This document shows positions 1 through 64,000 of a stretch of 64,000 nucleotides of DNA, piece after piece. Origin of the DNA: Flavobacteriales bacterium (lineage in GTDB: Bacteria > Bacteroidota > Bacteroidia > Flavobacteriales_F > PHOS-HE28); assembly GCA_024103275.1 (NCBI GenBank), contig JAGFIV010000090.1, positions 1-64,000 on the forward strand, in the 5' to 3' direction. The notes below the pieces were generated by a model. That model did not search any database. It was not told where the DNA came from and worked only from the letters and a program-made list of their open reading frames with translations. Each line of letters starts with the position of its first letter. Position 1 is the stretch's first letter. Position numbers and translations under genes: made by a program.

Positions 1-122
1 TGCGGTCCACCCCACGGTCGGGCCGGATCCATGTGGACATGGCCCAACTGCCGGCTGGATCGTACACCTGCGAGCTGCACCATGCAGGCGGCCTGTTGGT
101 GGCCCGCCTGCTGAAGCGTTAG
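1..122 (+). CDS. 3' end of a T9SS cargo protein (partial, left edge)
   Basis: Only the last 39 codons are in the window, read from base 3 and ending at TAG 120-122. The peptide has the pattern of a type A T9SS C-terminal sorting domain: a short strand, the LPAGSYTCEL turn (compare the common L-x-x-G-x-Y), and a basic end, LLKR. Such domains direct export across the outer membrane by the type IX system, after which they are cleaved. The passenger part lies outside the window, so its function is unknown. The MITE-like element starts six bases after the stop. Confidence 0.8.
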   Translation, partial: RSTPRSGRIHVDMAQLPAGSYTCELHHAGGLLVARLLKR

Positions 123-128
123 GCGGCA

Positions 129-225
129 GGGCTATCGCGTCTTATTTCTCCCGCCAGTACTGGGCCTGCTGTTCCTACCCCTTTGCCGAAGTCATGACCG
201 TTGATGAATGAAGACGCGATAGCCC
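129..225. mobile_element. Short copy of a MITE-like palindromic element
   Basis: A 97-bp element is bounded by perfect 15-bp terminal inverted repeats, GGGCTATCGCGTCTT at 129-143 and its complement at 211-225. The same ends and the same inner flanks recur at 48829-49054 in a 226-bp version. This short copy matches the left 33 bp and right ~64 bp of the long copy with about two mismatches and lacks the central hairpin region, so it looks like an internal deletion derivative. It encodes nothing plausible. It sits between a T9SS gene and prfB. Confidence 0.8.
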
Positions 226-297
226 CGTCCAATACCTGCCGATCCGGCCTCTGCTCCGTAACTTCGCCGCCCGAAAATTTCCCTCTCCGCCCACGCC

Positions 298-1398
298 ATG
301 ATCACCATCGAGAAGATCAACGACCTCACCGAGCGGCTGGAGGCGCTGAAAGGCTATCTCAACGTGGAGGAGAAGCGCGGGCAGATCAAGGAAGAGGAGA
401 AGTACACCCTGGACCCCGATTTTTGGAACAACCAGAAAAAGGCCCAGGCGGTGATGCACAAGATCCGCGAGCTGAAGCGCTGGGTGGAGCTGTACGAGGG
501 CGTGAAGCGCGAGGTGGACGACGCGGAGGTGACCTACGAGTTCTTCAAGAGCAAGGACGCCACCGAGCAGGAGCTGGAGGCCCAGTACAAGAAGGCCCTG
601 GCGGCCTTGGAGGAGCTGGAGTTCAAGAACATGCTCAGCGCCGAGGAGGACCCGCTGAGCGCCGTGGTGCAGATCACCAGCGGCGCGGGCGGCACCGAGA
701 GCAACGACTGGGCGCTGATGCTGCTGCGCATGTACCGCATGTGGGCCGAGAAGGAGGGATACCAGGTGAAGATCCTCGATTATCAAGATGGCGAAGCGGC
801 GGGCATCAAGCAGGCCACCATGGAGGTGGGCGGCGAGTTCGCCTTCGGCATGCTGAAAGGGGAGAACGGCGTACACCGCCTGGTGCGCATCAGCCCCTTC
901 GACAGCAACGCGCGGCGCCACACCAGCTTCGTCAGCGTATACGTGTACCCGCTGGTGGACGAGAGCATCGAGATCGACATCAACCCGGCGGACATCACCT
1001 GGGACACCTTCCGCAGCGGCGGCGCCGGCGGCCAGAACGTGAACAAGGTGGAGACCGGCGTACGCCTGCGCCACGCACCCACGGGCATCATCATCGAGAA
1101 CACCGAGACACGCAGCCAGCTGGACAACAAGAACAAGGCCTTGCAGCTGCTGAAGAGCCAGTTGTACGAACTGGAATTGGAGAGACGACGCAGTAAGCGC
1201 AGCGAGATCGAGGCGGGCAAGAAGAAGATCGAATGGGGCAGCCAGATCCGCAACTACGTGCTTCAACCGTACAAACTGGTGAAGGACGTGCGCACCGACC
1301 ACGAGACCAGCAGCGTGGATGATGTGCTCAACGGCGAGATCGACGAGTTCCTCAAGGCCTGGCTGATGCAGCACGGGCAGAGCCAGAAAATTGCTTGA
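298..1398 (+). CDS. prfB: Peptide chain release factor 2
   Basis: Class I release factor that reads UGA and UAA and triggers peptidyl-tRNA hydrolysis on the ribosome. At 366 aa it has normal RF2 length. The stop-codon-recognition tripeptide SPF is at residues 199-201 and the catalytic GGQ at 244-246 ([10 protein letters not shown] context). In many bacteria prfB carries an in-frame UGA near codon 25 and needs a +1 frameshift. Here the equivalent spot after LKGYL reads straight through (CTC AAC GTG), so the autoregulatory frameshift is absent. The ATG at 298 gives a full N-terminus matching the family. Confidence 0.97.
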
Positions 1399-1404
1399 GT
1401 TGAT

Positions 1405-1438
1405 CGGACGATCAGATAATCAGACGATCAGGTGATCC
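1405..1438. repeat. Short GATCA-rich repeat between prfB and arsC
   Basis: Four near-identical 8-mers of the form CAGACGAT / CAGATAAT / CAGGTGAT follow each other just after prfB. They resemble the drifting short repeats in other intergenic gaps of this window but have an 8-bp period. No function is evident. Confidence 0.45.
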
Positions 1439-1463
1439 TTTGATCGACACATTGCACAGACCC

Positions 1464-1820
1464 ATGCCCGGATACACCATCTACCACAACCCGCGCTGCA
1501 GCACCAGCTGCAAGGCCATGTCACTGCTGAAGGAGAACGGCATTGAGCCCGACGTGGTGGAATACCTCAAGGAGGCACCATCCGAGGAGGACCTGCGCAA
1601 GCTGCTGGCCAAGCTGGGCCTGCCCGCGGAACAGCTCGTGCGGAAGAAGGACGCGCTGTACAAGGAGAAATACCAAGGCCTTCACCTGAACGAACATGAA
1701 TGGATCCGTGTTATGCACGAGAATCCGCAGCTCATCGAGCGCCCTGTGGTGATCAAGGGCCACAAGGCGGTGATCGGCAGGCCGCTGGAGAACATCGTGG
1801 AACTGATCAACCGGAAATAA
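1464..1820 (+). CDS. arsC: Arsenate reductase, glutaredoxin-coupled ArsC type
   Basis: A 118-residue thioredoxin-fold protein of the ArsC/Spx family, the usual length. It starts with a beta strand and the active-site loop NPRCSTSCK with Cys12. Arg60, Arg93 and Arg106 (in RPVVI and IGRP) fall almost exactly where E. coli ArsC has Arg60, Arg94 and Arg107, which bind arsenate. A true reductase is therefore more likely than an Spx regulator, although many chromosomal Bacteroidota members are of untested activity. The ATG at 1464 is preferred to the upstream TTG at 1440 because it places Cys at position 12. No ars operon partners are nearby. Confidence 0.85.
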   Translation: MPGYTIYHNPRCSTSCKAMSLLKENGIEPDVVEYLKEAPSEEDLRKLLAKLGLPAEQLVRKKDALYKEKYQGLHLNEHEWIRVMHENPQLIERPVVIKGHKAVIGRPLENIVELINRK

Positions 1821-1825
1821 GTAAC

Positions 1826-1966
1826 GTCGAGGCACCGCCTCGACCCCAGAGAGCATCATCGAAGCACCACCCCAACCCAGCATGAGCGTACCGTCGAGGC
1901 ACCGCCTCGACCCAAGAGAGCAAAAGCAAGGCCCAAAGCATTGTACCGTCGAGGCACCGCCTCGAC
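1826..1966. repeat. Three copies of a 19-nt perfect palindrome upstream of fumC
   Basis: GTCGAGGCACCGCCTCGAC occurs at 1826-1844, 1893-1911 and 1948-1966. Each copy is an 8-bp perfect stem with an ACC loop, all in the same direction, spaced 67 and 55 bp. Flanks are partly conserved (GTACC before and CCCAAGAGAGC after). The last copy ends 13 bp before the fumC start. It could be a REP-like element or a multi-site operator; the sequence alone does not decide. Confidence 0.85.
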
Positions 1967-1979
1967 CCAATCATAGAAA

Positions 1980-3374
1980 ATGGACTACCGCATCGAGAAG
2001 GACACCATGGGCGAGGTGAAAGTGCCCGCCGACAAATACTGGGGCGCACAGACCGAGCGCAGCCGAAACAACTTCCGCATCGGCCCGCCGGCCAGCATGC
2101 CCAAGGAGATCATCCACGCCTTCGCCTACCTGAAGAAGGCCGCCGCATTGGCCAACACCGAGCTGGGCAAGCTGCCCCAGGAGAAGTGCGACCTGATCGG
2201 CAAGGTGTGCGACGAGATCCTGGAGCACAAGCTCGATGACCAGTTCCCGCTGGTGATCTGGCAGACCGGCAGCGGCACCCAGAGCAACATGAACGTGAAC
2301 GAGGTGGTGGCCAATCGCGCCCATGTGCTGCAGGGCGGCAAGCTCACCGACGCGGACAAGGTGCTGAAGCCGAACGACGACGTGAACAAGAGCCAGAGCA
2401 GCAACGACACCTTCCCCACGGCCATGCACATCGCCGCGTACACCGCCACGGTGAAGGTGACCCTGCCGGGCGTGAAGAAGCTGCACGCCACGCTGGTGAA
2501 GAAAAGCGCGGAGTTCAAGGATATCGTGAAGACCGGCCGCACCCACTTCATGGACGCCACGCCGCTCACCCTGGGCCAGGAGTTCAGCGGCTATGTGCAG
2601 CAGCTGGAGAACGGCATCCGAGCAGTGGAGAACGCGCTGGAGATGGTGCGGCAACTGGCCTTGGGCGGCACTGCCGTGGGCACCGGGCTCAACGCGCCTG
2701 CGGGCTACAGCGTGCTGGTGGCCAAGAAGATCGCCGAGCTCACGGGCCTGCCCTTCGTCACCGCGCCGAACAAGTTCGAGGCCTTGGCCGCGCACGACGC
2801 CATGGTGGAACTGAGCGGCGCCTTCAAGCGCCTTGCGGTGAGCCTCAACAAGATCGGCAACGACGTGCGCATGCTCAGCAGCGGCCCGCGCAGCGGCATC
2901 GGCGAGATCATCATCCCGGACAACGAACCCGGCTCCTCCATCATGCCCGGCAAGGTGAACCCCACCCAGCCCGAGGCCCTCACCATGGTGTGCGCCCAAG
3001 TGATCGGCAACGACGTGGCCGTGAACGTCGGTGGCATGCAGGGCCAGTTCGAGCTCAATGTCTTCAAGCCCGTGATCGCCGCCAACGTGCTGCAGAGCGC
3101 CCACCTGCTGGGTGATGCCTGCGTCAGCTTCAACGATCATTGCGCCGAGGGCATCAAGCCGAACAAGCCTGTGCTGAAACAGCACCTGGAGAACTCCCTC
3201 ATGCTCGTCACTGCGCTGAACACCCATATCGGCTACTACAAGAGCGCCGAGATCGCCAACAAGGCGCACCGCGAAGGCACCACGCTGAAGCAGGCCGCCT
3301 TGGCCCTGGGCTATGTGAGCGCCGAGGACTTCGATAAGTGGGTGGACCCGGCCAAGATGGTGAGCGGGGGATAG
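1980..3374 (+). CDS. fumC: Fumarate hydratase class II
   Basis: Iron-independent fumarase of the TCA cycle, interconverting fumarate and L-malate, 464 aa as in the family. The catalytic His is H189 in [10 protein letters not shown] and the catalytic Ser S319 lies in the fumarase/aspartase signature loop [13 protein letters not shown]. These positions differ by one from E. coli FumC (H188, S318). The homologous aspartase and argininosuccinate lyase are less likely given the whole-protein resemblance (N-terminal [25 protein letters not shown] region). The 5' region contains three hairpin repeats that could influence expression. It reads alone, without operon partners. Confidence 0.96.
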
Positions 3375-3424
3375 GGCCGGATCGGGGAGAGGCTGAAGGA
3401 GGCTTGGGTCAGGTCGGATCCGAG

Positions 3425-3432
3425 TACCTTTG
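3425..3432 (+). promoter_or_regulatory. Bacteroidota-type -7 box (TACCTTTG)
   Basis: Exact match to the TAnnTTTG consensus, ending 8 bases before the ATG of the putative antitoxin at 3441. Transcription would start at or very near the start codon. No clear -33 TTG is present. Confidence 0.6.
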
Positions 3433-3440
3433 AGGGTACG

Positions 3441-3641
3441 ATGACGAACAAGCAGTTGAAGATCGCAATAGCGAATGCGGTTGCCAAGGTGCCCGATCAG
3501 GCTCCCGTGGAGATGCTTCAGCACGTACTGGAGGCCATAGAGGCATTGGCACAGGCCGACCAGCAGAAATTGGAGCGAATGGACCGCTTCATGAAGATCA
3601 TAGAGGAAGACCGGGGATTGCTTGCCCGGTTGGCCCAATGA
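3441..3641 (+). CDS. Small protein upstream of Doc toxin; putative antitoxin
   Basis: A 66-aa mostly helical, charged protein with no signal peptide and no family I recognise. Its stop overlaps the start of the Fic/Doc gene in an ATGA arrangement (3638-3641), which implies translational coupling. The position, size and overlap are those of an antitoxin in a type II toxin-antitoxin pair, but it does not show the Phd fold signature, so antitoxin function is inferred from context only. A TAnnTTTG box lies right before its start. Confidence 0.6.
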   Translation: MTNKQLKIAIANAVAKVPDQAPVEMLQHVLEAIEALAQADQQKLERMDRFMKIIEEDRGLLARLAQ

Positions 3642-4021
3642 TCGATCGGTCCGAAGCACTGCTCTATCATGAAGAGCTTGTGCGCCGCTTCGGCGGGTCG
3701 CAAGGAGTACGTGATGAAGGCATCCTGGATGCAGCGCTCCACCGCCCCTTTGCAACATTCGGCGGAGTGGACCTGTTCCCCACTCCGGAGAGCAAGGCTG
3801 CTGCCATCATGCATGGGATCATCACGGGTCATCCGTTCATTGATGGCAACAAACGCACGGGTTATGCACTGGCCCGGCTTATCCTTCAGGTCCATGGGCT
3901 TGACATCGAGGCAACAGAGGATGAGCGGTACGACCTCGTGATCCAAGTGGCCACCGGCCAGCTGGATGCGGATGGCGTACGTGCCTGGCTGGAGCCCCGA
4001 GTGAAGCAGGTTCGGGCATGA
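3638..4021 (+). CDS. doc: Fic/Doc-family toxin (death-on-curing type)
   Basis: 127 aa, the normal length for Doc. The Fic motif is intact as HPFIDGNKR at residues 65-73, followed by TGYALA. Doc-type proteins modify their target with a nucleotide (phosphorylation of EF-Tu by P1 Doc; AMPylation by other Fic proteins) and halt growth unless neutralised. The gene overlaps the small upstream gene by 4 bp, typical of a toxin-antitoxin operon. Which reaction it catalyses cannot be told from sequence alone, though the short single-domain form favours the Doc branch. Confidence 0.87.
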   Translation: MIDRSEALLYHEELVRRFGGSQGVRDEGILDAALHRPFATFGGVDLFPTPESKAAAIMHGIITGHPFIDGNKRTGYALARLILQVHGLDIEATEDERYDLVIQVATGQLDADGVRAWLEPRVKQVRA

Positions 4022-4091
4022 TGGGCTGCGTTGCCCAAGCCCATCCGTGTTCACTGAGCCATTGCGACGCCTTCGGCGAAGAAAGGTCTGC

Positions 4092-4200
4092 GTTCATCCG
4101 TGGTTAACCCCAACCAGAAAAGCGCCGGATGCCCATCGCGGAACTGACGGCGAAGCGGGGATTGCATTCATCCGTGTTCACCCGCGTTCATCCGTGGTTT
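4092..4200. repeat. TTCATCCGTG repeats in the gap before the Crp/Fnr gene
   Basis: The words GTTCATCCGTGGTT (4092-4105) and TTCATCCGTGTTCACCCGCG followed by another TTCATCCGTGGTTT (4167-4200) form three close copies with a roughly 10-bp inner period. The rest of 4022-4276 holds no convincing gene. Confidence 0.6.
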
Positions 4201-4276
4201 ACTCCACCAGGAAAGTGCCGCAAGGCGCTGGGTCCCTTTCCATGGATCTGTACCGTCAAGGCCGTAAATTGGGGCC

Positions 4277-4906
4277 ATGTTCACCGAAAAAGCGCTCCAG
4301 CAGGCGTTTGATGCCGTGGTGACGCGGCGCAGTTTTCCCGCAGGCACCGTGATCATGCGCCCGGGGGATGTCATCACACAGATTCCGATCGTGGCCAAGG
4401 GCAGCCTGCGGATCTTGGCCCAGGATCCCGACGGCAAGGAGCGCTTCCTCTACCACATCCTCCCCGGCGAAACATGCTCGCTCTCGCTCACCTGTTGCGA
4501 GGCCCGCAAGACCAGTGCGATCCTGGCCGTGGTGGAGGAGGATGCCGAGCTGCAGATGGTGCCCGCGCGCTACGCCGATGAATGGATGGTGTACCCCGAA
4601 TGGCGGCGCTACGTGGGCGCGGCACAGGCCCAGCGCTTCGGTGAGTTGCTGGAGACCATCGAGACCCTGGCCTTCCGCCGCATGGACGACCAGCTGTGGG
4701 ACTACCTGGTGAAGCGCGCCCAGGCCACCGGCGAGACCAACCTGAGGGTTACGCACCAAGACATCGCCCAGGAGCTGGGCTCACCGCGCGAGGTGATCAC
4801 GCGCCTGCTCCAGCAATTGCAACGCAAGGGGCTGGTCACGCTTTCGCGCGGGGCGGTACAAGTTCACATGTCCAGCGCACGCGTTCCTTCACAGGAACGG
4901 CCGTAG
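4277..4906 (+). CDS. Crp/Fnr-family transcriptional regulator
   Basis: 209 aa with an N-terminal cyclic-nucleotide-binding-like beta roll (about 10-120) and a C-terminal winged helix (about 145-200: [21 protein letters not shown]). There is no FNR-type cysteine cluster, but an adjacent Cys pair (about residues 75-76, LTCCEARK) sits in the sensor domain and could sense redox or sulfur species. The gene runs towards the sulfur cluster on the opposite strand and its 3' end overlaps trxA by 18 bp. Regulators of this type often sit beside persulfide dioxygenase/rhodanese/TSUP genes in Bacteroidota, so it is the likely controller of that cluster. This is inference from context. Confidence 0.88.
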
Positions 4907-5194
4907 GGCCTGCTGCAACTGCTCGGAGCTCAGCACCCCGCTCTGGCGCCACACGATGCTGCCGTTCTTGAAGATGGCCAGCGTGGGCACGCCCCGCACT
5001 TGGTATGCCTGTGCGGCCGCCGGGTTCCGGTCAATGTCCACCTTGATGACCACCGCCTTGTCGCCTACCATGCCCTTGAACTCGTCCAAAATCGGTTTCA
5101 TGGCTTGGCAGGGACCGCACCATTCCGCCGAGAAATCGACCACTACCGGCTTATCGCCATTGATCAGGTCCTTGAAGGTCAGCTTGGTGTCCAT
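4889..5194 (-). CDS. trxA: Thioredoxin
   Basis: 101-aa cytoplasmic thioredoxin with the canonical WCGPC active site at residues 25-29, the cis-proline in VRGVPTL, and the usual length for TrxA. It is the last gene of a minus-strand operon with a DUF2892-like protein, a rhodanese and a DUF6132 protein, so it probably reduces protein or low-molecular persulfides released by rhodaneses as well as ordinary disulfides. It converges with the Crp/Fnr gene, with which its 3' end overlaps. Confidence 0.94.
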
Positions 5195-5197
5195 GGT

Positions 5198-5422
5198 TCA
5201 ATGCACTTCGTCGCATGTTGCTTCCTGAACATCCGTGCTGCCGTTGTGGTTCATCCCACCGGTGCAAGCCTGACCCGAACAGGATACATTGAAGAGTGCC
5301 TGTGCCCCCAGTATGATCCCTGCCAGCCAAGCGATGGGCTCATGTTCCATGATGCCTGCCCCCAGGAAGGCCGCCGCCAGTACCAGGCGCAGCACGCGTG
5401 CGGTGGTCAGGTTCATCATCAT
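5198..5422 (-). CDS. Small DUF2892-like (YgaP-type) membrane protein
   Basis: 74 aa with two predicted membrane helices (about 8-25 and 28-45) and a Cys-containing tail (FNVSCSGQACTGG). This resembles the transmembrane part of YgaP (DUF2892), which in other bacteria is fused to a rhodanese; here the rhodanese is the adjacent upstream gene. The start ATG at 5420-5422 overlaps the rhodanese stop (ATGA), so the two are translationally coupled. A likely role is presenting sulfur transfer at the inner membrane; the exact substrate is unknown. Confidence 0.75.
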   Translation of the reverse strand: MMMNLTTARVLRLVLAAAFLGAGIMEHEPIAWLAGIILGAQALFNVSCSGQACTGGMNHNGSTDVQEATCDEVH

Positions 5423-5727
5423 CGGCAGTCCAGTTCCCTTTCCACGGCCGCCCATCCACCGCCGTTGTAGGCCTCATATCCTTGGCTTTTCAGGAAGGCG
5501 ACGGCACTGCCACTGCGGGCACCACTGGCGCAGCAGGCGATCACCGGTTTGTCCTTGGGCAGCTTTTTCAGTTTCTTGGGCAATTGGTCCAGCGGGATGT
5601 TGATCGAACCCTTTACGTGGCAATCGGCGTACTCGCCAACGGTACGGACATCCAGGATCACCGCGCCGCGGTCTTTCACCTCCTTCAGGTCCACCTTGGG
5701 GCCCATGCCGAAAAGTGTACGGAACAT
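5419..5727 (-). CDS. Single-domain rhodanese
   Basis: 102 aa, one rhodanese domain with the active-site loop CASGAR starting at Cys66 (preceded by Cys65) and the N-terminal ILDVRTVGEY strand. Rhodaneses carry persulfide sulfur on this cysteine and pass it to acceptors such as thioredoxin, cyanide or sulfite. It sits immediately after the DUF6132 stop and overlaps the DUF2892-like start, forming a tight four-gene operon with trxA. Confidence 0.92.
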   Translation of the reverse strand: MFRTLFGMGPKVDLKEVKDRGAVILDVRTVGEYADCHVKGSINIPLDQLPKKLKKLPKDKPVIACCASGARSGSAVAFLKSQGYEAYNGGGWAAVERELDCR

Positions 5728-5937
5728 TCAGTTGTTGGTTTTGTTGTTGGATACCGTCGGTTCCTTCTTGAAGCTGTTCACGACCAATGCGCCCATCAGG
5801 CCGCCGTACAGCGAGCTGTTCACCGGGCTGCTGGTGATGGCGCAGCCGTTGGTGCAGCCCCACCAGTACCAGTAGGCCCAGCCGGCCAAGGCACCCAGCG
5901 CGATGCCGAGCAGGGTGAGCAGCCAGGAACGCTTCAT
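5728..5937 (-). CDS. DUF6132-type small membrane protein
   Basis: 69 aa from the ATG at 5937 (a GTG two codons upstream is less likely). It has two hydrophobic helices around a conserved loop, WGCTNGCAITSSPVNSS, which I recognise from small Bacteroidota proteins labelled DUF6132. The conserved cysteines face the loop and could bind metal or carry sulfur, but no function is established. It is the first gene of the rhodanese-DUF2892-trxA operon. Confidence 0.72.
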   Translation of the reverse strand: MKRSWLLTLLGIALGALAGWAYWYWWGCTNGCAITSSPVNSSLYGGLMGALVVNSFKKEPTVSNNKTNN

Positions 5938-5960
5938 GATCACCTTCGTGTTACGGTCAG

Positions 5961-5968
5961 CAAAGGTC
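5961..5968 (-). promoter_or_regulatory. Weak -7 box (GACCTTTG) before the DUF6132 operon
   Basis: On the minus strand GACCTTTG differs from TAnnTTTG by one base of the TA and lies 24 bases before the ATG at 5937. The same GACCTTTG word precedes kynU at 27007-27014. Confidence 0.35.
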
Positions 5969-6062
5969 GGATGCTTGCCGAAGGTGGTCGGTGATGATCC
6001 TCACGGAAAGGGTCTTGGTCTAGTGTCCGGAGGTTGCCGGAAAAGCCGGCAGTGACAAGCCT

Positions 6063-6302
6063 TCAGAACAACTCGCGAACCAGGGCATCCCTCTCCAGTT
6101 GGTGATGGGTGCCAACGTCCCGTAGGACGGCCGATAGTGTTCCCACCTTGAGCGGCCTGTGATCCGGGATGGTCACATGGTGTTCGCCGTTCACCGTGGT
6201 CGTGATGTGGATATGGCTGCCTTTTTGCCTGGTGATGGTATAACCAAGCTTTTCCAAGGCCTTGGCAAGCTGCCTCCCGGTGATGTTCCGGGGAAGATTC
6301 AT
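6063..6302 (-). CDS. hicA: HicA-family toxin (YcfA-like mRNA interferase)
   Basis: 79 aa with the double-stranded RNA-binding-like HicA fold: an N-terminal helix (GRQLAKALEKLGY), the catalytic GSH with His30, and the TIPDHRPLKVGTLSAVL region. HicA toxins cleave mRNA. The gene follows hicB with a 4-bp overlap, so this operon is antitoxin first, toxin second. It lies between the two halves of the sulfur cluster. Confidence 0.88.
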   Translation of the reverse strand: MNLPRNITGRQLAKALEKLGYTITRQKGSHIHITTTVNGEHHVTIPDHRPLKVGTLSAVLRDVGTHHQLERDALVRELF

Positions 6303-6505
6303 GCCGCTATCACGATCTCCTTGAGGAAATGCAACCGGATCACCTTGGGCATTTCAGCCTCTTCGAAATGTGCGGACACCGCCTCTTTCACATTGGCCAA
6401 AAGCATTTCCATGTCCTCGCCATCGGTGAAGATCGATGCGCCCAAGGCCTCGGCCTCAAAGCCGCCTTCCGGCGATTCCCGTACGCTGAAGATGATCTCG
6501 GACAT
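6299..6505 (-). CDS. hicB: HicB-like antitoxin
   Basis: 68 aa with the partial RNase H-like HicB fold (SEIIFSVRESPEGGFEAEALG; then a helix DMEMLLANVKEAVSAHF). It lacks an added DNA-binding domain, so it resembles the short HicB/DUF1902 group. The ATG at 6505 is chosen over a GTG at 6508. The -7 box TATCTTTG ends only four bases before this ATG, so the transcript should be leaderless. The stop overlaps hicA. Confidence 0.82.
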   Translation of the reverse strand: MSEIIFSVRESPEGGFEAEALGASIFTDGEDMEMLLANVKEAVSAHFEEAEMPKVIRLHFLKEIVIAA

Positions 6506-6509
6506 CACT

Positions 6510-6517
6510 CAAAGATA
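6510..6517 (-). promoter_or_regulatory. -7 box (TATCTTTG) abutting hicB
   Basis: Perfect TAnnTTTG on the minus strand with only AGTG between it and the ATG at 6505. With the transcription start expected 4-7 bases after the box, the mRNA would begin at the start codon. Confidence 0.7.
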
Positions 6518-6542
6518 ATCCACCGGCACGGTAACGTTCCAA

Positions 6543-7955
6543 CTACTGCACGGCCTTGCCGGGGCATACGAAATCCGTCACCGGGAGGTCGGTCTTCTTG
6601 ATCGCCGCGAAGCCCCCGGCCACGTCCACCACGTTGTGGAAGCCGCGCGCCTTCAGCACCGATGCCGCGACCATGCTGCGGTAGCCGCCCGCGCAGTGGA
6701 TGTAGTTGGTCTCGTCCTTGTGGAATTCCGCCAAGTGATCGTTGAGGAATTGCAGGGGCGCGAAGCGGGCGTGCTCCAGATGTTCGGCGTTCCACTCTCC
6801 CGGTTTGCGTACGTCCACCACGTTCAAACGGCCGGTGCGCATGCGCCTGGCCAGTTCCTCGGCGGAGATGCTCTCCAAGGTGTCGGCCTCACGGCCCGCT
6901 GCGGCCCAAGCGGCCATGCCACCCTTGAGGAAGCCGCGCACGTTGTCGTAGCCCACGCGGGCCAGGCGCGTCACCGCTTCATCCTCGCTGCCTTCCTCGG
7001 CCACGAGCACGATCGGTTGCTTCACATCCGGGATCATGGTGCCCACCCACGGCGCGAAGTCGCCCCGCAGGCCAATGTTGATGCTGCGTGGCACGAAGCC
7101 GTCCTTGAACACCTGCGCGGGCCGCGTGTCCAGCACCAACGCGCCCTGGCTCTCCACCTCCAGCTCCACCTGCTCCGGCGTCAGCGCGCGCAGGCCGTGC
7201 TCCTTCACCTTTTCCAGGCTGGGGATGCTGCCGCGGTTCATGGCCACGTTCTGCGGGAAGTAGGCCGGCGGCGGCAGGATGCCCTCGGTGACCTCCTTGA
7301 TGAACTGCTCCTTGGTGGCGGCCTTCAGCGCGTAGTTCACCTGCTTCTGGTGGCCCAGGCTGTCCGAGGTCTCCTTGCTCATGTTCTTGCCGCAGGCGCT
7401 GCCGGCGCCGTGCGCAGGGTACACGATCACGTCATCCGGCAGGGGCATCACCTTGTTGTGCAGCGAATCGTAGAGGTGCCCGGCGAGGTCTTCCATGGTG
7501 AGGGAACCGGCCTTCTGGGCCAAGTCGGGGCGGCCCACATCGCCGATGAAGAGCGTATCGCCGCTGAAGAGGCTGTGCGGCTTGCCGTTCTCGTCCAGTA
7601 GCAAATAGCAGGCGCTTTCCATGGTGTGGCCGGGCGTGTGCAGCACTTGGATGGAGACCTTGCCCAGCTTGAGCTTCTCGCCGTCCGTGGCCACTTGTGC
7701 CGCGAATTCCGTCTTTGCGGTGGGTCCGTACACGATGGTGGCGCCGGTGCACTTCGCCAGGTCCACGTGCCCGCTGACGAAGTCGGCGTGGAAGTGGGTC
7801 TCCAGCACGTATTTGATCGTGGCGCCATCCTTGGCCGCCCGGTCGATGTACGGTTGGGGCTCGCGCAATGGGTCGATCACGGCCGCTTCGCCGTCGGATT
7901 CAATGTAATAGGCGCCTTGGGCCAGGCATCCGGTATAGATCTGTTCAATTTTCAT
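6543..7955 (-). CDS. Persulfide dioxygenase-like MBL protein fused to two rhodanese domains
   Basis: 470 aa. The N-terminal metallo-beta-lactamase domain (1-250) has THFHADFVSGH (H54, H56, D58), HTPGHT and the FIGDVGRPDL motif of ETHE1/persulfide dioxygenases. These oxidise glutathione or other low-molecular persulfides to sulfite. Two rhodanese domains follow. The first (about 270-360) has VAEEGSEDE where the catalytic Cys loop should be and is probably inactive; the second (about 370-460) keeps HCAGGYRS with an active Cys. The architecture resembles CstB-type sulfur proteins. The start is at 7955, 22 bases after the TSUP exporter gene, so both are likely one operon that detoxifies sulfide and exports the sulfite. 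Confidence 0.92.
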   Translation of the reverse strand: MKIEQIYTGCLAQGAYYIESDGEAAVIDPLREPQPYIDRAAKDGATIKYVLETHFHADFVSGHVDLAKCTGATIVYGPTAKTEFAAQVATDGEKLKLGKVSIQVLHTPGHTMESACYLLLDENGKPHSLFSGDTLFIGDVGRPDLAQKAGSLTMEDLAGHLYDSLHNKVMPLPDDVIVYPAHGAGSACGKNMSKETSDSLGHQKQVNYALKAATKEQFIKEVTEGILPPPAYFPQNVAMNRGSIPSLEKVKEHGLRALTPEQVELEVESQGALVLDTRPAQVFKDGFVPRSINIGLRGDFAPWVGTMIPDVKQPIVLVAEEGSEDEAVTRLARVGYDNVRGFLKGGMAAWAAAGREADTLESISAEELARRMRTGRLNVVDVRKPGEWNAEHLEHARFAPLQFLNDHLAEFHKDETNYIHCAGGYRSMVAASVLKARGFHNVVDVAGGFAAIKKTDLPVTDFVCPGKAVQ

Positions 7956-7977
7956 GGTCAAGTTCTTTCGATGCGCC

Positions 7978-8784
7978 CTACCCGGCGCTGGTGTAAAGTT
8001 CGTGGACGATGATAAATGCCCCCATGGCCAGGATGAACCAGCCAAAGGCCGGCCGCAGCCTTTCGTTGCGGGTACGGGTGGCCAGGCGGCTCCCAAGAAT
8101 GATGCCCAGAATGGCCAAGGCCAGAATGGGCAGCAGGATCGTCGTGTGGTCTGCCAATTGGACCGACGTGTCCCCCATGAATCCAACGAATGAGTTCAAG
8201 GTGATGATCAACAGGGAGGTGCCCACGGCGTGTTTCATGTCCATGCCCGCCAGGAGAACCAAGGCGGGCACGATCAGGAAGCCGCCACCGGCGCCCAACA
8301 CGCCGGTGAGCAGGCCCACCCCAAGGCCGATGGCCACCAAGGGAAGGGTGCCGTGCTTGACCGGGTGTGCGCCGGGTATCGGGGCTTTGCCGCGGATCAT
8401 GCGGACCGCGGAAAAGAGCATGGCCAGGGCAAACAAGATGAGCAGGGTGGTGTCCTTGCTGAGGGTGAAGCCGTTTCCCTGCCACACCGGGTCGGGTAGG
8501 GCAGGCACCAGCCAATGGCGGGCGGCATATACGCTTGCCATGGAAGAAGCCCCGAACACGGCAGCAGTAGGCCAGTGGATGTTCCCCTGACGGTGATGGC
8601 TGAACAGTCCGGCCGCACTGGTGGTGCCCACGATGAACAGGGAAAGGCCTGTGGCCGTCACGGCATCCTGCCCGAACAGATAGGCGAGCATGGGCACGGT
8701 GAGTATGGACCCACCCCCGCCCATAAGCCCCAGGGAAAGGCCCATGACGATAGCCGCTGAATAACCAAGCAGCTCAAGGCTCAT
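7978..8784 (-). CDS. TSUP-family (TauE/SafE) sulfite/sulfonate exporter
   Basis: 268 aa, about eight membrane helices arranged as two repeats, each opening with the glycine-rich signature (GLSLGLMGGGGSILTVP and GLLTGVLGAGGGFLIVP). TSUP proteins export sulfite, thiosulfate or organosulfonates, or import sulfur compounds. Position upstream of the persulfide dioxygenase-rhodanese gene suggests sulfite export from persulfide oxidation. A good -7 box lies 51 bases upstream. Confidence 0.9.
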   Translation of the reverse strand: MSLELLGYSAAIVMGLSLGLMGGGGSILTVPMLAYLFGQDAVTATGLSLFIVGTTSAAGLFSHHRQGNIHWPTAAVFGASSMASVYAARHWLVPALPDPVWQGNGFTLSKDTTLLILFALAMLFSAVRMIRGKAPIPGAHPVKHGTLPLVAIGLGVGLLTGVLGAGGGFLIVPALVLLAGMDMKHAVGTSLLIITLNSFVGFMGDTSVQLADHTTILLPILALAILGIILGSRLATRTRNERLRPAFGWFILAMGAFIIVHELYTSAG

Positions 8785-8834
8785 GAGGCCTGGGTGTGGC
8801 GAGGTGGGCCACCGGGAAAGGGGACGACATGGTG

Positions 8835-8842
8835 CAAACGTA
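8835..8842 (-). promoter_or_regulatory. -7 box (TACGTTTG) before the TSUP-MBL operon
   Basis: Exact TAnnTTTG match on the minus strand, 51 bases upstream of the TSUP start codon. The intervening stretch holds no gene. Confidence 0.6.
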
Positions 8843-8883
8843 AACCGGCCGGTTCGCCGGGGCTGTGAGGAAAGTACCGGACG

Positions 8884-10008
8884 TCAGATCGCGCCCAGTA
8901 GTTCAGGCCCGAATACTTCGGCCTGGTAGCGCCGCATGGGCGGTATGGCCAACAATTCCCCAATGGTTGCGGGCTTGGCCAGTGCAATGTCCATCAGCAG
9001 GTGGTTGGCCGCCACGATGCCCGGCCGCAGCTCATGGTCGATGGCCAGTTTGTCCCGCATGGCCTTCAACCGCTTCATCCGGTCCTCCAACTGGGGGTCG
9101 CGTGGGTGTCGCTTGGGGCGTTCCAAGCGGGGCCATTGGTCCTTCGGGGTGGCCAGGCCCCGATGCAGGGCGGCCAAAATGGCCTCACCATATTTCGAGA
9201 TCGCCGATGCTCCGACACCTTTCATCGCGGCCAGTTCGGCGAGGTTGTTCACCGGGGCTTTCGCCAAGCTCAGCAGCACATCGTTGCCCAGCACCATGAA
9301 GGCGGCCCTGTCCAGCTTCACCGCTACTTGGTCACGCCATGCATGCAATTCCTTCAGGATAGCCAACTCCTTGGGCCGCAACGCCTTGGCTCCCTTGATG
9401 CGCAGGAATCCGGGCAACTCGTCCTCCTTGGCCTGGAAGGGCAGCTCGGTGAGCAGGTCGAATTCCTCCAAGGCCCAATCCCAGCGGCCCTTGGCCTTCA
9501 ACCGGGCCGTCATTTCATCCCGCAAGGCGATCAGGTGGCGGGTGTCCATGGCGGCATAATCCAGCATGTCCTGCGTGAGCGGCCGCTTGCACCAGTCAGC
9601 CTTCTGGAAGCGCTTGTCCAGTTTGATGTCGAAATACTTGAGCATCAACGAGGCCAGGCCCAGCTCCGGCTCGTTGATCAGCTCGGCGGCGATCAAGGTG
9701 TCGAAAATGTGGCGCACGCGGAAGCCGTACATGTGCTTCAGCAGCCGCAGGTCGTAATCGGCATCGTGGATCACCGTTTCGCCGCTCTCTGAACCCAGCA
9801 GCGTGCCCAATTCCCCCACATCGGTAACCGCCAGGGGGTCGATCAGCCAGGTGTCCTTCCGGTTGGACAGTTGGATCAGCCCGATCCGTTCGTGGAAGCG
9901 GTGAAAGCTGCTGGCCTCGGTGTCCAGCGCAAGGCTTGTTTCACCGGCCAGGTGGGCCATGAGGTCCCGGAACCGGGCCTGGTCGGTGATCAAGGGAGCA
10001 TGCTGCAT
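8884..10008 (-). CDS. rnd: Ribonuclease D
   Basis: 374 aa. The DEDD 3'-5' exonuclease domain (about 1-180) shows Exo I LALDTEASSF, Exo II with HDADYDLRLL and Exo III DYAAMDTRHL. An HRDC domain (about 210-290) and a second helical C-terminal region follow, as in full-length RNase D. It trims 3' ends of tRNA precursors and other structured RNAs. The ATG at 10008 is preferred to a TTG four codons upstream because a TTCCTTTG box sits at 10018-10025. Confidence 0.92.
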   Translation of the reverse strand: MQHAPLITDQARFRDLMAHLAGETSLALDTEASSFHRFHERIGLIQLSNRKDTWLIDPLAVTDVGELGTLLGSESGETVIHDADYDLRLLKHMYGFRVRHIFDTLIAAELINEPELGLASLMLKYFDIKLDKRFQKADWCKRPLTQDMLDYAAMDTRHLIALRDEMTARLKAKGRWDWALEEFDLLTELPFQAKEDELPGFLRIKGAKALRPKELAILKELHAWRDQVAVKLDRAAFMVLGNDVLLSLAKAPVNNLAELAAMKGVGASAISKYGEAILAALHRGLATPKDQWPRLERPKRHPRDPQLEDRMKRLKAMRDKLAIDHELRPGIVAANHLLMDIALAKPATIGELLAIPPMRRYQAEVFGPELLGAI

Positions 10009-10189
10009 GGGCGGGTGCAAAGGAAACCAATGCCGGGTGTGGACGGCCCCCGATTTTATCAGGGATGATGGTGCATACGCGTCCGGAGATCAGGACGAAG
10101 GTGTAACCTCCTGGGGGACAGTGACCGTTATGGTTTTCAAATCGGTTTGGAGGGGGGCGGGCGGTGCGGTCAGGGGCTTCCCACGTCGT

Positions 10190-11281
10190 TCAGCAGTACC
10201 GTTCCCCCAGGTCCTTGGTCAGGTCCTGCACGATGGTCTTGATCTTCTGCTCGTCGTGCTTGCGGCACACCAGCAGGGCATCGGGTGTGCTCACCACGAT
10301 GTAGTCCTCCAGGCCTTGGAGCACCACCAGGCGCTGGTCCTGCACGTGCACCATGTTGTCCTTCCCATCGTACACGCGCACGATGGGGCCGGTACCGGTG
10401 TTGCCGTGGCCGTCCTTGGGCAACTGGGTGAACAGGCTGCCCCAGGTGCCCAGGTCGCTCCACCCGAAATCGCCGGCCACCACGAATACGTTCCTGGCCT
10501 TCTCCAGGATCCCGTAGTCGATGCTGATGTTCTGGCAATTGCCGTAGATGCCGGCGATGAACCCGGCCTCGCCAGCCGTGCCATAGGCCTCCTTCCCTTG
10601 GGCGAACAGGGCCTCCATCTCCGGCAGGTGCTCGCTGAAGGCCTTGCTGATGCTCCGGAGCGACCAGATGAAGATGCCGCTGTTCCACAGGTAGTCTCCG
10701 CTGTTCAGGAACCGCAAGGCCGTGTCGTGGTCGGGCTTCTCGGTGAAGGTCTTCACGCGCTTCACGTCCGGGCGGTCCGCCGGGCCCTGTTCACTGAACT
10801 GGATATAACCGTATCCGGTGTCGGGCCGGTCAGGGGTGATGCCCAGCGTGACGAGGCAATCCTCCGCGGCGGCCTGCTCCAGAGCAATGGAAAGCCGGGC
10901 CTGGAACCCGGCCTCGTCCTTCACCAGGTGGTCGCTGGGGGCGGTGATGATGACGGCATCCGGGTCGCGCTTGGCGATCACGTGGTTGGCGTAGGCGATG
11001 CAGGGGGCGGTGTTCCGGCGGTCCGGCTCCAGCAGCACTTGTCCGGGCTTCAGGGTCGGGAGCTGCTCGCGGACCAGGGCCGCGTACTGGGCATTGGTCA
11101 CCACGTAGATGTTCTCCGGCGGGCAGCAGGCGGTGAAGCGGTCGAAGGTGGCTTGGATCAGGGTGCGCCCATGGCCCAGGAAATCCAGGAATTGCTTGGG
11201 GTGTGCGGTGCGGCTCATGGGCCAGAAGCGGCTTCCGATGCCACCGGCCATGATGACGCAATACGTATGCGATGGATTCAT
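10190..11281 (-). CDS. manC: Mannose-1-phosphate guanylyltransferase
   Basis: 363 aa nucleotidyltransferase making GDP-mannose from GTP and mannose-1-phosphate for cell-surface glycans. The GTP-binding signature MAGGIGSRFWPMSR is at 11-24, followed by PKQFLD, and FTEKPD and WNSGIFIW are typical of the GMP family. It is the short form without the C-terminal isomerase domain of bifunctional enzymes. It follows the SprT-like gene by 19 bases on the same strand. Confidence 0.93.
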   Translation of the reverse strand: MNPSHTYCVIMAGGIGSRFWPMSRTAHPKQFLDFLGHGRTLIQATFDRFTACCPPENIYVVTNAQYAALVREQLPTLKPGQVLLEPDRRNTAPCIAYANHVIAKRDPDAVIITAPSDHLVKDEAGFQARLSIALEQAAAEDCLVTLGITPDRPDTGYGYIQFSEQGPADRPDVKRVKTFTEKPDHDTALRFLNSGDYLWNSGIFIWSLRSISKAFSEHLPEMEALFAQGKEAYGTAGEAGFIAGIYGNCQNISIDYGILEKARNVFVVAGDFGWSDLGTWGSLFTQLPKDGHGNTGTGPIVRVYDGKDNMVHVQDQRLVVLQGLEDYIVVSTPDALLVCRKHDEQKIKTIVQDLTKDLGERYC

Positions 11282-11300
11282 GCGGATAGGGAGGCCATCA

Positions 11301-11930
11301 TCAGGAAGCCCGCCGGGAGGCCAGGGGCCTGTCCAGCTGCACCTCGGCCGTGGGGTCGATCAGGTAGATGCGGCGGTTGTTGAGGCAGCGGCAGCGGAAA
11401 CGCTTGCGCAGCTGCTGCCCCTTCACGAACAGCTTCCCGTTGAAACGGAATACGGTGTTGTTGGGCAATTCCTCCAGGAAGGGCAGGGGGTCGCGGTCGT
11501 ACCGGCGCAGCACCCGCATCAAATCGTGGTCCGTGCAGCTGCTGCTGGGTGCGTCGCTCAGGTGCACGGTGAGGGCCCGGAGCACGTCCGGCGGGAAGAC
11601 CTCGCGGCTGAGGAAGGGCCGCATAAGGCGCTTGTATTCGGCCTTCCATTCGGCCCCGTGGGGTTCGTGGCGGCGGTATTTCTGGAAGGTGGCATAGTGT
11701 GCGAATTCGTGCACCAGCACCACCAGGAAGGCATAGCGGTTCAGGTCCTCATTCACCGAGATGCGGTGCCTGAGCGTGCGGGTGGCCACGCGGTAATCGC
11801 CCAATTTGGTGGCACGCGGCGGGCTGATGCGCACCAGTACCGGGTTGCGGCGCAGCCATTGGGCCACCACCGGCCACGCATGGCGGGGCAGGTGCGCCTG
11901 CAAGCGGAGGATGTCAGTGGTGCGTGCCAT
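11301..11930 (-). CDS. SprT-like zinc metallopeptidase domain protein
   Basis: 209 aa. The zinc motif HEFAH is at residues 74-78 in VLVHEFAHYATFQKY, preceded by a helix and a strand as in the SprT/Spartan fold. The C-terminal part (FRCRCLNNRRIYLID) resembles the zinc-ribbon-like end of SprT proteins. Eukaryotic Spartan cleaves DNA-protein crosslinks; the bacterial role is uncertain. The ATG at 11930 is chosen because conserved sequence begins there; it overlaps the end of the upstream lipoprotein gene by 17 bp. Confidence 0.85.
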   Translation of the reverse strand: MARTTDILRLQAHLPRHAWPVVAQWLRRNPVLVRISPPRATKLGDYRVATRTLRHRISVNEDLNRYAFLVVLVHEFAHYATFQKYRRHEPHGAEWKAEYKRLMRPFLSREVFPPDVLRALTVHLSDAPSSSCTDHDLMRVLRRYDRDPLPFLEELPNNTVFRFNGKLFVKGQQLRKRFRCRCLNNRRIYLIDPTAEVQLDRPLASRRAS

Positions 11931-12144
11931 CGTGGTCAAGGGAGGGCCGACGGTCCGGAACGGACCGGTCGGCGTGGTATTCGATCGTGGCCCCTTGGGG
12001 CAATGCATTCCACTTTGGGCAATCGCAGCCCTTCCGTTTGTGGCGGATGTGTCCGTCGCGCAGGGATGCGCAGCCTGGTGCGAACAAGAGGGACCCAAGC
12101 ATCACGATCAAGGGCAAAAGGGGGCGTGGACGAATAAAAGGCAT
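11914..12144 (-). CDS. Small lipoprotein with CDCPKW motif
   Basis: 76 aa with a lipoprotein signal (basic MPFIRPRP, hydrophobic stretch, then FAPGC with the lipidated Cys), and a mature part containing RKGCDCPKWN. Short lipoproteins with a CPKW-like ending are frequent in Bacteroidota but have no known function. A TACATTTG box at 12172-12179 supports a start at 12144 (or 12156). It heads a minus-strand operon with the SprT-like gene and manC. Confidence 0.7.
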   Translation of the reverse strand: MPFIRPRPLLPLIVMLGSLLFAPGCASLRDGHIRHKRKGCDCPKWNALPQGATIEYHADRSVPDRRPSLDHDGTHH

Positions 12145-12171
12145 GCCAAGCCGCATCGGCGCGGTGGCTTG

Positions 12172-12179
12172 CAAATGTA
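12172..12179 (-). promoter_or_regulatory. -7 box (TACATTTG) before the small lipoprotein gene
   Basis: Exact TAnnTTTG match on the minus strand 27 bases before the ATG at 12144. Confidence 0.6.
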
Positions 12180-12262
12180 GCGGGTGCGCCCGGTGGGCAA
12201 AAGGACCGCCCGGAAAGATTTCGGGACCCGCCCCGGCCCTACATTCGCCGGTCCGTCCCACC

Positions 12263-13003
12263 ATGGGCCTGCTCTTCCATATCGGCCGCTATTTCATGCT
12301 CCTGGGCGAGGTTTTCTCCAAGCCCGAGCGCCGCAGCGTGTATTGGCGGCGCACCGTGGAAGAGATGGACCTGCTGGGCGTCAAGAGCTTAGGTATCGTG
12401 GCCCTGCTTTCCCTCTTCATGGGGGCGGTGATCGCCATCCAGACCAAGACCAACATCGACTCGCCCCTGATCCCCTTCTATGTGGTGGGCTTCACCGTGC
12501 GCCAGAGCACCATCCTGGAGTTCAGCCCCACGATCATTTCCCTCATTTTGGCCGGCAAGGTGGGTTCCACCATCGCGGCCGAGATCGGCTCCATGCGGGT
12601 GAAGGAGCAGATCGATGCCCTGGACATCATGGGGGTGAACTCCGCCGGCTACCTGATCCTGCCCAAGATCATCGCCACGGCCATCATCAACCCGTTCCTG
12701 ATCATGATCAGCATGTTCCTGAGCATTTTCGGGGGGTGGTTGGCCGGGGTGTTCACCGGCATCATCAGCTCCAGCAATTACATCGCCGGGGTCCAATGGG
12801 ATTTCGACCCGTACATCGTCACCTACGCCCTGATCAAGACCGTCGTCTTCGCGGTCATCATCGCCACGGTTTCCGGCTACCATGGGTACTACACCCGGGG
12901 CGGCACGCGCGAGGTGGGCATCAGCAGCACCAAGGCCGTGGTCTATAGCGACGTGGTGATCCTGATCGCCAACTACCTGCTCACCCAACTGCTGCTTCTA
13001 TGA
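12263..13003 (+). CDS. mlaE: MlaE-type ABC transporter permease
   Basis: 246 aa integral membrane protein of the MlaE/YrbE (DUF140) permease family with about five to six helices. The conserved core is ILAGKVGSTIAAEIGSM...EQIDAL, typical of the lipid-transport MCE systems that move phospholipids between inner and outer membranes. The ATP-binding partner starts inside its stop codon (4-bp overlap). The MCE-domain protein MlaD is not adjacent here. A TACATTCG near-box precedes the gene. Confidence 0.92.
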   Translation: MGLLFHIGRYFMLLGEVFSKPERRSVYWRRTVEEMDLLGVKSLGIVALLSLFMGAVIAIQTKTNIDSPLIPFYVVGFTVRQSTILEFSPTIISLILAGKVGSTIAAEIGSMRVKEQIDALDIMGVNSAGYLILPKIIATAIINPFLIMISMFLSIFGGWLAGVFTGIISSSNYIAGVQWDFDPYIVTYALIKTVVFAVIIATVSGYHGYYTRGGTREVGISSTKAVVYSDVVILIANYLLTQLLLL

Positions 13004-13761
13004 TCGAGGTAAGGCAATTGAGCAAAAGCTTCGGGGAGGTGGAAGTGCTGCACGACATCAATGCGCAGTTCCACAAGGGGAAGGTGAACCAGGTGATCGG
13101 CAAAAGCGGCAGCGGCAAGAGTGTGCTGGCCAAATGCATCGTGGGCCTGTTGGCACCCACGTCCGGCGAGGTGTTGTACAGCGGCGAATCCTTCCAGCAG
13201 ATGGACAAGGAACGCAAGAAGCTGCTCCGCCAGGAGATCGGCATGCTTTTCCAGAGCAGCGCGCTCTTCGACTCGCTCACGGTACTGGAGAACGTGATGT
13301 TCCCCCTGCGGATGTTCGCCACCATGAGCCCTGCCGAGATGCGCGAACGGGCCGGATCCTGCCTCAAGCGGGTACGCATCGAGGGCCAGGACCAAAAATA
13401 CCCGGCCGAGATCAGCGGCGGCATGCAGAAGCGCGTAGGCATCGCCCGGGCCATCGCCATGCAGCCCAAGTACCTCTTCGTGGACGAGCCCAACAGCGGA
13501 CTCGATCCGCAGACGAGCATCGTCATCGACGAGCTCATCAAGGAGCTCACCGAGGAGTTCGATACCACCACCCTGGTGATCACGCACGACATGAACTCGG
13601 TGATGGGGATCGCGGACCACATCTTCTTCATCCATAGCAAGCGCTTGTGGTGGCAGGGCACCCGCGATGAGCTGCTGCGCAGCGACAACCAGGAGTTGCA
13701 GGAGTTCATCTTCGCCGGCAGCCTGATGCGCCAGGTGCGCCAGGCGATGGGAGGGCGTTGA
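13000..13761 (+). CDS. mlaF: MlaF-type ABC transporter ATP-binding protein
   Basis: 253 aa ABC ATPase. Walker A GKSGSGKS is at 34-41, the signature SGGMQKR begins at 139, Walker B YLFVDEP has D162/E163, and the switch His is in VITHDM. It pairs with the overlapping MlaE permease to power lipid trafficking at the envelope. The C-terminal tail after the ATPase core is short. Confidence 0.93.
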   Translation: MIEVRQLSKSFGEVEVLHDINAQFHKGKVNQVIGKSGSGKSVLAKCIVGLLAPTSGEVLYSGESFQQMDKERKKLLRQEIGMLFQSSALFDSLTVLENVMFPLRMFATMSPAEMRERAGSCLKRVRIEGQDQKYPAEISGGMQKRVGIARAIAMQPKYLFVDEPNSGLDPQTSIVIDELIKELTEEFDTTTLVITHDMNSVMGIADHIFFIHSKRLWWQGTRDELLRSDNQELQEFIFAGSLMRQVRQAMGGR

Positions 13762-13842
13762 GTCCCCGGGGAAAGCCCAGGAGGGAGGGGTATGGCCGGT
13801 CCGGTTGTTCACTTTCACGTGCACGGCCATTGTGTGATTGAT

Positions 13843-13850
13843 CATCTTTG
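13843..13850 (+). promoter_or_regulatory. Near-consensus -7 box (CATCTTTG) before the sensor kinase
   Basis: One mismatch to TAnnTTTG, 11 bases before the ATG at 13862. Confidence 0.4.
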
Positions 13851-13861
13851 GGCGTTCCGTG

Positions 13862-15823
13862 ATGCGTGGTATCCGTGCCTTGGCGTTTCTGTCCGTCCTC
13901 ATGCCTGCCCCGGCCTTGCTGGCGCAGGATGCCTCGCTGGTGCCGGGCCTGCTGAAGGAGTATGCTGCCGCCCGGGAGGATTCGGTGCGCGGCAACACCT
14001 TGGCCCTCATCAGCTACCACCTGGTCCGCTCCCGGCCGGACAGCGCCCGCCTGACCGGACGCCAAGCCATGGAGCTGGCCCGACGCACCGGGAGTACCAA
14101 GGTTCTCAGGGCGGCCCATGCCAGCTTGGGGTGGTTGGCCTCAGAACAAGGCGAACTGGACAGCGCCGAGTTCCATTTGAACAAGGCCCGGGAGCTCGCC
14201 GATCGCGATGGGGATGCCAAGGACCTGGCCAGCACCCTGCTCAACCTGGGCTGGGTGGCCGAAAAACGCGGCGACCAGGCCGGGGCGTTGAAGCTCTTCC
14301 TGCAGGCGCTCGATAAGGCCGAGGAAGCCCGGGACAGTGTGCGCGTGGCCACCATCAACTATGCCATCGGCATCAGCTACCGCAAGGTGCCGGACTTCCC
14401 CGCCGCCTTGCGGTACCTGCAGCGGGCGTTGAAAGTGGAACAGGCCTTGGGGCGGCGCAACAAGGTGGGCCATTGCCAATTGGCCATCGCAAACATCAAG
14501 CGAGATCAGGGGGATACCGCCCAGGCCATGCAGCAGTACAGCCTGGCCCGGATGGCGTACGCGGCCGTGGCGGACCATGTCGGCCTGGGCTTGGTGGAGG
14601 AGAACATCGGCGACATGCTCTTGGGGCAGTCCCCGGAAAAGGCATTGGAACACTATGCCACGGCCTTGGGCAACTATGCCCGGGCCAATGCCCAGCTGGA
14701 CCGCGCGTATGTGCTGCGCAACGTGGGAGAGGCCAACCTGCGCCTGGGCCATTTGGAGGCCGCGCGCACTGCCTTGAAGGAAGGACGGGCGATCGCCGTG
14801 CAGGTGAAGGCGCAGGAACTCGTGATGGACTACGAGCATAGCATGGCCGACCTGTCGCTGGCCCGCAACGATGCACGCGGCGTTGCGGCACACATGGAGC
14901 GCTTCGTGGCGCTGAAGGACAGCCTGCAGGGCGAGGCCCGGCAGCACGAGATCGCCCGGCTGCACACCGAGTTCGAGACCGAGCGCAAGGAGAAGGACAA
15001 CGCCCTGCTGCGCGAACAGAACCGCACCCAGGAGCAGCGCCTGCACGTTCGCAGCCTGCAGCTGTACGGCAGCTTGGCCTTGGCCTTGCTGGCCATCATG
15101 GCCATCGTGCTCATCGGACGCACCTACCGCCAGAAGAAGCGGTATGCCTTCATCCTGGAACGGTTAAACACGGACCTGGAGCAGAGCCACGTCGAAATCT
15201 CCGAGGTGAACAGCCTGCTGCAGATGAAGTTGCTGCGCAGCCAGATGAACCCCCACTTCATTTACAATTGCCTGAACAGCGCTGCCCAGATGACCCAGGA
15301 AGGGCGGCAGGCCGAGGCCCTGGCCTACCTGCAGGGCTTTGCCCGGCTGCTGCGCATGGTGCTGGAGTACAGCGTGCGCGACCGCGTGCCGTTGGAAGAG
15401 GAAGTGGAGTTCCTGGAGTTGTACCTCCAACTGGAGGCCAAGCGCCTACCCGGATTGCGGTACAGCGTAAAGGTGCAGGAGGCGCTGCTGGATGACGAGG
15501 CCGAGATCCCGGCCCTGCTGGTGCAGCCGTTCGTGGAGAATGCCCTTTGGCACGGCCTGGCCACCAAGGTGGGCGAGCGGGTGCTGCAAGTGTCCTTCCA
15601 TAAGGCAGGCAATGAACTGGCTTGCGACATCATGGACAACGGCATCGGGCGGCAGGCATCGGGCACCAAGCCCACGGACCACCGCTCCATGGGCATCCAG
15701 CTCACCCGCGAGCGCCTGCGCCTGCTGGCCTATCGCATGGGCGAGGAGGGGCGCATCAGTACCTTTGACCTGAAGGACCAGGCCGGGAATCCGCAGGGGA
15801 CCAAGGTCACCTTGCAGTTGTAG
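13862..15823 (+). CDS. TPR-containing sensor histidine kinase (LytS/His_kinase type)
   Basis: 653 aa. A signal peptide (RGIRALAFLSVLMPAPALLAQ) leads a periplasmic region of about six TPR-like repeats (40-360), then a coiled coil, one membrane helix (about 400-420), a second coiled coil, the His_kinase domain with phospho-acceptor His465 in SQMNPHFIYNCLNS, and an HATPase_c domain (DNGIG). This architecture is common in Bacteroidota and always pairs with a LytTR regulator, which follows 18 bases downstream. The signal sensed by the TPR part is unknown. Confidence 0.93.
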   Translation: MRGIRALAFLSVLMPAPALLAQDASLVPGLLKEYAAAREDSVRGNTLALISYHLVRSRPDSARLTGRQAMELARRTGSTKVLRAAHASLGWLASEQGELDSAEFHLNKARELADRDGDAKDLASTLLNLGWVAEKRGDQAGALKLFLQALDKAEEARDSVRVATINYAIGISYRKVPDFPAALRYLQRALKVEQALGRRNKVGHCQLAIANIKRDQGDTAQAMQQYSLARMAYAAVADHVGLGLVEENIGDMLLGQSPEKALEHYATALGNYARANAQLDRAYVLRNVGEANLRLGHLEAARTALKEGRAIAVQVKAQELVMDYEHSMADLSLARNDARGVAAHMERFVALKDSLQGEARQHEIARLHTEFETERKEKDNALLREQNRTQEQRLHVRSLQLYGSLALALLAIMAIVLIGRTYRQKKRYAFILERLNTDLEQSHVEISEVNSLLQMKLLRSQMNPHFIYNCLNSAAQMTQEGRQAEALAYLQGFARLLRMVLEYSVRDRVPLEEEVEFLELYLQLEAKRLPGLRYSVKVQEALLDDEAEIPALLVQPFVENALWHGLATKVGERVLQVSFHKAGNELACDIMDNGIGRQASGTKPTDHRSMGIQLTRERLRLLAYRMGEEGRISTFDLKDQAGNPQGTKVTLQL

Positions 15824-15841
15824 AATTGGGTGTTGAAGGGC

Positions 15842-16582
15842 ATGTTGAGCGCGATCGTGGTGGATGATGAGCCCGGCAACCGGGAATACCTGAAGGTGCT
15901 GCTGCGCGAACATGCGGGCGATGTGGAAGTGGTGGGGGAGGCCGGCAACATCGCGGAAGCCAAGGCTTTCTTGGAACACCGCCCCGTGGACCTGCTCTTC
16001 CTGGACGTGGAGATGCCCGGTGGCAGCGGCTTCGACCTGCTGCGCGGCATGGGCAGCTGGCCCTTCGAGGTGATCTTCACCACGGCCTTCTCGCGCTACG
16101 CCATCCAGGCCATCCGCTTCAGCGCACTGGATTATTTGCTCAAGCCGGTGCAGCCGGAGGAACTGCGTTCGGCCTTGGACCGCTGCATCGCGCAACGCGC
16201 GCAGGCACTGCCGCGTGAAGAGCTGCAGAAGCAGTTCATGGCCAACATCGCCAAGGACGAGGAGAAGGACCTCAAGCTCAGCCTCACCAGCGGCGACCGC
16301 AACTACTTCGTTTCCCCCAAGGCCGTGAGCCTCTGCCAGGCCGACGGCAACTACACCGAGCTCCACTTGGACGACGGCCGCCGCTTCATCAGCGCCCGCA
16401 CCCTGAAGGAATACGAGGACATGTTGGAGCCTTGGGGCTTCCTGCGCGTACACCGGGCCTCCTTGGTGAACCGCGCGGCCGTGGCCGGAATCACGGATGG
16501 GCAAGTGGTGCTCAAGGATGGCCGCCGGGTGGAAGTGAGCCGCCGCAGATGGGAGGAGGTGCGGCGGATCTTCAAGCCGTGA
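15842..16582 (+). CDS. LytTR-family response regulator
   Basis: 246 aa. The receiver domain (1-120) has the acidic pair D8/D9, phospho-acceptor D55 in LLFLDVEMP and the switch Lys in LLKPV. The LytTR DNA-binding domain (about 150-245) has the LCQADGNYTELHL and FLRVHRASLVN motifs. It is the partner of the adjacent TPR histidine kinase. The ATG at 15842 is preferred over a GTG at 15830 because the receiver strand begins there. Target genes cannot be read from the sequence. Confidence 0.94.
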   Translation: MLSAIVVDDEPGNREYLKVLLREHAGDVEVVGEAGNIAEAKAFLEHRPVDLLFLDVEMPGGSGFDLLRGMGSWPFEVIFTTAFSRYAIQAIRFSALDYLLKPVQPEELRSALDRCIAQRAQALPREELQKQFMANIAKDEEKDLKLSLTSGDRNYFVSPKAVSLCQADGNYTELHLDDGRRFISARTLKEYEDMLEPWGFLRVHRASLVNRAAVAGITDGQVVLKDGRRVEVSRRRWEEVRRIFKP

Positions 16583-16605
16583 GCCAGGGGGGTGGAAGGT
16601 TCCCC

Positions 16606-16642
16606 GGTACCGCTCAATAGATCCCGTGCCGCTTGATCGGAC
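16606..16642 (-). repeat. Short repeat encoding a PIKR..IY-stop tail (copy 1)
   Basis: On the minus strand the sequence reads R-P-I-K-R-H-G-I-Y-stop. A close relative at 20124-20163 reads K-P-I-K-R-L-K-I-Y-stop. Both lie roughly 60-100 bp upstream of a plus-strand gene for a secreted protein. It may be the remnant of a C-terminal sorting tail or a shared regulatory element. Confidence 0.45.
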
Positions 16643-16700
16643 GCGCTTGGACGGTGTCAAAGCATGCGCCTGCTTTGGCGGCAGAACATTCCCGCAAGCC

Positions 16701-17786
16701 ATGCTGCACAACGCATTCACCCTCGCCGCCCTGTTGGCCTGCACGGCCCCTGTAGCGGCACAGCCGGAGACCTCACCTGCGCTCACCGGGGCCTTCGCCA
16801 GTTCGTTCCATGTGGACGGCCAGGGGAGGTTGTGGGCATGGGGCGCCAATAGCTCCGGGCAGCTGGGCGTGAAGGACCGGCGGCCGCAATACCTGCCGGT
16901 GCGGGGCATGGACGACCTGGTCGACGTGGCCGCCGGGGAGCGCCATGCCCTGTTCCTCAAACGCGATAGCACATTGTGGGCCGCCGGGGCCAACGGAGAA
17001 GGGCAGCTCGGCACGGGCAACACCTCCGATCAGCCCGGCCCGGTGCAAGTGGCCGCCGGTGTGGTGGGCGTGGCTGCCGGCGCGGATTTCAGCTTCTACA
17101 TCACCGCCGACCACGGGTTGTGGGCCATGGGCAACAACACCTTCGGGCAGCTGGGCACCGGCAACACGGACGAGCAGCTCCGCCCCGTGAAGGTGATGGA
17201 AGGCGTGCGCATGGTGTCGGCGGGGGCCAAGCACGCGCTTGTCGTGAAGGACGATGGCAGCCTGTGGGCCTGTGGGGGCAACGAGAGCTACCAGCTGGGC
17301 GACGGCACCACCACGGCGCGGCCCACCCCCGTGAAAGTGGCCGGGAACGTGGTGCAGGCCGCGTGCGGCAACCAGTATTCGGTGTTCCTGATGGCCGATG
17401 GCACCGTGTGGGGCATGGGTTTCAACGGTGGCGGCCAATTGGGCGACGGCAGCGTGTACGCCGTGCAGAAGCCGAAGAAGTTGATCGACGATGTGAAGCA
17501 GGTCGCCGCCGGCCATGGCCACACCCTGGCCCTGAAGCAGGACGGCACGCTGTGGGCATGCGGCCGCAACGATTTCGGGCAGCTGGGCAACGGTGGCTCC
17601 GCCAACGCCCTCAACTTCACGCAGGTGCTGGACCATGTGGCCGGTGTGGCGGCGGGCCAATACCACACCCTGGTGCTGAAGGACGACGGCACGGTGTGGG
17701 GCGCGGGCAGCAACGGCTCGGGGCAATTGGGCACGGGCATGGGCACCAGCGATCGCAATGTGTTTGAAATGGTCCGCTTCCAATGA
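16701..17786 (+). CDS. Secreted RCC1-repeat protein
   Basis: 361 aa with a signal peptide (MLHNAFTLAALLACTAPVAAQ) and seven RCC1/BLIP-II repeats, each with LWA(W/A/C)G.N..GQLG spaced about 50 residues, enough for one beta-propeller. RCC1 propellers mediate protein binding; in bacteria they occur on secreted and surface proteins. No T9SS sorting domain is visible at the C-terminus. Its stop overlaps the start of the next gene by 4 bp, so the two are probably co-expressed. Confidence 0.88.
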   Translation: MLHNAFTLAALLACTAPVAAQPETSPALTGAFASSFHVDGQGRLWAWGANSSGQLGVKDRRPQYLPVRGMDDLVDVAAGERHALFLKRDSTLWAAGANGEGQLGTGNTSDQPGPVQVAAGVVGVAAGADFSFYITADHGLWAMGNNTFGQLGTGNTDEQLRPVKVMEGVRMVSAGAKHALVVKDDGSLWACGGNESYQLGDGTTTARPTPVKVAGNVVQAACGNQYSVFLMADGTVWGMGFNGGGQLGDGSVYAVQKPKKLIDDVKQVAAGHGHTLALKQDGTLWACGRNDFGQLGNGGSANALNFTQVLDHVAGVAAGQYHTLVLKDDGTVWGAGSNGSGQLGTGMGTSDRNVFEMVRFQ

Positions 17787-18841
17787 GCACTGCCAAGAAC
17801 CCGCCGGTCCGGTCCACGTTCAGCATGCGGCACGTCCTGTGGTCCGCCTTGCTCACGGTCTCCCTTGCCGGCTGCGGGGTGTTGGGCACCCAGCCCGGCC
17901 AATGGGTCAGCGGCATGTTCACGCCGGACGGCAAGTACTACGTGTACACGTACAGCAGCATCTTCGTCACGCAGTATTCCCGGAAGGGCAACGTGCGCCA
18001 TTCGCAAGGGATCATCTCCTTCCACCTGCAGGCCATCGAATGCGCCACCGGCCGGAAACGCTACGATGAGGCACCGAAGCTGGACGGCTACCCGGTGATC
18101 ATGGACGTGGAAGGGGACCATGTGTGGCTGGTGTCCCAGCTGTCCGGGACCGGCGAGCAGGGGCCTGGCCTGTTCAGCCTTTCCGCTGGCGCGATGAAGT
18201 TCAGCTTGGAGGACCTTGTGGAGATCAACCCCGGCATCCCGCTGGCCAATGCCTATAATTTCTTCACCGACACCGCCCGGCCGGGGCTGATGGCCGTGGA
18301 GGCCGGCGATGGAAGGCGATATGCGATCGATCCCGCCACGGGAAAGCTGGGCCCGGTGCAGGGCGAATTGCAGCGCGTGGAGCGCAAGGACATGACCCGG
18401 CAGGTGCTGCAGCACACCAACGACGATTGGCCCGAGGGCATTTCAGAGGAGGGGGAAACACGCAAACGGCTGGTCATGGACGAAGGGGGCATCAGCTCCA
18501 CCGATGATTTCATCGACCCGGAGCTGGTGCGTGCAGCGGCGTCAAGCGACGTCCTTCATCCCGCACCGCCGTTGGAGTATCAGGGCAACATCTTCGTGCT
18601 GGCCCCCATGCTTACCGGGAACAACGCCCGGGAGATGCAATTGGCCATGCTGGACCTGGACAGCCTGCGGACCAGCTGGAAACTGACGCTTCCGCAGGAT
18701 GAGCAAACCGTGGGCATCTACGACAAGGAGCGCTTCGCCCTGGTGGGCGACCGCCTGTACCTGGCCAACAGTTCGCATTTCCTGGCCATTGATGCGACAA
18801 GCGGAACCGTGATCGATAGCTTGCCGATGCTGAAGGAATGA
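17783..18841 (+). CDS. Lipoprotein of unknown function
   Basis: 352 aa with an N-terminal hydrophobic segment and lipobox SLAGC, so it should be membrane-anchored. The mature part contains repeated beta-strand-like segments with alternating 'value/label' motifs (IMDVEGDHVWLVSQL, YQGNIFVLAPML, LVGDRLYLANSS), suggesting a beta-propeller of the PQQ/WD type. I do not recognise the family. It is coupled to the upstream RCC1 gene by an ATGA overlap, so the two may form a surface pair. Confidence 0.75.
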   Translation: MSTAKNPPVRSTFSMRHVLWSALLTVSLAGCGVLGTQPGQWVSGMFTPDGKYYVYTYSSIFVTQYSRKGNVRHSQGIISFHLQAIECATGRKRYDEAPKLDGYPVIMDVEGDHVWLVSQLSGTGEQGPGLFSLSAGAMKFSLEDLVEINPGIPLANAYNFFTDTARPGLMAVEAGDGRRYAIDPATGKLGPVQGELQRVERKDMTRQVLQHTNDDWPEGISEEGETRKRLVMDEGGISSTDDFIDPELVRAAASSDVLHPAPPLEYQGNIFVLAPMLTGNNAREMQLAMLDLDSLRTSWKLTLPQDEQTVGIYDKERFALVGDRLYLANSSHFLAIDATSGTVIDSLPMLKE

Positions 18842-18943
18842 CGCTGCGTTTCCGACGTATGGCAGGTAACCAACCGGGATAAGGGCAATCCGAAACGCAA
18901 GAAGCTGGCATAGTTCACCATCCTCAACGCGAACACTTGCAAG

Positions 18944-19915
18944 ATGAACCTGAAGAAGATCCTCCTCCGCGCCATGCTGGTGCCGTTGGTACTCGCGGTG
19001 GTCATGTTCGCCTTGCCGCTGCTGCCGCACATCCTGCCCGGCAAATACGCGATGGCGGGCCCCATACTCACCGGCGTGTTGGTCGTGGGTGCGGTGGTGG
19101 TGGCGCTGTGGGCGGGCTACAAGGCGCTGCGCCTGGGCAGCAAGATCGCCGGCGGCAACCTGAAGGCCGAGGACATCGACGGATACATCGGCATGGCCAA
19201 CAAGATGTTCGGAGGGAACATGACGAACCCGCTCCGCGACCTGAAGAAGGACATCCCCAACGGCCTGCCCGCCACGGCCACCGTGGTCGCCTGCAGCCAA
19301 GGGAATAGCAGGGTCTCCATGGGGGTGCAGCAATTTTTCCAGCTGGTGATCCAGGTCACCGTGCGCAACGACCGGGGTGAGACCTGGCCGGCCACCATCA
19401 CGCAGATGGTACCCATCACGCAGGTGGGCATCTTCCAGCCGGGCGTGGCCTTTGCCGTGAAGTACGACCCCGACGACCGCACCCGGGTGGTGATCGACCA
19501 GAGCGGTGCGCAGGCGCAAAATCGTGCGGTGGACATCCCGGGTTATGGCCATGTGGACGGCCAGGCTGTGGCCGCCGCCAAACAGGCCGCGCCGCCCGAC
19601 CTCCTCATGCGTCTGCAGGCCAACACGGCATTGCTCAAGCAATTGATCGCCACCGGACGGCCCGCACAAGCCACGGTGCTCACCCAGGCGGTGTACCACG
19701 AGGACCTGATGCCCGGATCGAACGTTGTTCAACTGCGCTACCGCTATTCCGCCAACGGTGCGGAGCTGGAACACGAGGAGCTCGTCCTCACGCCCAAGGC
19801 CTCCATGCATAAATCTGGACCTGGCCGCACGATCCATGTGCGCTTCGATCCGGCCAATCCCCTTCGCGTTGCCATGAGCGGCACCGACAAGGAGAATACG
19901 ACGATGGAGGTGTAG
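18944..19915 (+). CDS. Membrane protein with two DUF3592-like domains
   Basis: 323 aa. Two N-terminal membrane helices (about 8-30 and 40-62) are followed by two related soluble domains, one starting GLPATATVVA (about 107) and one starting GRPAQATVLT (about 244). Each has a long beta-rich body ending in a 'VKYDPDD' or 'VRFDPANPL' strand, as in DUF3592-like modules. The duplication is visible directly; function is unknown. Confidence 0.75.
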   Translation: MNLKKILLRAMLVPLVLAVVMFALPLLPHILPGKYAMAGPILTGVLVVGAVVVALWAGYKALRLGSKIAGGNLKAEDIDGYIGMANKMFGGNMTNPLRDLKKDIPNGLPATATVVACSQGNSRVSMGVQQFFQLVIQVTVRNDRGETWPATITQMVPITQVGIFQPGVAFAVKYDPDDRTRVVIDQSGAQAQNRAVDIPGYGHVDGQAVAAAKQAAPPDLLMRLQANTALLKQLIATGRPAQATVLTQAVYHEDLMPGSNVVQLRYRYSANGAELEHEELVLTPKASMHKSGPGRTIHVRFDPANPLRVAMSGTDKENTTMEV

Positions 19916-20223
19916 GCCTTTGTGGCTTGTCGTTCGATCTGGACTACGTCTAGGCGGTCGGTGTATTGCCGGTGCCTAACGGTTGCGGGTTGATGGGTTG
20001 CGAGTTGCCGGTTGATCCTGCCCACTGCCCCTGCCAACTACGGGCCACGAGCCGCAAGCCGCAAGCCGTGAGCGGCCCCAACGGCCTACGACCTACGACC
20101 TACGACCTGCCCATTGCTCCACTACCGTTCAATAGATCTTCAGCCGCTTGATCGGTTTCCCTGGCTAACGGGTTATCGAAGGCCGTGTTTTGCGGTCACG
20201 ATCATCCAAAAAACCAGATCGAG
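19916..20223. repeat. 308-bp gap with heptanucleotide repeats
   Basis: No gene fits. From about 19980 the sequence is made of drifting 7-bp words: GGTTGCG/GGTTGAT, then GCCGCAA/GCCGTGA, then CCTACGA three times in a row (about 20090-20107). The same kinds of words recur at 25223-25400, 28409-28496, 31961-32115 and 38243-38440. A minus-strand PIKRLKIY-stop fragment is at 20134-20163. Confidence 0.7.
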
Positions 20224-20724
20224 ATGAAATTGATGAACCCAATTGCAAGGCGATGCCTGCCCCTGGCGGCGGTGTTGCTGGCCGTGCCCTTGGTGGCCGG
20301 TGCCCAAGATGTTATCGCCTCTGGTGGCGGTGAAGGCAGTGGCGGCAACCACAGCATGAGCTGGACCATCGGACAGCCGGTCATCAAGACCGTTGCCGCC
20401 GGCGGAAGCACGCTCACCCAAGGCTTCCAGCAACCGTGGGCGGATGTCACCGCCGTGGTGGACGAGCACGGCAGCGCAACACTTTTGATCCGGGCCTATC
20501 CCAATCCGGCGGACCACATCCTGAACGTGGACATGCCCGGGACCCAAGGCCAGTATCGCCTGGAGCTGTTGGATGCCGCCGGCCAATTGGTGCTGCAAGC
20601 AGCCTCCGTGGGCGAACACACGCAACTGGACCTCGCCGACCAGGGCGTGGGCCTCTACTTCCTCCGTGCGCTGGATGCCGAGGGCATGCCGGTCAGAACC
20701 TTCAAGATCAACATCAACCACTGA
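20224..20724 (+). CDS. Short secreted protein with T9SS sorting domain
   Basis: 166 aa. A signal peptide (LPLAAVLLAVPLVAGAQ) is followed by a segment with SGG..GS.GNHSMSWTIGQPVIKT and LTQGFQQPW, a module seen on many short T9SS proteins of Flavobacteriales. A type A sorting domain follows from about residue 92 (AYPNPADHILNVDM to FKININH). It is probably secreted and surface-attached. It lies six bases before the S74-tail protein gene, so the two are likely one operon. Confidence 0.85.
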   Translation: MKLMNPIARRCLPLAAVLLAVPLVAGAQDVIASGGGEGSGGNHSMSWTIGQPVIKTVAAGGSTLTQGFQQPWADVTAVVDEHGSATLLIRAYPNPADHILNVDMPGTQGQYRLELLDAAGQLVLQAASVGEHTQLDLADQGVGLYFLRALDAEGMPVRTFKININH

Positions 20725-20729
20725 ACAAC

Positions 20730-22007
20730 ATGAAAAGCAAAAAACTCACATCCCTCCTTTTCGGCTGCCTGCTGGCCGCCACGGGCATGGCCCAAGTGCC
20801 GCAAGGCATCAGTTACCAGGCGGTGCTGCGCGATGGCACCGGTGCCATTGAGGCCAACACCGGCGGCACGCTCGGCCTGGCCATCCTGCAAGGCAGCAAC
20901 TCCGGAACGGTGGTGTACAGCGAAACCCATGCAGTGACCAGCAACGGTTTCGGCCTGGTGAATGTGGTCCTCGGCGGCGGCACGGTGGTGACGGGTGACT
21001 TCAGCACCATCGATTGGAGCACCGGCGCCTACTGGGTGCGCACCACATTCAACGGCACCGAGCTGGGCACCTCCAAGCTGCAGAGCGTGCCCTTTGCGCT
21101 CTACGCACCGGGCGGGGCCTCCCTCAACGGCACCACGAACAACCTGGTCAAGTTCACCGGTGCCAACACCGGCGGCAACTCCAACATCTTCGACGATGGC
21201 ACCAGGGTGGGTGTCGGCACCACCACCCCGGATGGCCTGCTCGCGGTGAAGGGTGCGGGCTTTTCGAACGTGCCCCAGCTTACGTTGGCCGAAAACACGG
21301 CGGGCTATTCACGGCTGCGGTTCCAGAACTCCAATGCAGGGGGCTGGGTGTTGGCAGGGACACGGAGCAGCGATGCACCCACCTCCCTGCTGAACGTGTT
21401 CTATAGCGAGGAGGCTGGTACCATCAACGGCAGCAATGTGTTGCAGATCTCCGGGCAAGGCAAGGTGGGCATCAACGGTGCCGACCCCACCAGCAGTGAT
21501 CTTAGCACGGGCACGTTGGGCGTGAAGCAATACGGTCAATCGGATGCCCTTACACTTTACAATTCCGACGATATTGAGTACTGGGGTTTTTATGTCGGGC
21601 CATCCTCCCTCAGCCTGTGGAATACCGGCATCCTGAAGGGGAGCTTCGACAATACCACCGGAGCTTACTCCACCACATCCGACACCCGCTTGAAGGAGAA
21701 CATCACGCCCGTGACCAATGTACTGGACCGCTTGAAGGATGTGCAGGTGATGAACTACACCTACAAGGCAGACAAGGCGCACAGGCCGCAGTTGGGCTAC
21801 ATCGCACAGAACCTGGAGGAGCACTTCCCCGAGTTCGTGACCAAGCCTTTGGCGGTGGATGGAAAGGAGAGCTACTACACCGTGAACTATGCCGGCATGA
21901 GCGCGGTGGCCATCAAAGCGATCCAGGAGCAACAGGAGCTGATCGGTGCCATGGCCAAGACCATCGATGAACTGAAGGCCCGCGTGGGCCAGCTGGAAGC
22001 ACGCTGA
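20730..22007 (+). CDS. Secreted fibre-like protein with C-terminal S74 intramolecular chaperone
   Basis: 425 aa with a signal peptide and an N-terminal region typical of Bacteroidota surface proteins (PQGISYQAVLRDGTGAI). A Gly/Thr-rich beta-repeat middle follows, then a peptidase S74 chaperone domain (about 330-425) starting at SDTRLKENI with the Ser-Lys autocleavage pair, and a terminal coiled coil. S74 domains trimerise and cut themselves off, best known from phage tail spikes. Here the signal peptide and the neighbouring T9SS gene argue for a cell-surface protein, not a prophage remnant. Confidence 0.87.
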   Translation: MKSKKLTSLLFGCLLAATGMAQVPQGISYQAVLRDGTGAIEANTGGTLGLAILQGSNSGTVVYSETHAVTSNGFGLVNVVLGGGTVVTGDFSTIDWSTGAYWVRTTFNGTELGTSKLQSVPFALYAPGGASLNGTTNNLVKFTGANTGGNSNIFDDGTRVGVGTTTPDGLLAVKGAGFSNVPQLTLAENTAGYSRLRFQNSNAGGWVLAGTRSSDAPTSLLNVFYSEEAGTINGSNVLQISGQGKVGINGADPTSSDLSTGTLGVKQYGQSDALTLYNSDDIEYWGFYVGPSSLSLWNTGILKGSFDNTTGAYSTTSDTRLKENITPVTNVLDRLKDVQVMNYTYKADKAHRPQLGYIAQNLEEHFPEFVTKPLAVDGKESYYTVNYAGMSAVAIKAIQEQQELIGAMAKTIDELKARVGQLEAR

Positions 22008-22022
22008 TCCTTCCCCGTATTA

Positions 22023-22062
22023 ACGGACAAGGCCCCGGCGGTTCCGCCGGGGCCTTGTCCGT
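22023..22062. terminator. Strong bidirectional terminator between the S74 gene and gcvP
   Basis: An inverted repeat of 18-19 bp per arm (ACGGACAAGGCCCCGGCGG and its complement) has a loop of about 4 nt. It lies between two convergent genes and so can end both transcripts. There is no long T-tract on either side. Confidence 0.85.
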
Positions 22063-22138
22063 TCTACCATTCACCCTATCGGTGTAATCGGCGTAATCGG
22101 TGGATGTATTTCACCAGCCACCAACCACCGATCACCGA

Positions 22139-25012
<2,874 letters not shown>

Positions 25013-25041
25013 GTTGTTCAAGGGTTGGCCTGAAAGGCGCG

Positions 25042-25049
25042 CAAAGATA
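25042..25049 (-). promoter_or_regulatory. -7 box (TATCTTTG) of gcvP
   Basis: Perfect TAnnTTTG on the minus strand, 29 bases before the ATG at 25012, leaving a short leader with no visible glycine riboswitch. Confidence 0.7.
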
Positions 25050-25222
25050 CCGGGAGGCGGCGTGCCTGAAGTGAGGGTTGTCAATTGGCCAAAAAGCCGT
25101 TTCGGCGGACAGTCGATGAGCCAATGCGCCAACCTTCCAAGGGCAAGAGGCTCCAATGCGCATCCGTTGGCATGAAAGGATCAACGATCAAAGGGAGCGG
25201 ACACACTACGCCGTACCGGCCT

Positions 25223-25400
25223 CAGTTCGTAGTTCGCAGTTCGTAGTTCATAGGGTTGCGTGGGGGCGACTTGGTCCTGCGTCCTATGACCGTTGTCCAA
25301 GCTGGCTCAGTTCGTAGTTCGCAGTTCGTGGTTCATAGGGTTGCGTGGAATCGACTTTTGTCGCATGCCCTACGTCCTACGCCCCACGCCCTATCAATCT
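25223..25400. repeat. Repeat-filled gap between gcvP and the next gene
   Basis: Two ~40-bp direct copies (25223-25262 and 25308-25348) are made of the heptamer AGTTCGT/AGTTCGC repeated four times plus AGGGTTGCGT. Between and after them come CCTATGA/CCTACGT-type words. The remaining parts of 25013-25503 show only the gcvP promoter and no gene. Confidence 0.75.
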
Positions 25401-25503
25401 TATCAAGACACCATCTTCCCCGCCTGCGGTTGAAAGGTCAAGGAGCAATTGGGAACTTTCTCCATTGGCCGTTTCCCCGTCCTGCCCCAACTTCGCCGAC
25501 CAC

Positions 25504-26124
25504 ATGCGCATTCTTCCCCTGGTCCTTCTGTTCCTGGTTTCCTGCGTGGCCGGTGCCCAGGACAAGATCAATCTGATGAACGGCCAGGTGCTGGAAGGGA
25601 AGGTGGTGGGCCAAAGCACGCTGGAGATCCGCTACCTGGTGCCGAAAAGGGGCCGACTGATCGAGCGCACCGAGCCCACCAGCGGGGTTTTCAGCGTGAC
25701 GGACAGCCTGGGCCGCGAGAAGGTGTGGTACTTTATGGACACCCTGTTCGGCAACGACTATTCGGTGGCCGAGATGCGCTGGTTCATCAACGGGGAGCGC
25801 GATGCGCGCAACGGCTACAAACCCTGGGGGCCGATGATCGGCGGCTTTGCGCTGGGGGCGGGCCTCACCATGGCGCTGGACCTGGAGGTGAACTCGTTGA
25901 TCATCCCGCCTGCGTATGCGGGTCTGATGGCCTGGCCCCGGGTGTACGTCACCCGTGGCTCCATCACCGACCCGAACATGGAGGGCGACCCCATCTATGC
26001 CACGGGCTACAGTGCGGTGGGCCGGCCCAAGCGTGTGGTGAAAAGCCTGCTGTCCACGGCAGCCGGGGTGGCGGTGGGCCTTCTGGTGAACCAGTTGGTG
26101 ATAGACCCTGCCCGCAACCGCTAA
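25504..26124 (+). CDS. Secreted or membrane protein of unknown function
   Basis: 206 aa with a signal peptide (RILPLVLLFLVSCVAGAQ) and an N-terminal small beta domain (KINLMNGQVLEGKVVGQSTLEIRYLV) that looks like an SH3-like or Sm-like strand pair found in many Bacteroidota envelope proteins. Two glycine-rich hydrophobic segments follow (about 118-150 and 183-200) that may be membrane-inserted. It precedes the UbiA-like gene by three bases, so the two are probably co-transcribed. Confidence 0.7.
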   Translation: MRILPLVLLFLVSCVAGAQDKINLMNGQVLEGKVVGQSTLEIRYLVPKRGRLIERTEPTSGVFSVTDSLGREKVWYFMDTLFGNDYSVAEMRWFINGERDARNGYKPWGPMIGGFALGAGLTMALDLEVNSLIIPPAYAGLMAWPRVYVTRGSITDPNMEGDPIYATGYSAVGRPKRVVKSLLSTAAGVAVGLLVNQLVIDPARNR

Positions 26125-26127
26125 GCC

Positions 26128-27000
26128 ATGGCGGAAGACGAATTGCGGAGCCCGGTGCTGCGCTGGCTGATCTTCGGGCACCTGTGGGTGGCCTTGGCGG
26201 TGGCGGCGCAGACCCTGCAGACCACCCTGTGGCTGCATGAAGGTGCCTTGGCGCGCCGCTATGCGTTGGCCGGTTTCCTCGGTGCCTTTGCCGCCTACGG
26301 CGTTACGCGCCTGGCCCGCCTCTCCGCACCCGAGGCACCGGAATACATCAACCTGCGCTGGTATGAGCGGAACCGCCGCCTGATGCATGTGCTGGTAGGT
26401 TTGGCCGGTGCGGCGGCCTTCGTGCTGATGTGGCCGTTGTGGCCCCACATCTGGCGGGTGATGGTGCCTGCCATCGTGGTCACGTTCTTCTATGTCACGC
26501 CCTTCACCACCGGCAAGGGGCACGGCATCGGGCTGCGCACAGTACCCTTCCTGAAGGCGGTGCTGATCGCGATGATCTGGTCCGTGGTGGCCGTGGCGGT
26601 GCCGCTGCATTTAGATCCCGTGGGCTTTTCGCCCTTCACCATCATCGGCCTCACCTGCATGCGCGTACCCCTGATCTTGGCGCTGGCCATCCTGTTCGAC
26701 ATCCGCGACATGGCCACGGACGACCCCTCGCTGCGCACGGTGCCCCTGGTGTTCGGGATCAGGGGGGCCAAGTTGATCGCCTTGTTCCTTTTGATGTGCT
26801 CTGCCGTGTTCGAAGTGCTCTTCCTGCGCAGCCTGGGGTATTCCGCAGCCTCCTGGACCATCCTGGCCGGCTATGCCTTTGCCGTGGTCCTGGCGGTGTG
26901 CGCCAAGCCGCGCAGGGACCCGATTTACTACGGCCTGCTCGTGGACGGCGTGATGGTGGCCATCCCCCTGTGCGTGGCGGCGGGCGTATGGCTGGGCTGA
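26128..27000 (+). CDS. UbiA-family prenyltransferase-like membrane protein
   Basis: 290 aa with eight or nine predicted helices. The second Asp-rich motif of UbiA enzymes is visible as LFDIRDMATDD; the first appears as NLRWYERNRR where NxxxDxxxD would be expected, so a key Asp may be missing. UbiA proteins transfer prenyl chains to aromatic acceptors (quinones, heme O). The degenerate first motif makes the substrate and even activity uncertain. The gene stops just before kynU. Confidence 0.72.
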   Translation: MAEDELRSPVLRWLIFGHLWVALAVAAQTLQTTLWLHEGALARRYALAGFLGAFAAYGVTRLARLSAPEAPEYINLRWYERNRRLMHVLVGLAGAAAFVLMWPLWPHIWRVMVPAIVVTFFYVTPFTTGKGHGIGLRTVPFLKAVLIAMIWSVVAVAVPLHLDPVGFSPFTIIGLTCMRVPLILALAILFDIRDMATDDPSLRTVPLVFGIRGAKLIALFLLMCSAVFEVLFLRSLGYSAASWTILAGYAFAVVLAVCAKPRRDPIYYGLLVDGVMVAIPLCVAAGVWLG

Positions 27001-27006
27001 TCGAAC

Positions 27007-27014
27007 GACCTTTG
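27007..27014 (+). promoter_or_regulatory. Weak -7 box (GACCTTTG) before kynU
   Basis: One mismatch to TAnnTTTG, 61 bases before the chosen kynU ATG and 25 bases before an alternative ATG at 27040. Confidence 0.35.
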
Positions 27015-27075
27015 TGCCCGCGGCAAATGCACCCGGTCCATGGGCATCGCGCCTTCATACACGTTGGAAACTGAA

Positions 27076-28353
27076 ATGGCATTACCCGAATACAACCTGG
27101 CCTCCGCCCGCAAATGGGATGCGGAGGATATCCTGCGACAATTCCGAGAACAGTTCCACATCCCAAAGGTGAACAACCGGGAGGTGGTCTACCTCACCGG
27201 CAATTCGTTGGGCTTGCAACCGCAGGATGCGGAGGCCGCCATGAACGCCGAACTGGAGGACTGGGCACGTTTCGGCGTCGAAGGACACTTCCATGCCCGC
27301 CATCCATGGTACAGCTATCATGAACGCCTCACGGCGGGTGCGGCCTCGCTGGTGGGTGCCCGCCGCAATGAGGTGGTGATGATGAACCAGCTGACCAGCA
27401 ACCTGCACTTCCTGCTGGTGAGCTTCTACCGGCCGCACGGCAAGCGCGTGAAGATCCTCACCGAGCACCGGCCCTTCCCCAGCGACTCATACGCCTTGGC
27501 CTCGCACATCAAATTCCACGGGCTGGACCCCAAGCAGCACCTGGTGGAAGTGCAACCGCGCGAAGGCGAACACACCTTGCGCACGGAGGACATCCTGGCG
27601 AGGATCGAGGAGCTGGGCGATGAGCTTGCGCTCGTGCTCTTCAGCGGCGTGCAGTACTACACCGGCCAGTTCTTCGACATCGCGGCCATTGCCGCCAAGG
27701 CGCACGAAGTGGGCGCCATGGCTGGTTTTGATCTGGCCCACGCCGTGGGTAACGTGCCCTTGCAGTTGCACGACTGGGAGGTGGACTTCGCGGTGTGGTG
27801 CACCTACAAGTATCTCAACAGTGGCCCGGGCAGCGTAGGCGGCGCCTTCATCCACGGGCGGCACATCGCCTCGGACCTGCCGCGGTTCGGCGGCTGGTGG
27901 GGCCATGACAAGAAAACACGCTTCCTGATGGGTCCCGAGTTCAGCCCTATGCCCACGGCGGAAGGTTGGCAGGTAAGCAACGCGCCGGTGCTCAACATGG
28001 CGATACACTATCTGGCGCTATCGCAATTCGTGCATGCAGGCATGGACAAGCTGCGCGAAAAGAGCATCCGGCTCACCGGCTACGCGGAGAAGGTGGTCCA
28101 GGAGGTGGGCCGCAAGTACGGCGTACACCTGGAGGTCATCACCCCGGCCGACCCCGCCCAGCGCGGCTGCCAGCTCTCGGTGATCGCCCACGGCAAGGGC
28201 AGGGCCCTCTACGAGCGGCTGGCCCAGGAGTATGTCTCCGTGGATTGGCGTGAACCGAACGTGATCCGCTTGGCACCCGTGCCCATGTACAACTCGTTCG
28301 AGGACGTATTCCGCTTCGGGCAGGCGCTGGAGAAATGCCTGAGCGGGCAATGA
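27076..28353 (+). CDS. kynU: Kynureninase
   Basis: 425 aa PLP enzyme converting 3-hydroxykynurenine to 3-hydroxyanthranilate plus alanine, a step of tryptophan breakdown and of the de novo NAD route. Family motifs include LTGNSLG near the start, FDLAHAVGN, and the PLP Lys in WCTYKYLNSGPGS, with RFGGWWGHD after it. The ATG at 27076 (MALPEYNLA) is preferred; an in-frame ATG at 27040 would add 12 residues. KMO, the preceding step, is encoded next on the same strand. Confidence 0.95.
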   Translation: MALPEYNLASARKWDAEDILRQFREQFHIPKVNNREVVYLTGNSLGLQPQDAEAAMNAELEDWARFGVEGHFHARHPWYSYHERLTAGAASLVGARRNEVVMMNQLTSNLHFLLVSFYRPHGKRVKILTEHRPFPSDSYALASHIKFHGLDPKQHLVEVQPREGEHTLRTEDILARIEELGDELALVLFSGVQYYTGQFFDIAAIAAKAHEVGAMAGFDLAHAVGNVPLQLHDWEVDFAVWCTYKYLNSGPGSVGGAFIHGRHIASDLPRFGGWWGHDKKTRFLMGPEFSPMPTAEGWQVSNAPVLNMAIHYLALSQFVHAGMDKLREKSIRLTGYAEKVVQEVGRKYGVHLEVITPADPAQRGCQLSVIAHGKGRALYERLAQEYVSVDWREPNVIRLAPVPMYNSFEDVFRFGQALEKCLSGQ

Positions 28354-28408
28354 TGGAACAGCAGAACCATGAAGAGGTTGTCAGTGCAAGGTTGTTGGTT
28401 GCCAGGAA

Positions 28409-28496
28409 CAACTGAAAACGAAGAACTGACAACCGACAACTGAGAACTGACAACTGAGAACTGACAACTGAAAACTGAAAACTGAAAACTGAGACC
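28409..28496. repeat. Heptamer array between kynU and kmo
   Basis: About twelve 7-bp units of the form CAACTGA / GAACTGA / AAACTGA in a row, ending 14 bases before the kmo start. It lies inside what should be a kynU-kmo transcript. Confidence 0.85.
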
Positions 28497-28510
28497 TGGC
28501 ACCTAACCCC

Positions 28511-29866
28511 ATGAAAAACATCACCATCATCGGCGGCGGGCTGGTCGGCAGCCTGTTGGCCGTGCTGCTGGCCAGGCGTGGCCACAAGGTGGACGTGTAC
28601 GAGCGGCGCGATGATCCACGCAAGGCCAAGCCCTGGGAAGGCCGCTCCATCAACCTGGTGGTGAGCCACAGGGGCTGGGCCGCGTTGCGTCTGGCGGGGC
28701 TGGAGGAGACCGTGCGCAAGATCACCGTGCCGGTGTACGCCCGCATGACGCACGATCCCGAGGGCCGCACCAACCAGCTGGCGTACAGCATCGACCACAA
28801 GGCCAATTGGTCCGTGAGCCGCGGCGAGCTGAACAACCGCCTGCTGGACGAGGCCGAACGCGTGCCGGGCGTCACCCTGCACTTCGGCCACCGCTGCGAG
28901 GACGTGGACCTGGACAAGGCCACGTGTACGTTCAGCCGCAAGGGTGCGGAACCCGCGACCTCCACCGGCGAGGTGGTGCTGGGCTGCGACGGAGCCTTCA
29001 GCGCGGTGCGCCTGAAGATGCAGTTCGGCCGCTTCAACTACAGCCAGGAATACATCGAGCACGACTACAAGGAGATCTCCTTCCCCGCAGGCCCCGACGG
29101 CACCTCGTTGATGGACCCGAACTGCCTGCACATTTGGCCGCGGCGGTACTACATGCTCATGGGCTTGGCCAACGGCAACGGCAGCTTCACCGGCACGCTC
29201 TTCATGCCCCACAAGGCCGTGCCTGAGGCGCCCGATGCCGGCTTCGATGTGATCCGCACCGAGGAACAGGCAGACCGCTTCCTGCGCACGCACTTCCCGG
29301 ATGCCTACGCATTGATCCCCAACATGACGGAGCAGTACATGCGCCACCCGCAGGCCAACCTGGTGGTGGTGCGCTGCAGCCCGTGGGTCCACGGTGCCAC
29401 CGCGGCCCTGCTCGGCGATGCGGCCCACGCCATCGTGCCGTTCTACGGCGAAGGCATGAATGCCGGCTTCGAGGACTGCCACGTGCTCTGCAAACAACTG
29501 GACAAGCACGGCGATAACAACTGGGGCGCGGTGCTGGAGACCTACAACGCCGAGCGCGTGGCCAACGGCCATGCCATCGCCGACCTCAGCATGCGCAACT
29601 TCATCGAAATGCGCGACCTGGTGGCCGATCCGCGCTTCCTGCTGCGCAAGAAGATCGAGGGCCACCTGCAGGCCAAGCACCCCGACCGCTGGATGCCCCT
29701 GTACAGCCAGGTGAAGTTCACCGACATCCCCTACGTGGACGCACTGCGCGAAGGCCGGCGCCACGACCGAATCATGGAGCAGGTGCTGGCCATGCCCGGC
29801 ATCGCGGAAAAGTGGGAAAGCGAGGAGGTGGAGCGGAAAGCATTGGAATTGCTGGACAAGGCGTGA
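28511..29866 (+). CDS. kmo: Kynurenine 3-monooxygenase
   Basis: 451 aa flavoprotein that hydroxylates kynurenine with NADPH and O2. The FAD-binding GxGxxG is at the very N-terminus (IIGGGLVGSLLA), with the DG motif and GDAAHAIVPFYGEGMNAGFEDC, characteristic of KMO. The hydrophobic C-terminus, which anchors the mitochondrial enzyme, is absent. Together with kynU it yields 3-hydroxyanthranilate for quinolinate and NAD synthesis; the remaining genes are not in the window. Confidence 0.95.
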   Translation: MKNITIIGGGLVGSLLAVLLARRGHKVDVYERRDDPRKAKPWEGRSINLVVSHRGWAALRLAGLEETVRKITVPVYARMTHDPEGRTNQLAYSIDHKANWSVSRGELNNRLLDEAERVPGVTLHFGHRCEDVDLDKATCTFSRKGAEPATSTGEVVLGCDGAFSAVRLKMQFGRFNYSQEYIEHDYKEISFPAGPDGTSLMDPNCLHIWPRRYYMLMGLANGNGSFTGTLFMPHKAVPEAPDAGFDVIRTEEQADRFLRTHFPDAYALIPNMTEQYMRHPQANLVVVRCSPWVHGATAALLGDAAHAIVPFYGEGMNAGFEDCHVLCKQLDKHGDNNWGAVLETYNAERVANGHAIADLSMRNFIEMRDLVADPRFLLRKKIEGHLQAKHPDRWMPLYSQVKFTDIPYVDALREGRRHDRIMEQVLAMPGIAEKWESEEVERKALELLDKA

Positions 29867-29965
29867 TAGCTGCCCGGTCAGTATGATAACATGGTGCTCC
29901 ACGAGGATGTCTTCGTGAGCCAGGAGTGCCAACATAGGCTTACCTTGTTCCGATGACCTAGGGGA

Positions 29966-30832
29966 ATGACCGAACGGAACACCATTAAAGTCTTCGAGGA
30001 GAAGCAAGTGCGGACCGTATGGGACGATGCCAGAGAGAAATGGTACTTCTCCATCATCGATGCCATCGAGGCGCTTACCGGAACCGAGCGCCCTCGGAAG
30101 TACTGGAATGACCTGAAGGTCAAGCTGGGGAAGGAGGGAAGTGAACTGTCCGAGGAAATCGGACAGTTGAAAATGCCTGCTGGTGACGGTAAGATGCGGC
30201 TAACCGATGTTGCCGATACAGAGCAGCTTTTCCGGTTGGTCCAGTCCATACCATCGCCAAAGGCGGAGCCCTTCAAACGCTGGCTGGCCATGGTTGCTTC
30301 TGAGCGGATGGACGAATTGGCCGATCCGGAACTTTCAATTGACAGGGCACTGGAACAATATCTGCGATTGGGCTATTCCGAGAATTGGATCAATCAACGG
30401 CTCAAGAGCATCGAGGTCCGGAAAGAGCTCACGGATGAATGGAAACGCATCGGACTTAAGGAAGGCATTCAGTTTGCAACGCTCACGGACATCATTACCA
30501 AGGCATGGAGCGGCAATACCACCAAGCAGTATAAAGTGTTGAAGGGGCTGAGGAAGGAGAATTTGCGTGATAACATGACCAATACGGAGCTCATCCTCAA
30601 TATGCTGGCGGAAGCCTCGACCAAGGATATTTCACAAGCCACCGAACCAAGGACATTTGAGTCAAGCAAGGAAGTGGCCCGGCAAGGCGGCCACGTGGCG
30701 CATGTGGCCCGGTTGGAATTGGAGGCCCGAACGGGAAAGAAGGTCGTTACCGGATTGAATGCCAAAGCGGTACTGAGAGGGAAGCCGGGTAAGGGCCACG
30801 GTCGGATCGGGCCTAAAGAAGAACAGGAGTAA
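29966..30832 (+). CDS. Bro-N/antirepressor-like protein
   Basis: 288 aa. The N-terminal BRO-like domain (about 5-110: IKVFEEKQVRTVWDDAREKW) and a conserved C-terminal part (SENWINQRLKSIEVRKELTDEW; RTGKKVVTGLNAK) match a family of stand-alone Bro-N proteins common in Bacteroidota. Related proteins act as phage antirepressors or DNA-damage-inducible DinD. No phage genes surround it, and its base composition is a little more AT-rich than its neighbours, so horizontal acquisition is plausible. Confidence 0.85.
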   Translation: MTERNTIKVFEEKQVRTVWDDAREKWYFSIIDAIEALTGTERPRKYWNDLKVKLGKEGSELSEEIGQLKMPAGDGKMRLTDVADTEQLFRLVQSIPSPKAEPFKRWLAMVASERMDELADPELSIDRALEQYLRLGYSENWINQRLKSIEVRKELTDEWKRIGLKEGIQFATLTDIITKAWSGNTTKQYKVLKGLRKENLRDNMTNTELILNMLAEASTKDISQATEPRTFESSKEVARQGGHVAHVARLELEARTGKKVVTGLNAKAVLRGKPGKGHGRIGPKEEQE

Positions 30833-30902
30833 CCCCTATTGGGGCCTATCTTGCAGCGAACCTCGGCCCTACGGGGTTGATCGGAGCGTCAACCCCATCC
30901 AC

Positions 30903-31166
30903 ATGAAGGATCGACCGGAACGGAATCCATTCGCAGGAAAAGGCTGGATCATCCAAGGCCTGGTCTGGGGCGCGTTCATGTTCATCATCATGGGCATTGT
31001 GTATCCCCTGGTGGAGAAGGAAGCGCTCACCGCCGGTTCCCTGGCCCGGGCGTTGGTGCTTTGGCTGGTGGCCGGCCTGGTCTATGGCTGGGCCATGAAG
31101 CACTACATGCGCTGGTACGAGGAGCGAAAGCGCAAGCGGCAGGACGGAGGGGCGGTTCGTGGGTGA
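30903..31166 (+). CDS. Small two-helix membrane protein
   Basis: 87 aa with two membrane helices (about 15-37 and 47-67), a short loop and a strongly basic C-terminal tail (RWYEERKRKRQDGG), so both ends should face the cytoplasm. I do not recognise the family. A near-box TATCTTGC lies upstream at about 30848. Confidence 0.65.
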   Translation: MKDRPERNPFAGKGWIIQGLVWGAFMFIIMGIVYPLVEKEALTAGSLARALVLWLVAGLVYGWAMKHYMRWYEERKRKRQDGGAVRG

Positions 31167-31208
31167 CGGCCTACGGATTTCGGGGCAGCGAAGCGGTTCA
31201 AAGTTCCC

Positions 31209-31643
31209 TTACAACACCAGCGGGTTCAGTCCCTTGAATTGCTTGAAGGCCTTATCCGTGGTCACCAGCCGGAAGCCGCCGGTAATGGCAAAGGCGGCGA
31301 GGTAGGCATCCATCCAGAGCTTGGGTGAGGCGGTGTTCGCGTCGGCCAATTTGTGCCAATGAGCATTGATCGATTCGGGTTCCCTGGCAAACAGGACCCG
31401 GTCCAAGGAATGGAAGCCATTCAGGTGCTGCAGGGCTTTGCGGTTGCTCAAGGCGCTCAAGTTGTATGGTGTCATCACAGCGGAAGTGGTAAGCAACCGG
31501 AGCAACCCTTGTTCAGATGCACGACAGAAATAGGCGGAGCGATCGATCGATGTGAACCATTGATCAGCCGCTACATGATGGACATGGCCTGGAAGGCTCA
31601 GTGCCAACCAGATATTGACATCCGGTAGCCAGGGCATGCTCAT
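31209..31643 (-). CDS. vapC: VapC-type PIN-domain toxin
   Basis: 144 aa PIN ribonuclease. The first acidic residue is D8 in MPWLPDVNIWLAL, followed by conserved acids in the middle (SEQGLLRLL) and D129 in LVTTDKAFKQF. VapC toxins cut specific tRNAs or rRNA. Its ATG overlaps the stop of the upstream antitoxin by 4 bp. Confidence 0.9.
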   Translation of the reverse strand: MSMPWLPDVNIWLALSLPGHVHHVAADQWFTSIDRSAYFCRASEQGLLRLLTTSAVMTPYNLSALSNRKALQHLNGFHSLDRVLFAREPESINAHWHKLADANTASPKLWMDAYLAAFAITGGFRLVTTDKAFKQFKGLNPLVL

Positions 31644-31891
31644 TCACCACTGCCCCAGAGCACTTCTGCCACGCGATCGGGCGTCATCTCCTCGCCCGAC
31701 TTCGCTTGCCGCCCCCCTTTCAACTTGGGATAGGACAAGGATTGAGGTTTGCCCTTGACCTCCTTGGATGAAGCTGATAGCAACCTCCTGCACGCCTCCG
31801 CCACCAGGTCCTTCAGCTTCACGCCCTCCTCGGCTGCGCGCACCTTCAATTGCCTCGCCAGGTCAGCCGGTAGTTCAAAGGTCATTTTCAT
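31640..31891 (-). CDS. vapB: VapB-type antitoxin
   Basis: 83 aa from the ATG at 31891. The N-terminal ribbon-helix-helix-like segment (MTFELPADLARQLKVRAAEEG) should bind its own operator, and the C-terminal acidic/basic tail should wrap the toxin. It is co-translated with the PIN toxin. An upstream in-frame start would add an improbable N-terminus. Confidence 0.82.
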   Translation of the reverse strand: MKMTFELPADLARQLKVRAAEEGVKLKDLVAEACRRLLSASSKEVKGKPQSLSYPKLKGGRQAKSGEEMTPDRVAEVLWGSGE

Positions 31892-31960
31892 GTTGTAAAG
31901 ATAGCCAGCAAACCAGTAAACCAGCAAACCAGCTTTTTCGTGAATTTCCCGAATACAGTG

Positions 31961-32115
31961 AAGCTACGAGCCATGAGCTGCGAGTTGTGAGCCATGAGCT
32001 ATAAGCCACGAACTGTGAGCCACGAGCGACCCCTACGACCTATGGCCTACGGCCTGCCAACTGCTCCTGCCAACTGCTTCTGCCAACTGCCAACTAACAA
32101 CTGACAACTGATAAC
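31961..32115. repeat. Heptamer-type repeats between vapB and the next gene
   Basis: GAGCCATGA / GAGCTGCGA / GAGCCACGA words, then CCTACGACCTATGGCCTACGG, then CCAACTGCTCCTGCCAACTG and ACAACTGACAACTG words follow one another, all with a 7-bp (or 14-bp) period. The remainder of 31892-32170 holds no gene. Confidence 0.75.
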
Positions 32116-32170
32116 CCCAACCCACACCCTCCCGTTGACACTTCCCGGCCCATTCCTGCGTTAAAGGACC

Positions 32171-33040
32171 ATGCCCCGCACTTCCTTTGGAGCCATGCGC
32201 CTGCTTGTGCTGTTGTCCGGCTTCCTGTTCGCGGGTTCCCTGCTCGCACAGGGCATCTATGGCCGCAAGCGTCCCGAGGTCTTTCCCACCGATGGCAAGA
32301 TGCGGCGCGGTGGCTTTTACTTCGCCCCTGGCATCACCTACACCTTGCCCCGCTTCAAGGATGAGGAGGAAGAGGTCTTCCGCAACGCTGACACCAGTTA
32401 CACCGCGCTCTTCGACCCCGCCGGCAAGATCGGTCTCTACCTGGAGGCGGGCTGGTTCCACGCCACGGCCGATCCTTTGATCCTCGACTATTGGGATTTC
32501 GGCCTGGCCTACAAGCAGCTCAAGGGCACCGAGGCCTTCACCGGCACGTTGCTGCGCGGCGACAGCACCGGACTGCTGGCCGGCGAGGGCGGCTTCAACG
32601 ACCAGCACCTTACGGCGCACGTCAATGCCAACAAGCTCTTCCAAGTACGCGACTACCAGTTCATCCAGTTCAGCCTGGGCGCCAACGTGGACTGGCGTTT
32701 CGGCACCGCGCACGACTACACCGGCGACTTCAGCGTCCTTAACCGCTGGAGCTTCCCGCCCGAGTTCACCGGGCAGCTGCATGCCAGGCTGGGCTACGGC
32801 TTCAAGCTTACCCAGCAGCTCATGGTCATCCCGGCCATCGAGACGCCGGTGTTCAGTGTTACACCGGAAGATGGCGGCAACTTCGGCAAGCTGCAATGGT
32901 TCAGCAGCACCTACCGCCCGCTGATCTTCAGCGTGCGCTTCCTGTTCCTGCGCTATCCCAAAGGCTGGGCCTGCCCGCCGGTGAAGCAGAACGCCTTTGA
33001 GAAGAGCAAGGTGGTGAACCCGAGCTACGAGCGGAAGTAG
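32171..33040 (+). CDS. Outer-membrane barrel-like protein of unknown function
   Basis: 289 aa with a signal peptide (MRLLVLLSGFLFAGSLLAQ, within the first 27 residues if the ATG at 32171 is used; 32195 is also possible). The mature part is rich in alternating aromatic/hydrophobic strands (GFYFAPGITYTLP, LYLEAGWFHA, YQFIQFSLGANVDW, FTGQLHARLGYGF) as expected for a small outer-membrane beta barrel. Family not recognised. It converges with the MBL hydrolase gene with three bases between them. Confidence 0.75.
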   Translation: MPRTSFGAMRLLVLLSGFLFAGSLLAQGIYGRKRPEVFPTDGKMRRGGFYFAPGITYTLPRFKDEEEEVFRNADTSYTALFDPAGKIGLYLEAGWFHATADPLILDYWDFGLAYKQLKGTEAFTGTLLRGDSTGLLAGEGGFNDQHLTAHVNANKLFQVRDYQFIQFSLGANVDWRFGTAHDYTGDFSVLNRWSFPPEFTGQLHARLGYGFKLTQQLMVIPAIETPVFSVTPEDGGNFGKLQWFSSTYRPLIFSVRFLFLRYPKGWACPPVKQNAFEKSKVVNPSYERK

Positions 33041-33043
33041 GTC

Positions 33044-33679
33044 TCAACCCCGCACAAACGGGTTCTCCCGCCGCTCCTCGCCGATGGTGGTTTCCGGCCC
33101 GTGGCCGGGGTACACCGTGATGTCGTCGCCCAAGGGGTAGAACTGCTCACGGATGCTGCGTTGCAGCGTGTCGAGATCGCCGCCGGGCAGGTCGGTGCGG
33201 CCGATGCTGCGGTGGAAGAGCACATCGCCGCCGATGAGGAAGCGCTGGCGGGGGCTGAAGAAGGCCACATGGCCGGGCGCGTGGCCGGGTACGAAGAGCA
33301 CATCGAGGTGTTCCGCGCCCAAGGGGATCACCTGGCCTTCCTCCAGGAAAACCTGCGGGGCGGGCACGGGATCGCAGGAGATGCCGAACAGCAGGCCCGA
33401 CTGCCCCACCATGGCCAGGGTGGGCAGGTCGGCACGGTGCAGTTCCGGCAGCAGCCCGTAGCGCGCTTGCACCCAGGCGCAGCCCATCACATGGTCGATG
33501 TGGGCGTGGGTGAGCAGCAATCGAACGGGCCGCACGGCGTTCTCCTCCAGCCATTGTTCCAGCTGCCGTTGCTCGTTCCGGTCGTTGCATCCGGGGTCGA
33601 TCAGGATACCTTCACCGTCGGCGTGCAGCACATAGGTGTTTTCCTGGAAAGGGTTGAAGGTGATTTTTTGGATGTGCAT
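33044..33679 (-). CDS. MBL-fold hydrolase (glyoxalase II-like)
   Basis: 211 aa metallo-beta-lactamase-fold protein with THAHIDHVMGC, then VPGHAPGHVAF, IGGDVLFHRSIGRTDLPGG and the terminal YPGHGPETT, giving all metal ligands. The short form matches the YcbL/GloB-like thioester hydrolases. The physiological substrate is unclear, but the ordered ligands indicate an active enzyme. Confidence 0.9.
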   Translation of the reverse strand: MHIQKITFNPFQENTYVLHADGEGILIDPGCNDRNEQRQLEQWLEENAVRPVRLLLTHAHIDHVMGCAWVQARYGLLPELHRADLPTLAMVGQSGLLFGISCDPVPAPQVFLEEGQVIPLGAEHLDVLFVPGHAPGHVAFFSPRQRFLIGGDVLFHRSIGRTDLPGGDLDTLQRSIREQFYPLGDDITVYPGHGPETTIGEERRENPFVRG

Positions 33680-33736
33680 GCCTGCCGAAAAAGCGTGAAC
33701 TTCGCGACTCCCCGCAAAAGTATCCCCTTGTCCGCC

Positions 33737-36700
33737 GTGGAACGCCTGTTGCGCATGATCGCCCTAGTGGCAATGGCCCTGCCGGCCTTGCCGTCGTTGG
33801 CGCAGTTCTACAACGGCAGCCAGCAGCGTTTCGGCAAGAACCGGGTGCAGTACCGCGAGTTCCTGTGGCAGAGCTACCGTTTCCCGGAGATCGAGACGTT
33901 CTTTTACAAGGAGGGGCGCGACGTGGCGAAGTACGTCTCCATCAGCGCGCTGCGCAACAAGAAGGAGCTGGAGAAGTTCTTCGACCACACGCTGGATGAG
34001 CGCATCCAGTTCGTGGTGTACAACACGCAGGGCGATTTCCGCCAGAGCAACATCGGCCTGTCCGACGATGAGCAGTACAACATCGGGGGGGTGACGCGCA
34101 TCGTGGGCACCAAGGTGTTCGTGTACAACGAGGGCGACCGGGCCAAGCTGGACCGGCAGGTGCGCTCGGGCATCGCGCAGGTGATCTTGGACCAGATGAT
34201 GTTCGGCGGCAACTGGCGCGAGGTGCTGAAGAACAGCGCCACCATGAACCTGCCCGAGTGGTTCACCAAGGGTGTGGTGGCCTATGTGTCGGGTCCGTGG
34301 GATGCGGCGGATGAAAGCCGGGTTCGCGACGGGGTGCTCAGTGGGCGCTACGAAAAGTTCAACCGCCTGGAGGGCAAGGATGCGGAATTGGCGGGGCAGG
34401 CCCTGTGGGGCTACGTGGCCGACGTGTACGGGCCGGCGGTGATCCCGAACATCCTGTATATGGCGCGAGTGAGCCGCAATGCGGACAACGGCTTCATGTA
34501 CGTGCTGGGCATGCCCTTGAAGGCATTGATGAAGGAGGCGTTCAACCACTACCGCACACGCTTCGCCGAGGACGAGCGTACGCGGCGCGTCGGGGAGGCC
34601 ACGGAGCTGGCGGTGAAGACGCGGAAGATGCGGACCTACGCCCAGTTCAAGCTGTCGCCGGACGGCCGCCACGCCGCGTGGGTGAGCAATGAATTGGGCC
34701 AGTACAAGGTGTGGCTCTACGACCTGGGGACCGGAAAGGTGAGGAAGATCGCGAAGGGCGAAAAGAAGATCGACCGGATCATCGACCGCAGCTGGCCGGT
34801 GCTGGCATGGCATCCCACGGGGCAGGCCCTGTCGTGGACCACCGAGCGCAAGGGCGAACTCGTGCTGCACACCTATACCATGGCGGACCGGAAGACCGGC
34901 AAGCATCCGGTGTTCATGTTGGACAAGATCCTGTCCATGGCCTACAGCCCCGACGGGCGGAACATGGTGTTCAGCGGGGTGCAGGACGGGCGTACGGACC
35001 TGTACCTGTACTATGTGATCGGCAACCGCCAGGAGCGGCTCACCGACGACCAGTTCGATGACCTGGACCCGGCCTTTGCCGATGGCGGGCGGACGATCCT
35101 GTTCAGCAGCAATCGCCCGGATGACACCTTGCGGGCGAACACGGCACCGGCGTGGGTGCCCAACTCGAAGGACATTTTCCGCTACGACCTGGCCACGCGC
35201 GGGCAGGTGCTGACGCGGCTGACCAACACGCCGGGCGTGGACGAACGGCAACCGGCGATGTGGGACAGCCTGCATTACACCTGGCTGAGCAACGCGGACC
35301 GGGTGCAGGACCGGTGGCTGGCCCATTACGACAGCACGGTGAGCGCCGTGGACACCACGGTCCATTACCGGTATTTCACGGTGGTCGAGCGGCTTGGGGG
35401 CGGCAAGCGTGGGATCTTGGAGCAGGATGTGCATGCGGCCCGGAAGTGGTATGCCCAGCTGACCTTCCACGACGGGAAGTACCATTTCCTGCGGGGCAGC
35501 ACCGCCGGTGCCGGGGGGGCTTTGGAAGGCAAGGAAGGGATGGTGCCACGGGAGCCCGGTGGAACGATGCAGGTCCCGGCCATGGAGGATATGGGCATGG
35601 TGGTGAAGGTGGACGTACAGGTGCCCAGGGATACCACGGCCGATGCGGTCGATATCCGCAACTACCGGTTCAGCGATGAAGGGCCGGCCCCGCCACCGCG
35701 CCCTTCGGAACAGCCCGGGCAACGCGGTGATGGCCAGGCCGAGGTGCCGGTGGTGGGCCTTCCGGATCAGCCGGTGGACACGGCCCGGATCACCACGGTC
35801 ACCTTCCCGGAACAGCGCAACTACAACGTGAATTTCGCCACGGACGAAGTGCTGACGCAATTGGACAACAGCTATTCCTCCGAGTTCTATCAGCCGTTGA
35901 TCGGCCCGGATGCGCTCAACCCCGGCTTGAGCGGACTGATGCGCATGGCGGTGAGCGACCTGTTCGAGGACTACAAGATCACGGGGGGCTTCCGGCTGGC
36001 CTTGGACCTGAACAACAACACCTACCTGCTCCAGTTTGCCAACCTGAAGCGGCGGCTGGACAAGGATTTCATCTTCCAGCGGCAAGCCACGCAGGGCCTC
36101 ACGCGCCTCGGGGTGGAAAAACTCTATACCCACGCCGCCACCTACCGGCTGTCCTGGCCGTTCAATGAGCTCACCGCCCTGCGGGGGTCCATCACCTACC
36201 GGCATGACCAGCACGTGACGCAGAGCATTGACCAGTATTCACTCGGCGCCCCGAACCACAGCGACCAAATGGTGGGGGCGAAGCTTGAGTATGTGTTCGA
36301 CAGCAGCCGTCCCCGCGGGCTGAACCTGTACAATGGCTGGAAGACCAAGCTGTTCGGGGAATATTACATCGAGCCGACGGACCGGCGCACGGACATGCAG
36401 GTGGTGGGCTTCGATGTGCGCAACGGGTTGAGCATCCACCGCGAGCTCACTTGGGTGAACCGCCTGGCGGGCTCGGCCTCCATGGGCAGCCGCAAGGTGC
36501 TCTTCTTCATGGGCGGCGTGGACAACTGGCTGTTCGCCAAGACGGACAACAGCATCCCCATCGATTTCTCGCGGAACTACTTCTTCCAGGGGCTGGCGGT
36601 GCCTATGCGCGGGTTCTGGTACAATGCCCGCAACGGCAGCGCCTTTGCGGTGCTGAACTCGGAGCTTCGCCTGCCGGTGTTCCGCTACTTGCTCAACCGC

Positions 36701-36997
36701 CCCATGCAAAGCGATTTCCTGCAGAATTTCCAGATCGTGGCCTTCGGCGACGCCGGCACGGCATGGACCGGCAACGACCCGTACGGCGAGGATAACTCCT
36801 TCAACCGCCAGGTCATCCGGCGCAACCCGCTCACCATCACCATCCGCAACCAGCGTGAGCCCATCATCTGGGGCTACGGGTTCGGCGTGCGGGCACGCCT
36901 GTTGGGCTACTTCATGCGCGGCGACTGGGCGTGGGGCGTGGAGGACGGCGTGATCCAAAAGGGGATCTTCCAATTCTCGCTCAGCTTGGATATTTGA
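33737..36997 (+). CDS. TolB-like propeller fused to pseudo-peptidase and outer-membrane barrel
   Basis: About 1086 aa. The signal peptide is best explained by a GTG start at 33737 (ERLLRMIALVAMALPALPSLAQ); an ATG at 33755 is the alternative. The N-terminal part resembles peptidase MA-like folds but shows QVRSGIAQVILDQ where HExxH would lie, so it is probably not a protease. From about 280 to 540 there are WD40/PD40 repeats (LSPDGRHAAWVSNE; YSPDGRNMVFSGVQ; FADGGRTILFSSN). A proline-rich linker and a C-terminal region with barrel strands ending FQFSLSLDI suggest outer-membrane insertion. Role unknown; assembly or cargo handling at the outer membrane is an inference. Confidence 0.78.
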   Translation: MERLLRMIALVAMALPALPSLAQFYNGSQQRFGKNRVQYREFLWQSYRFPEIETFFYKEGRDVAKYVSISALRNKKELEKFFDHTLDERIQFVVYNTQGDFRQSNIGLSDDEQYNIGGVTRIVGTKVFVYNEGDRAKLDRQVRSGIAQVILDQMMFGGNWREVLKNSATMNLPEWFTKGVVAYVSGPWDAADESRVRDGVLSGRYEKFNRLEGKDAELAGQALWGYVADVYGPAVIPNILYMARVSRNADNGFMYVLGMPLKALMKEAFNHYRTRFAEDERTRRVGEATELAVKTRKMRTYAQFKLSPDGRHAAWVSNELGQYKVWLYDLGTGKVRKIAKGEKKIDRIIDRSWPVLAWHPTGQALSWTTERKGELVLHTYTMADRKTGKHPVFMLDKILSMAYSPDGRNMVFSGVQDGRTDLYLYYVIGNRQERLTDDQFDDLDPAFADGGRTILFSSNRPDDTLRANTAPAWVPNSKDIFRYDLATRGQVLTRLTNTPGVDERQPAMWDSLHYTWLSNADRVQDRWLAHYDSTVSAVDTTVHYRYFTVVERLGGGKRGILEQDVHAARKWYAQLTFHDGKYHFLRGSTAGAGGALEGKEGMVPREPGGTMQVPAMEDMGMVVKVDVQVPRDTTADAVDIRNYRFSDEGPAPPPRPSEQPGQRGDGQAEVPVVGLPDQPVDTARITTVTFPEQRNYNVNFATDEVLTQLDNSYSSEFYQPLIGPDALNPGLSGLMRMAVSDLFEDYKITGGFRLALDLNNNTYLLQFANLKRRLDKDFIFQRQATQGLTRLGVEKLYTHAATYRLSWPFNELTALRGSITYRHDQHVTQSIDQYSLGAPNHSDQMVGAKLEYVFDSSRPRGLNLYNGWKTKLFGEYYIEPTDRRTDMQVVGFDVRNGLSIHRELTWVNRLAGSASMGSRKVLFFMGGVDNWLFAKTDNSIPIDFSRNYFFQGLAVPMRGFWYNARNGSAFAVLNSELRLPVFRYLLNRPMQSDFLQNFQIVAFGDAGTAWTGNDPYGEDNSFNRQVIRRNPLTITIRNQREPIIWGYGFGVRARLLGYFMRGDWAWGVEDGVIQKGIFQFSLSLDI

Positions 36998-37000
36998 GGC

Positions 37001-38197
37001 ATGGCGGACCCCATCACCGTGGAGCAGGTCCAGGCGCTGGTCCGGGAACACCACTTCGACACCATTGCCGTGCGCAGGCATTTGCATGCACACCCGGAGC
37101 TGAGCTTCCAGGAGCACCTCACCGGCCGGTACATCGCCGACCGGTTGCGGGCCATGGGCCTGGCGGTGCGCACGGGCATCGCCGGCACGGGCGTGATCGG
37201 GGTGCTGCAAGGCCGTGGCGCGGGCCGCACGGTGTGCCTGCGGGCGGACATCGATGCGCTGCCGATCCAGGAGAAGAATGCGCTGCCCCATGCCTCCCGG
37301 AATCCGGGCGTGATGCATGCTTGCGGCCATGATGCGCATACCGCCATGGTACTGGCGGCGGGCAGGGTGCTGCACGAACTGCGTGGCAAATGGAACGGTA
37401 CGGTGCTGCTGTTGTTCCAGCCCGGTGAGGAGAAGATCCCCGGTGGCGCCTCACTGGTGCTGAAGGAGGGGGCGTTGTCAGATCCCGCGCCGGACGCCAT
37501 CCTGGGGCAGCACGTAACGCCGGAACTGGAGGTGGGGAAGGTGGGCTTCCATGCGGGGCCGTTCATGGCCAGCAGCGACGAGCTCTATTTGACGGTGAAG
37601 GGGAAGGGAGGGCATGCGGCACAGCCGGAGAAGTTGATCGACCCGATCCAGATCGCCGCCCGGCTGCTGATCGTGCTCAAGGATGAATGCAAGGCGTGGG
37701 CGGGCAGCCGCCCGTTGGTGCTCGGCTTTGGCCGGGTGCTCGCCGACGGGGCCACCAACGTGGTGCCCGACGAAGTGCAGATCGCCGGTACCCTGCGCAC
37801 CTTTGATGAGGAGCTGCGGGCAGAGGCCCACGAATGGCTGGTGCGCAAGGCGGACGCGCTCTGCCGGTCCCATGGTGGCAGCTGCGCAGTGGAGGTCCGC
37901 AAAGGCTATCCGGTGCTGGTGAACGATGAGCCGCTGACGGAAAGGATGCGGGCCGCGGCGGCGGAGTTCCTCGGTGCCGACCAGGTGGTGGAGATGCCGC
38001 AGCGCATGGGCAGCGAGGATTTTGCCTTCTACAGCCAGGTCATGCCCGCCAGCTTCCACCGTCTCGGGACGGGCAATCCCCAAAAAGGCCCCGCGCCCGG
38101 CCTGCACACGCCCGCATTCGACCTCCCGGATGAAAGCCTGGCCATTGGCACAGGTGTATTGGTGTGGGGGGCGCTGAAGGAAATGCGCGGTGCTTAG
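37001..38197 (+). CDS. M20-family amidohydrolase
   Basis: 398 aa metallopeptidase-fold amidohydrolase, IAA-amino-acid/hippurate hydrolase-like. HACGHDAHTAM carries zinc ligands, FQPGEE the catalytic Glu, and GSEDFAFY the final His/Glu region; the dimerisation domain is in the middle (KGKGGHAAQPEKLIDP). Such enzymes release amino acids or similar from N-acyl conjugates. It begins three bases after the preceding gene's stop. Confidence 0.9.
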   Translation: MADPITVEQVQALVREHHFDTIAVRRHLHAHPELSFQEHLTGRYIADRLRAMGLAVRTGIAGTGVIGVLQGRGAGRTVCLRADIDALPIQEKNALPHASRNPGVMHACGHDAHTAMVLAAGRVLHELRGKWNGTVLLLFQPGEEKIPGGASLVLKEGALSDPAPDAILGQHVTPELEVGKVGFHAGPFMASSDELYLTVKGKGGHAAQPEKLIDPIQIAARLLIVLKDECKAWAGSRPLVLGFGRVLADGATNVVPDEVQIAGTLRTFDEELRAEAHEWLVRKADALCRSHGGSCAVEVRKGYPVLVNDEPLTERMRAAAAEFLGADQVVEMPQRMGSEDFAFYSQVMPASFHRLGTGNPQKGPAPGLHTPAFDLPDESLAIGTGVLVWGALKEMRGA

Positions 38198-38242
38198 TTG
38201 CCGGTTCCCAGGCACCGTGATGACCCGGTTTTTCCGGCCAAT

Positions 38243-38440
38243 AGCCGTGAGTTCTAATAAGCCGTGAGCCAATAGCCGTGAGCCGTGAGCCATGAGCCAT
38301 GAGCCATGAGCCGCGAGCCACCAGCCGTGAGCCATGAGCCGTGAGCCGTGAGCCATGAGCCGCGAGCCACCAGCCGCGAGCCCTGAGCCGCGAGCACGCC
38401 CTACGGCCTTCGCCCTGCGTCCTACGCCCTACGAACACCC
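38243..38440. repeat. Heptamer array between the M20 gene and recQ
   Basis: At least fifteen 7-bp units GCCGTGA / GCCATGA / GCCGCGA / GCCACCA in a row (about 38243-38395), then CCTACGG/CCTGCGT/CCTACGC words. This fills most of the 301-bp gap 38198-38498 between converging genes. No gene is visible in it. Confidence 0.85.
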
Positions 38441-38498
38441 CAATTGCCACGCGCTGCAGCACGGCCTTCCCTGGCAACCAACAACTTCCAACTAACCC

Positions 38499-40691
<2,193 letters not shown>

Positions 40692-40733
40692 AATTGGGTT
40701 GATGCGGCGGAGCTACCGCGTTGAATGATCGCT

Positions 40734-40741
40734 TAAATGTA
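40734..40741 (-). promoter_or_regulatory. Near-consensus -7 box (TACATTTA) of recQ
   Basis: One mismatch to TAnnTTTG on the minus strand, 42 bases upstream of the recQ ATG. Confidence 0.4.
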
Positions 40742-40869
40742 GGGCGATCCGGACAATGGGCAAGGCACTCTTATGGAAGACCTTGGAAAGCTTGGATCTT
40801 TTTGTGCCCGCCTTTGGAAACACGTTGAAAACCAATGGGGTGCCTCCCGGTGCGGTTTCAAGGTGCCTC

Positions 40870-40877
40870 TATCTTTG
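40870..40877 (+). promoter_or_regulatory. -7 box (TATCTTTG) of the tatC operon
   Basis: Perfect TAnnTTTG, 26 bases before the tatC ATG, between the divergent recQ and tatC genes. No obvious -33 TTG at the expected distance. Confidence 0.7.
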
Positions 40878-40903
40878 GCGCGGCCTTCTTTGGCCGATGG
40901 CGC

Positions 40904-41731
40904 ATGGCTGAAGCGAAGAAGGAGCTTACATTCCTGGATCATCTGGAGGCATTGCGTTGGACCCTGGTCCGCTCGGCGGCGGGGGCCTTCGTGGGCATGG
41001 TGCTCGTCTTCGTCTTCAAGGAGGTGGTCTTCGACCGGGTGATCCTGGCACCGCAGCGGCCGGACTTCGTGACCTACCGGGCCTTCTGCCACTTGGCGCA
41101 GAGGTTGGGGCTTGACCGGTCCTTTTGCATGGATGCCACGGGCTTCACCCTGATGAACACCACCATGGCGGGGCAGTTCCTGGTACACCTCACGGTGTCC
41201 ATGGCGGGGGGGCTCATCCTGGCCATGCCTTACATCCTGTGGGAACTCTGGCGCTTCGTGAAACCCGGCCTGAAGGCTGCCGAACAGCGGTCCCTGCGCG
41301 GGGTGGTCTTCTTCGCCAGCCTCCTCTTCCTGTCCGGGGTGCTGTTCGGCTATTATGTGCTGGCCCCCATGAGCATCCAATTCCTGGGGACCTATACGGT
41401 GAGCGCGGCGGTGCCCAACCTGGTGGACCTGCGCAGCTACATCGGCACCATCACCTCGCTTACGCTGTGGACGGGCGTGCTGTTCGAGCTTCCGCTGCTG
41501 GTCTATTTCATGGCGCGCACCGGCCTGGTGGGCCCGGCCTTCCTGCGCACCTACCGCCGCCATGCCTACGTGCTGATCCTGATCATCGCGGCCATCATCA
41601 CCCCGCCCGATGTCACCAGCCAATTGATCGTATCCTTTCCGCTGATCGTCCTGTACGAAGGCAGCATCCTCCTGGCGGCGCGCACCATCCGGGCGATGGA
41701 CAAAACGGCGGCCAACGGCACACGGGCATGA
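40904..41731 (+). CDS. tatC: Twin-arginine translocase subunit TatC
   Basis: 275 aa, six predicted helices, starting MAEAKKELTFLDHLEALRWTLVR (the FLDHLEELR signature of TatC) and containing FRFVKPGLK-like cytoplasmic loops and PPDVTSQL near the last helices. It binds the RR signal of folded Tat substrates. The ATG at 40904 fits the promoter box just upstream. The stop overlaps the next gene's start (ATGA). Confidence 0.95.
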   Translation: MAEAKKELTFLDHLEALRWTLVRSAAGAFVGMVLVFVFKEVVFDRVILAPQRPDFVTYRAFCHLAQRLGLDRSFCMDATGFTLMNTTMAGQFLVHLTVSMAGGLILAMPYILWELWRFVKPGLKAAEQRSLRGVVFFASLLFLSGVLFGYYVLAPMSIQFLGTYTVSAAVPNLVDLRSYIGTITSLTLWTGVLFELPLLVYFMARTGLVGPAFLRTYRRHAYVLILIIAAIITPPDVTSQLIVSFPLIVLYEGSILLAARTIRAMDKTAANGTRA

Positions 41732-44232
41732 ACGGGTGCATGTCGATCCGGTCCCACCGTGGGATGCTGCTCGCGGCGGCCATGGCCTGGGCCGTGCTTG
41801 CCGGCGCGCAGACCACCCGCATCACCGGCACGGTCACCGATGCGGCCACGGGCGAGGCGCTGCCGTTCGTCAACATCAGCTTCATCGACAGCCGGGTGTC
41901 CACCAACAGCGACCTGGACGGGAACTATGTGTTGGAGACCTACTACGCCACGGACAGCATCCGGGCGGTGAGCATGGGCTATGCCCCCTTCACGGCCAAG
42001 GTGAAACGCGACCAGCCGCAGCGCATCGACATCCGCATGCATGCGGCCACCGAGCAACTGGCCGATGTGGTGGTCACTTACAAGGGCAATCCGGCGTTTC
42101 CCATCCTGCGCCGCCTGGTGGCCAACAAGCCCGTGAACAACCGCGAGAAGCTGGAGGCATACCAGTACGAGGCGTACAACAAGGTGGAGTTCGACCTGAA
42201 CAACATCACCGAGGAGTTCGAGAAGAAGAAGATCTTCAAGGACTTCGCGTTCATCTTCGACCATGTGGACACTTCGGGCGGCAAGCCCTTCCTGCCCATC
42301 TTCATGACCGAGACGATGAGCGACGTGTATTACCGCCAAAAGCCGAAGACGCGCCGTGAGCTGATCCATGGCACCAAGGTGAGTGGCCTGGAGAACCCGA
42401 GCATTTCGCAGTTCATGGGCGACATGTACCAGAACGTGAACATCTACGACAACTTCCTGGTGATCTTCGGCAAGAACTTCGTGAGCCCCATTGCCGACGG
42501 GGGCAGGGCCTACTACAACTACTACCTGCTGGACAGCAATTGGGTGGGCAACAACTGGTGCTACCACATCTCGTTCAGCCCCAAACGCGTGCAGGAGCTG
42601 GCCTTTTCCGGCAGCATGTGGGTGAATGACACCAGCTACGCCGTGAAAAGCATCGAGGCGGGCATCGCCACCGGGGCCAACCTCAACTTCGTGGAAGGTT
42701 TCCAGGTGAAGCAGGAGTATTCCCAGGTGCAGCCCGAGGTGTGGATGCTCACCAAGGACCAATTGCTGGTGGACCTGAACCTGGTGAAGAACCAGAAGAA
42801 GGACGCCAAGCGGCCGGTACAGGGCTTTTATGGCAGGCGCACCGCCAGTTACCGCGATTTCGTGATCAACAAGCCCATGCCGCCCGGGTTCTACGCCGGT
42901 GCCGATGAGGTGGTGATGGACATCGACCCGTTGAGCCTGGGCTCCGCATACTGGGATGAGCATCGGCACGAGAACCTGTCCCCGCAGGAGAACGCCATCT
43001 ACCACATGGTGGACACCATGAAGACGATCCCGCGTTTCCGCACCTACGTGGATATCGTCACCACCATCTTCACGGGGTATTACACCAGGGGCAAGATCGA
43101 CCTGGGGCCCTATTTCACCACCTACAGCTTCAATCCCCTTGAAGGCAACCGCTTCCGCATTGGCGGGCGCACGAGCAGCAACTTCAGCACGCGCACCGAG
43201 TTCAACGGCTACCTGGCCTACGGCACCAAGGACGGCAAGTTCAAATTCGGGCTGGGCGGGAAGACGTTCGTGAGCAAGACCTCGCGCCAGATCCTGGAGG
43301 TGACCTACAAGCAGGACCTGGAGCAGCTGGGGGAGAGCGTGAACGCCTTCCGGGGCGACAACATCCTCAGCAGCGTGTTCCGGCGCACGCCCAACACCAA
43401 GCTCACCTTGGTGGAGGAGTCCATGGTCAGTTACCAGCGCGAATGGTTCACCGGTCTCGACAACACGTTGATGCTGCGCTACCGCACCTTGTTCCCCAAG
43501 GGCGACCTGAAATACCTGCGGCCCGGTGCGGCCGGTGAGCCGTCCACGGTGGTCAATTCCATCCAGACCGCGGAAGTGGCGCTGAACACGCGCTTTGCCT
43601 ACAAGGAAAAATACGTGAGCGGCGATTTTTCCCGCATGAGCCTGGGCACCCGTTATCCCACCGTGGAGCTTCACCTGGCCACCGGCCTGCCCCGGTTGGC
43701 CCAGAGCGAGTACGGCTACAGCAAGGTGGTGGCCCATGTGTACCAGCGCCTGCAATTGGGCACCCTTGGATGGATGCGCATCAATGCCGAGGCGGGGCGC
43801 GTTTGGGGCGACCTGCCCTATCCGTTGCTGGTGCTGCATAGCGGCAATGAGACCTTCTACAACGACGACCTGGCCTTCAACACCATGAACTACTTCGAGT
43901 TCATGAGCGACCGTTATGTACAGCTGTTCCTGGAGCATCACTTCGAGGGGCTCTTCTTCAACCGCGTCCCGCTGTTGCGCAGGCTGAAATGGCGCGAGGT
44001 TGCGGCGGCCAAGGCCGTGGCCGGTTCGTTGGACATGGACCGCACCCAGCGGGAGATGCTGTTGCTGCCGGGCATGTATTCCTTGGGCGACGGGCCCTTC
44101 GTGGAGGTGAGCGCCGGGGTGGAGAACATCCTGAAGGTGTTGCGCGTGGACGGCGTTTGGCGCCTCACCTACAATGATCACCCCGGTACCAACCTGTTCG
44201 CTTTACGTTTGAACCTTGCCTTGCAGTTCTGA
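41728..44232 (+). CDS. DUF5686/CarboxypepD_reg outer-membrane protein
   Basis: 834 aa with a signal peptide, a CarboxypepD_reg-like beta-sandwich (about 28-115: ITGTVTDAATGEALPFVNISF) and a long DUF5686 region typical of Bacteroidota, with many barrel-like strands ending LRLNLALQF (terminal Phe). DUF5686 proteins are predicted outer-membrane barrels without known substrate. The start at 41728 overlaps the tatC stop, and lptB begins right after its stop, so tatC-DUF5686-lptB-pnuC form one transcript. Confidence 0.87.
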   Translation: MNGCMSIRSHRGMLLAAAMAWAVLAGAQTTRITGTVTDAATGEALPFVNISFIDSRVSTNSDLDGNYVLETYYATDSIRAVSMGYAPFTAKVKRDQPQRIDIRMHAATEQLADVVVTYKGNPAFPILRRLVANKPVNNREKLEAYQYEAYNKVEFDLNNITEEFEKKKIFKDFAFIFDHVDTSGGKPFLPIFMTETMSDVYYRQKPKTRRELIHGTKVSGLENPSISQFMGDMYQNVNIYDNFLVIFGKNFVSPIADGGRAYYNYYLLDSNWVGNNWCYHISFSPKRVQELAFSGSMWVNDTSYAVKSIEAGIATGANLNFVEGFQVKQEYSQVQPEVWMLTKDQLLVDLNLVKNQKKDAKRPVQGFYGRRTASYRDFVINKPMPPGFYAGADEVVMDIDPLSLGSAYWDEHRHENLSPQENAIYHMVDTMKTIPRFRTYVDIVTTIFTGYYTRGKIDLGPYFTTYSFNPLEGNRFRIGGRTSSNFSTRTEFNGYLAYGTKDGKFKFGLGGKTFVSKTSRQILEVTYKQDLEQLGESVNAFRGDNILSSVFRRTPNTKLTLVEESMVSYQREWFTGLDNTLMLRYRTLFPKGDLKYLRPGAAGEPSTVVNSIQTAEVALNTRFAYKEKYVSGDFSRMSLGTRYPTVELHLATGLPRLAQSEYGYSKVVAHVYQRLQLGTLGWMRINAEAGRVWGDLPYPLLVLHSGNETFYNDDLAFNTMNYFEFMSDRYVQLFLEHHFEGLFFNRVPLLRRLKWREVAAAKAVAGSLDMDRTQREMLLLPGMYSLGDGPFVEVSAGVENILKVLRVDGVWRLTYNDHPGTNLFALRLNLALQF

Positions 44233-44970
44233 ATGATCCTGCGCGCGGAACACATTGTCAAGAAGTACAAGCGGCGCACCGTGGTGGCCGGGGTGAGCGT
44301 GCAGGTGGCGCAAGGCGAGATCGTGGGCCTGCTGGGGCCCAACGGGGCGGGCAAGACCACGAGCTTCTACATGATCGTTGGGCTGGTGAAGCCCAACGAG
44401 GGCCGGGTGTACCTGGACCAAACGGACATCACCGACCTGCCCATGTACAAGCGTGCGCAATTGGGCATCGGCTACCTGCCGCAGGAGGCCAGCGTGTTCC
44501 GCAAGCTCAGCGTGGAGGACAACATCCGCGCCATCCTGGAGATGACCAGGCTGTCCAAGGCCGAGCAGGCGAAAAAGCTGGAAAGCCTGTTGGACGAATT
44601 CAGCCTGCGGCATGTGCGCAAAAACCTGGGCGACGTGCTCAGCGGGGGCGAACGGCGCCGCACGGAGATCGCGCGCAGCCTGGCCACCGAGCCCAAGTTC
44701 ATCCTGCTCGACGAGCCTTTCGCAGGGGTGGACCCCATCGCCGTGGAGGACATCCAGGGCATCGTGTCGCACCTGAAGGACCGCAACATCGGCGTGCTCA
44801 TCACCGACCACAACGTGCAGGAAACGCTCAGCATCACCGACCGGGCCTACCTGCTCTTCGAAGGAAAGATCCTCAAACAAGGCACGGCCGAGGAGTTGGC
44901 CGCGGACGAACAGGTGCGCAAGGTGTACCTGGGCCGGAACTTCGAGCTGCGGCGCAAGGTGGCCAAGTGA
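44233..44970 (+). CDS. lptB: LPS export ABC transporter ATP-binding protein LptB
   Basis: 245 aa ATPase with Walker [10 protein letters not shown] (35-42 region), signature [16 protein letters not shown], Walker [21 protein letters not shown] and the switch His in [10 protein letters not shown], the LptB hallmark sequences. It powers lipopolysaccharide transport from the inner membrane to the outer membrane with LptFG. No gap to the upstream DUF5686 gene suggests envelope-related co-expression. Confidence 0.95.
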
Positions 44971-44985
44971 GGGTGCCCGTGCAGC

Positions 44986-45579
44986 ATGGACCATTGGACC
45001 TTGTCGCCGAACGTGCTGCTGGAATGGGCGGCCGTGGTGCTGAACGTGGCCTTCACCCTGCTCATCGCCTGGAACAGGCGCATCGGCTGGGTGCTGGGCT
45101 TTTTTGCCGGGGCCATCGGCGTGTGGCTCTATGCCTTGGCGCATACCTGGGCCATGAGCGTGCTCAACGGATACTACGTGGCCATGGCGGCCTATGGCTG
45201 GTGGAGCTGGGGGCGCACCGCTGACGAACGCCGGATCAGCGTGCAGCCTTGGACCTTCCACGTGGTGGTGGCCGCGTGCGGCCTGCTGGCGAGCTGGCTG
45301 ATCTCCGTGTTGCTGGCCAACTACCTCAACGGCCAATACCCGCAGTGGGACGCGTTCGTCACCGTGTTCAGCCTCGCCGCCACGTGGATGATGGCCCGGA
45401 AATACCTGGCGAACTGGGCCTACTTCATCGTGGCCGACAGCGTGGCCGTGTGGCTGAACTGGCGCATCGGATACGATGGTTACGCCTTGCTGAACGCCTT
45501 GTACCTCGTGCTTTCGGTGATCGGCCTGGTGCGCTGGGGCCGTTTGTCCAGGCAGCAGGAGGGCGGGCTCAGCGCTTGA
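44986..45579 (+). CDS. pnuC: Nicotinamide riboside/NMN transporter PnuC
   Basis: 197 aa with about seven membrane helices and the PnuC signatures AAYGWWSWGR and RKYLANWAYFIVADSVAVW. PnuC takes up nicotinamide riboside, trapped inside by phosphorylation. A NadR-type kinase gene lies about 2 kb downstream at 47487, on the same strand but beyond a convergent gene. The 3' end overlaps the convergent T9SS gene by 11 bp. Confidence 0.93.
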   Translation: MDHWTLSPNVLLEWAAVVLNVAFTLLIAWNRRIGWVLGFFAGAIGVWLYALAHTWAMSVLNGYYVAMAAYGWWSWGRTADERRISVQPWTFHVVVAACGLLASWLISVLLANYLNGQYPQWDAFVTVFSLAATWMMARKYLANWAYFIVADSVAVWLNWRIGYDGYALLNALYLVLSVIGLVRWGRLSRQQEGGLSA

Positions 45580-47410
45580 TGAAGGGCACGGCCTTGGTCC
45601 GTACGCCGCCCTGTACCTGCAACAAGTAGGTGCCTGCGGCCAGGCCCGACACGTCGAGCGAGACGGTGCGGCGGGTCGCCTGGAAGGAAAGCACCACCTT
45701 GCCTTGCGCGTCCACGACCTGAACGTTTCCATGGATCCCTTCCCCCAGGTCCACGTGCAGCACATCGGTGGCAGGGTTGGGGCCCAGCAGGACCGCGTTC
45801 TGGCCTTGCGGTGCACGGACGCCCATGCCGAGCAGCGCTTCGCCCAAGTACGGCACCGTGTCATTGATGTTCACGGTGAATTCACCGCCGGCGATCAGGC
45901 CGAAGGCATCGGGGATGTTGTTGTTGTATGCAACGGCATTCACCGGGGCGTTGAAGTCCGCCACGGGGGTGAACCCATCGGGCGTGCCGGTGAATTCGGC
46001 CAGTCCGCCACCATCCAACATGGTCATCACCATGCGGAAGGACCCGCCGATGAACAGGGGGCCAACACCTGCGATAATGGTGCGCACCTCGTCCGGGCCG
46101 GGCTGGTCCTGCATATAACCCTGCAGGTTGGGCATCAGCGGCTGCCATTGCGCCCCCCCGGCACCGATGCGGGCGAGGCCGAAGCGTGGAGCGATGTTCT
46201 CGTACAACGGGCCGCCCGCATAGAGGGTGTTCCCATCGGAAGCCAGGCATAGCACCGGGGCGTCCAGGCCATCGCCCAGTTGCGCCCAGGTGCCGTTGGT
46301 GAACGTCGCCACATGCGATGCCGGCACGTTGTCATCATCAACGGTCACGGAGGTGAACATGCCGCCGGCCACCAGCTGGCCGTTGAGGCTGCCCAGGCTT
46401 GCCACCGGTTCATTGAAGTCGCCGGGCAGGAAGGACCAGGTGCCGTCCTGCAGCATGGCCACGCGTTCATCGGCCCCGGCGAAGCCCTGGGTTTCGCCTG
46501 CCGCGTATAGCGCGCCTGCAAGCACGTGCAGCGCGAATACCTGTGGGAACTTGCCCTCGAACACCGCGTCATAGCTCCAATGCGTGCCGTCCCAATGTGC
46601 CAGGTCGTAGAACCCGTTGATGTTCGAGCCGCCCAAGTAAATATCGTCACCCATAGCGGCCGCGCAGGTGATGGTGCCGCTGACACCGGCGTCCAGGGGG
46701 AAGTACGAGATGCCATCGGTGAGCGCCACGTGCTGCATGGGCAGGCCACCGGCCTCGGTGAAGTTGCCGGCCACCAGCACCAGGCCGTTGTCCAGGTTCA
46801 GCAGCACCTTCACGGGGCCGTTGGTGCCGCCGGCCACCGGTGCCCATGAAATGGGGGGCGGGTAGCCGGGTTGGATCCAGGCCAATTCATTTTCCGTGAA
46901 GCCATGCTCCACGGCCCATTCCAACACGTCGGGCCGGTGCATTTGCTTCACGTACGCCAGGTTCATGGTGCGGCTGATGTCCTCCGCCAGGTCGCGGCGG
47001 CCGCTTTCGATCATCAACTGGCCCACGGCGCATGCGGTGCCATAAGGATCGATGAACACCGGATTGCGATAGGGAAGCACTTCATTCCGGGGGAAGACCC
47101 CGCGGTCGGCGTAGGCATCAAGCTGGTGCAGCAACGCCGACCGCCAGGCCAGGGCCTTCGGGACGATGCCCCCGGGGGTGCGTTCCCGCAGGCGTTCCGC
47201 CACCAGATGGAGGTGCGTTGCGATGCGCCCGGCCTCGTTGCCGAAATGCACGGGCGTGGTATTCCCCGACAAGGCGGGGTCCATGGTTTCCCATTGGACG
47301 TTCACCTCCAGCATGTGCTCATATAGCGTGCGCGTCTGTTGGGGCGGCAGTGCAGCCGATGCCGGTACGGACAGCAATGCCGCGAAGGTGAGTGGCAACG
47401 TGTGTTTCAT
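45569..47410 (-). CDS. Secreted T9SS protein with beta-propeller-like repeats
   Basis: 613 aa. A signal peptide (MKHTLPLTFAALLSVPASAA) leads an N-terminal helical region with two Cys, then repeated segments of about 50 residues (VLVAGNFTEAGGLP; LVAGGMFTSV; LYAGGPLYEN; LFIGGSFRMV; LIAGGEFTV), which look like a delta-60 type propeller. A type A sorting domain closes it (LGPNPATDVLHVDL to VPFIKR). The start at 47410 is the first Met with a proper signal peptide. Likely displayed on the cell surface or secreted. Confidence 0.88.
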   Translation of the reverse strand: MKHTLPLTFAALLSVPASAALPPQQTRTLYEHMLEVNVQWETMDPALSGNTTPVHFGNEAGRIATHLHLVAERLRERTPGGIVPKALAWRSALLHQLDAYADRGVFPRNEVLPYRNPVFIDPYGTACAVGQLMIESGRRDLAEDISRTMNLAYVKQMHRPDVLEWAVEHGFTENELAWIQPGYPPPISWAPVAGGTNGPVKVLLNLDNGLVLVAGNFTEAGGLPMQHVALTDGISYFPLDAGVSGTITCAAAMGDDIYLGGSNINGFYDLAHWDGTHWSYDAVFEGKFPQVFALHVLAGALYAAGETQGFAGADERVAMLQDGTWSFLPGDFNEPVASLGSLNGQLVAGGMFTSVTVDDDNVPASHVATFTNGTWAQLGDGLDAPVLCLASDGNTLYAGGPLYENIAPRFGLARIGAGGAQWQPLMPNLQGYMQDQPGPDEVRTIIAGVGPLFIGGSFRMVMTMLDGGGLAEFTGTPDGFTPVADFNAPVNAVAYNNNIPDAFGLIAGGEFTVNINDTVPYLGEALLGMGVRAPQGQNAVLLGPNPATDVLHVDLGEGIHGNVQVVDAQGKVVLSFQATRRTVSLDVSGLAAGTYLLQVQGGVRTKAVPFIKR

Positions 47411-47486
47411 GGGGATGGGCGTGGTTTCAAGGCAGAGACGGGATCCGGGTGCCGTCCGCTGCCTGAGGCCGAAGTTACTTTGCACC

Positions 47487-47999
47487 ATGCGCAAGGTGGT
47501 GGTCACCGGGCCGGAATGCAGCGGCAAGTCCGTGCTCTCGGAAAACCTCGCCAGGCACTACGGTGTGCTTTGGGTGCCGGAGATGGCGCGGACGTATTTG
47601 GAGGGACTTGGCCGTGCCTACCGCGAGGAAGACCTGTTGCACATCGCCCAGGCCCAGATCAAGGCCGAGGAAGAAGCATGGAAGGCCCTGCCGGCGGCAC
47701 CTTGGCTCATCCACGACACCGACCTGGTCACCGTCCGCATCTGGGGCGAGGAGAAATTCGGCCGCAGCGATCCTTGGGTGGTGCGGCAGACCGAGGAGCG
47801 CCCTTATGACCTGTGGCTGTTGAGCAAGCCCGACATTCCATGGGTGTACGACCCGCAGCGCGAGAACCCGCACGACCGCGACCGCCTCTTCACGGTGTAT
47901 GAGAGGCTATTGCAGGAGTTGGGCAAGCCCTATGTGGTGGTGGGCGGGGATGAGCAGGAGCGGTTGCGCCAGGCGGTACGGGCGTTGGAGCCTGGATAG
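47487..47999 (+). CDS. NadR-like nicotinamide riboside kinase/AAA ATPase
   Basis: 170 aa P-loop protein with Walker A GPECSGKS (8-15) and the conserved PEMARTYLE and HDTDLVT motifs of the NadR ribosylnicotinamide kinase domain; the NadR adenylyltransferase and HTH parts are absent. With PnuC nearby it should phosphorylate imported nicotinamide riboside to NMN. A TTACTTTG near-box ends four bases before the ATG, so the mRNA is expected to be leaderless. Confidence 0.87.
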   Translation: MRKVVVTGPECSGKSVLSENLARHYGVLWVPEMARTYLEGLGRAYREEDLLHIAQAQIKAEEEAWKALPAAPWLIHDTDLVTVRIWGEEKFGRSDPWVVRQTEERPYDLWLLSKPDIPWVYDPQRENPHDRDRLFTVYERLLQELGKPYVVVGGDEQERLRQAVRALEPG

Positions 48000-48209
48000 C
48001 CTTCCCGTCTCCGGCCGTGCGAGTTTTTCGACAGGTCGGGGAGATCCATGCTGCGCACGGAATGGTCGGCAAGCAGTTCCGCGTTGAACGGGTTCAATGG
48101 CTCACGGCATGGCTGCTCGCATTTGTGCACCATGGTAGTGTCCATTACCCTTGAAGAAGGACTGTGGCGGCGGCGAATGTTGCCGTAACGCGATCAATCA
48201 CGCACCAAC

Positions 48210-48452
48210 ATGTCAACTGCGGACCTGGACCCTGGTCAACACTGGGAGCGATTCCTGGAGAGCAAATTGGCGACCGGGAAATAGGGATCGATCGGAGAGG
48301 TGGTCCGTGAGGCGCTGCGTTACATGGAGGAGCGCGACGAACGGGTGCAACTGCTCCGCAGGCATTTGTCCGAAGGAGCTGAACAGGCGGCCAAAGGACA
48401 GTTTGGCACGGGTTGCTCGCTTGATGGCTTGTTAAGCGGATTGGATGCCTGA
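48210..48452 (+). pseudogene. parD-like antitoxin pseudogene (in-frame stop)
   Basis: The reading frame gives an 80-codon ParD/RHH antitoxin, but codon 25 is TAG (48282-48284) between TGK and GSIGEVVREALRYMEERDERV. In the ParD family this position is usually Tyr or another residue before GS..EVVREAL, so a single base change explains it. The gene overlaps the parE remnant that follows, in the normal ParDE order. Confidence 0.85.
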
Positions 48453-48747
48453 GCCGGACCGGAAATTCCGGATCACACCGTGGGCCAAGGCCGATCTGGT
48501 CAGTATCGGGCGCTACTCGGAAAGGGTTTGGGGGAAGAAGACAGCGCGGTCGGTACCCCGCTGAGCTGGATGCCTGCTTCCATTGGCTGGCGAAGAATGC
48601 CCGCTTGGGCCGGCATAGGCGGGAGATACATGAGGGGTATTACAGTATGCCCAAGGAGCCCACGTCATTTTCCATGTGATCAGCGGGGCGTACGTCGACA
48701 TCATCGGTATCCCCCACAAGGCCATGGACATAGATGATTTCTTCTGA
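48445..48747 (+). pseudogene. parE-like toxin pseudogene (two frameshifts)
   Basis: Pieces of a RelE/ParE toxin are spread over three frames: the start MPEPDRKFRITPWAKADLV.SIGRYSERVWGKK, then, after one frameshift near 48560, ELDACFHWLAKNARLGRHRREIHEGYYSMPKEP, then after another near 48660 HVIFHVISGAYVDIIGIPHKAMDIDDFF ending at TGA 48745-48747. Each piece fits the family in order, so the gene is dead, matching the broken antitoxin. Confidence 0.85.
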
Positions 48748-48828
48748 ATACATGTCGTTTTTGCCGCGGACCCACCGAGCGGCGGATCGACGGGTTCTCC
48801 TTCGGCCTGAAGGCCCTGTGCCCCCTGC

Positions 48829-49054
48829 AGGGCTATCGCGTCTTATTTCTCCCGCCAGTACTGAGAATGTGCCGGAACAGCAGGCCCAGCGTGCGGCGAT
48901 CCTGTCCCCCTCGTGCCCGCCGAACGGCGGGCTCAGGGCGAGGGGGCGGACCTAAGCGAGCGGCGGTCCGGGGAGCAAGGAACGCACGCTGGGCCTGCTG
49001 TTCCTACCCCTCTGCCGAAGTCATGACCGTTGATGAATTAAGACGCGATAGCCC
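48829..49054. mobile_element. Long copy of the MITE-like palindromic element
   Basis: 226 bp with 16-bp terminal inverted repeats identical to those at 129-225. Inside, a 22-bp inverted repeat (48874-48895 with 48983-49004) encloses hairpins CCCCCTCG/CGAGGGGG (48906-48913/48939-48946), CCCGCCG/CGGCGGG (48916-48922/48925-48931) and CGGACC/GGTCCG (48947-48952/48965-48970). No transposase is encoded. It lies between the dead parDE and the thiamin riboswitch promoter. GTGCCCCCTG occurs just outside both ends but not exactly adjoining, so a target duplication is uncertain. Confidence 0.85.
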
Positions 49055-49088
49055 TGGTGCCCCCTGTGCCTCTGTGGTGAGATCCACC

Positions 49089-49096
49089 TATCTTTG
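49089..49096 (+). promoter_or_regulatory. -7 box (TATCTTTG) of the thiamin receptor gene
   Basis: Perfect TAnnTTTG; transcription would start near 49102, exactly at the 5' edge of the riboswitch. Confidence 0.75.
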
Positions 49097-49103
49097 CGCC
49101 GTC

Positions 49104-49185
49104 TTCCAACGGGGTGCCTCCGCGCGATGCGGAAGCTGAGATCATACCCGATGAACCTGCGCAGGTAATGCTGCGAAGGGACCGC
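49104..49185 (+). promoter_or_regulatory. TPP (THI-element) riboswitch
   Basis: All conserved blocks of the thiamin pyrophosphate aptamer appear in order: GGGGTGCC, CTGAGA, ACCCGATGAACCTG, GGTAATGC and GAAGGGA. It begins directly after the promoter box and ends about 45 bases before the ATG of the TonB receptor. A downstream hairpin, CTCCGTG (49203-49209) with CACGGAG (49220-49226), covers the GGAG next to the start codon and is a candidate expression platform. Confidence 0.95.
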
Positions 49186-49231
49186 ACCGGACCGCCGGGC
49201 ACCTCCGTGAAAGACGCAACACGGAGAGCGG

Positions 49232-51634
49232 ATGAAAGGCAGGATCTTCCTCTTGGGCTTGGCGACGATCACGGGCATGACCCTTTCGGCCCAAGTGAAA
49301 TTGACGGGCACGGTATACGATGCCACAGACGCACCGGTGCCCTTCGCAAGCGTGTTTTTCACCGACCGTGGATGGTCGGTGGCCGCCGACGCACAAGGAC
49401 GCTTTCAGGCCGGGGGGCTGGTCCCGGGCGGATTGCGGCTGCGGATCAGCGCCGTCGGCCTTGAAACATTGGACACGTTGGTGCACATGGAAGCGGGCGG
49501 CAACGCCATGCGCTTCACCTTGCGCCAGGCCACGCGTGAACTGGCGCCGGCGGAGGTGACGGCCCTTCGGGCGGGCGACCGCGCCCCCTTTGCCAAAAGC
49601 GTGGTGACCGCGGAGGAGATCCAGCGCAACAACAACGGCACCGACCTGCCCTTCCTGCTGGACATGCAGCCCAGCCTGGTGGCCACCAGCGATGCAGGCA
49701 CCGGCATCGGCTACACCGCCATGCGCATCCGCGGCAGCGATGCCACACGCACCAACATCACCATCAACGGCGTTCCCTTCAACGATGCCGAAAGCCAAGG
49801 TGCCTTCCTGGTGAACCTGCCCGACCTGGCGGCCAGCGCCGAGGATATCGAGGTGCAGCGCGGCGTAGGTACCAGCACCAACGGTCCGGGCGCCTTCGGG
49901 GCCAGCATCAACCTGCGCACCACCGCGGTGAAGGCAAAGGCATGGGGGACCGTTAGCGCGGGCGGCGGCTCGTACAACACGCAGCGCTACGCCGTCAGTG
50001 CAGGCACGGGCCTGCTCGGCAGCTCCAATGCCTCGCGGTTCAGCCTCGATCTGCGCCTGTCGTCCATCACCAGCGATGGATATATCGACCGGGCCACGGC
50101 CGACCTGAAGAGCTACTTCCTCCAAGGCGCGTGGGTGGGGAAGGGGCGCTCGCTGCGCTTCATCACCTTCCGCGGAAAGGAAGTGACCTACCAGGCCTGG
50201 GACGGTGTGCCGCGCGAGGTGATCGATACCAACCGCACGTACAACGGCTTCACCTACGACAACCAGGTGGACAATTACGACCAGACGCATTACCAAGTGC
50301 TCTTCGACCAGCAGCTGGGGAAGAACGCCGTGCTCAACCTCACCCTCTTCCGCGTGCTGGGTGCCGGCTACTACGAGCAGTACAAGCCCAACGACAAGCT
50401 GTCCACATACGGGATTGCCTCGCCGCTGGTGGTGAACGGCGACACGCTCACGCGCACCGACATCATCCGCCGCCGCTGGCTGGACAACGTCCTCTGGGGC
50501 GCCAACCTCAGTGCCGCCATCAAGCTGGGCGCCCACACGCTCATCCTTGGCGGCAGCTACAGCGACTACCGGGGCGACCACTTCGGCGAGGTCATCTGGG
50601 CGCGCTACGCGGAAAACATCGGCATCCGCCACCGCTACTACGGCAACGACGCACATAAGACGGACGCCAACGCCTACGCCAAGTTGACCTATGCCCTGCG
50701 CGGTAACCTGGACCTGTACGGTGACCTGCAACTGCGCACGGTGGGGTACCGTTTCCTTGGCATCAACCACCAACTGCAGGACATCACCCAGCACGTGGAG
50801 TGGACCTTCTTCAATCCCAAGGCGGGCCTGTTGTGGCGGCTGGCGCCGGGTGTGCAGGCATACGCATCCGCTGCCGTGGCCAACCGGGAGCCATCGCGTG
50901 CGGACCTGCAGGAGAACACTTCGGACCAGCGCGTCCGCGGTGAGCACCTGCTGGATTATGAGCTCGGTTTCGACCGCCGAACCGGCAGGTGGAACATGGG
51001 CCTCAACCTATTCTACATGGACTACACGGACCAGCTGGTGCTCACAGGCGAGCTGGGCGATACCGGTGCCGACCTGCGCACCAACGTGCCTAAGAGCCAC
51101 CGTGCGGGCGTGGAACTGACGGGGGGCGTGCAGCTGGCCAGGCCCCTGGTGTGGAAGGCCAACGCCACGTTCAGCACCAACAAGCTCGACGGTTTCACGG
51201 AATACGTGGACGACTGGGACAACGGCGGGCAAGTGGCCATTGCCCACGGCCGAAGCAACCTCTCGTTTTCGCCTTCCGTGATCGCGGGCAGCGAACTGCG
51301 CTGGCAACTTTGGAATAAGCGGGCCAAAAGCAGCTTTGACCTGGCCTGGATCAGCAAATACGTGGGACGGCAGTACCTCGACAACACCACCAGCTCCGAT
51401 CGCATGCTGGATGCCTACTGGGTGAACGACCTGCGCCTGAACGCCACGATCCTCAACGTGAAAGGCACCAGGTTCATCGACCTCAACCTCACCGTGCGGA
51501 ACCTCTTCAGCGAGCTTTACGAGAGCAACGGCTGGAGCTACGGCTACATCAGTGAGGGGCGGAGGCAGGAGATGGTCAATCTCTTCCCGCAGGCACCGAT
51601 CAACGTGCTGGGCGGGGTGAGTGTATCGTTTTGA
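49232..51634 (+). CDS. TonB-dependent receptor, probably for thiamin
   Basis: 800 aa: signal peptide (KGRIFLLGLATITGMTLSAQ), CarboxypepD_reg-like domain (21-100), plug with the TonB-dependent receptor pattern (MRIRGSDATRTNITINGVPFND), and a beta barrel ending in VSVSF with a terminal Phe. The TPP riboswitch directly in front means it is shut down when thiamin pyrophosphate is plentiful. Such receptors in Bacteroidota are predicted thiamin transporters, so that is the best substrate guess. Confidence 0.93.
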   Translation: MKGRIFLLGLATITGMTLSAQVKLTGTVYDATDAPVPFASVFFTDRGWSVAADAQGRFQAGGLVPGGLRLRISAVGLETLDTLVHMEAGGNAMRFTLRQATRELAPAEVTALRAGDRAPFAKSVVTAEEIQRNNNGTDLPFLLDMQPSLVATSDAGTGIGYTAMRIRGSDATRTNITINGVPFNDAESQGAFLVNLPDLAASAEDIEVQRGVGTSTNGPGAFGASINLRTTAVKAKAWGTVSAGGGSYNTQRYAVSAGTGLLGSSNASRFSLDLRLSSITSDGYIDRATADLKSYFLQGAWVGKGRSLRFITFRGKEVTYQAWDGVPREVIDTNRTYNGFTYDNQVDNYDQTHYQVLFDQQLGKNAVLNLTLFRVLGAGYYEQYKPNDKLSTYGIASPLVVNGDTLTRTDIIRRRWLDNVLWGANLSAAIKLGAHTLILGGSYSDYRGDHFGEVIWARYAENIGIRHRYYGNDAHKTDANAYAKLTYALRGNLDLYGDLQLRTVGYRFLGINHQLQDITQHVEWTFFNPKAGLLWRLAPGVQAYASAAVANREPSRADLQENTSDQRVRGEHLLDYELGFDRRTGRWNMGLNLFYMDYTDQLVLTGELGDTGADLRTNVPKSHRAGVELTGGVQLARPLVWKANATFSTNKLDGFTEYVDDWDNGGQVAIAHGRSNLSFSPSVIAGSELRWQLWNKRAKSSFDLAWISKYVGRQYLDNTTSSDRMLDAYWVNDLRLNATILNVKGTRFIDLNLTVRNLFSELYESNGWSYGYISEGRRQEMVNLFPQAPINVLGGVSVSF

Positions 51635-51679
51635 AACGGATGGGAGTGTGTGGATTCGCGGGGCCGCTGATCTCTGCCA
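51635..51679. other. Short spacer between the receptor gene and the repeat array
   Basis: 45 bases with no gene; the palindrome array begins right after it. Confidence 0.6.
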
Positions 51680-52544
51680 GATCCATTCATGGCCATGAAT
51701 GGATCCATCCTGCTGATGGCCAATGCGGTGCCGCTTTTTCGGGCTGAAAGCCGGGTGATGACCAGCCTTGGCTGACAGTTGACGTATTCATGGCCATGAA
51801 TGGATCCATCCTGCTGATGGCCAATGCGGTGCCGCTTTTTCGGGCAGAAAGCCGGGTGGTGACCAGCCTTGGCTGACAGATGACGTATTCATGGCCATCA
51901 ATGGGTCGCGATTCGTTAAGGCCAGTGCCGTCTCGCTCATTGCGGCCATCAGCCAGGGGAAGACCAGCATGGGGTCGTGGATGACATGAGCGTAGTGGCG
52001 CAGGGGCGCGCGGGTCTTACTGTAGTCATGGCCATGAATTCGTCATGGGTCGGCCCAGGCTGGCCCACACCCGGCTTTCTGCCCGAAAAAGCGGCGCCGC
52101 ATTGGCCATCAGCAAGATGGACCCATTCATGGCCATGAATACGTCATCTGTCAGCCAAGGCTGGTCACCACCCGGCTTTCTGCCCGAAAAAGCGGCACCG
52201 CATTGGCCATCAGCAGGATGGATCCATTCATGGCCATGAATACGACAACCGTCCGCCAAGTCCGGTCCTCCCCCGGCTTACAGCCCGAAAACGCGGCACC
52301 GCATCTGCCCTCAGCCGGACGGATCCCTTCATGGCCCGGCATGGACTTATCCTCCTGATGGCCAATGTCGTGCCTCTTTTTCGGGCAGAAAGCCGGGTGA
52401 TTACCAGTCTGGGCTGACAGATGACGTATTCATGGCCATGAATGGATCCATCCTGCTGATGGCCAATGCGGTGCCGCTTTTTCGGGCAGAAAGCCGGGTG
52501 GGGACCAGCCTTGGCTGACAGATGACGTATTCATGGCCATGAAT
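51680..52544. repeat. 101-bp palindrome-bounded repeat array in both orientations
   Basis: Nine copies of ATTCATGGCCATGAAT or close variants start at 51685, 51786, 51887, 52024, 52125, 52226, 52327, 52428 and 52529. Adjacent copies are exactly 101 bp apart, except for one 137-bp step. The 85-bp segments between them are the same sequence, read forward in units 1-2, reverse in units 3-5 and forward in units 6-7. The first palindrome extends to 26 bp (51680-51705). Units also contain CAGCC/GGCTG and GCTTT/AAAGC hairpins. The array fills the convergent gap between the thiamin receptor and the PcrB-type gene. It encodes no plausible protein. Confidence 0.92.
51903..52023. other. Unique spacer within the 101-bp array
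   Basis: 121 bp not related to the repeat unit, located where the orientation changes from forward to reverse. On the minus strand it can be read as IHDPMLVFPWLMAAMSETAL, weakly like the C-terminus of the neighbouring PcrB-type protein (EEDPELMFAMSEAVHG), so it may be a decayed copy of that 3' end; this is tentative. Confidence 0.45.
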
Positions 52545-52558
52545 ACGTTGGGATCCGC

Positions 52559-53296
52559 TCACCCGTGCACCGCCTCGCTCATGGCGAACATCAGCTCGGG
52601 ATCTTCCTCGAAGGCCGTGCCCACCACCAGCACGTCGGCACCGGCGGCGCAGAGTTCGCGGGCTTGTGCACCGGTGTGGATGCCCCCGCCGATCACAATC
52701 GGCAGTTGGACCTCCTGTCGCACGGCCGCCACCATTTCCGGTGAAACATGCCGATCGGCCCCGCTGCCGGTGTCCATATAGATGGTACGCAGGCCCAGCA
52801 GTTCACCAGCCAGGGCCGTGGCCGCGGCGATGCCGGGCTTGTCGTGCGGAATGGGCACGGTCTGGCTCACGTAGCTCACCGTAGTGGGCTTGCCGCCGTC
52901 CACCAGCATGTAGCCGGTGGGGATGGCCTCCAGGCCCAAGGCGCGGATGGTGGGGGCGGCCGTGACGTGGTGGCCGATCAGCAGTTCGGGGTTGCGCCCA
53001 CTGATCAAGGACAGGAAGAGAACGGCATCGGCGTGGCGGCTCAATTGGGCAGGGCTTCCGGGGAAGAGTACCACCGGGCGATCGCTCCATTGCTTCACCA
53101 GTTGCACGCAGCGGTCGAAAGCAGTCGTGGTCAGCAGGCTTCCACCCACGAAGATCAGGTCCGCCCGGGCCATGCAAGCGTTCTGCACGACCAACGCCAA
53201 GCGCTTTTCGTCGGCCCCGAAGTCTGGATCGATCAGCACCGCCAGCAGCTTGCGCCCTTCGGCCTTGGCCGCTTCCATCTGCCCAAGCACGGTCAT
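52559..53296 (-). CDS. PcrB/GGGPS-family prenylglyceryl phosphate synthase
   Basis: 245 aa TIM-barrel enzyme joining a polyprenyl diphosphate to glycerol-1-phosphate. Signatures: VLIDPDF at the N-terminus, IFVGGSLL, VLFPGSP, SGRNPELLIGHH, YMDTGSGA and IVIGGGIHTGAQA, which bind the phosphate. Bacteroidota have active enzymes of this family, making archaeal-like ether lipid precursors, but the chain length is unknown. A TAAGTTCG near-box ends four bases before the ATG, suggesting a leaderless mRNA. Confidence 0.9.
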   Translation of the reverse strand: MTVLGQMEAAKAEGRKLLAVLIDPDFGADEKRLALVVQNACMARADLIFVGGSLLTTTAFDRCVQLVKQWSDRPVVLFPGSPAQLSRHADAVLFLSLISGRNPELLIGHHVTAAPTIRALGLEAIPTGYMLVDGGKPTTVSYVSQTVPIPHDKPGIAAATALAGELLGLRTIYMDTGSGADRHVSPEMVAAVRQEVQLPIVIGGGIHTGAQARELCAAGADVLVVGTAFEEDPELMFAMSEAVHG

Positions 53297-53485
53297 GGGG
53301 CGAACTTAACGCACGGGCCTCTTTCCCCGGTCAACGCGACCTTCCGGGTGTGAGGAAACCGGCCTGCAGGCCAACGCACCAGGGCGATCCGCGCAGGGTA
53401 CGTGCGATGGTGAGGAATTTCACACAAGCAAAACAACATCGGCTCCACGAAAGACCCTACCTTCTCCAACCCAATTGAACAACCC

Positions 53486-54316
53486 ATGCCCCGCAACCTC
53501 CTCCTCGCCCTCGCCTGCTCCCTTGCTGTTGCCGCCGCTGCCCAACCCACCTGGCGCTTCCACCTGGCCTTTGAGGATGGGACGGGGGCGAGGGATACGC
53601 TGTGGTTCATCTATGATACGATGGTAACGGTACCGTATTCATATTGGCCGATACCTATAGATCAATACGACTCGGCTCAAAGCAATTTGAATTATGGAGA
53701 CGGCGACTTTCACGTATTCCTTCAAAACAGCATGCAGGACACTTCAAACTCGTTGGCATTTCCATACACGGCCTTTCCGATGTTCGAAACAGGCGACCAT
53801 ATCGATGCCATCAACTGGACCCCGCCCATGACCATCACGTGGGACACCAGCCTGTTCCATGCGCCGTTTTTGCCTTATGATCAAGGAAATATTGAGATTG
53901 CAACGATGACCGGAATTGCCTTTTCCCAGTTTGACCAAGGCGGAGGAGGGTTTGGCATTTTCAACATGTTGATCACGGATAGCGTCACCATCGATCAACT
54001 TTCTGATTTCCTCTTTCCGTTCCCCGTGTATTTCGATTCGGACAACACCATTGACATCGGGGAACACCGGAGTGCCGGTTCATTATTACAGCTATGGCCA
54101 AATCCCGCCCGAAGCATGGTCCATGTCCAAGTCCCCGGAAAGGAAGCCTGGGATGTAGTTGTTTCGGACCTGACCGGTCGGCGTGTCCTCGTTGCGGAGA
54201 ACATGCGAGACAATGAACCTTGGGATGTTTCCTCGCTCCATACCGGCATCTACCTCATCAGTGTACGCACCCACCAAAGCCACATCTACAATGGCACATT
54301 CCAAAAGATTCCTTAG
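53486..54316 (+). CDS. Secreted T9SS protein of unknown function
   Basis: 276 aa with a signal peptide (PRNLLLALACSLAVAAAAQ), a 180-residue region rich in Asp, Tyr and Trp, and a type A sorting domain from about residue 203 (LWPNPARSMVHVQV to NGTFQKIP). The coding region 53640-54320 is visibly more AT-rich than the rest of the window, which may mean recent acquisition. Its 3' end overlaps the following protease gene by 26 bp. Confidence 0.8.
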   Translation: MPRNLLLALACSLAVAAAAQPTWRFHLAFEDGTGARDTLWFIYDTMVTVPYSYWPIPIDQYDSAQSNLNYGDGDFHVFLQNSMQDTSNSLAFPYTAFPMFETGDHIDAINWTPPMTITWDTSLFHAPFLPYDQGNIEIATMTGIAFSQFDQGGGGFGIFNMLITDSVTIDQLSDFLFPFPVYFDSDNTIDIGEHRSAGSLLQLWPNPARSMVHVQVPGKEAWDVVVSDLTGRRVLVAENMRDNEPWDVSSLHTGIYLISVRTHQSHIYNGTFQKIP

Positions 54317-57300
54317 CGCCGCAGTGGCCAGGTTGATTGGAGTGGCAACGACATTCAGTCAGGAATGCCAGTTCGTGGACCCACCACCACCCCAGCAGCT
54401 CGGCGGAGGTGGTGGCACCTATGCCAGTTGGAACGGTTGGTATTTGCCCACCAGCAACACCCTTCGCATTTTGGTGATCTTGGCTGAGGTGCAAGGAGCG
54501 GCGGACAGTCCCGACTGGCCCGCCCATTCCCTGCCCGTGTGGGTGAACAACCCGGATCCGAACATCAACTTGTTCGACCATGCTGTACCGTCGGGCACCG
54601 CAACCGGCTTACTGACCCGTTATTTTCAGGATGCTTCCTCGGGGCAATTCAACGTGATCGCGGATTACCTCTTGGCACCAGGCAATGGGGGGATATTCGA
54701 GGTGCCGAGTGCATCGATATCTTCGACGATTACTGTGGTGAATGCTTCGCTGAGCGCCATTAATACCGGGCACGGGTACACAAGCGTCACGGATTTCGAC
54801 AAGTATACCGCCTACCCGGCCGCCAATACCGGCCCCGGCCTTCCAAAACCCAACATCGCGGATGGCCGCTATGACCATGTGATGTTCATCTGGCGTACCG
54901 GTGGGGCAAACAACAATACGGGCTCGGCTAATCATGGGAGTCCGGGCACCATCCTAGGTTACTCGGCAAATACCTACAGCCAGTTCTCCTCGCACAACGG
55001 CATTCCCATCGACATCATGCGCCACGAATTCAGCCACTTGCTATACGGAGGCAACAACTTCCATACAGGTGGCGGAGGATGGAGCTATGGGACTGAATAC
55101 TTCATCACCTTGGGTAACGGATGGAGCAATATGGGGTTATACAACGGTTCCTTGAATTCCTGGAATGCCTGGGACCGCCAACGCATGGGGTGGAAGACCA
55201 TAGGGTCCACCTTCGAGATCACCGCGCGGAATGCCAGCAATACGGCCTTCAAGAACGGTGATCTGGATGCATCCGTCCCCGGTGATGCCGACACCTACGT
55301 GCTGCGGGACTTTGTCTCCACCGGCGACGCACTCCGCATCAAACTGCCCTTCACGGACCCCAACGACTAATACCCCGAGTTTCTATGGGTGGAAAACCAC
55401 CAAGGCAAGGCGGTGAACGGGAATCCGTTCGATAAATGGCAACATGAAAAACCCGACAATATCTGCGTGGAGGGCGTGGTGCCGGGACTCCAAATGTACG
55501 TTCAAATAGACAAGGAAGTCCGCGAGGCCTCCTCCTCCACACCGATCTATTCCGGGCCAGGCGACCACATCCGCCCGCTCGATGCCAGTGGGCACCACGA
55601 CGTGGCTTTTAATGCTTCCACGGAAGATACTTACTGCGTGTGCTGGGCGTGCGCGGTCCACCCCTTCCGGCGAATCCAGCCCAATCCCCTCACCGGCTCT
55701 GCCGACCGCCACTTTGTTTCCCAGGACCTGGATGCCAACGGGGCATTGGGATTGAATGATTTCCGACAAAACTGGATGGAGGACAACAGTGGCAGCTATG
55801 CCGACAAGCTGTTCTTTTTGGGCAACACCCGGCAGGTATTCACCCCTGGCGGCAATAGCAAGGTAGGCGTGGGTACCAACCCCAGCAGCGCCACCATCAT
55901 GAACCTAGTAGGCTACACTACCACTACCGACAATCAACCAAACCTTCGCCGCATCTACCTCAACGGCGTATCCGTGGAGTTGATGGCGCAGAACCCGGAC
56001 GGGAGCATCAAGGTGAAAGTGCGCTTTGACGATGTGGACGTAACCAACGACGCCCGCTGGTGCGCGGACGAGATCCAACTGAACCCGGTGGCCACGAGCA
56101 CGGGCTATTCCCTGAACGTGACCGCCGGCAACACGATCACCCTGGACGGGGCACCACCGCCACGCGGCGCAGCAGTCCGGAGATGTACAACGGCCAACCG
56201 GTGTTCACCAGCCCCACGTTGATGCGCTGCCCGGCCAGCACGTGGCTCAACCTGGCGCCGGGCGCTGGCTTTACGGTGGACAACGGCAGCACCCTGCGCT
56301 TGGAAAGCGGCAGCCGCATGGACGTGGGCAGCGGCGCGGTGCTGCGCGTAAAGCGGGGCGGCAAACTGGAGCTGATGGGCGGCTCGGTGCTGAATGTATT
56401 GCAGGGCGGGCAGGTGATCATTGAGGAAGACTGGCCGCCCGCGAACTATGGGCGATTGGTTTATCACCAAGGGGCAAGGATAAACCTTGAAGGTTCCAAC
56501 GCGGTCCTTGAATTTGCGGGAGTCCTGGACATTCAACCGAATGCGGTGTTCACGGTTGGCCGAAGCAGCGACCCCGGCACCACGCTCGGCCTTGTGAAGT
56601 TCACCAATTCCCTGCCTGTGAGCAACAACGTGGCGGCCGGGGCCAATTCACGCTTTATTTTACGCAGCACCAGCACCAACAACCGCATCCTGCATGTGGA
56701 ACAGGAAAGCCTGTACGGCCCGGCCACGTTGGTGGAGTTCACCCTGGACAAGGCCCAGGCCACCTTGGCAAACCATGCGCGGATCGTGCCACCGGTCTCC
56801 AACGGATGCGCCATCAACTTTACCGATGCCACGGTGACGAGCCCCACCGGGGTGCGCAATACCCACCGCGGCGTGCGCCTCAACGGCCAAGTGGGCGTGA
56901 ACCTGTACAAAAGCACCTTCAGCAAGGGGGCGTACGGCGTGTACAGCTACAACACCAACTTGGGAAACGGCCTGGCCCCGTACCAGTGCAGCTTCATTGA
57001 CTGTGGCACGGGCCTGTACAATTACGACAAGGGGATCGCTGCCGTGAATTGCAAGTTCGACCAATGCGGCAATGGGCTGGTGTGCCAGCAGCAGTCGCAA
57101 ACAGGCTATTTGACGGATTGCCAGGCCCGTTACAACACGGGCACCGGGATCTTCTTCCAGGGATCGGCCACATTGAAAGTGGTGAATGCGGGATTCGACC
57201 GGAACGCCGTCGGCCTTGCGCTGGACGGGGCCACGGCCGTGGTCTCGTGCGGCACGGTGAGCAACAACGCCAGCTACGGGTTTGCACTGGCCAATGCGGC

Positions 57301-58540
57301 CACCTTGCGCATGGACGATGTGGGAAGCGGGCATGACCCGGTGACGGCGAAAGGCAACCGCACCACGGTGCGGTGCGACCTGGCCAACAACGTTTATCTG
57401 GACTATGGCCACAACAGCCTCAAACCCTTGAGCACGGGCACCCAGAGCGTGCTCAACGGCACGTTCCTGTGCCAACCGTATGCCAACCCCCAACCGGCGC
57501 GGAAGAACAACTGGACCGGCGCGGTGGGCGTGCCGCTGACCAGCGCGGAATACTACATCACCTCGTGCGGGGGCAGCATCGGGTTCAGCGACCCTTCCAG
57601 TGTTGCTGAATCATCCTGCGGGCAATCCCCCATGCTGGTCCCGGGCGGTGGTGATGCCGCATCCCTGTTCGCCGATTGCCCCGACTGCGGGACCGTTGGG
57701 ACCGTGGATGGCATGGACCTGCCCCTGAATGCCGCCCTGTTGGCGGCACTGGCCACCGCGGACCTTGATAGCCTGCCGGACAATGAACTCATTGCCATGG
57801 AGGCGTTCAGTTCCATCTTGGAGAATGCGATGGCCGCACCCAACGCCGAGGAGACCTACCTGCTTGGGGAGGCATACGTATTCCTGATGGAGTCCTTCGG
57901 CGATGCGTTGGCGAAAGGACAGCTTTCCCCGGCCACCGACAATGTCGCAGCATACACTTACACGGGCCTGGTGCTTGATGTGCAGGATGGTCGCCTGGCC
58001 GGAGCCGTGCCGGGCGTGCAGGATGACTTCATCTTCTACACCACCATGGTGAAGGCACAGGCCCTGCGCGCATCCGGGCGATTGAATGAAGCGTTGGCCA
58101 TACTCAACACCGTGCCCGTGCCTGCCGGCGATCTTCAGCAAGCCTACTGGTCCTCCATGCGCTGTTATACCCAAACGGAGTGGGCGGTCCTAAGCGGCAC
58201 ATTGGAATGGGACGAGGTAGAGGCGGCCATGGAAAATTGCGGGAAGCATGGCGCACAGAAGCGCATGGCCTTCTCTGGTACGGACGATGCTGAATGGGCC
58301 GCTGCCCTGCCATCTGTCCGGCCCAACCCCGCCACCCGGGAAGTCTTGGTGCAGGGTTGGCCCGGTACGGAACACACCCTGTTGATCCTGGACCTGGCAG
58401 GCCGCCCGGTAGCCCCCGAGGTCCGATTCAAGGAGCAAGCCACCGTGCCCGTCCACAACCTTTCTCCAGGCACCTATCTCTGCCGCTTCATGGATGCCGA
58501 AGGCCACTCGGCCACGGAGCGTTTGGTGGTGGGCAGGTAG
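54291..58540 (+). pseudogene. Large T9SS metalloprotease gene, broken by a stop and a frameshift
   Basis: The first part has a signal peptide (AHSKRFLSAAVARLIGVATTFS) and a metalloprotease domain with the zinc motif RHEFSHLLYGG (M6/immune-inhibitor-like). The frame is closed by TAA at 55368-55370 in DPND*YPEFLWVENHQ, continues in the same frame to about 56160, then must shift for SSPEMYNGQPVF onward. The remaining ~790 codons form a right-handed beta-helix-like region (repeated VNC.FD..G.G segments) and end in a type A sorting domain (VRPNPATREVLVQG to ERLVVGR). Both lesions are single-base events. Either the gene is decaying or the assembly has errors here. Confidence 0.82.
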
Positions 58541-58595
58541 GGCGGCAGGCGGTTCCTTGCGGTCGAAGTTCGCGTGTGCCTCGCAACCGATGGAT

Positions 58596-58603
58596 TACCT
58601 TTG
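58596..58603 (+). promoter_or_regulatory. -7 box (TACCTTTG) of ahcY
   Basis: Perfect TAnnTTTG, 24 bases before the ATG at 58628. Confidence 0.65.
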
Positions 58604-58627
58604 CACTCTTCAAAAAAGCAAACGACC

Positions 58628-59941
<1,314 letters not shown>

Positions 59942-59959
59942 TACGATCGCGTTCCCGGG

Positions 59960-59990
59960 AAAGGGCCTTCCATCACGGGAGGCCCTTTTT
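59960..59990 (+). terminator. Rho-independent terminator after ahcY
   Basis: Stem AAAGGGCCT (59960-59968) and AGGCCCTTT (59980-59988), extended inside by G-T and G-C pairs, followed by a short T run. It also lies downstream of the lipoprotein gene on the minus strand and may serve both. Confidence 0.8.
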
Positions 59991-60027
59991 CATGACGGAC
60001 CAACGGCGTATCCCGGTGCCCCACCTG

Positions 60028-60462
60028 CTAATTGTAGATGCGCAGGACCTGGGTGTTGGCGTTGAACTGCGTGTGGTATTGCTTCAGCCCCAGCGCCGCC
60101 GGCCCTTGCGTGACGCTCCCGTCCAGCAGCAGGAAGGCGCTGTGGCAGCACAGGGTGTCCCGGGCCATCACCCCGCTGCCGTCCACGGTCACCCGGCATT
60201 GGTCGGCCGGTTGGTAGGTGCAGTGCCGGTCCAGTGCCGAGAATTCATCGGCGTTTTTCCGGTATACGATGATCCCTTCCGAACCGCCGATGATGTACGC
60301 CCATCCGCCCGGCACTTGCAACGCATTGTATTCCGGCAGGTTCAGGTTGATCGCGATGTCAACGCCCACCAAGGGCACGGAGGCTTCGCGGTCCTTCTTG
60401 CAGCCCATGGCCGCAAGGAGGCCCATGGTACAAGCCAGGAAAATGAGGCGGGGGCGGTCCAT
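60028..60462 (-). CDS. Rieske-like lipoprotein with missing cluster ligands
   Basis: 144 aa from the ATG at 60462, with a lipoprotein signal (LLAAMGCKK). The soluble part has the Rieske fold pattern ending CCHSAF and GPAALGLKQYHTQF, but the ligand motifs read CTYQ instead of CxH and LCCH instead of CPxCH, so at least two cluster ligands are gone. It probably no longer binds a 2Fe-2S cluster. A TACCTTTG box at 60496-60503 supports this start. The gene is divergent from the next one. Confidence 0.75.
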   Translation of the reverse strand: MDRPRLIFLACTMGLLAAMGCKKDREASVPLVGVDIAINLNLPEYNALQVPGGWAYIIGGSEGIIVYRKNADEFSALDRHCTYQPADQCRVTVDGSGVMARDTLCCHSAFLLLDGSVTQGPAALGLKQYHTQFNANTQVLRIYN

Positions 60463-60495
60463 CAACGATCCGTCGTGCGTGCAATTTCGGGCAGC

Positions 60496-60503
60496 CAAAG
60501 GTA
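60496..60503 (-). promoter_or_regulatory. -7 box (TACCTTTG) of the Rieske-like gene
   Basis: Perfect TAnnTTTG on the minus strand, 34 bases before the ATG at 60462. Confidence 0.6.
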
Positions 60504-60542
60504 CGGATGGCCGGAAGGCACGAAATTGGCGGCCTGCATCCC

Positions 60543-60842
60543 ATGGACCGCTTGATCATCCGCCTGCTCACCGTGCTATTGCTGGCCGCGGCCGCGGTCC
60601 CCGTGGCTTCGGCTCAGGCGGGCATCAGCCGCAAGCAGCAGGAAAGGATCCAGCGCAAGAAGGAGAAGAAGGACAAGGTGAACGTGAAGAAGGAGGAGAA
60701 GCGCTTGTTGAAAAAGCATTTGTCCAACCAGGACAAGGCCACGCGCAAGCGGATGAAGCGCCACAAGAGGGGCGCGGCGCGGCACGGCAATGCAGGCCAG
60801 CGCGACCCGTTCCTGCGGCGGTGGTTCGGCCACAAGCATTGA
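60543..60842 (+). CDS. Small secreted Lys-rich protein
   Basis: 99 aa with a signal peptide (LIIRLLTVLLLAAAAVPVASAQ) and a strongly basic mature part with many Lys/Arg pairs (KKEKKDKVNVKKEEKRLLKK). No conserved family recognised. The high charge could mediate binding to envelope polymers or nucleic acid, which is only a guess. It diverges from the Rieske-like lipoprotein gene. Confidence 0.7.
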   Translation: MDRLIIRLLTVLLLAAAAVPVASAQAGISRKQQERIQRKKEKKDKVNVKKEEKRLLKKHLSNQDKATRKRMKRHKRGAARHGNAGQRDPFLRRWFGHKH

Positions 60843-61153
60843 ACGGTACCGTGGCCGGGGAAGCCTTCCCGCATGCGGGTTTTGAGGGCCTGCCGGTGTG
60901 TTGGACCTGTATATCCCGCCTTCGATCGGGCATGGCCCGATGCGGCGGGAGGCATCCGGAGGCCGTAGTTTGGCTATCGCATCAACCACAGATGAACCCC
61001 CGGATGGCACCGTGGCGCAAATATCCCCTTGTCTCCCTGCATGACGCTTTCCCGCGTCCAGCAAGGGTTTGCAAAGATTTGCGCAATCCGGGACTTTTCT
61101 ATCTTTACGCCCCCTCGTCGCCTATCCTAGAAGAACGTAACAACCCAACGTTG
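60843..61153. other. 311-bp gap with a two-part hairpin and a promoter
   Basis: No gene fits. It contains a two-stem inverted repeat, CCCGCC...GGCGGG (60915-60920 with 60944-60949) outside TCGGGC/GCCCGA (60926-60931 with 60935-60940), and TATCTTTA at 61100-61107, close to the -7 consensus, 46 bases before the next start codon. Confidence 0.6.
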
Positions 61154-64000
61154 ATGCTGAGAAAACTATGCTCGGCCGCTGTCATACTCATTAGCAGTGC
61201 GCTCAGCCTGAACGCCCAAGTGGGTGCGGGCACGCTCCAAGGAACCATCAAGGACAAAAGTTCCGGCGAAGCTCTTCCGTTCGTGTCCATCGTGTTGGAG
61301 AACCGCGGTACGCGTGTTGCCGCCGGGCAGTCCGATTTTGATGGCAACTACAAGATCAGCCCCATCGAGCCCGGCACATACGATGTGACCGTGAGCATGG
61401 TGGGCTACCAGCCGCAGAAGATCACCGGGGTGATCATCAACAGCAACAAGATCACCTTCCAGGACTTCCACATCACCAGCGGCGTGGAGCTGGAAAACGT
61501 GGAAGTGATACGCTACAAGGTGCCTTTGATAGACAAGGACGGCGGGGCCACGGGGGCAACCGTGACCCGGGACCAGATCGCGAAGATGCCCACGCGCTCC
61601 GCCACGGGCATCGCCACCACCGTGGCGGGTGCCAGCACCGCCGGGACCGGCGGCGGGGTGAGCATCCGGGGTGCCCGATCGGACAATACCTATTATTATA
61701 TCGACGGGGTGAAGGTGCCGGCGGGGGCCGGCATCGGCCTGCCCAAGAGCGCCATCGAGGAGGTGCAGGTGATCACCGGCGGCGTGCCGGCCAGTTATGG
61801 CGACGTGACCGGGGGCCTGATCAACATCACCACGCGCGGCCCCAGCCGCAAATTCTTCGGCGGGGTGGAATACCTCACCTCCGGGTACAAGACGGGCCCG
61901 GACATCACCAACATCACCGGGCTGGATAAGTATGCCTTCAACCAATTGGAGGCCAGCCTCTCAGGGCCGCTCTTCTTCCGCAAGGACAGCTTGGGCAACA
62001 AGGACCGCCCGCTGCTGGGCTTCTTCTTCAGCGGGCAGGCCACCGATGTGGTGGACAACTCCCCCCTGTGGAAAGGCGATCCCCGGATCAAGGCGGACGT
62101 GCGCGACCGCCTGCTGGCCGCCCCCTACCGCGTGGTGGATGTGGCAGGTACCCAGGGTGTCCGATACAATTCAGACTACCTGCGCGCCGATGATTTCGAG
62201 ATGATCCCCACCCGGCAGAACGCACGACGCAAGAGCATGCTCGCCTCCGGGAAGATAGACATCGCCACCACCCCCTCCATCAACTTGTCGGTGGGCGGCT
62301 CCATGGACCTTTCCAAGCTGCAGGACTACGACCGCAACAACACCCTGCTCAATGCCAAGAACAACACGGAATTCCGCAACTCCACCTGGCGCACCTTCCT
62401 GCGCTTCACCCAGCGTTTCAATGCACGGGAGGAGGCCGGGGAGGAAAAGGCAGGTGGCATCAAGAATGCCTTTTACAGCGTACAGCTGGACTATTCGCGC
62501 TTCTCACAAAAGAGCGCGGCCTTGGAACATGGGGACAACATCTTCAATTACGGATACCTGGGCCGGTACACCGTCGATCGCGAGCCCTTCTATGACCCGC
62601 TGACCGGAAAACAACTGGGTTTCATGGACACGCAGGTCCATTTCACCCCGTCCGACCTCAACCCGGATGCGGCTGCGTTCCCGACACAGTATTTCTCCCT
62701 CTTCGGGGAAGGCTCGGATTTCTACCGGAACTTCGTGAACATCCAGCAGAACGGTGGATTGCTTAATGGGCAACTGCCCACAAGCGTTTACGGCTTGTGG
62801 AACAATATGGGGCGGTTGAGCAACCGCTGGTCCAGTTACCAGCAGGACCAGGCCCGCATCTCGGCCACCGGTTCCGCCGACATCGGCAAGCACGCCGTGA
62901 GCATCGGGGTGGAGTATGAGCAGCTTACCCAAAGGAACTATGTCCTGGCGCCGGTCGGCCTCTGGGGCCGCGCACGGGCCTTGACCAACTTCCATCTGCG
63001 GGAGTTGAACAAGGCCGATTCCACGCTGAGCATGGGGCCCAACGGGGTGATCTACACCAGCTATCCCCGGTTGGTGGGTGATGACCAGGCCGCATTCGAC
63101 TACAACCTTCGCCTGGCCCTGGGACTGGATCCAAGGGGCACCGATTACATCGACGTGGATGCGCTGGATCCCTCGGTCTTCTCGCTGGACATGTTTTCCC
63201 CGGACGAGTTGATCCAGGATGGGCAAGGCAACCTGATCAACAGCTATTACGGCTATGATTACAAGGGCAACAAGCTGACCAAGCGCCCCAGCTTTTCGGA
63301 CTTTTTCAATGATTTTTCCATCGTGGGAAGGGATACGGCCTACACGCGCCTGCAGGCACCGTTCCAGCCCATCTATGTGGCGGGCTATGCGATGGACAAG
63401 TTCGCCTTTGATGACATCATCTTCAACGTGGGCATCCGCGTGGACCGGTACGATGCCAACCAGTACGTGCTGAAGGACCCCTATCTGTGGCGCCCGGCCT
63501 ACAAGGCGGGCGATGCACAGGTGCAAAACCTGTACAACGGCACGAACCCGCGGCCCGGCAACATCGGCGACGATTTCGTGGTGTACGTCAACAAGGCCAA
63601 TGACCCCACGGCCATCGTCGGATACCGGGACGGGGACACGTGGTACAACGCACAGGGGGAAGTGGTCGCCGATCCCAAGGCGCTGCGCGGTTCCGAGGGC
63701 ATCCAGCCCTACTTGATCGGCTATGCGGAGGACCCGGCAGGCAGCCTGAACGGGTCCAAGTTGCGGCAGGAGGCATTTGAGGTATACAAGCCCAAGGTGA
63801 ACGTGATGCCCCGCGTGGCATTCTCCTTCCCGATCAGTGATGAGGCCGTGTTCTTTGCCCACTATGACATCCTCACCCAGCGGCCCACGGGCTTCAGCCG
63901 GCTTGACCTGCAGGGCTATGCCTACATCGAAAATTCATTGGCGGTACTTAACAACCCGAACCTGAAGCCCACCAAGACCATCGACTACGAATTGGGCTTC
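61154..64000 (+). CDS. TonB-dependent receptor (right edge, incomplete)
   Basis: 949 residues are in the window and the frame stays open to the edge. A signal peptide (LRKLCSAAVILISSALSLNAQ) is followed by a CarboxypepD_reg domain (about 27-115), a plug with VSIRGARSDNTYYYIDGVKVPAGAG, and a large barrel region. The form resembles RagA/SusC-like or metal-type Bacteroidota receptors, but no SusD partner is visible within the window. The likely substrate cannot be named. A near -7 box lies at 61100-61107. Confidence 0.88.
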   Translation, partial: MLRKLCSAAVILISSALSLNAQVGAGTLQGTIKDKSSGEALPFVSIVLENRGTRVAAGQSDFDGNYKISPIEPGTYDVTVSMVGYQPQKITGVIINSNKITFQDFHITSGVELENVEVIRYKVPLIDKDGGATGATVTRDQIAKMPTRSATGIATTVAGASTAGTGGGVSIRGARSDNTYYYIDGVKVPAGAGIGLPKSAIEEVQVITGGVPASYGDVTGGLINITTRGPSRKFFGGVEYLTSGYKTGPDITNITGLDKYAFNQLEASLSGPLFFRKDSLGNKDRPLLGFFFSGQATDVVDNSPLWKGDPRIKADVRDRLLAAPYRVVDVAGTQGVRYNSDYLRADDFEMIPTRQNARRKSMLASGKIDIATTPSINLSVGGSMDLSKLQDYDRNNTLLNAKNNTEFRNSTWRTFLRFTQRFNAREEAGEEKAGGIKNAFYSVQLDYSRFSQKSAALEHGDNIFNYGYLGRYTVDREPFYDPLTGKQLGFMDTQVHFTPSDLNPDAAAFPTQYFSLFGEGSDFYRNFVNIQQNGGLLNGQLPTSVYGLWNNMGRLSNRWSSYQQDQARISATGSADIGKHAVSIGVEYEQLTQRNYVLAPVGLWGRARALTNFHLRELNKADSTLSMGPNGVIYTSYPRLVGDDQAAFDYNLRLALGLDPRGTDYIDVDALDPSVFSLDMFSPDELIQDGQGNLINSYYGYDYKGNKLTKRPSFSDFFNDFSIVGRDTAYTRLQAPFQPIYVAGYAMDKFAFDDIIFNVGIRVDRYDANQYVLKDPYLWRPAYKAGDAQVQNLYNGTNPRPGNIGDDFVVYVNKANDPTAIVGYRDGDTWYNAQGEVVADPKALRGSEGIQPYLIGYAEDPAGSLNGSKLRQEAFEVYKPKVNVMPRVAFSFPISDEAVFFAHYDILTQRPTGFSRLDLQGYAYIENSLAVLNNPNLKPTKTIDYELGF

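Follow-up and report, generated by a model that had tools for sequence, protein, structure and literature searches.

The 229-bp palindromic element found in the window (the whole stretch of DNA that was analysed, 64,000 nucleotides from contig JAGFIV010000090.1 of a Flavobacteriales bacterium) is very probably a non-autonomous DDE MITE, moved in trans by an ISAs1-family transposase and inserted in a fixed register upstream of the -7 promoter motif, the steering by RNA polymerase being the part that we infer. Terminal identity with an ISAs1-family IS, 10-bp target-site duplications (TSDs), the spread of copies, an unoccupied site and the target register can all be read from the sequences compared. 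On these grounds, an ISAs1-family transposase would act in trans on the MITE ends, and it may dock on promoter-bound RNA polymerase. The features of the window that bear on this proposal are the following:

48828..49056, no strand assigned: full-length MITE of 229 bp (CAGGG...CCCTG), delimited by paired ends within the genome's own set of copies
48828..48845, + strand: left terminal inverted repeat (TIR) CAGGGCTATCGCGTCTTA, 18 bp, perfect
49039..49056, - strand: right TIR
48818..48827, + strand: left copy of the TSD GTGCCCCCTG, 10 bp
49057..49066, + strand: right copy of GTGCCCCCTG, on the promoter side
48874..48895, + strand: left arm of the inner inverted repeat, 22 nt, 100% complementary
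48983..49004, - strand: right arm of the inner inverted repeat, mostly kept in short copies
49089..49096, + strand: TATCTTTG, putative -7 promoter motif (TAnnTTYG, consensus from PMC7366714), 32 nt beyond the long copy
49100..49198, + strand: candidate TPP riboswitch aptamer, scoring 37.5 bits (E 1.1e-5) against a gathering score of 54.3
49232..51634, + strand: TonB-dependent receptor gene, downstream of the TATCTTTG promoter
127..227, no strand assigned: short MITE of 101 bp, without the inner stem or the centre
259..266, + strand: TAACTTCG, putative -7 motif, 31 nt beyond the short copy
298..1398, + strand: peptide-chain release factor gene (PCRF and RF-1 domains), downstream of the TAACTTCG promoter

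A preliminary description had presented this element as MITE-like, with nested palindromes, and both palindromes have been located. The outer arms (48828-48849 and 49035-49056) are 22 nt long and 95% complementary, perfectly so over the first 18; the outer inverted repeat is present as described, although the true ends lie 1-2 bp further out and the perfect TIR measures 18 bp. The 22-bp inner inverted repeat was recovered at its full length, and the interior contains two clear hairpins together with smaller pairings, not exactly the three smaller hairpins proposed. Folded as DNA, the 229-mer reaches z = -9.9, and as RNA it reaches -10.0 on the + strand and -9.1 on the - strand, a stability equalled by 0/200 shuffles of either strand, and the interior deprived of its TIRs still folds (z = -5.8). 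The exact 15-mer is present four times within the window; five matches are obtained when as many as three mismatches are allowed, a number reached by only 2/100 shuffles. Upstream of the element, the alignment of window positions 48207-48747 to congener DNA has a one-base gap near 48647, which is possibly a frameshift in the gene located there or an assembly error.

The element is not confined to the two copies of the window. In its own genome (G000; 137 contigs, 3.58 Mb), a DNA search returned 69 matches, of which many were hairpins matching themselves, and the pairing of ends yielded 20 elements: 15 long (218-230 bp), four short (101 bp) and a single relic of 86 bp. Matches that were partial and had no paired ends were excluded from the copies (e.g., C134:15378-15458, 69%). 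One long copy, on C106, has a degenerate right end, and 13 long copies show pairwise identities of 90.8-97.8% (mean 95.2%). Exact 10-bp TSDs flank 8/20 copies, none of the 20 is flanked by an exact duplication of any other length between 5 and 14 bp, and at least 9/10 positions are duplicated in 11/20 copies versus 4/380 mismatched flank pairs. The term MITE is thus borne out by 20 copies of 86-230 bp with 18-bp TIRs and 10-bp TSDs. The four matching cross pairs are reciprocal (C30/C86, C86/C98, C37_78k/C26short, and C106/C37_78k), and reciprocal duplications involve the window copy at 127-227, C37 at 78 kb, C106, and C30/C86/C98 (L006, L009, L016, L019, and L020). They look as if copies had recombined with one another, rearranging the genome, or alternatively as if these regions had been misassembled; reciprocal duplications of this kind have been described for ISs of Aeromonas (PMC5756416). 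According to a crude gene caller, 13/20 copies lie outside predicted genes. Among 45 genomes of the genus, the MITE interior is present only in that of the window and absent from the 44 congeners.

The shorter second copy that had been noticed at the other end of the window (127-227) belongs to the 101-bp form, in which the deleted stretch corresponds to the sequence between two CTGGG repeats. Short copies share 94.4% identity with each other and 94.9% with long ones, and this form may go back to a single deletion passed on by descent or, possibly, to recurrent slippage at the palindrome. Lacking the inner stem, the short copy does not retain the stable fold (z +1.6). Three of the four short copies have a TSD of 9-10/10, and because copies without the palindromic interior have TSDs of their own, this interior appears to be dispensable for transposition.

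The preliminary description had also stated that the element lacks a transposase and may be mobilised in trans. In its own assembly, neither a family search nor a DNA search detected an ISAs1-family transposase, and the parent IS was therefore deduced from congeners; the MITE is possibly orphaned in this assembly, or its parent may be unassembled (a collapsed repeat among 137 contigs). The element ends were found in 6/147 related genomes searched, all six within the genus. Autonomous elements with these ends exist in two congeners: G004 (Flavobacteriales, JAMLHB) carries three 1216-bp ISs with ends identical to those of the MITE and 10-bp duplications, and G043 carries one 1218-bp IS with the same ends, CAGGGCTATCGCGTCTTA forming both ends in both genomes. 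Identity between the MITE and the 1216/1218-bp ISs covers 18-20 terminal nt and nothing is alike inside the ends, which rules out the MITE as an internal-deletion derivative of these ISs. The 368-aa protein of each IS kind matches NF033564 (transpos_ISAs1) with 371 and 367 bits, the cut-off being 70, and contains the domains PF13808 and PF01609; NF033564 is its sole NCBIfam match, and nothing besides these three models appears at E 0.001. The ISAs1 family duplicates about 10 bp of target. Among the ISs, kept only with three or fewer TIR mismatches, TSDs are 10/10 in the 3/3 copies of G004, 4/10 in that of G043 and 3/10 in that of G032. An ISAs1 match is present in 4/45 genus genomes, three of them above the cut-off.

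In congeners, these ends also delimit MITEs whose interiors are unrelated. A family of 233-248 bp (the 245-bp family) occurs in G004, G006, G028, G019, and G031, and, with ends that differ by three bases, in G032 and others; further sister MITEs are a 229-bp element in G003 and a 261-bp one in G004. Outside the window's own genome, elements with more than three TIR mismatches were kept only if the TSD reached at least 7/10, which biases the TSD counts upward. The second TIR type, CAGGGCAAACGCATCT, differs from the first in 3/16 bases and both are found side by side in several genomes, and TIR switching is accordingly not claimed. Nested GACCCC...GGGGTC palindromes resembling the 245-bp interior are also seen without visible ISAs1-type ends (L138, L139, L140, and L160), and the interior of this family may be an independent repeat. 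In two 245-type MITEs of G019 (L151 and L155) the centre looks interrupted or extended by further sequence. Beyond the genus, a MAG of the Anaerolineales contains MITEs of 151-160 bp with the end CAGGGCTATCGCGTCT (L089, L090, L098, L099, L103, and L106), with 9-10/10 duplications in 5/6 and a long inner palindrome of the ATTCGTG type; an ISAs1 transposase was not found in the record of this MAG that was searched, NF033564 being absent from the records of L080, L085, and L089. Hits of CAGGGCTATCGCGTCTNA in Pseudomonas, Cyanothece, Caldilineaceae, Elusimicrobia, Anaerolineae CHL11, and Dehalococcoidia were set aside as chance matches with no convincing paired end, about 30 being expected in 257 Gb by our own estimate. 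The genomes used are mostly draft MAGs.

Regarding the structured interior, it is conceivable, if somewhat doubtful, that selection maintains it as an RNA or DNA device carried by the MITE and acting as terminator, mRNA stabiliser, or insulator, an idea compatible with trans-mobilisation into promoters. The fold that persists without TIRs would agree with it, as would the palindromic nature of most of the unrelated sister interiors (z -2.4 to -7.3 in 8/8 elements of the 245-bp kind, variants included) and the two-sided changes that keep pairs in the 245-bp family (11 pairs and 28 cells in 20 aligned members; means of 5.4 and 7.5 in shuffles, with 0/500 reaching 28 cells), although this covariation is overstated, the shuffling ignoring relatedness. 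On the other hand, the short copies transposed without the interior, and folding is weak in two sister MITEs, that of G003 (z -2.2) and that of 261 bp (z -0.4).

The feature missed by the preliminary description, whose identification of a MITE otherwise stands, is the register of the insertion sites with respect to promoters. The motif TAnnTTTG is the -7 consensus of the housekeeping sigma factor of Bacteroidota, and no -33 motif was detected in Flavobacterium johnsoniae, according to PMC7366714. The idea of a TAnnTT(T/C)G motif some 31 nt beyond one end was suggested by the own copies, and other elements then served to test it. An exact outward-reading TAnnTTYG (6/6) at 29-32 nt is present in 13/20 own copies (control windows, mean 0.06 and maximum 1), in 8/27 other MITEs of the genus (control 0.16) and in 3/5 ISs (control 0). 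With at least 5/6 positions, the counts are 17/20, 19/27 and 5/5 for own copies, other genus MITEs and parent-type ISs, respectively, versus 0.50, 0.62, and 0.16 in control 4-nt windows; no such motif is found at 29-32 nt in 3/20 own copies and 8/27 sister MITEs. In the 13 exact own copies the distance averages 31.3 nt (sd 0.9), with the caveat that the flanks of C30 and C37_167k hardly differ and perhaps represent a single target. Pooling 104 flanks, 25 exact hits occur in 416 positions at 29-32 nt versus seven in 13,908 positions elsewhere, and the inward-reading motif has no hit in these flanks. Furthermore, a gene reads away from the element on 16/16 testable motif sides versus 7/20 other sides (Fisher p = 5e-5), and within the window the motif is mildly enriched upstream of genes (six sense versus one antisense). 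In window orientation, the motif lies on the right in seven and on the left in six of the 13 exact own cases, and therefore the orientation of the element is free. From its consensus, conservation and gene orientation, the motif is presumably a promoter in this genus.

The target of the long copy of the window can be compared with congeners. In the orthologous riboswitch leaders of five congeners (G031, G019, G004, G006, and G028), TAnnTTYG occupies the same place and no MITE is present; because these MITE-free congeners carry the motif there, the promoter would be older than the insertion. The orthologous position is unoccupied in G028, as seen in one HSP that crosses the joined junction with 70% identity, not base-exact; the other five congeners compared align at one side of the insertion point only. 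The riboswitch at 49100-49198, which precedes the TonB-dependent receptor gene, is a divergent one. In summary, the search for further copies, target duplications, an autonomous relative and an empty site, which the preliminary description had suggested, gave 20 copies (full and deleted), 10-bp duplications, ISs in G004 and G043, and the unoccupied site of G028, contrary to the two copies with no empty site that would have refuted the description.

According to the mechanism proposed here, an ISAs1-family transposase would cut in trans at the CAGGG of the MITE, which shares only the terminal repeat of about 18 bp with the parent IS, and would insert it via a 10-bp staggered cut of the target. 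The transposase would be steered by promoter-bound RNA polymerase, or by the geometry of the promoter DNA, and would land some three helical turns from the -7 motif, where the footprint of the polymerase may have its upstream border. Owing to the 10-bp duplication, some 40 bp of the core promoter would remain undamaged.

The main rival of polymerase steering is the direct reading by the transposase, with no participation of RNA polymerase, of a two-part DNA target, one part of it being TAnnTTYG at a distance of three turns. This is considered unlikely, despite the fact that TAnnTTYG is the only strongly conserved feature and its spacing is constant within about 1 nt. Between the element and the motif there is no conservation beyond composition, and no column upstream of the motif exceeds 0.35 bits, TSD included, whereas the motif itself is a known -7 promoter consensus. 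In addition, the Anaerolineales copies lack TAnnTTYG at 29-32 nt (0/6), but 2/6 have TATAAT or TACAAT at 41-42 nt; -10-like boxes lie elsewhere in two others and are absent from the remaining two, in a sample too small to define a register. Much less credible is random insertion followed by purifying selection that spares only insertions just upstream of core promoters. The location of most copies outside predicted genes, and the harmlessness of an insertion that keeps about 40 bp of promoter, would be in agreement with selection; however, any position further upstream should be equally tolerable, and yet the distance has the small deviation given above and control windows further out are nearly devoid of hits.

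Fixed-register promoter targeting is already known for the TnGBS, ISLre2, and some ISKra4 elements, which insert upstream of sigma-A promoters at 15-17 bp from the -35 box, a contact with RNA polymerase having been proposed for them (PMC3942029). These are DDE elements as well, and those with symmetrical ends use both orientations, like the free orientation reported here. The fixed distance upstream of promoters has its counterpart in the present element, with promoters recognised by consensus, and the ISAs1 family would be the addition made by this analysis. On the other hand, the transposases of the TnGBS group are Mutator-like (p-MULT), of another superfamily, and have a motif between N1 and N2 that is linked to promoter targeting, whereas only NF033564, PF13808, and PF01609 are matched here; their register is counted from the -35, and here it is about 31 nt upstream of the Bacteroidota -7 with no visible -33; and they are not MITEs. 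The name ISAs1 occurs 0 times in PMC3942029, and titles and abstracts revealed no earlier description of ISAs1 elements that target promoters, a coverage outside which most subscription journals lie. Within the ISAs1 family (NF033564; PF13808 and PF01609), the MITE has the identical terminal repeats and 10-bp TSD of the IS of its genus, but no transposase and nothing in common with the IS inside the ends. ISAs12 of Aeromonas has CAGGG ends and 10-bp TSDs likewise (10/10 in 4/8 copies). Its eight copies on one Aeromonas plasmid, pE31A, show no clear promoter register: -10-like boxes (at least 5/6) lie at 55, 57, and 58 nt in 3/8, in a window picked afterwards, others are at 12, 16, 26, and 69 nt, and 4/8 have none. 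Promoter targeting across the whole ISAs1 family is consequently not claimed.

Other bacterial MITEs, such as Chunjie, QMITE2, and MITEPye1 (the last one tied to IS1182), are likewise of 100-250 bp, with TIRs, TSDs, stable stem-loops, internally deleted copies and intergenic placement; in contrast to the present MITE, no fixed promoter register is described for them in the excerpted texts of PMC10969869 and PMC11578231. The REP/RAYT system has no TIRs or TSDs and its Y1 transposase gene is linked to the repeats. Movement of a REP/BIME-like palindrome by a RAYT (Y1) transposase, which the preliminary description had entertained, can be practically discarded: the element is a palindromic intergenic repeat and the genome does encode Y1_Tnp proteins (four hits, in a search of 10 genomes), but these lie on C107, C63, C77, and C104, none with a copy, and the long TIRs and 10-bp TSDs are those common to DDE ISs. 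REP/RAYT and GTAG/CGTC palindromes are palindromic intergenic repeats too, of 20-40 bp (PMC3733652), whereas the present MITE has TIRs, TSDs and a partner of the DDE type, with no Y1 gene in its vicinity. The IS of a congener combines the ends of the MITE with duplications of 10 bp and a transposase of the ISAs1 family, and mobilisation in trans by ISAs1 accordingly takes the place of the REP/RAYT proposal.

With regard to its biological meaning, landing at one distance upstream of promoters would let the MITE spread without breaking genes. The Mutator-like DDE elements TnGBS, ISLre2, and ISKra4 are the sole fixed-distance promoter inserters presented in the excerpted text of PMC3942029, and a second DDE family acting on a different sigma consensus would, if true, point to the transcription machinery as a general address for transposons. 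It is tentatively suggested, at somewhat less than even likelihood, that a Bacteroidota lineage of ISAs1-family transposases and its MITEs independently evolved the targeting of sigma-ABfr-type promoters by polymerase contact, in convergence with TnGBS/ISLre2 of Firmicutes and Ty3 of yeast, and that the MITEs of the Anaerolineales, which share these ends, may behave likewise at TATAAT promoters. The system is compact (18-bp ends and one 368-aa protein) and would be suitable for asking whether a transposase reads RNA polymerase. Finally, the insertions may serve as a computational promoter finder, each one of them marking a promoter in an uncultured lineage that has no start-site maps.

Follow-up and report, generated by a model that had tools for sequence, protein, structure and literature searches.

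The window, by which we mean the whole 64,000-nucleotide stretch of DNA analyzed here, contains an array of nine copies of a palindromic core, ATTCATGGCCATGAAT, spanning positions 51685–52544 and placed between the 3′ ends of two genes, one for a TonB-dependent receptor and one for a GGGP synthase (Table 1). The core-to-core steps are, in order, 101, 101, 137, 101, 101, 101, 101, and 101 bp, all but the third being exactly 101 bp, bearing out the exact period with a single longer step described in an earlier, sequence-only reading of this DNA. Of the nine cores, six match perfectly, those at 51887 and 52024 each have a single mismatch, and the one at 52327 is decayed (CTTCATGGCCCGGCAT). Eight matches to the palindrome with at most three mismatches were found in the window, relative to 0.3 expected, and none of 100 shuffled sequences reached eight. 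Just upstream of the receptor gene (49232) there is also a TPP-riboswitch-like match (49100–49198), which at 37.5 bits is below the gathering score of 54.3 (E 5.5e-4) and would fit a thiamin-related receptor.

The units between the cores are arranged in the order F F F′ R R R F F, with identities among them of 70–100%, the highest being that between F2 and the reverse of R2. The orientations given by the sequence-only reading (F F, spacer, R R R, F F) were correct, as was its count of seven units insofar as there are seven exact 101-bp steps, but an eighth unit was overlooked: the 137-bp step, which had been considered to hold a unique spacer, consists of a diverged F-oriented unit (F′) and ~36 extra bp. 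Every unit carries two end flanks, GGATCC and ACGT. The palindrome had been described as 16–26 bp in length; symmetry extending to 26 bp (GGATCC flanks) or 24 bp (ACGT flanks) is found at the outer ends of the array only, and the inner palindromes are mostly hybrids with one flank of each kind. The head-to-head junction (52327) is flanked by GGATCC and, opposite it, by its decayed copy GGACTT. Recombination or template switching inside the core, if it joined the copies, would be expected to yield hybrid inner palindromes, which together with the 52327 junction uphold one part of the earlier proposal that the palindromes are recombination or inversion points, namely that joining and flipping took place there. 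The outer palindromes are able to form 12-bp stems; the further hairpins that had been noted within the units are no more stable than those of shuffled sequence (z −1.9 to +1.2).

Table 1. Coordinates of the palindrome array and its neighboring genes in the window.
Feature	Position	Strand	Remarks
TonB-dependent receptor gene, left neighbor	49232..51634	+	stop 50 bp before array start
Palindrome 1	51680..51705		outer 26-bp form, GATCC-ATTCATGGCCATGAAT-GGATC; core 51685–51700
Spacer unit F1, 85 bp	51701..51785	+	unit alignment
Palindrome 2	51786..51801		hybrid flanks, ACGT / GGATCC
Spacer unit F2, 85 bp	51802..51886	+	unit alignment
Palindrome 3	51887..51902		one mismatch
Diverged F-oriented unit F′ + ~36 bp, 121 bp in total	51903..52023	+	alignment z 5.6 forward, 1.5 reverse
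Palindrome 4	52024..52039		one mismatch
Spacer unit R1	52040..52124	-	unit alignment
Palindrome 5	52125..52140		
Spacer unit R2	52141..52225	-	unit alignment; equals F2 reversed (100%)
Palindrome 6	52226..52241		
Spacer unit R3	52242..52326	-	unit alignment
Palindrome 7	52327..52342		decayed; head-to-head junction, GGATCC / GGACTT
Spacer unit F3	52343..52427	+	unit alignment
Palindrome 8	52428..52443		
Spacer unit F4	52444..52528	+	unit alignment
Palindrome 9	52525..52548		outer 24-bp form, ACGT-core-ACGT; core 52529–52544
PcrB/GGGP synthase gene, right neighbor	52559..53296	-	convergent

The search of the source genome and its relatives that the sequence-only reading had proposed returned 21 copies of the exact palindrome on seven contigs of the source genome (G000; reversed control 0) and variant palindromes in congeners. 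The G000 copies occur in pairs or arrays, always intergenic and mostly 100–109 bp apart, and the spacers at the other loci are mostly unrelated to those of the window array. No exact palindrome was identified in 97 relatives, nor an exact palindrome pair in contigs of other genomes and in viral contigs; a species-specific palindrome, which this absence had suggested, was dropped as a candidate once a MarR-family gene revealed the variants in congeners. We also rejected the copying of spacers from elsewhere in the genome, as their matches were limited to the arrays themselves and to near relatives at other palindrome loci, and a phage, plasmid, or viral origin of the window array, for which no match was found.

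The MarR-family gene is located outside the window, at C79:175–606 of G000, and is bracketed by one palindrome cluster. Its product scores 47.4 bits with PF01047 (cut-off 24.6), and the homologues from G027, G004, and G041 are also above the cut-off. The end of contig C137 and the start of C79 overlap by 25 bp within the repeat, which probably connects the MarR locus to an array that includes four or more palindromes. Four G000 contigs end within such repeats, as might be seen if the arrays were an assembly artefact of collapsed repeats. We consider this scarcely credible, since this architecture recurs across nine independent assemblies whose palindromes differ and whose spacers are unrelated, since orthologous arrays match one another in spacing, and since the window array has distinct units and intact flanks.

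Orthologues of the MarR protein (49–69% identity) were identified in eight of 44 congeners, so that nine of 45 genomes, including G000, carry what we call the type-1 gene, each having its own palindrome variant both adjoining the gene and at scattered sites. The variant beside the gene is ATGTATGGCCATACAT in most of the orthologues and ATGCATGGCCATGCAT in G019. When ATKYATGGCCATRMAT was counted over the genus, 4–35 sites were obtained in exactly the nine gene carriers, and controls gave zero. Among the 36 genomes without the type-1 gene, 34 have no palindrome, G026 has two and G022 one, and these three sites are readable either as remnants or as counter-examples. The co-occurrence of gene and palindrome (9/9 with the gene, 2/36 without) is significant (Fisher p = 6e-8). 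Between species, palindrome types track the MarR protein clades, with few independent events. Outside the genus single palindrome hits occur at about the control rate, and the named records that have such pairs are Flavobacteriales or Bacteroidetes MAGs.

A second type of MarR protein (39–43% identity) is found in G004, G013, G022, and G002 and accompanies a different palindrome, TTGCATGGCCATGCAA. In G004 eight such sites, with an array period of 99 bp, lie beside the type-2 gene, and in the 1.6 Mb of this genome that was scanned the exact type-2 palindrome is nowhere outside the gene's own locus, from which we conclude that dispersal is not general. The G041 homologue has TCATTTGCTTGTACAAGCAAATGA on both sides of the gene. 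In MarR homologues from other families of the class (L243, L245, L246, L249, and L235) ATTTGTATATACAAAT is present upstream, and in three homologues outside the genus it is also present downstream of the gene, and thus bracketing of this kind may be wider than the genus.

In about 12 of 14 MarR genes from congeners a palindrome lies a short distance upstream of the start codon, and in several there is a TAnnTTTG-like −7 box between palindrome and start, an arrangement consistent with the geometry of an autoregulatory operator. G002 and G022 have no palindrome directly before the MarR gene. In the latter (L126) a different inverted repeat, GGATCGCTCGACGAGCGATCC, occupies the usual place of the palindrome and may reflect yet another operator change. 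In eight type-1 proteins the recognition helix has the sequence LDQ[ST]TVTK; LGQSTITK is confined to G000, which is also the sole species with the ATTC variant of the palindrome; this pairing of changes, a single event, is suggestive only.

The sites themselves were informative as to the form in which they act. In 104 type-1a sites, positions 1–8 of the half-site are nearly fixed, positions 10–11 vary freely, and T occupies position 12 in 97% of half-sites, so that the motif extends beyond the 16-bp core as NNNTY. Both end types of the window array fit this pattern, T12 being present in 15 of its 18 half-sites. Pairing between the half-sites is at chance at positions 10, 13, and 14, weakly above it at 11 and 12, and more frequent than expected at position 9. 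That T12 is conserved despite positions 10–11 being free points to a protein footprint rather than a hairpin. The spacers likewise fold no more than shuffled sequence (mean z +0.1 over 142 strands). Conservation in bases, without pairing or spacer folding, is characteristic of a double-stranded protein site. These data bear directly on whether the array could be a structured RNA or terminator array whose hairpins work in the transcript, as the 12-bp stems of the outer palindromes and the location between convergent 3′ ends might suggest. We give this idea very little credence: the array has no Rfam match, its spacers lack excess folding, flank pairing is at chance at the three positions named above while T12 is conserved as a base, and 13 palindrome clusters lie between divergent genes.

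The spacing of the sites is also conserved. In the orthologous arrays of G033, G025, G008, and G026 the distances between palindrome centers are kept, mostly within 0–2 bp (122/122/121, 126/125/128, 171/172, 181/181, 208/210, 218/217/218, 116/116, and 114/113), even though several of the orthologous spacers have diverged to the level of random similarity. Length variation is smaller in the spacers than in the flanks between gene and palindrome (p = 0.003, in a test with few, non-independent orthologous pairs, one of which differs by 14 bp), leading us to infer that spacer length may be under constraint. The same arrays speak against a site-specific inversion system, in which an invertase crossing over at the palindromes would flip the 85-bp segment. 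Such a system would explain why units of either orientation end at a symmetric site, and we regard it as very unlikely. Sister species keep the spacing and, where alignable, the unit order of their arrays instead of shuffling them; no linked recombinase gene of the kind that the sequence-only reading had proposed looking for, serine or tyrosine, was seen in the neighborhoods of the copies examined; the 85-bp segment contains no gene; and the units differ by up to 30%, which implies that the flips are old. The other part of the earlier proposal, that the palindromes are primarily recombination sites, gives way to their membership of a repeat family that is genus-wide, linked to a MarR-family gene, and conserved as a protein-binding motif.

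All of the clusters are intergenic, with 22 between co-directional, 15 between convergent, and 13 between divergent genes, as placed by codon-usage gene calls with a few loci counted twice. The lack of promoter bias implies that most clusters are not ordinary target-gene operators, and ordinary control of target genes is unlikely for most copies. A conserved regulon was likewise rejected, as the neighbor genes shared between clades were few and, by a rough estimate, not clearly above chance.

Gene carriers are scattered on the GGGP synthase DNA tree, requiring at least seven changes. G002, the sister of G000, has no type-1 gene and two decayed ATTC-type sites, a pattern that fits gene loss followed by site decay. 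Five species share synteny at the MarR locus, which has four other contexts in the rest of the nine, suggesting that gene and sites either move or undergo loss and regain. At the G019 MarR locus (C38) the two flanks are 77 kb apart and inverted in G004 (C1, 672.8 kb and 750.9 kb), where an empty-site comparison showed no remnants; this G019 palindrome locus lies at a chromosomal inversion breakpoint relative to G004. With regard to the window array, the TonB receptor and GGGP synthase genes are 12 bp apart in G039 and separated by 577–1175 bp of different content in G020, G005, and G041. This intergenic region (window 51635–52558; L085, L095, L098, and L104) is an insertion hot spot in the genus.

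Another possibility is that the repeats are REPIN-like miniature mobile elements, in which a transposase (RAYT or other) moves the palindrome pair and its spacer and the MarR gene is cargo or a hitch-hiker. The paired, conserved 16-bp ends, intergenic placement and patchy distribution across species are compatible with this, as are the five gene contexts of the MarR locus among nine species and three B-type copies at different loci that share up to 350 bp; REPINs, too, are doublets in which spacer length matters (PMC3116915). We nevertheless judge a mobile element to be unlikely. No transposase was identified in the palindrome or MarR loci examined, most spacers are unrelated and without folding, and the motif is conserved in its bases rather than in pairing, unlike REP hairpins. 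Furthermore, the four Y1/RAYT-like genes of G000 (C63, C77, C104:73.5 kb, and C107:3.0 kb; L045–L048) adjoin their own, different palindromic repeats, those at C63 and C77 sharing one REP type, and none has the array palindrome at up to three mismatches in the stretches read. Three of these four genes are within type I restriction-modification operons. The sequence GCCACGCTGGGGCGTGGC also occurs in frame inside hsdR and a Y1 gene, where it encodes TLGRG repeats.

Comparison with known systems supports the statement of the sequence-only reading that the array is not a CRISPR, attC, or known REP element. It resembles CRISPR in having palindromic repeats and mostly unique spacers of regular length; its spacers, however, are 55–240 bp over the family, its repeats resemble double-stranded protein sites, the copies examined have ordinary neighboring genes with no cas genes nearby, and the window array has no phage or plasmid match. 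The linked protein belongs to the same Pfam family as the autoregulators MarR, OhrR, SlyA, and MosR, with which it shares a palindromic putative operator overlapping its own promoter. Classical members of this family bind at their own locus, where they have one or two sites, and at a few target genes, whereas here the arrays, with as many as nine sites, are dispersed and lie near no shared target gene. A transcription-factor fold in a protein with dispersed sites is known from SlmA. As with the sites of SlmA (SBS, PMC4117426), Noc (NBS), and MatP (matS), the predicted sites of one DNA-binding protein are scattered, here between genes and in species represented by draft assemblies; unlike those, they are grouped at fixed distances in pairs and arrays, have a patchy distribution confined to the genus, and flank the gene of the protein itself. 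The closest likeness in organization is to the REP/REPIN/BIME-RAYT systems of P. fluorescens and E. coli, in which short palindromes likewise occur between genes as doublets and arrays, a dedicated gene has copies of its own repeat at its flanks, the repeat sequence tracks that gene, and, in REPINs, the spacer is conserved more in length than in sequence (PMC3116915, PMC3733652). REPs are defined by a GTAG or CGTC tag and an imperfect hairpin (PMC3733652). The present repeats have no such tag and are perfect palindromes with NNNTY flanks; two repeats and their spacer do not form the long hairpin of a REPIN; the spacers are mostly unique and unstructured; there are 4–35 sites rather than hundreds; and the linked gene encodes a MarR-family regulator, not an HUH transposase.

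Taken as a whole, we consider it likely that the palindromes are operators, predicted to be 26 bp in length, of a co-inherited MarR-family winged-helix dimer, and that the arrays have grown at the palindromes. The dimer would bind both at its own promoter, which contains the predicted site, and at the clusters of that site in other places, and neighboring bound dimers would act together across the spacer, by a loop or a bridge. Alternatively, the arrays may be high-avidity sinks that set the level of free regulator, titration of a regulator by DNA sponges being a known effect (PMC7686491). The window array itself would descend from a single operator-spacer-operator unit that was tandemly duplicated and inverted, through crossovers or template switches inside the shared 16-bp core. 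A more far-reaching version, which we put forward tentatively and regard as doubtful, is that a protein of the MarR family has taken on an architectural role, bridging DNA through spreading operator pairs of its own, with the spacer as a sequence-free ruler for the distance between two bound dimers, and that gene and sites persist or vanish together as a selfish or chromosome-organizing module. If this were true, the DNA-bridging MarR module would be of a kind without earlier description.

We found no described MarR-linked interspersed repeat in the open-access literature. Dispersed palindromic repeats of bacteria are usually credited to a transposase, as in REP-RAYT, or have no function assigned. 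Here, co-occurrence, bracketing, and parallel sequence change tie a repeat family to a gene of transcription-factor type, and this tie makes a simple binding test decisive. Spacers that retain their length while their sequence changes would provide a naturally occurring example of a DNA ruler spanning bound proteins, and MarR genes bracketed by identical palindromes offer a route by which similar systems may be sought.
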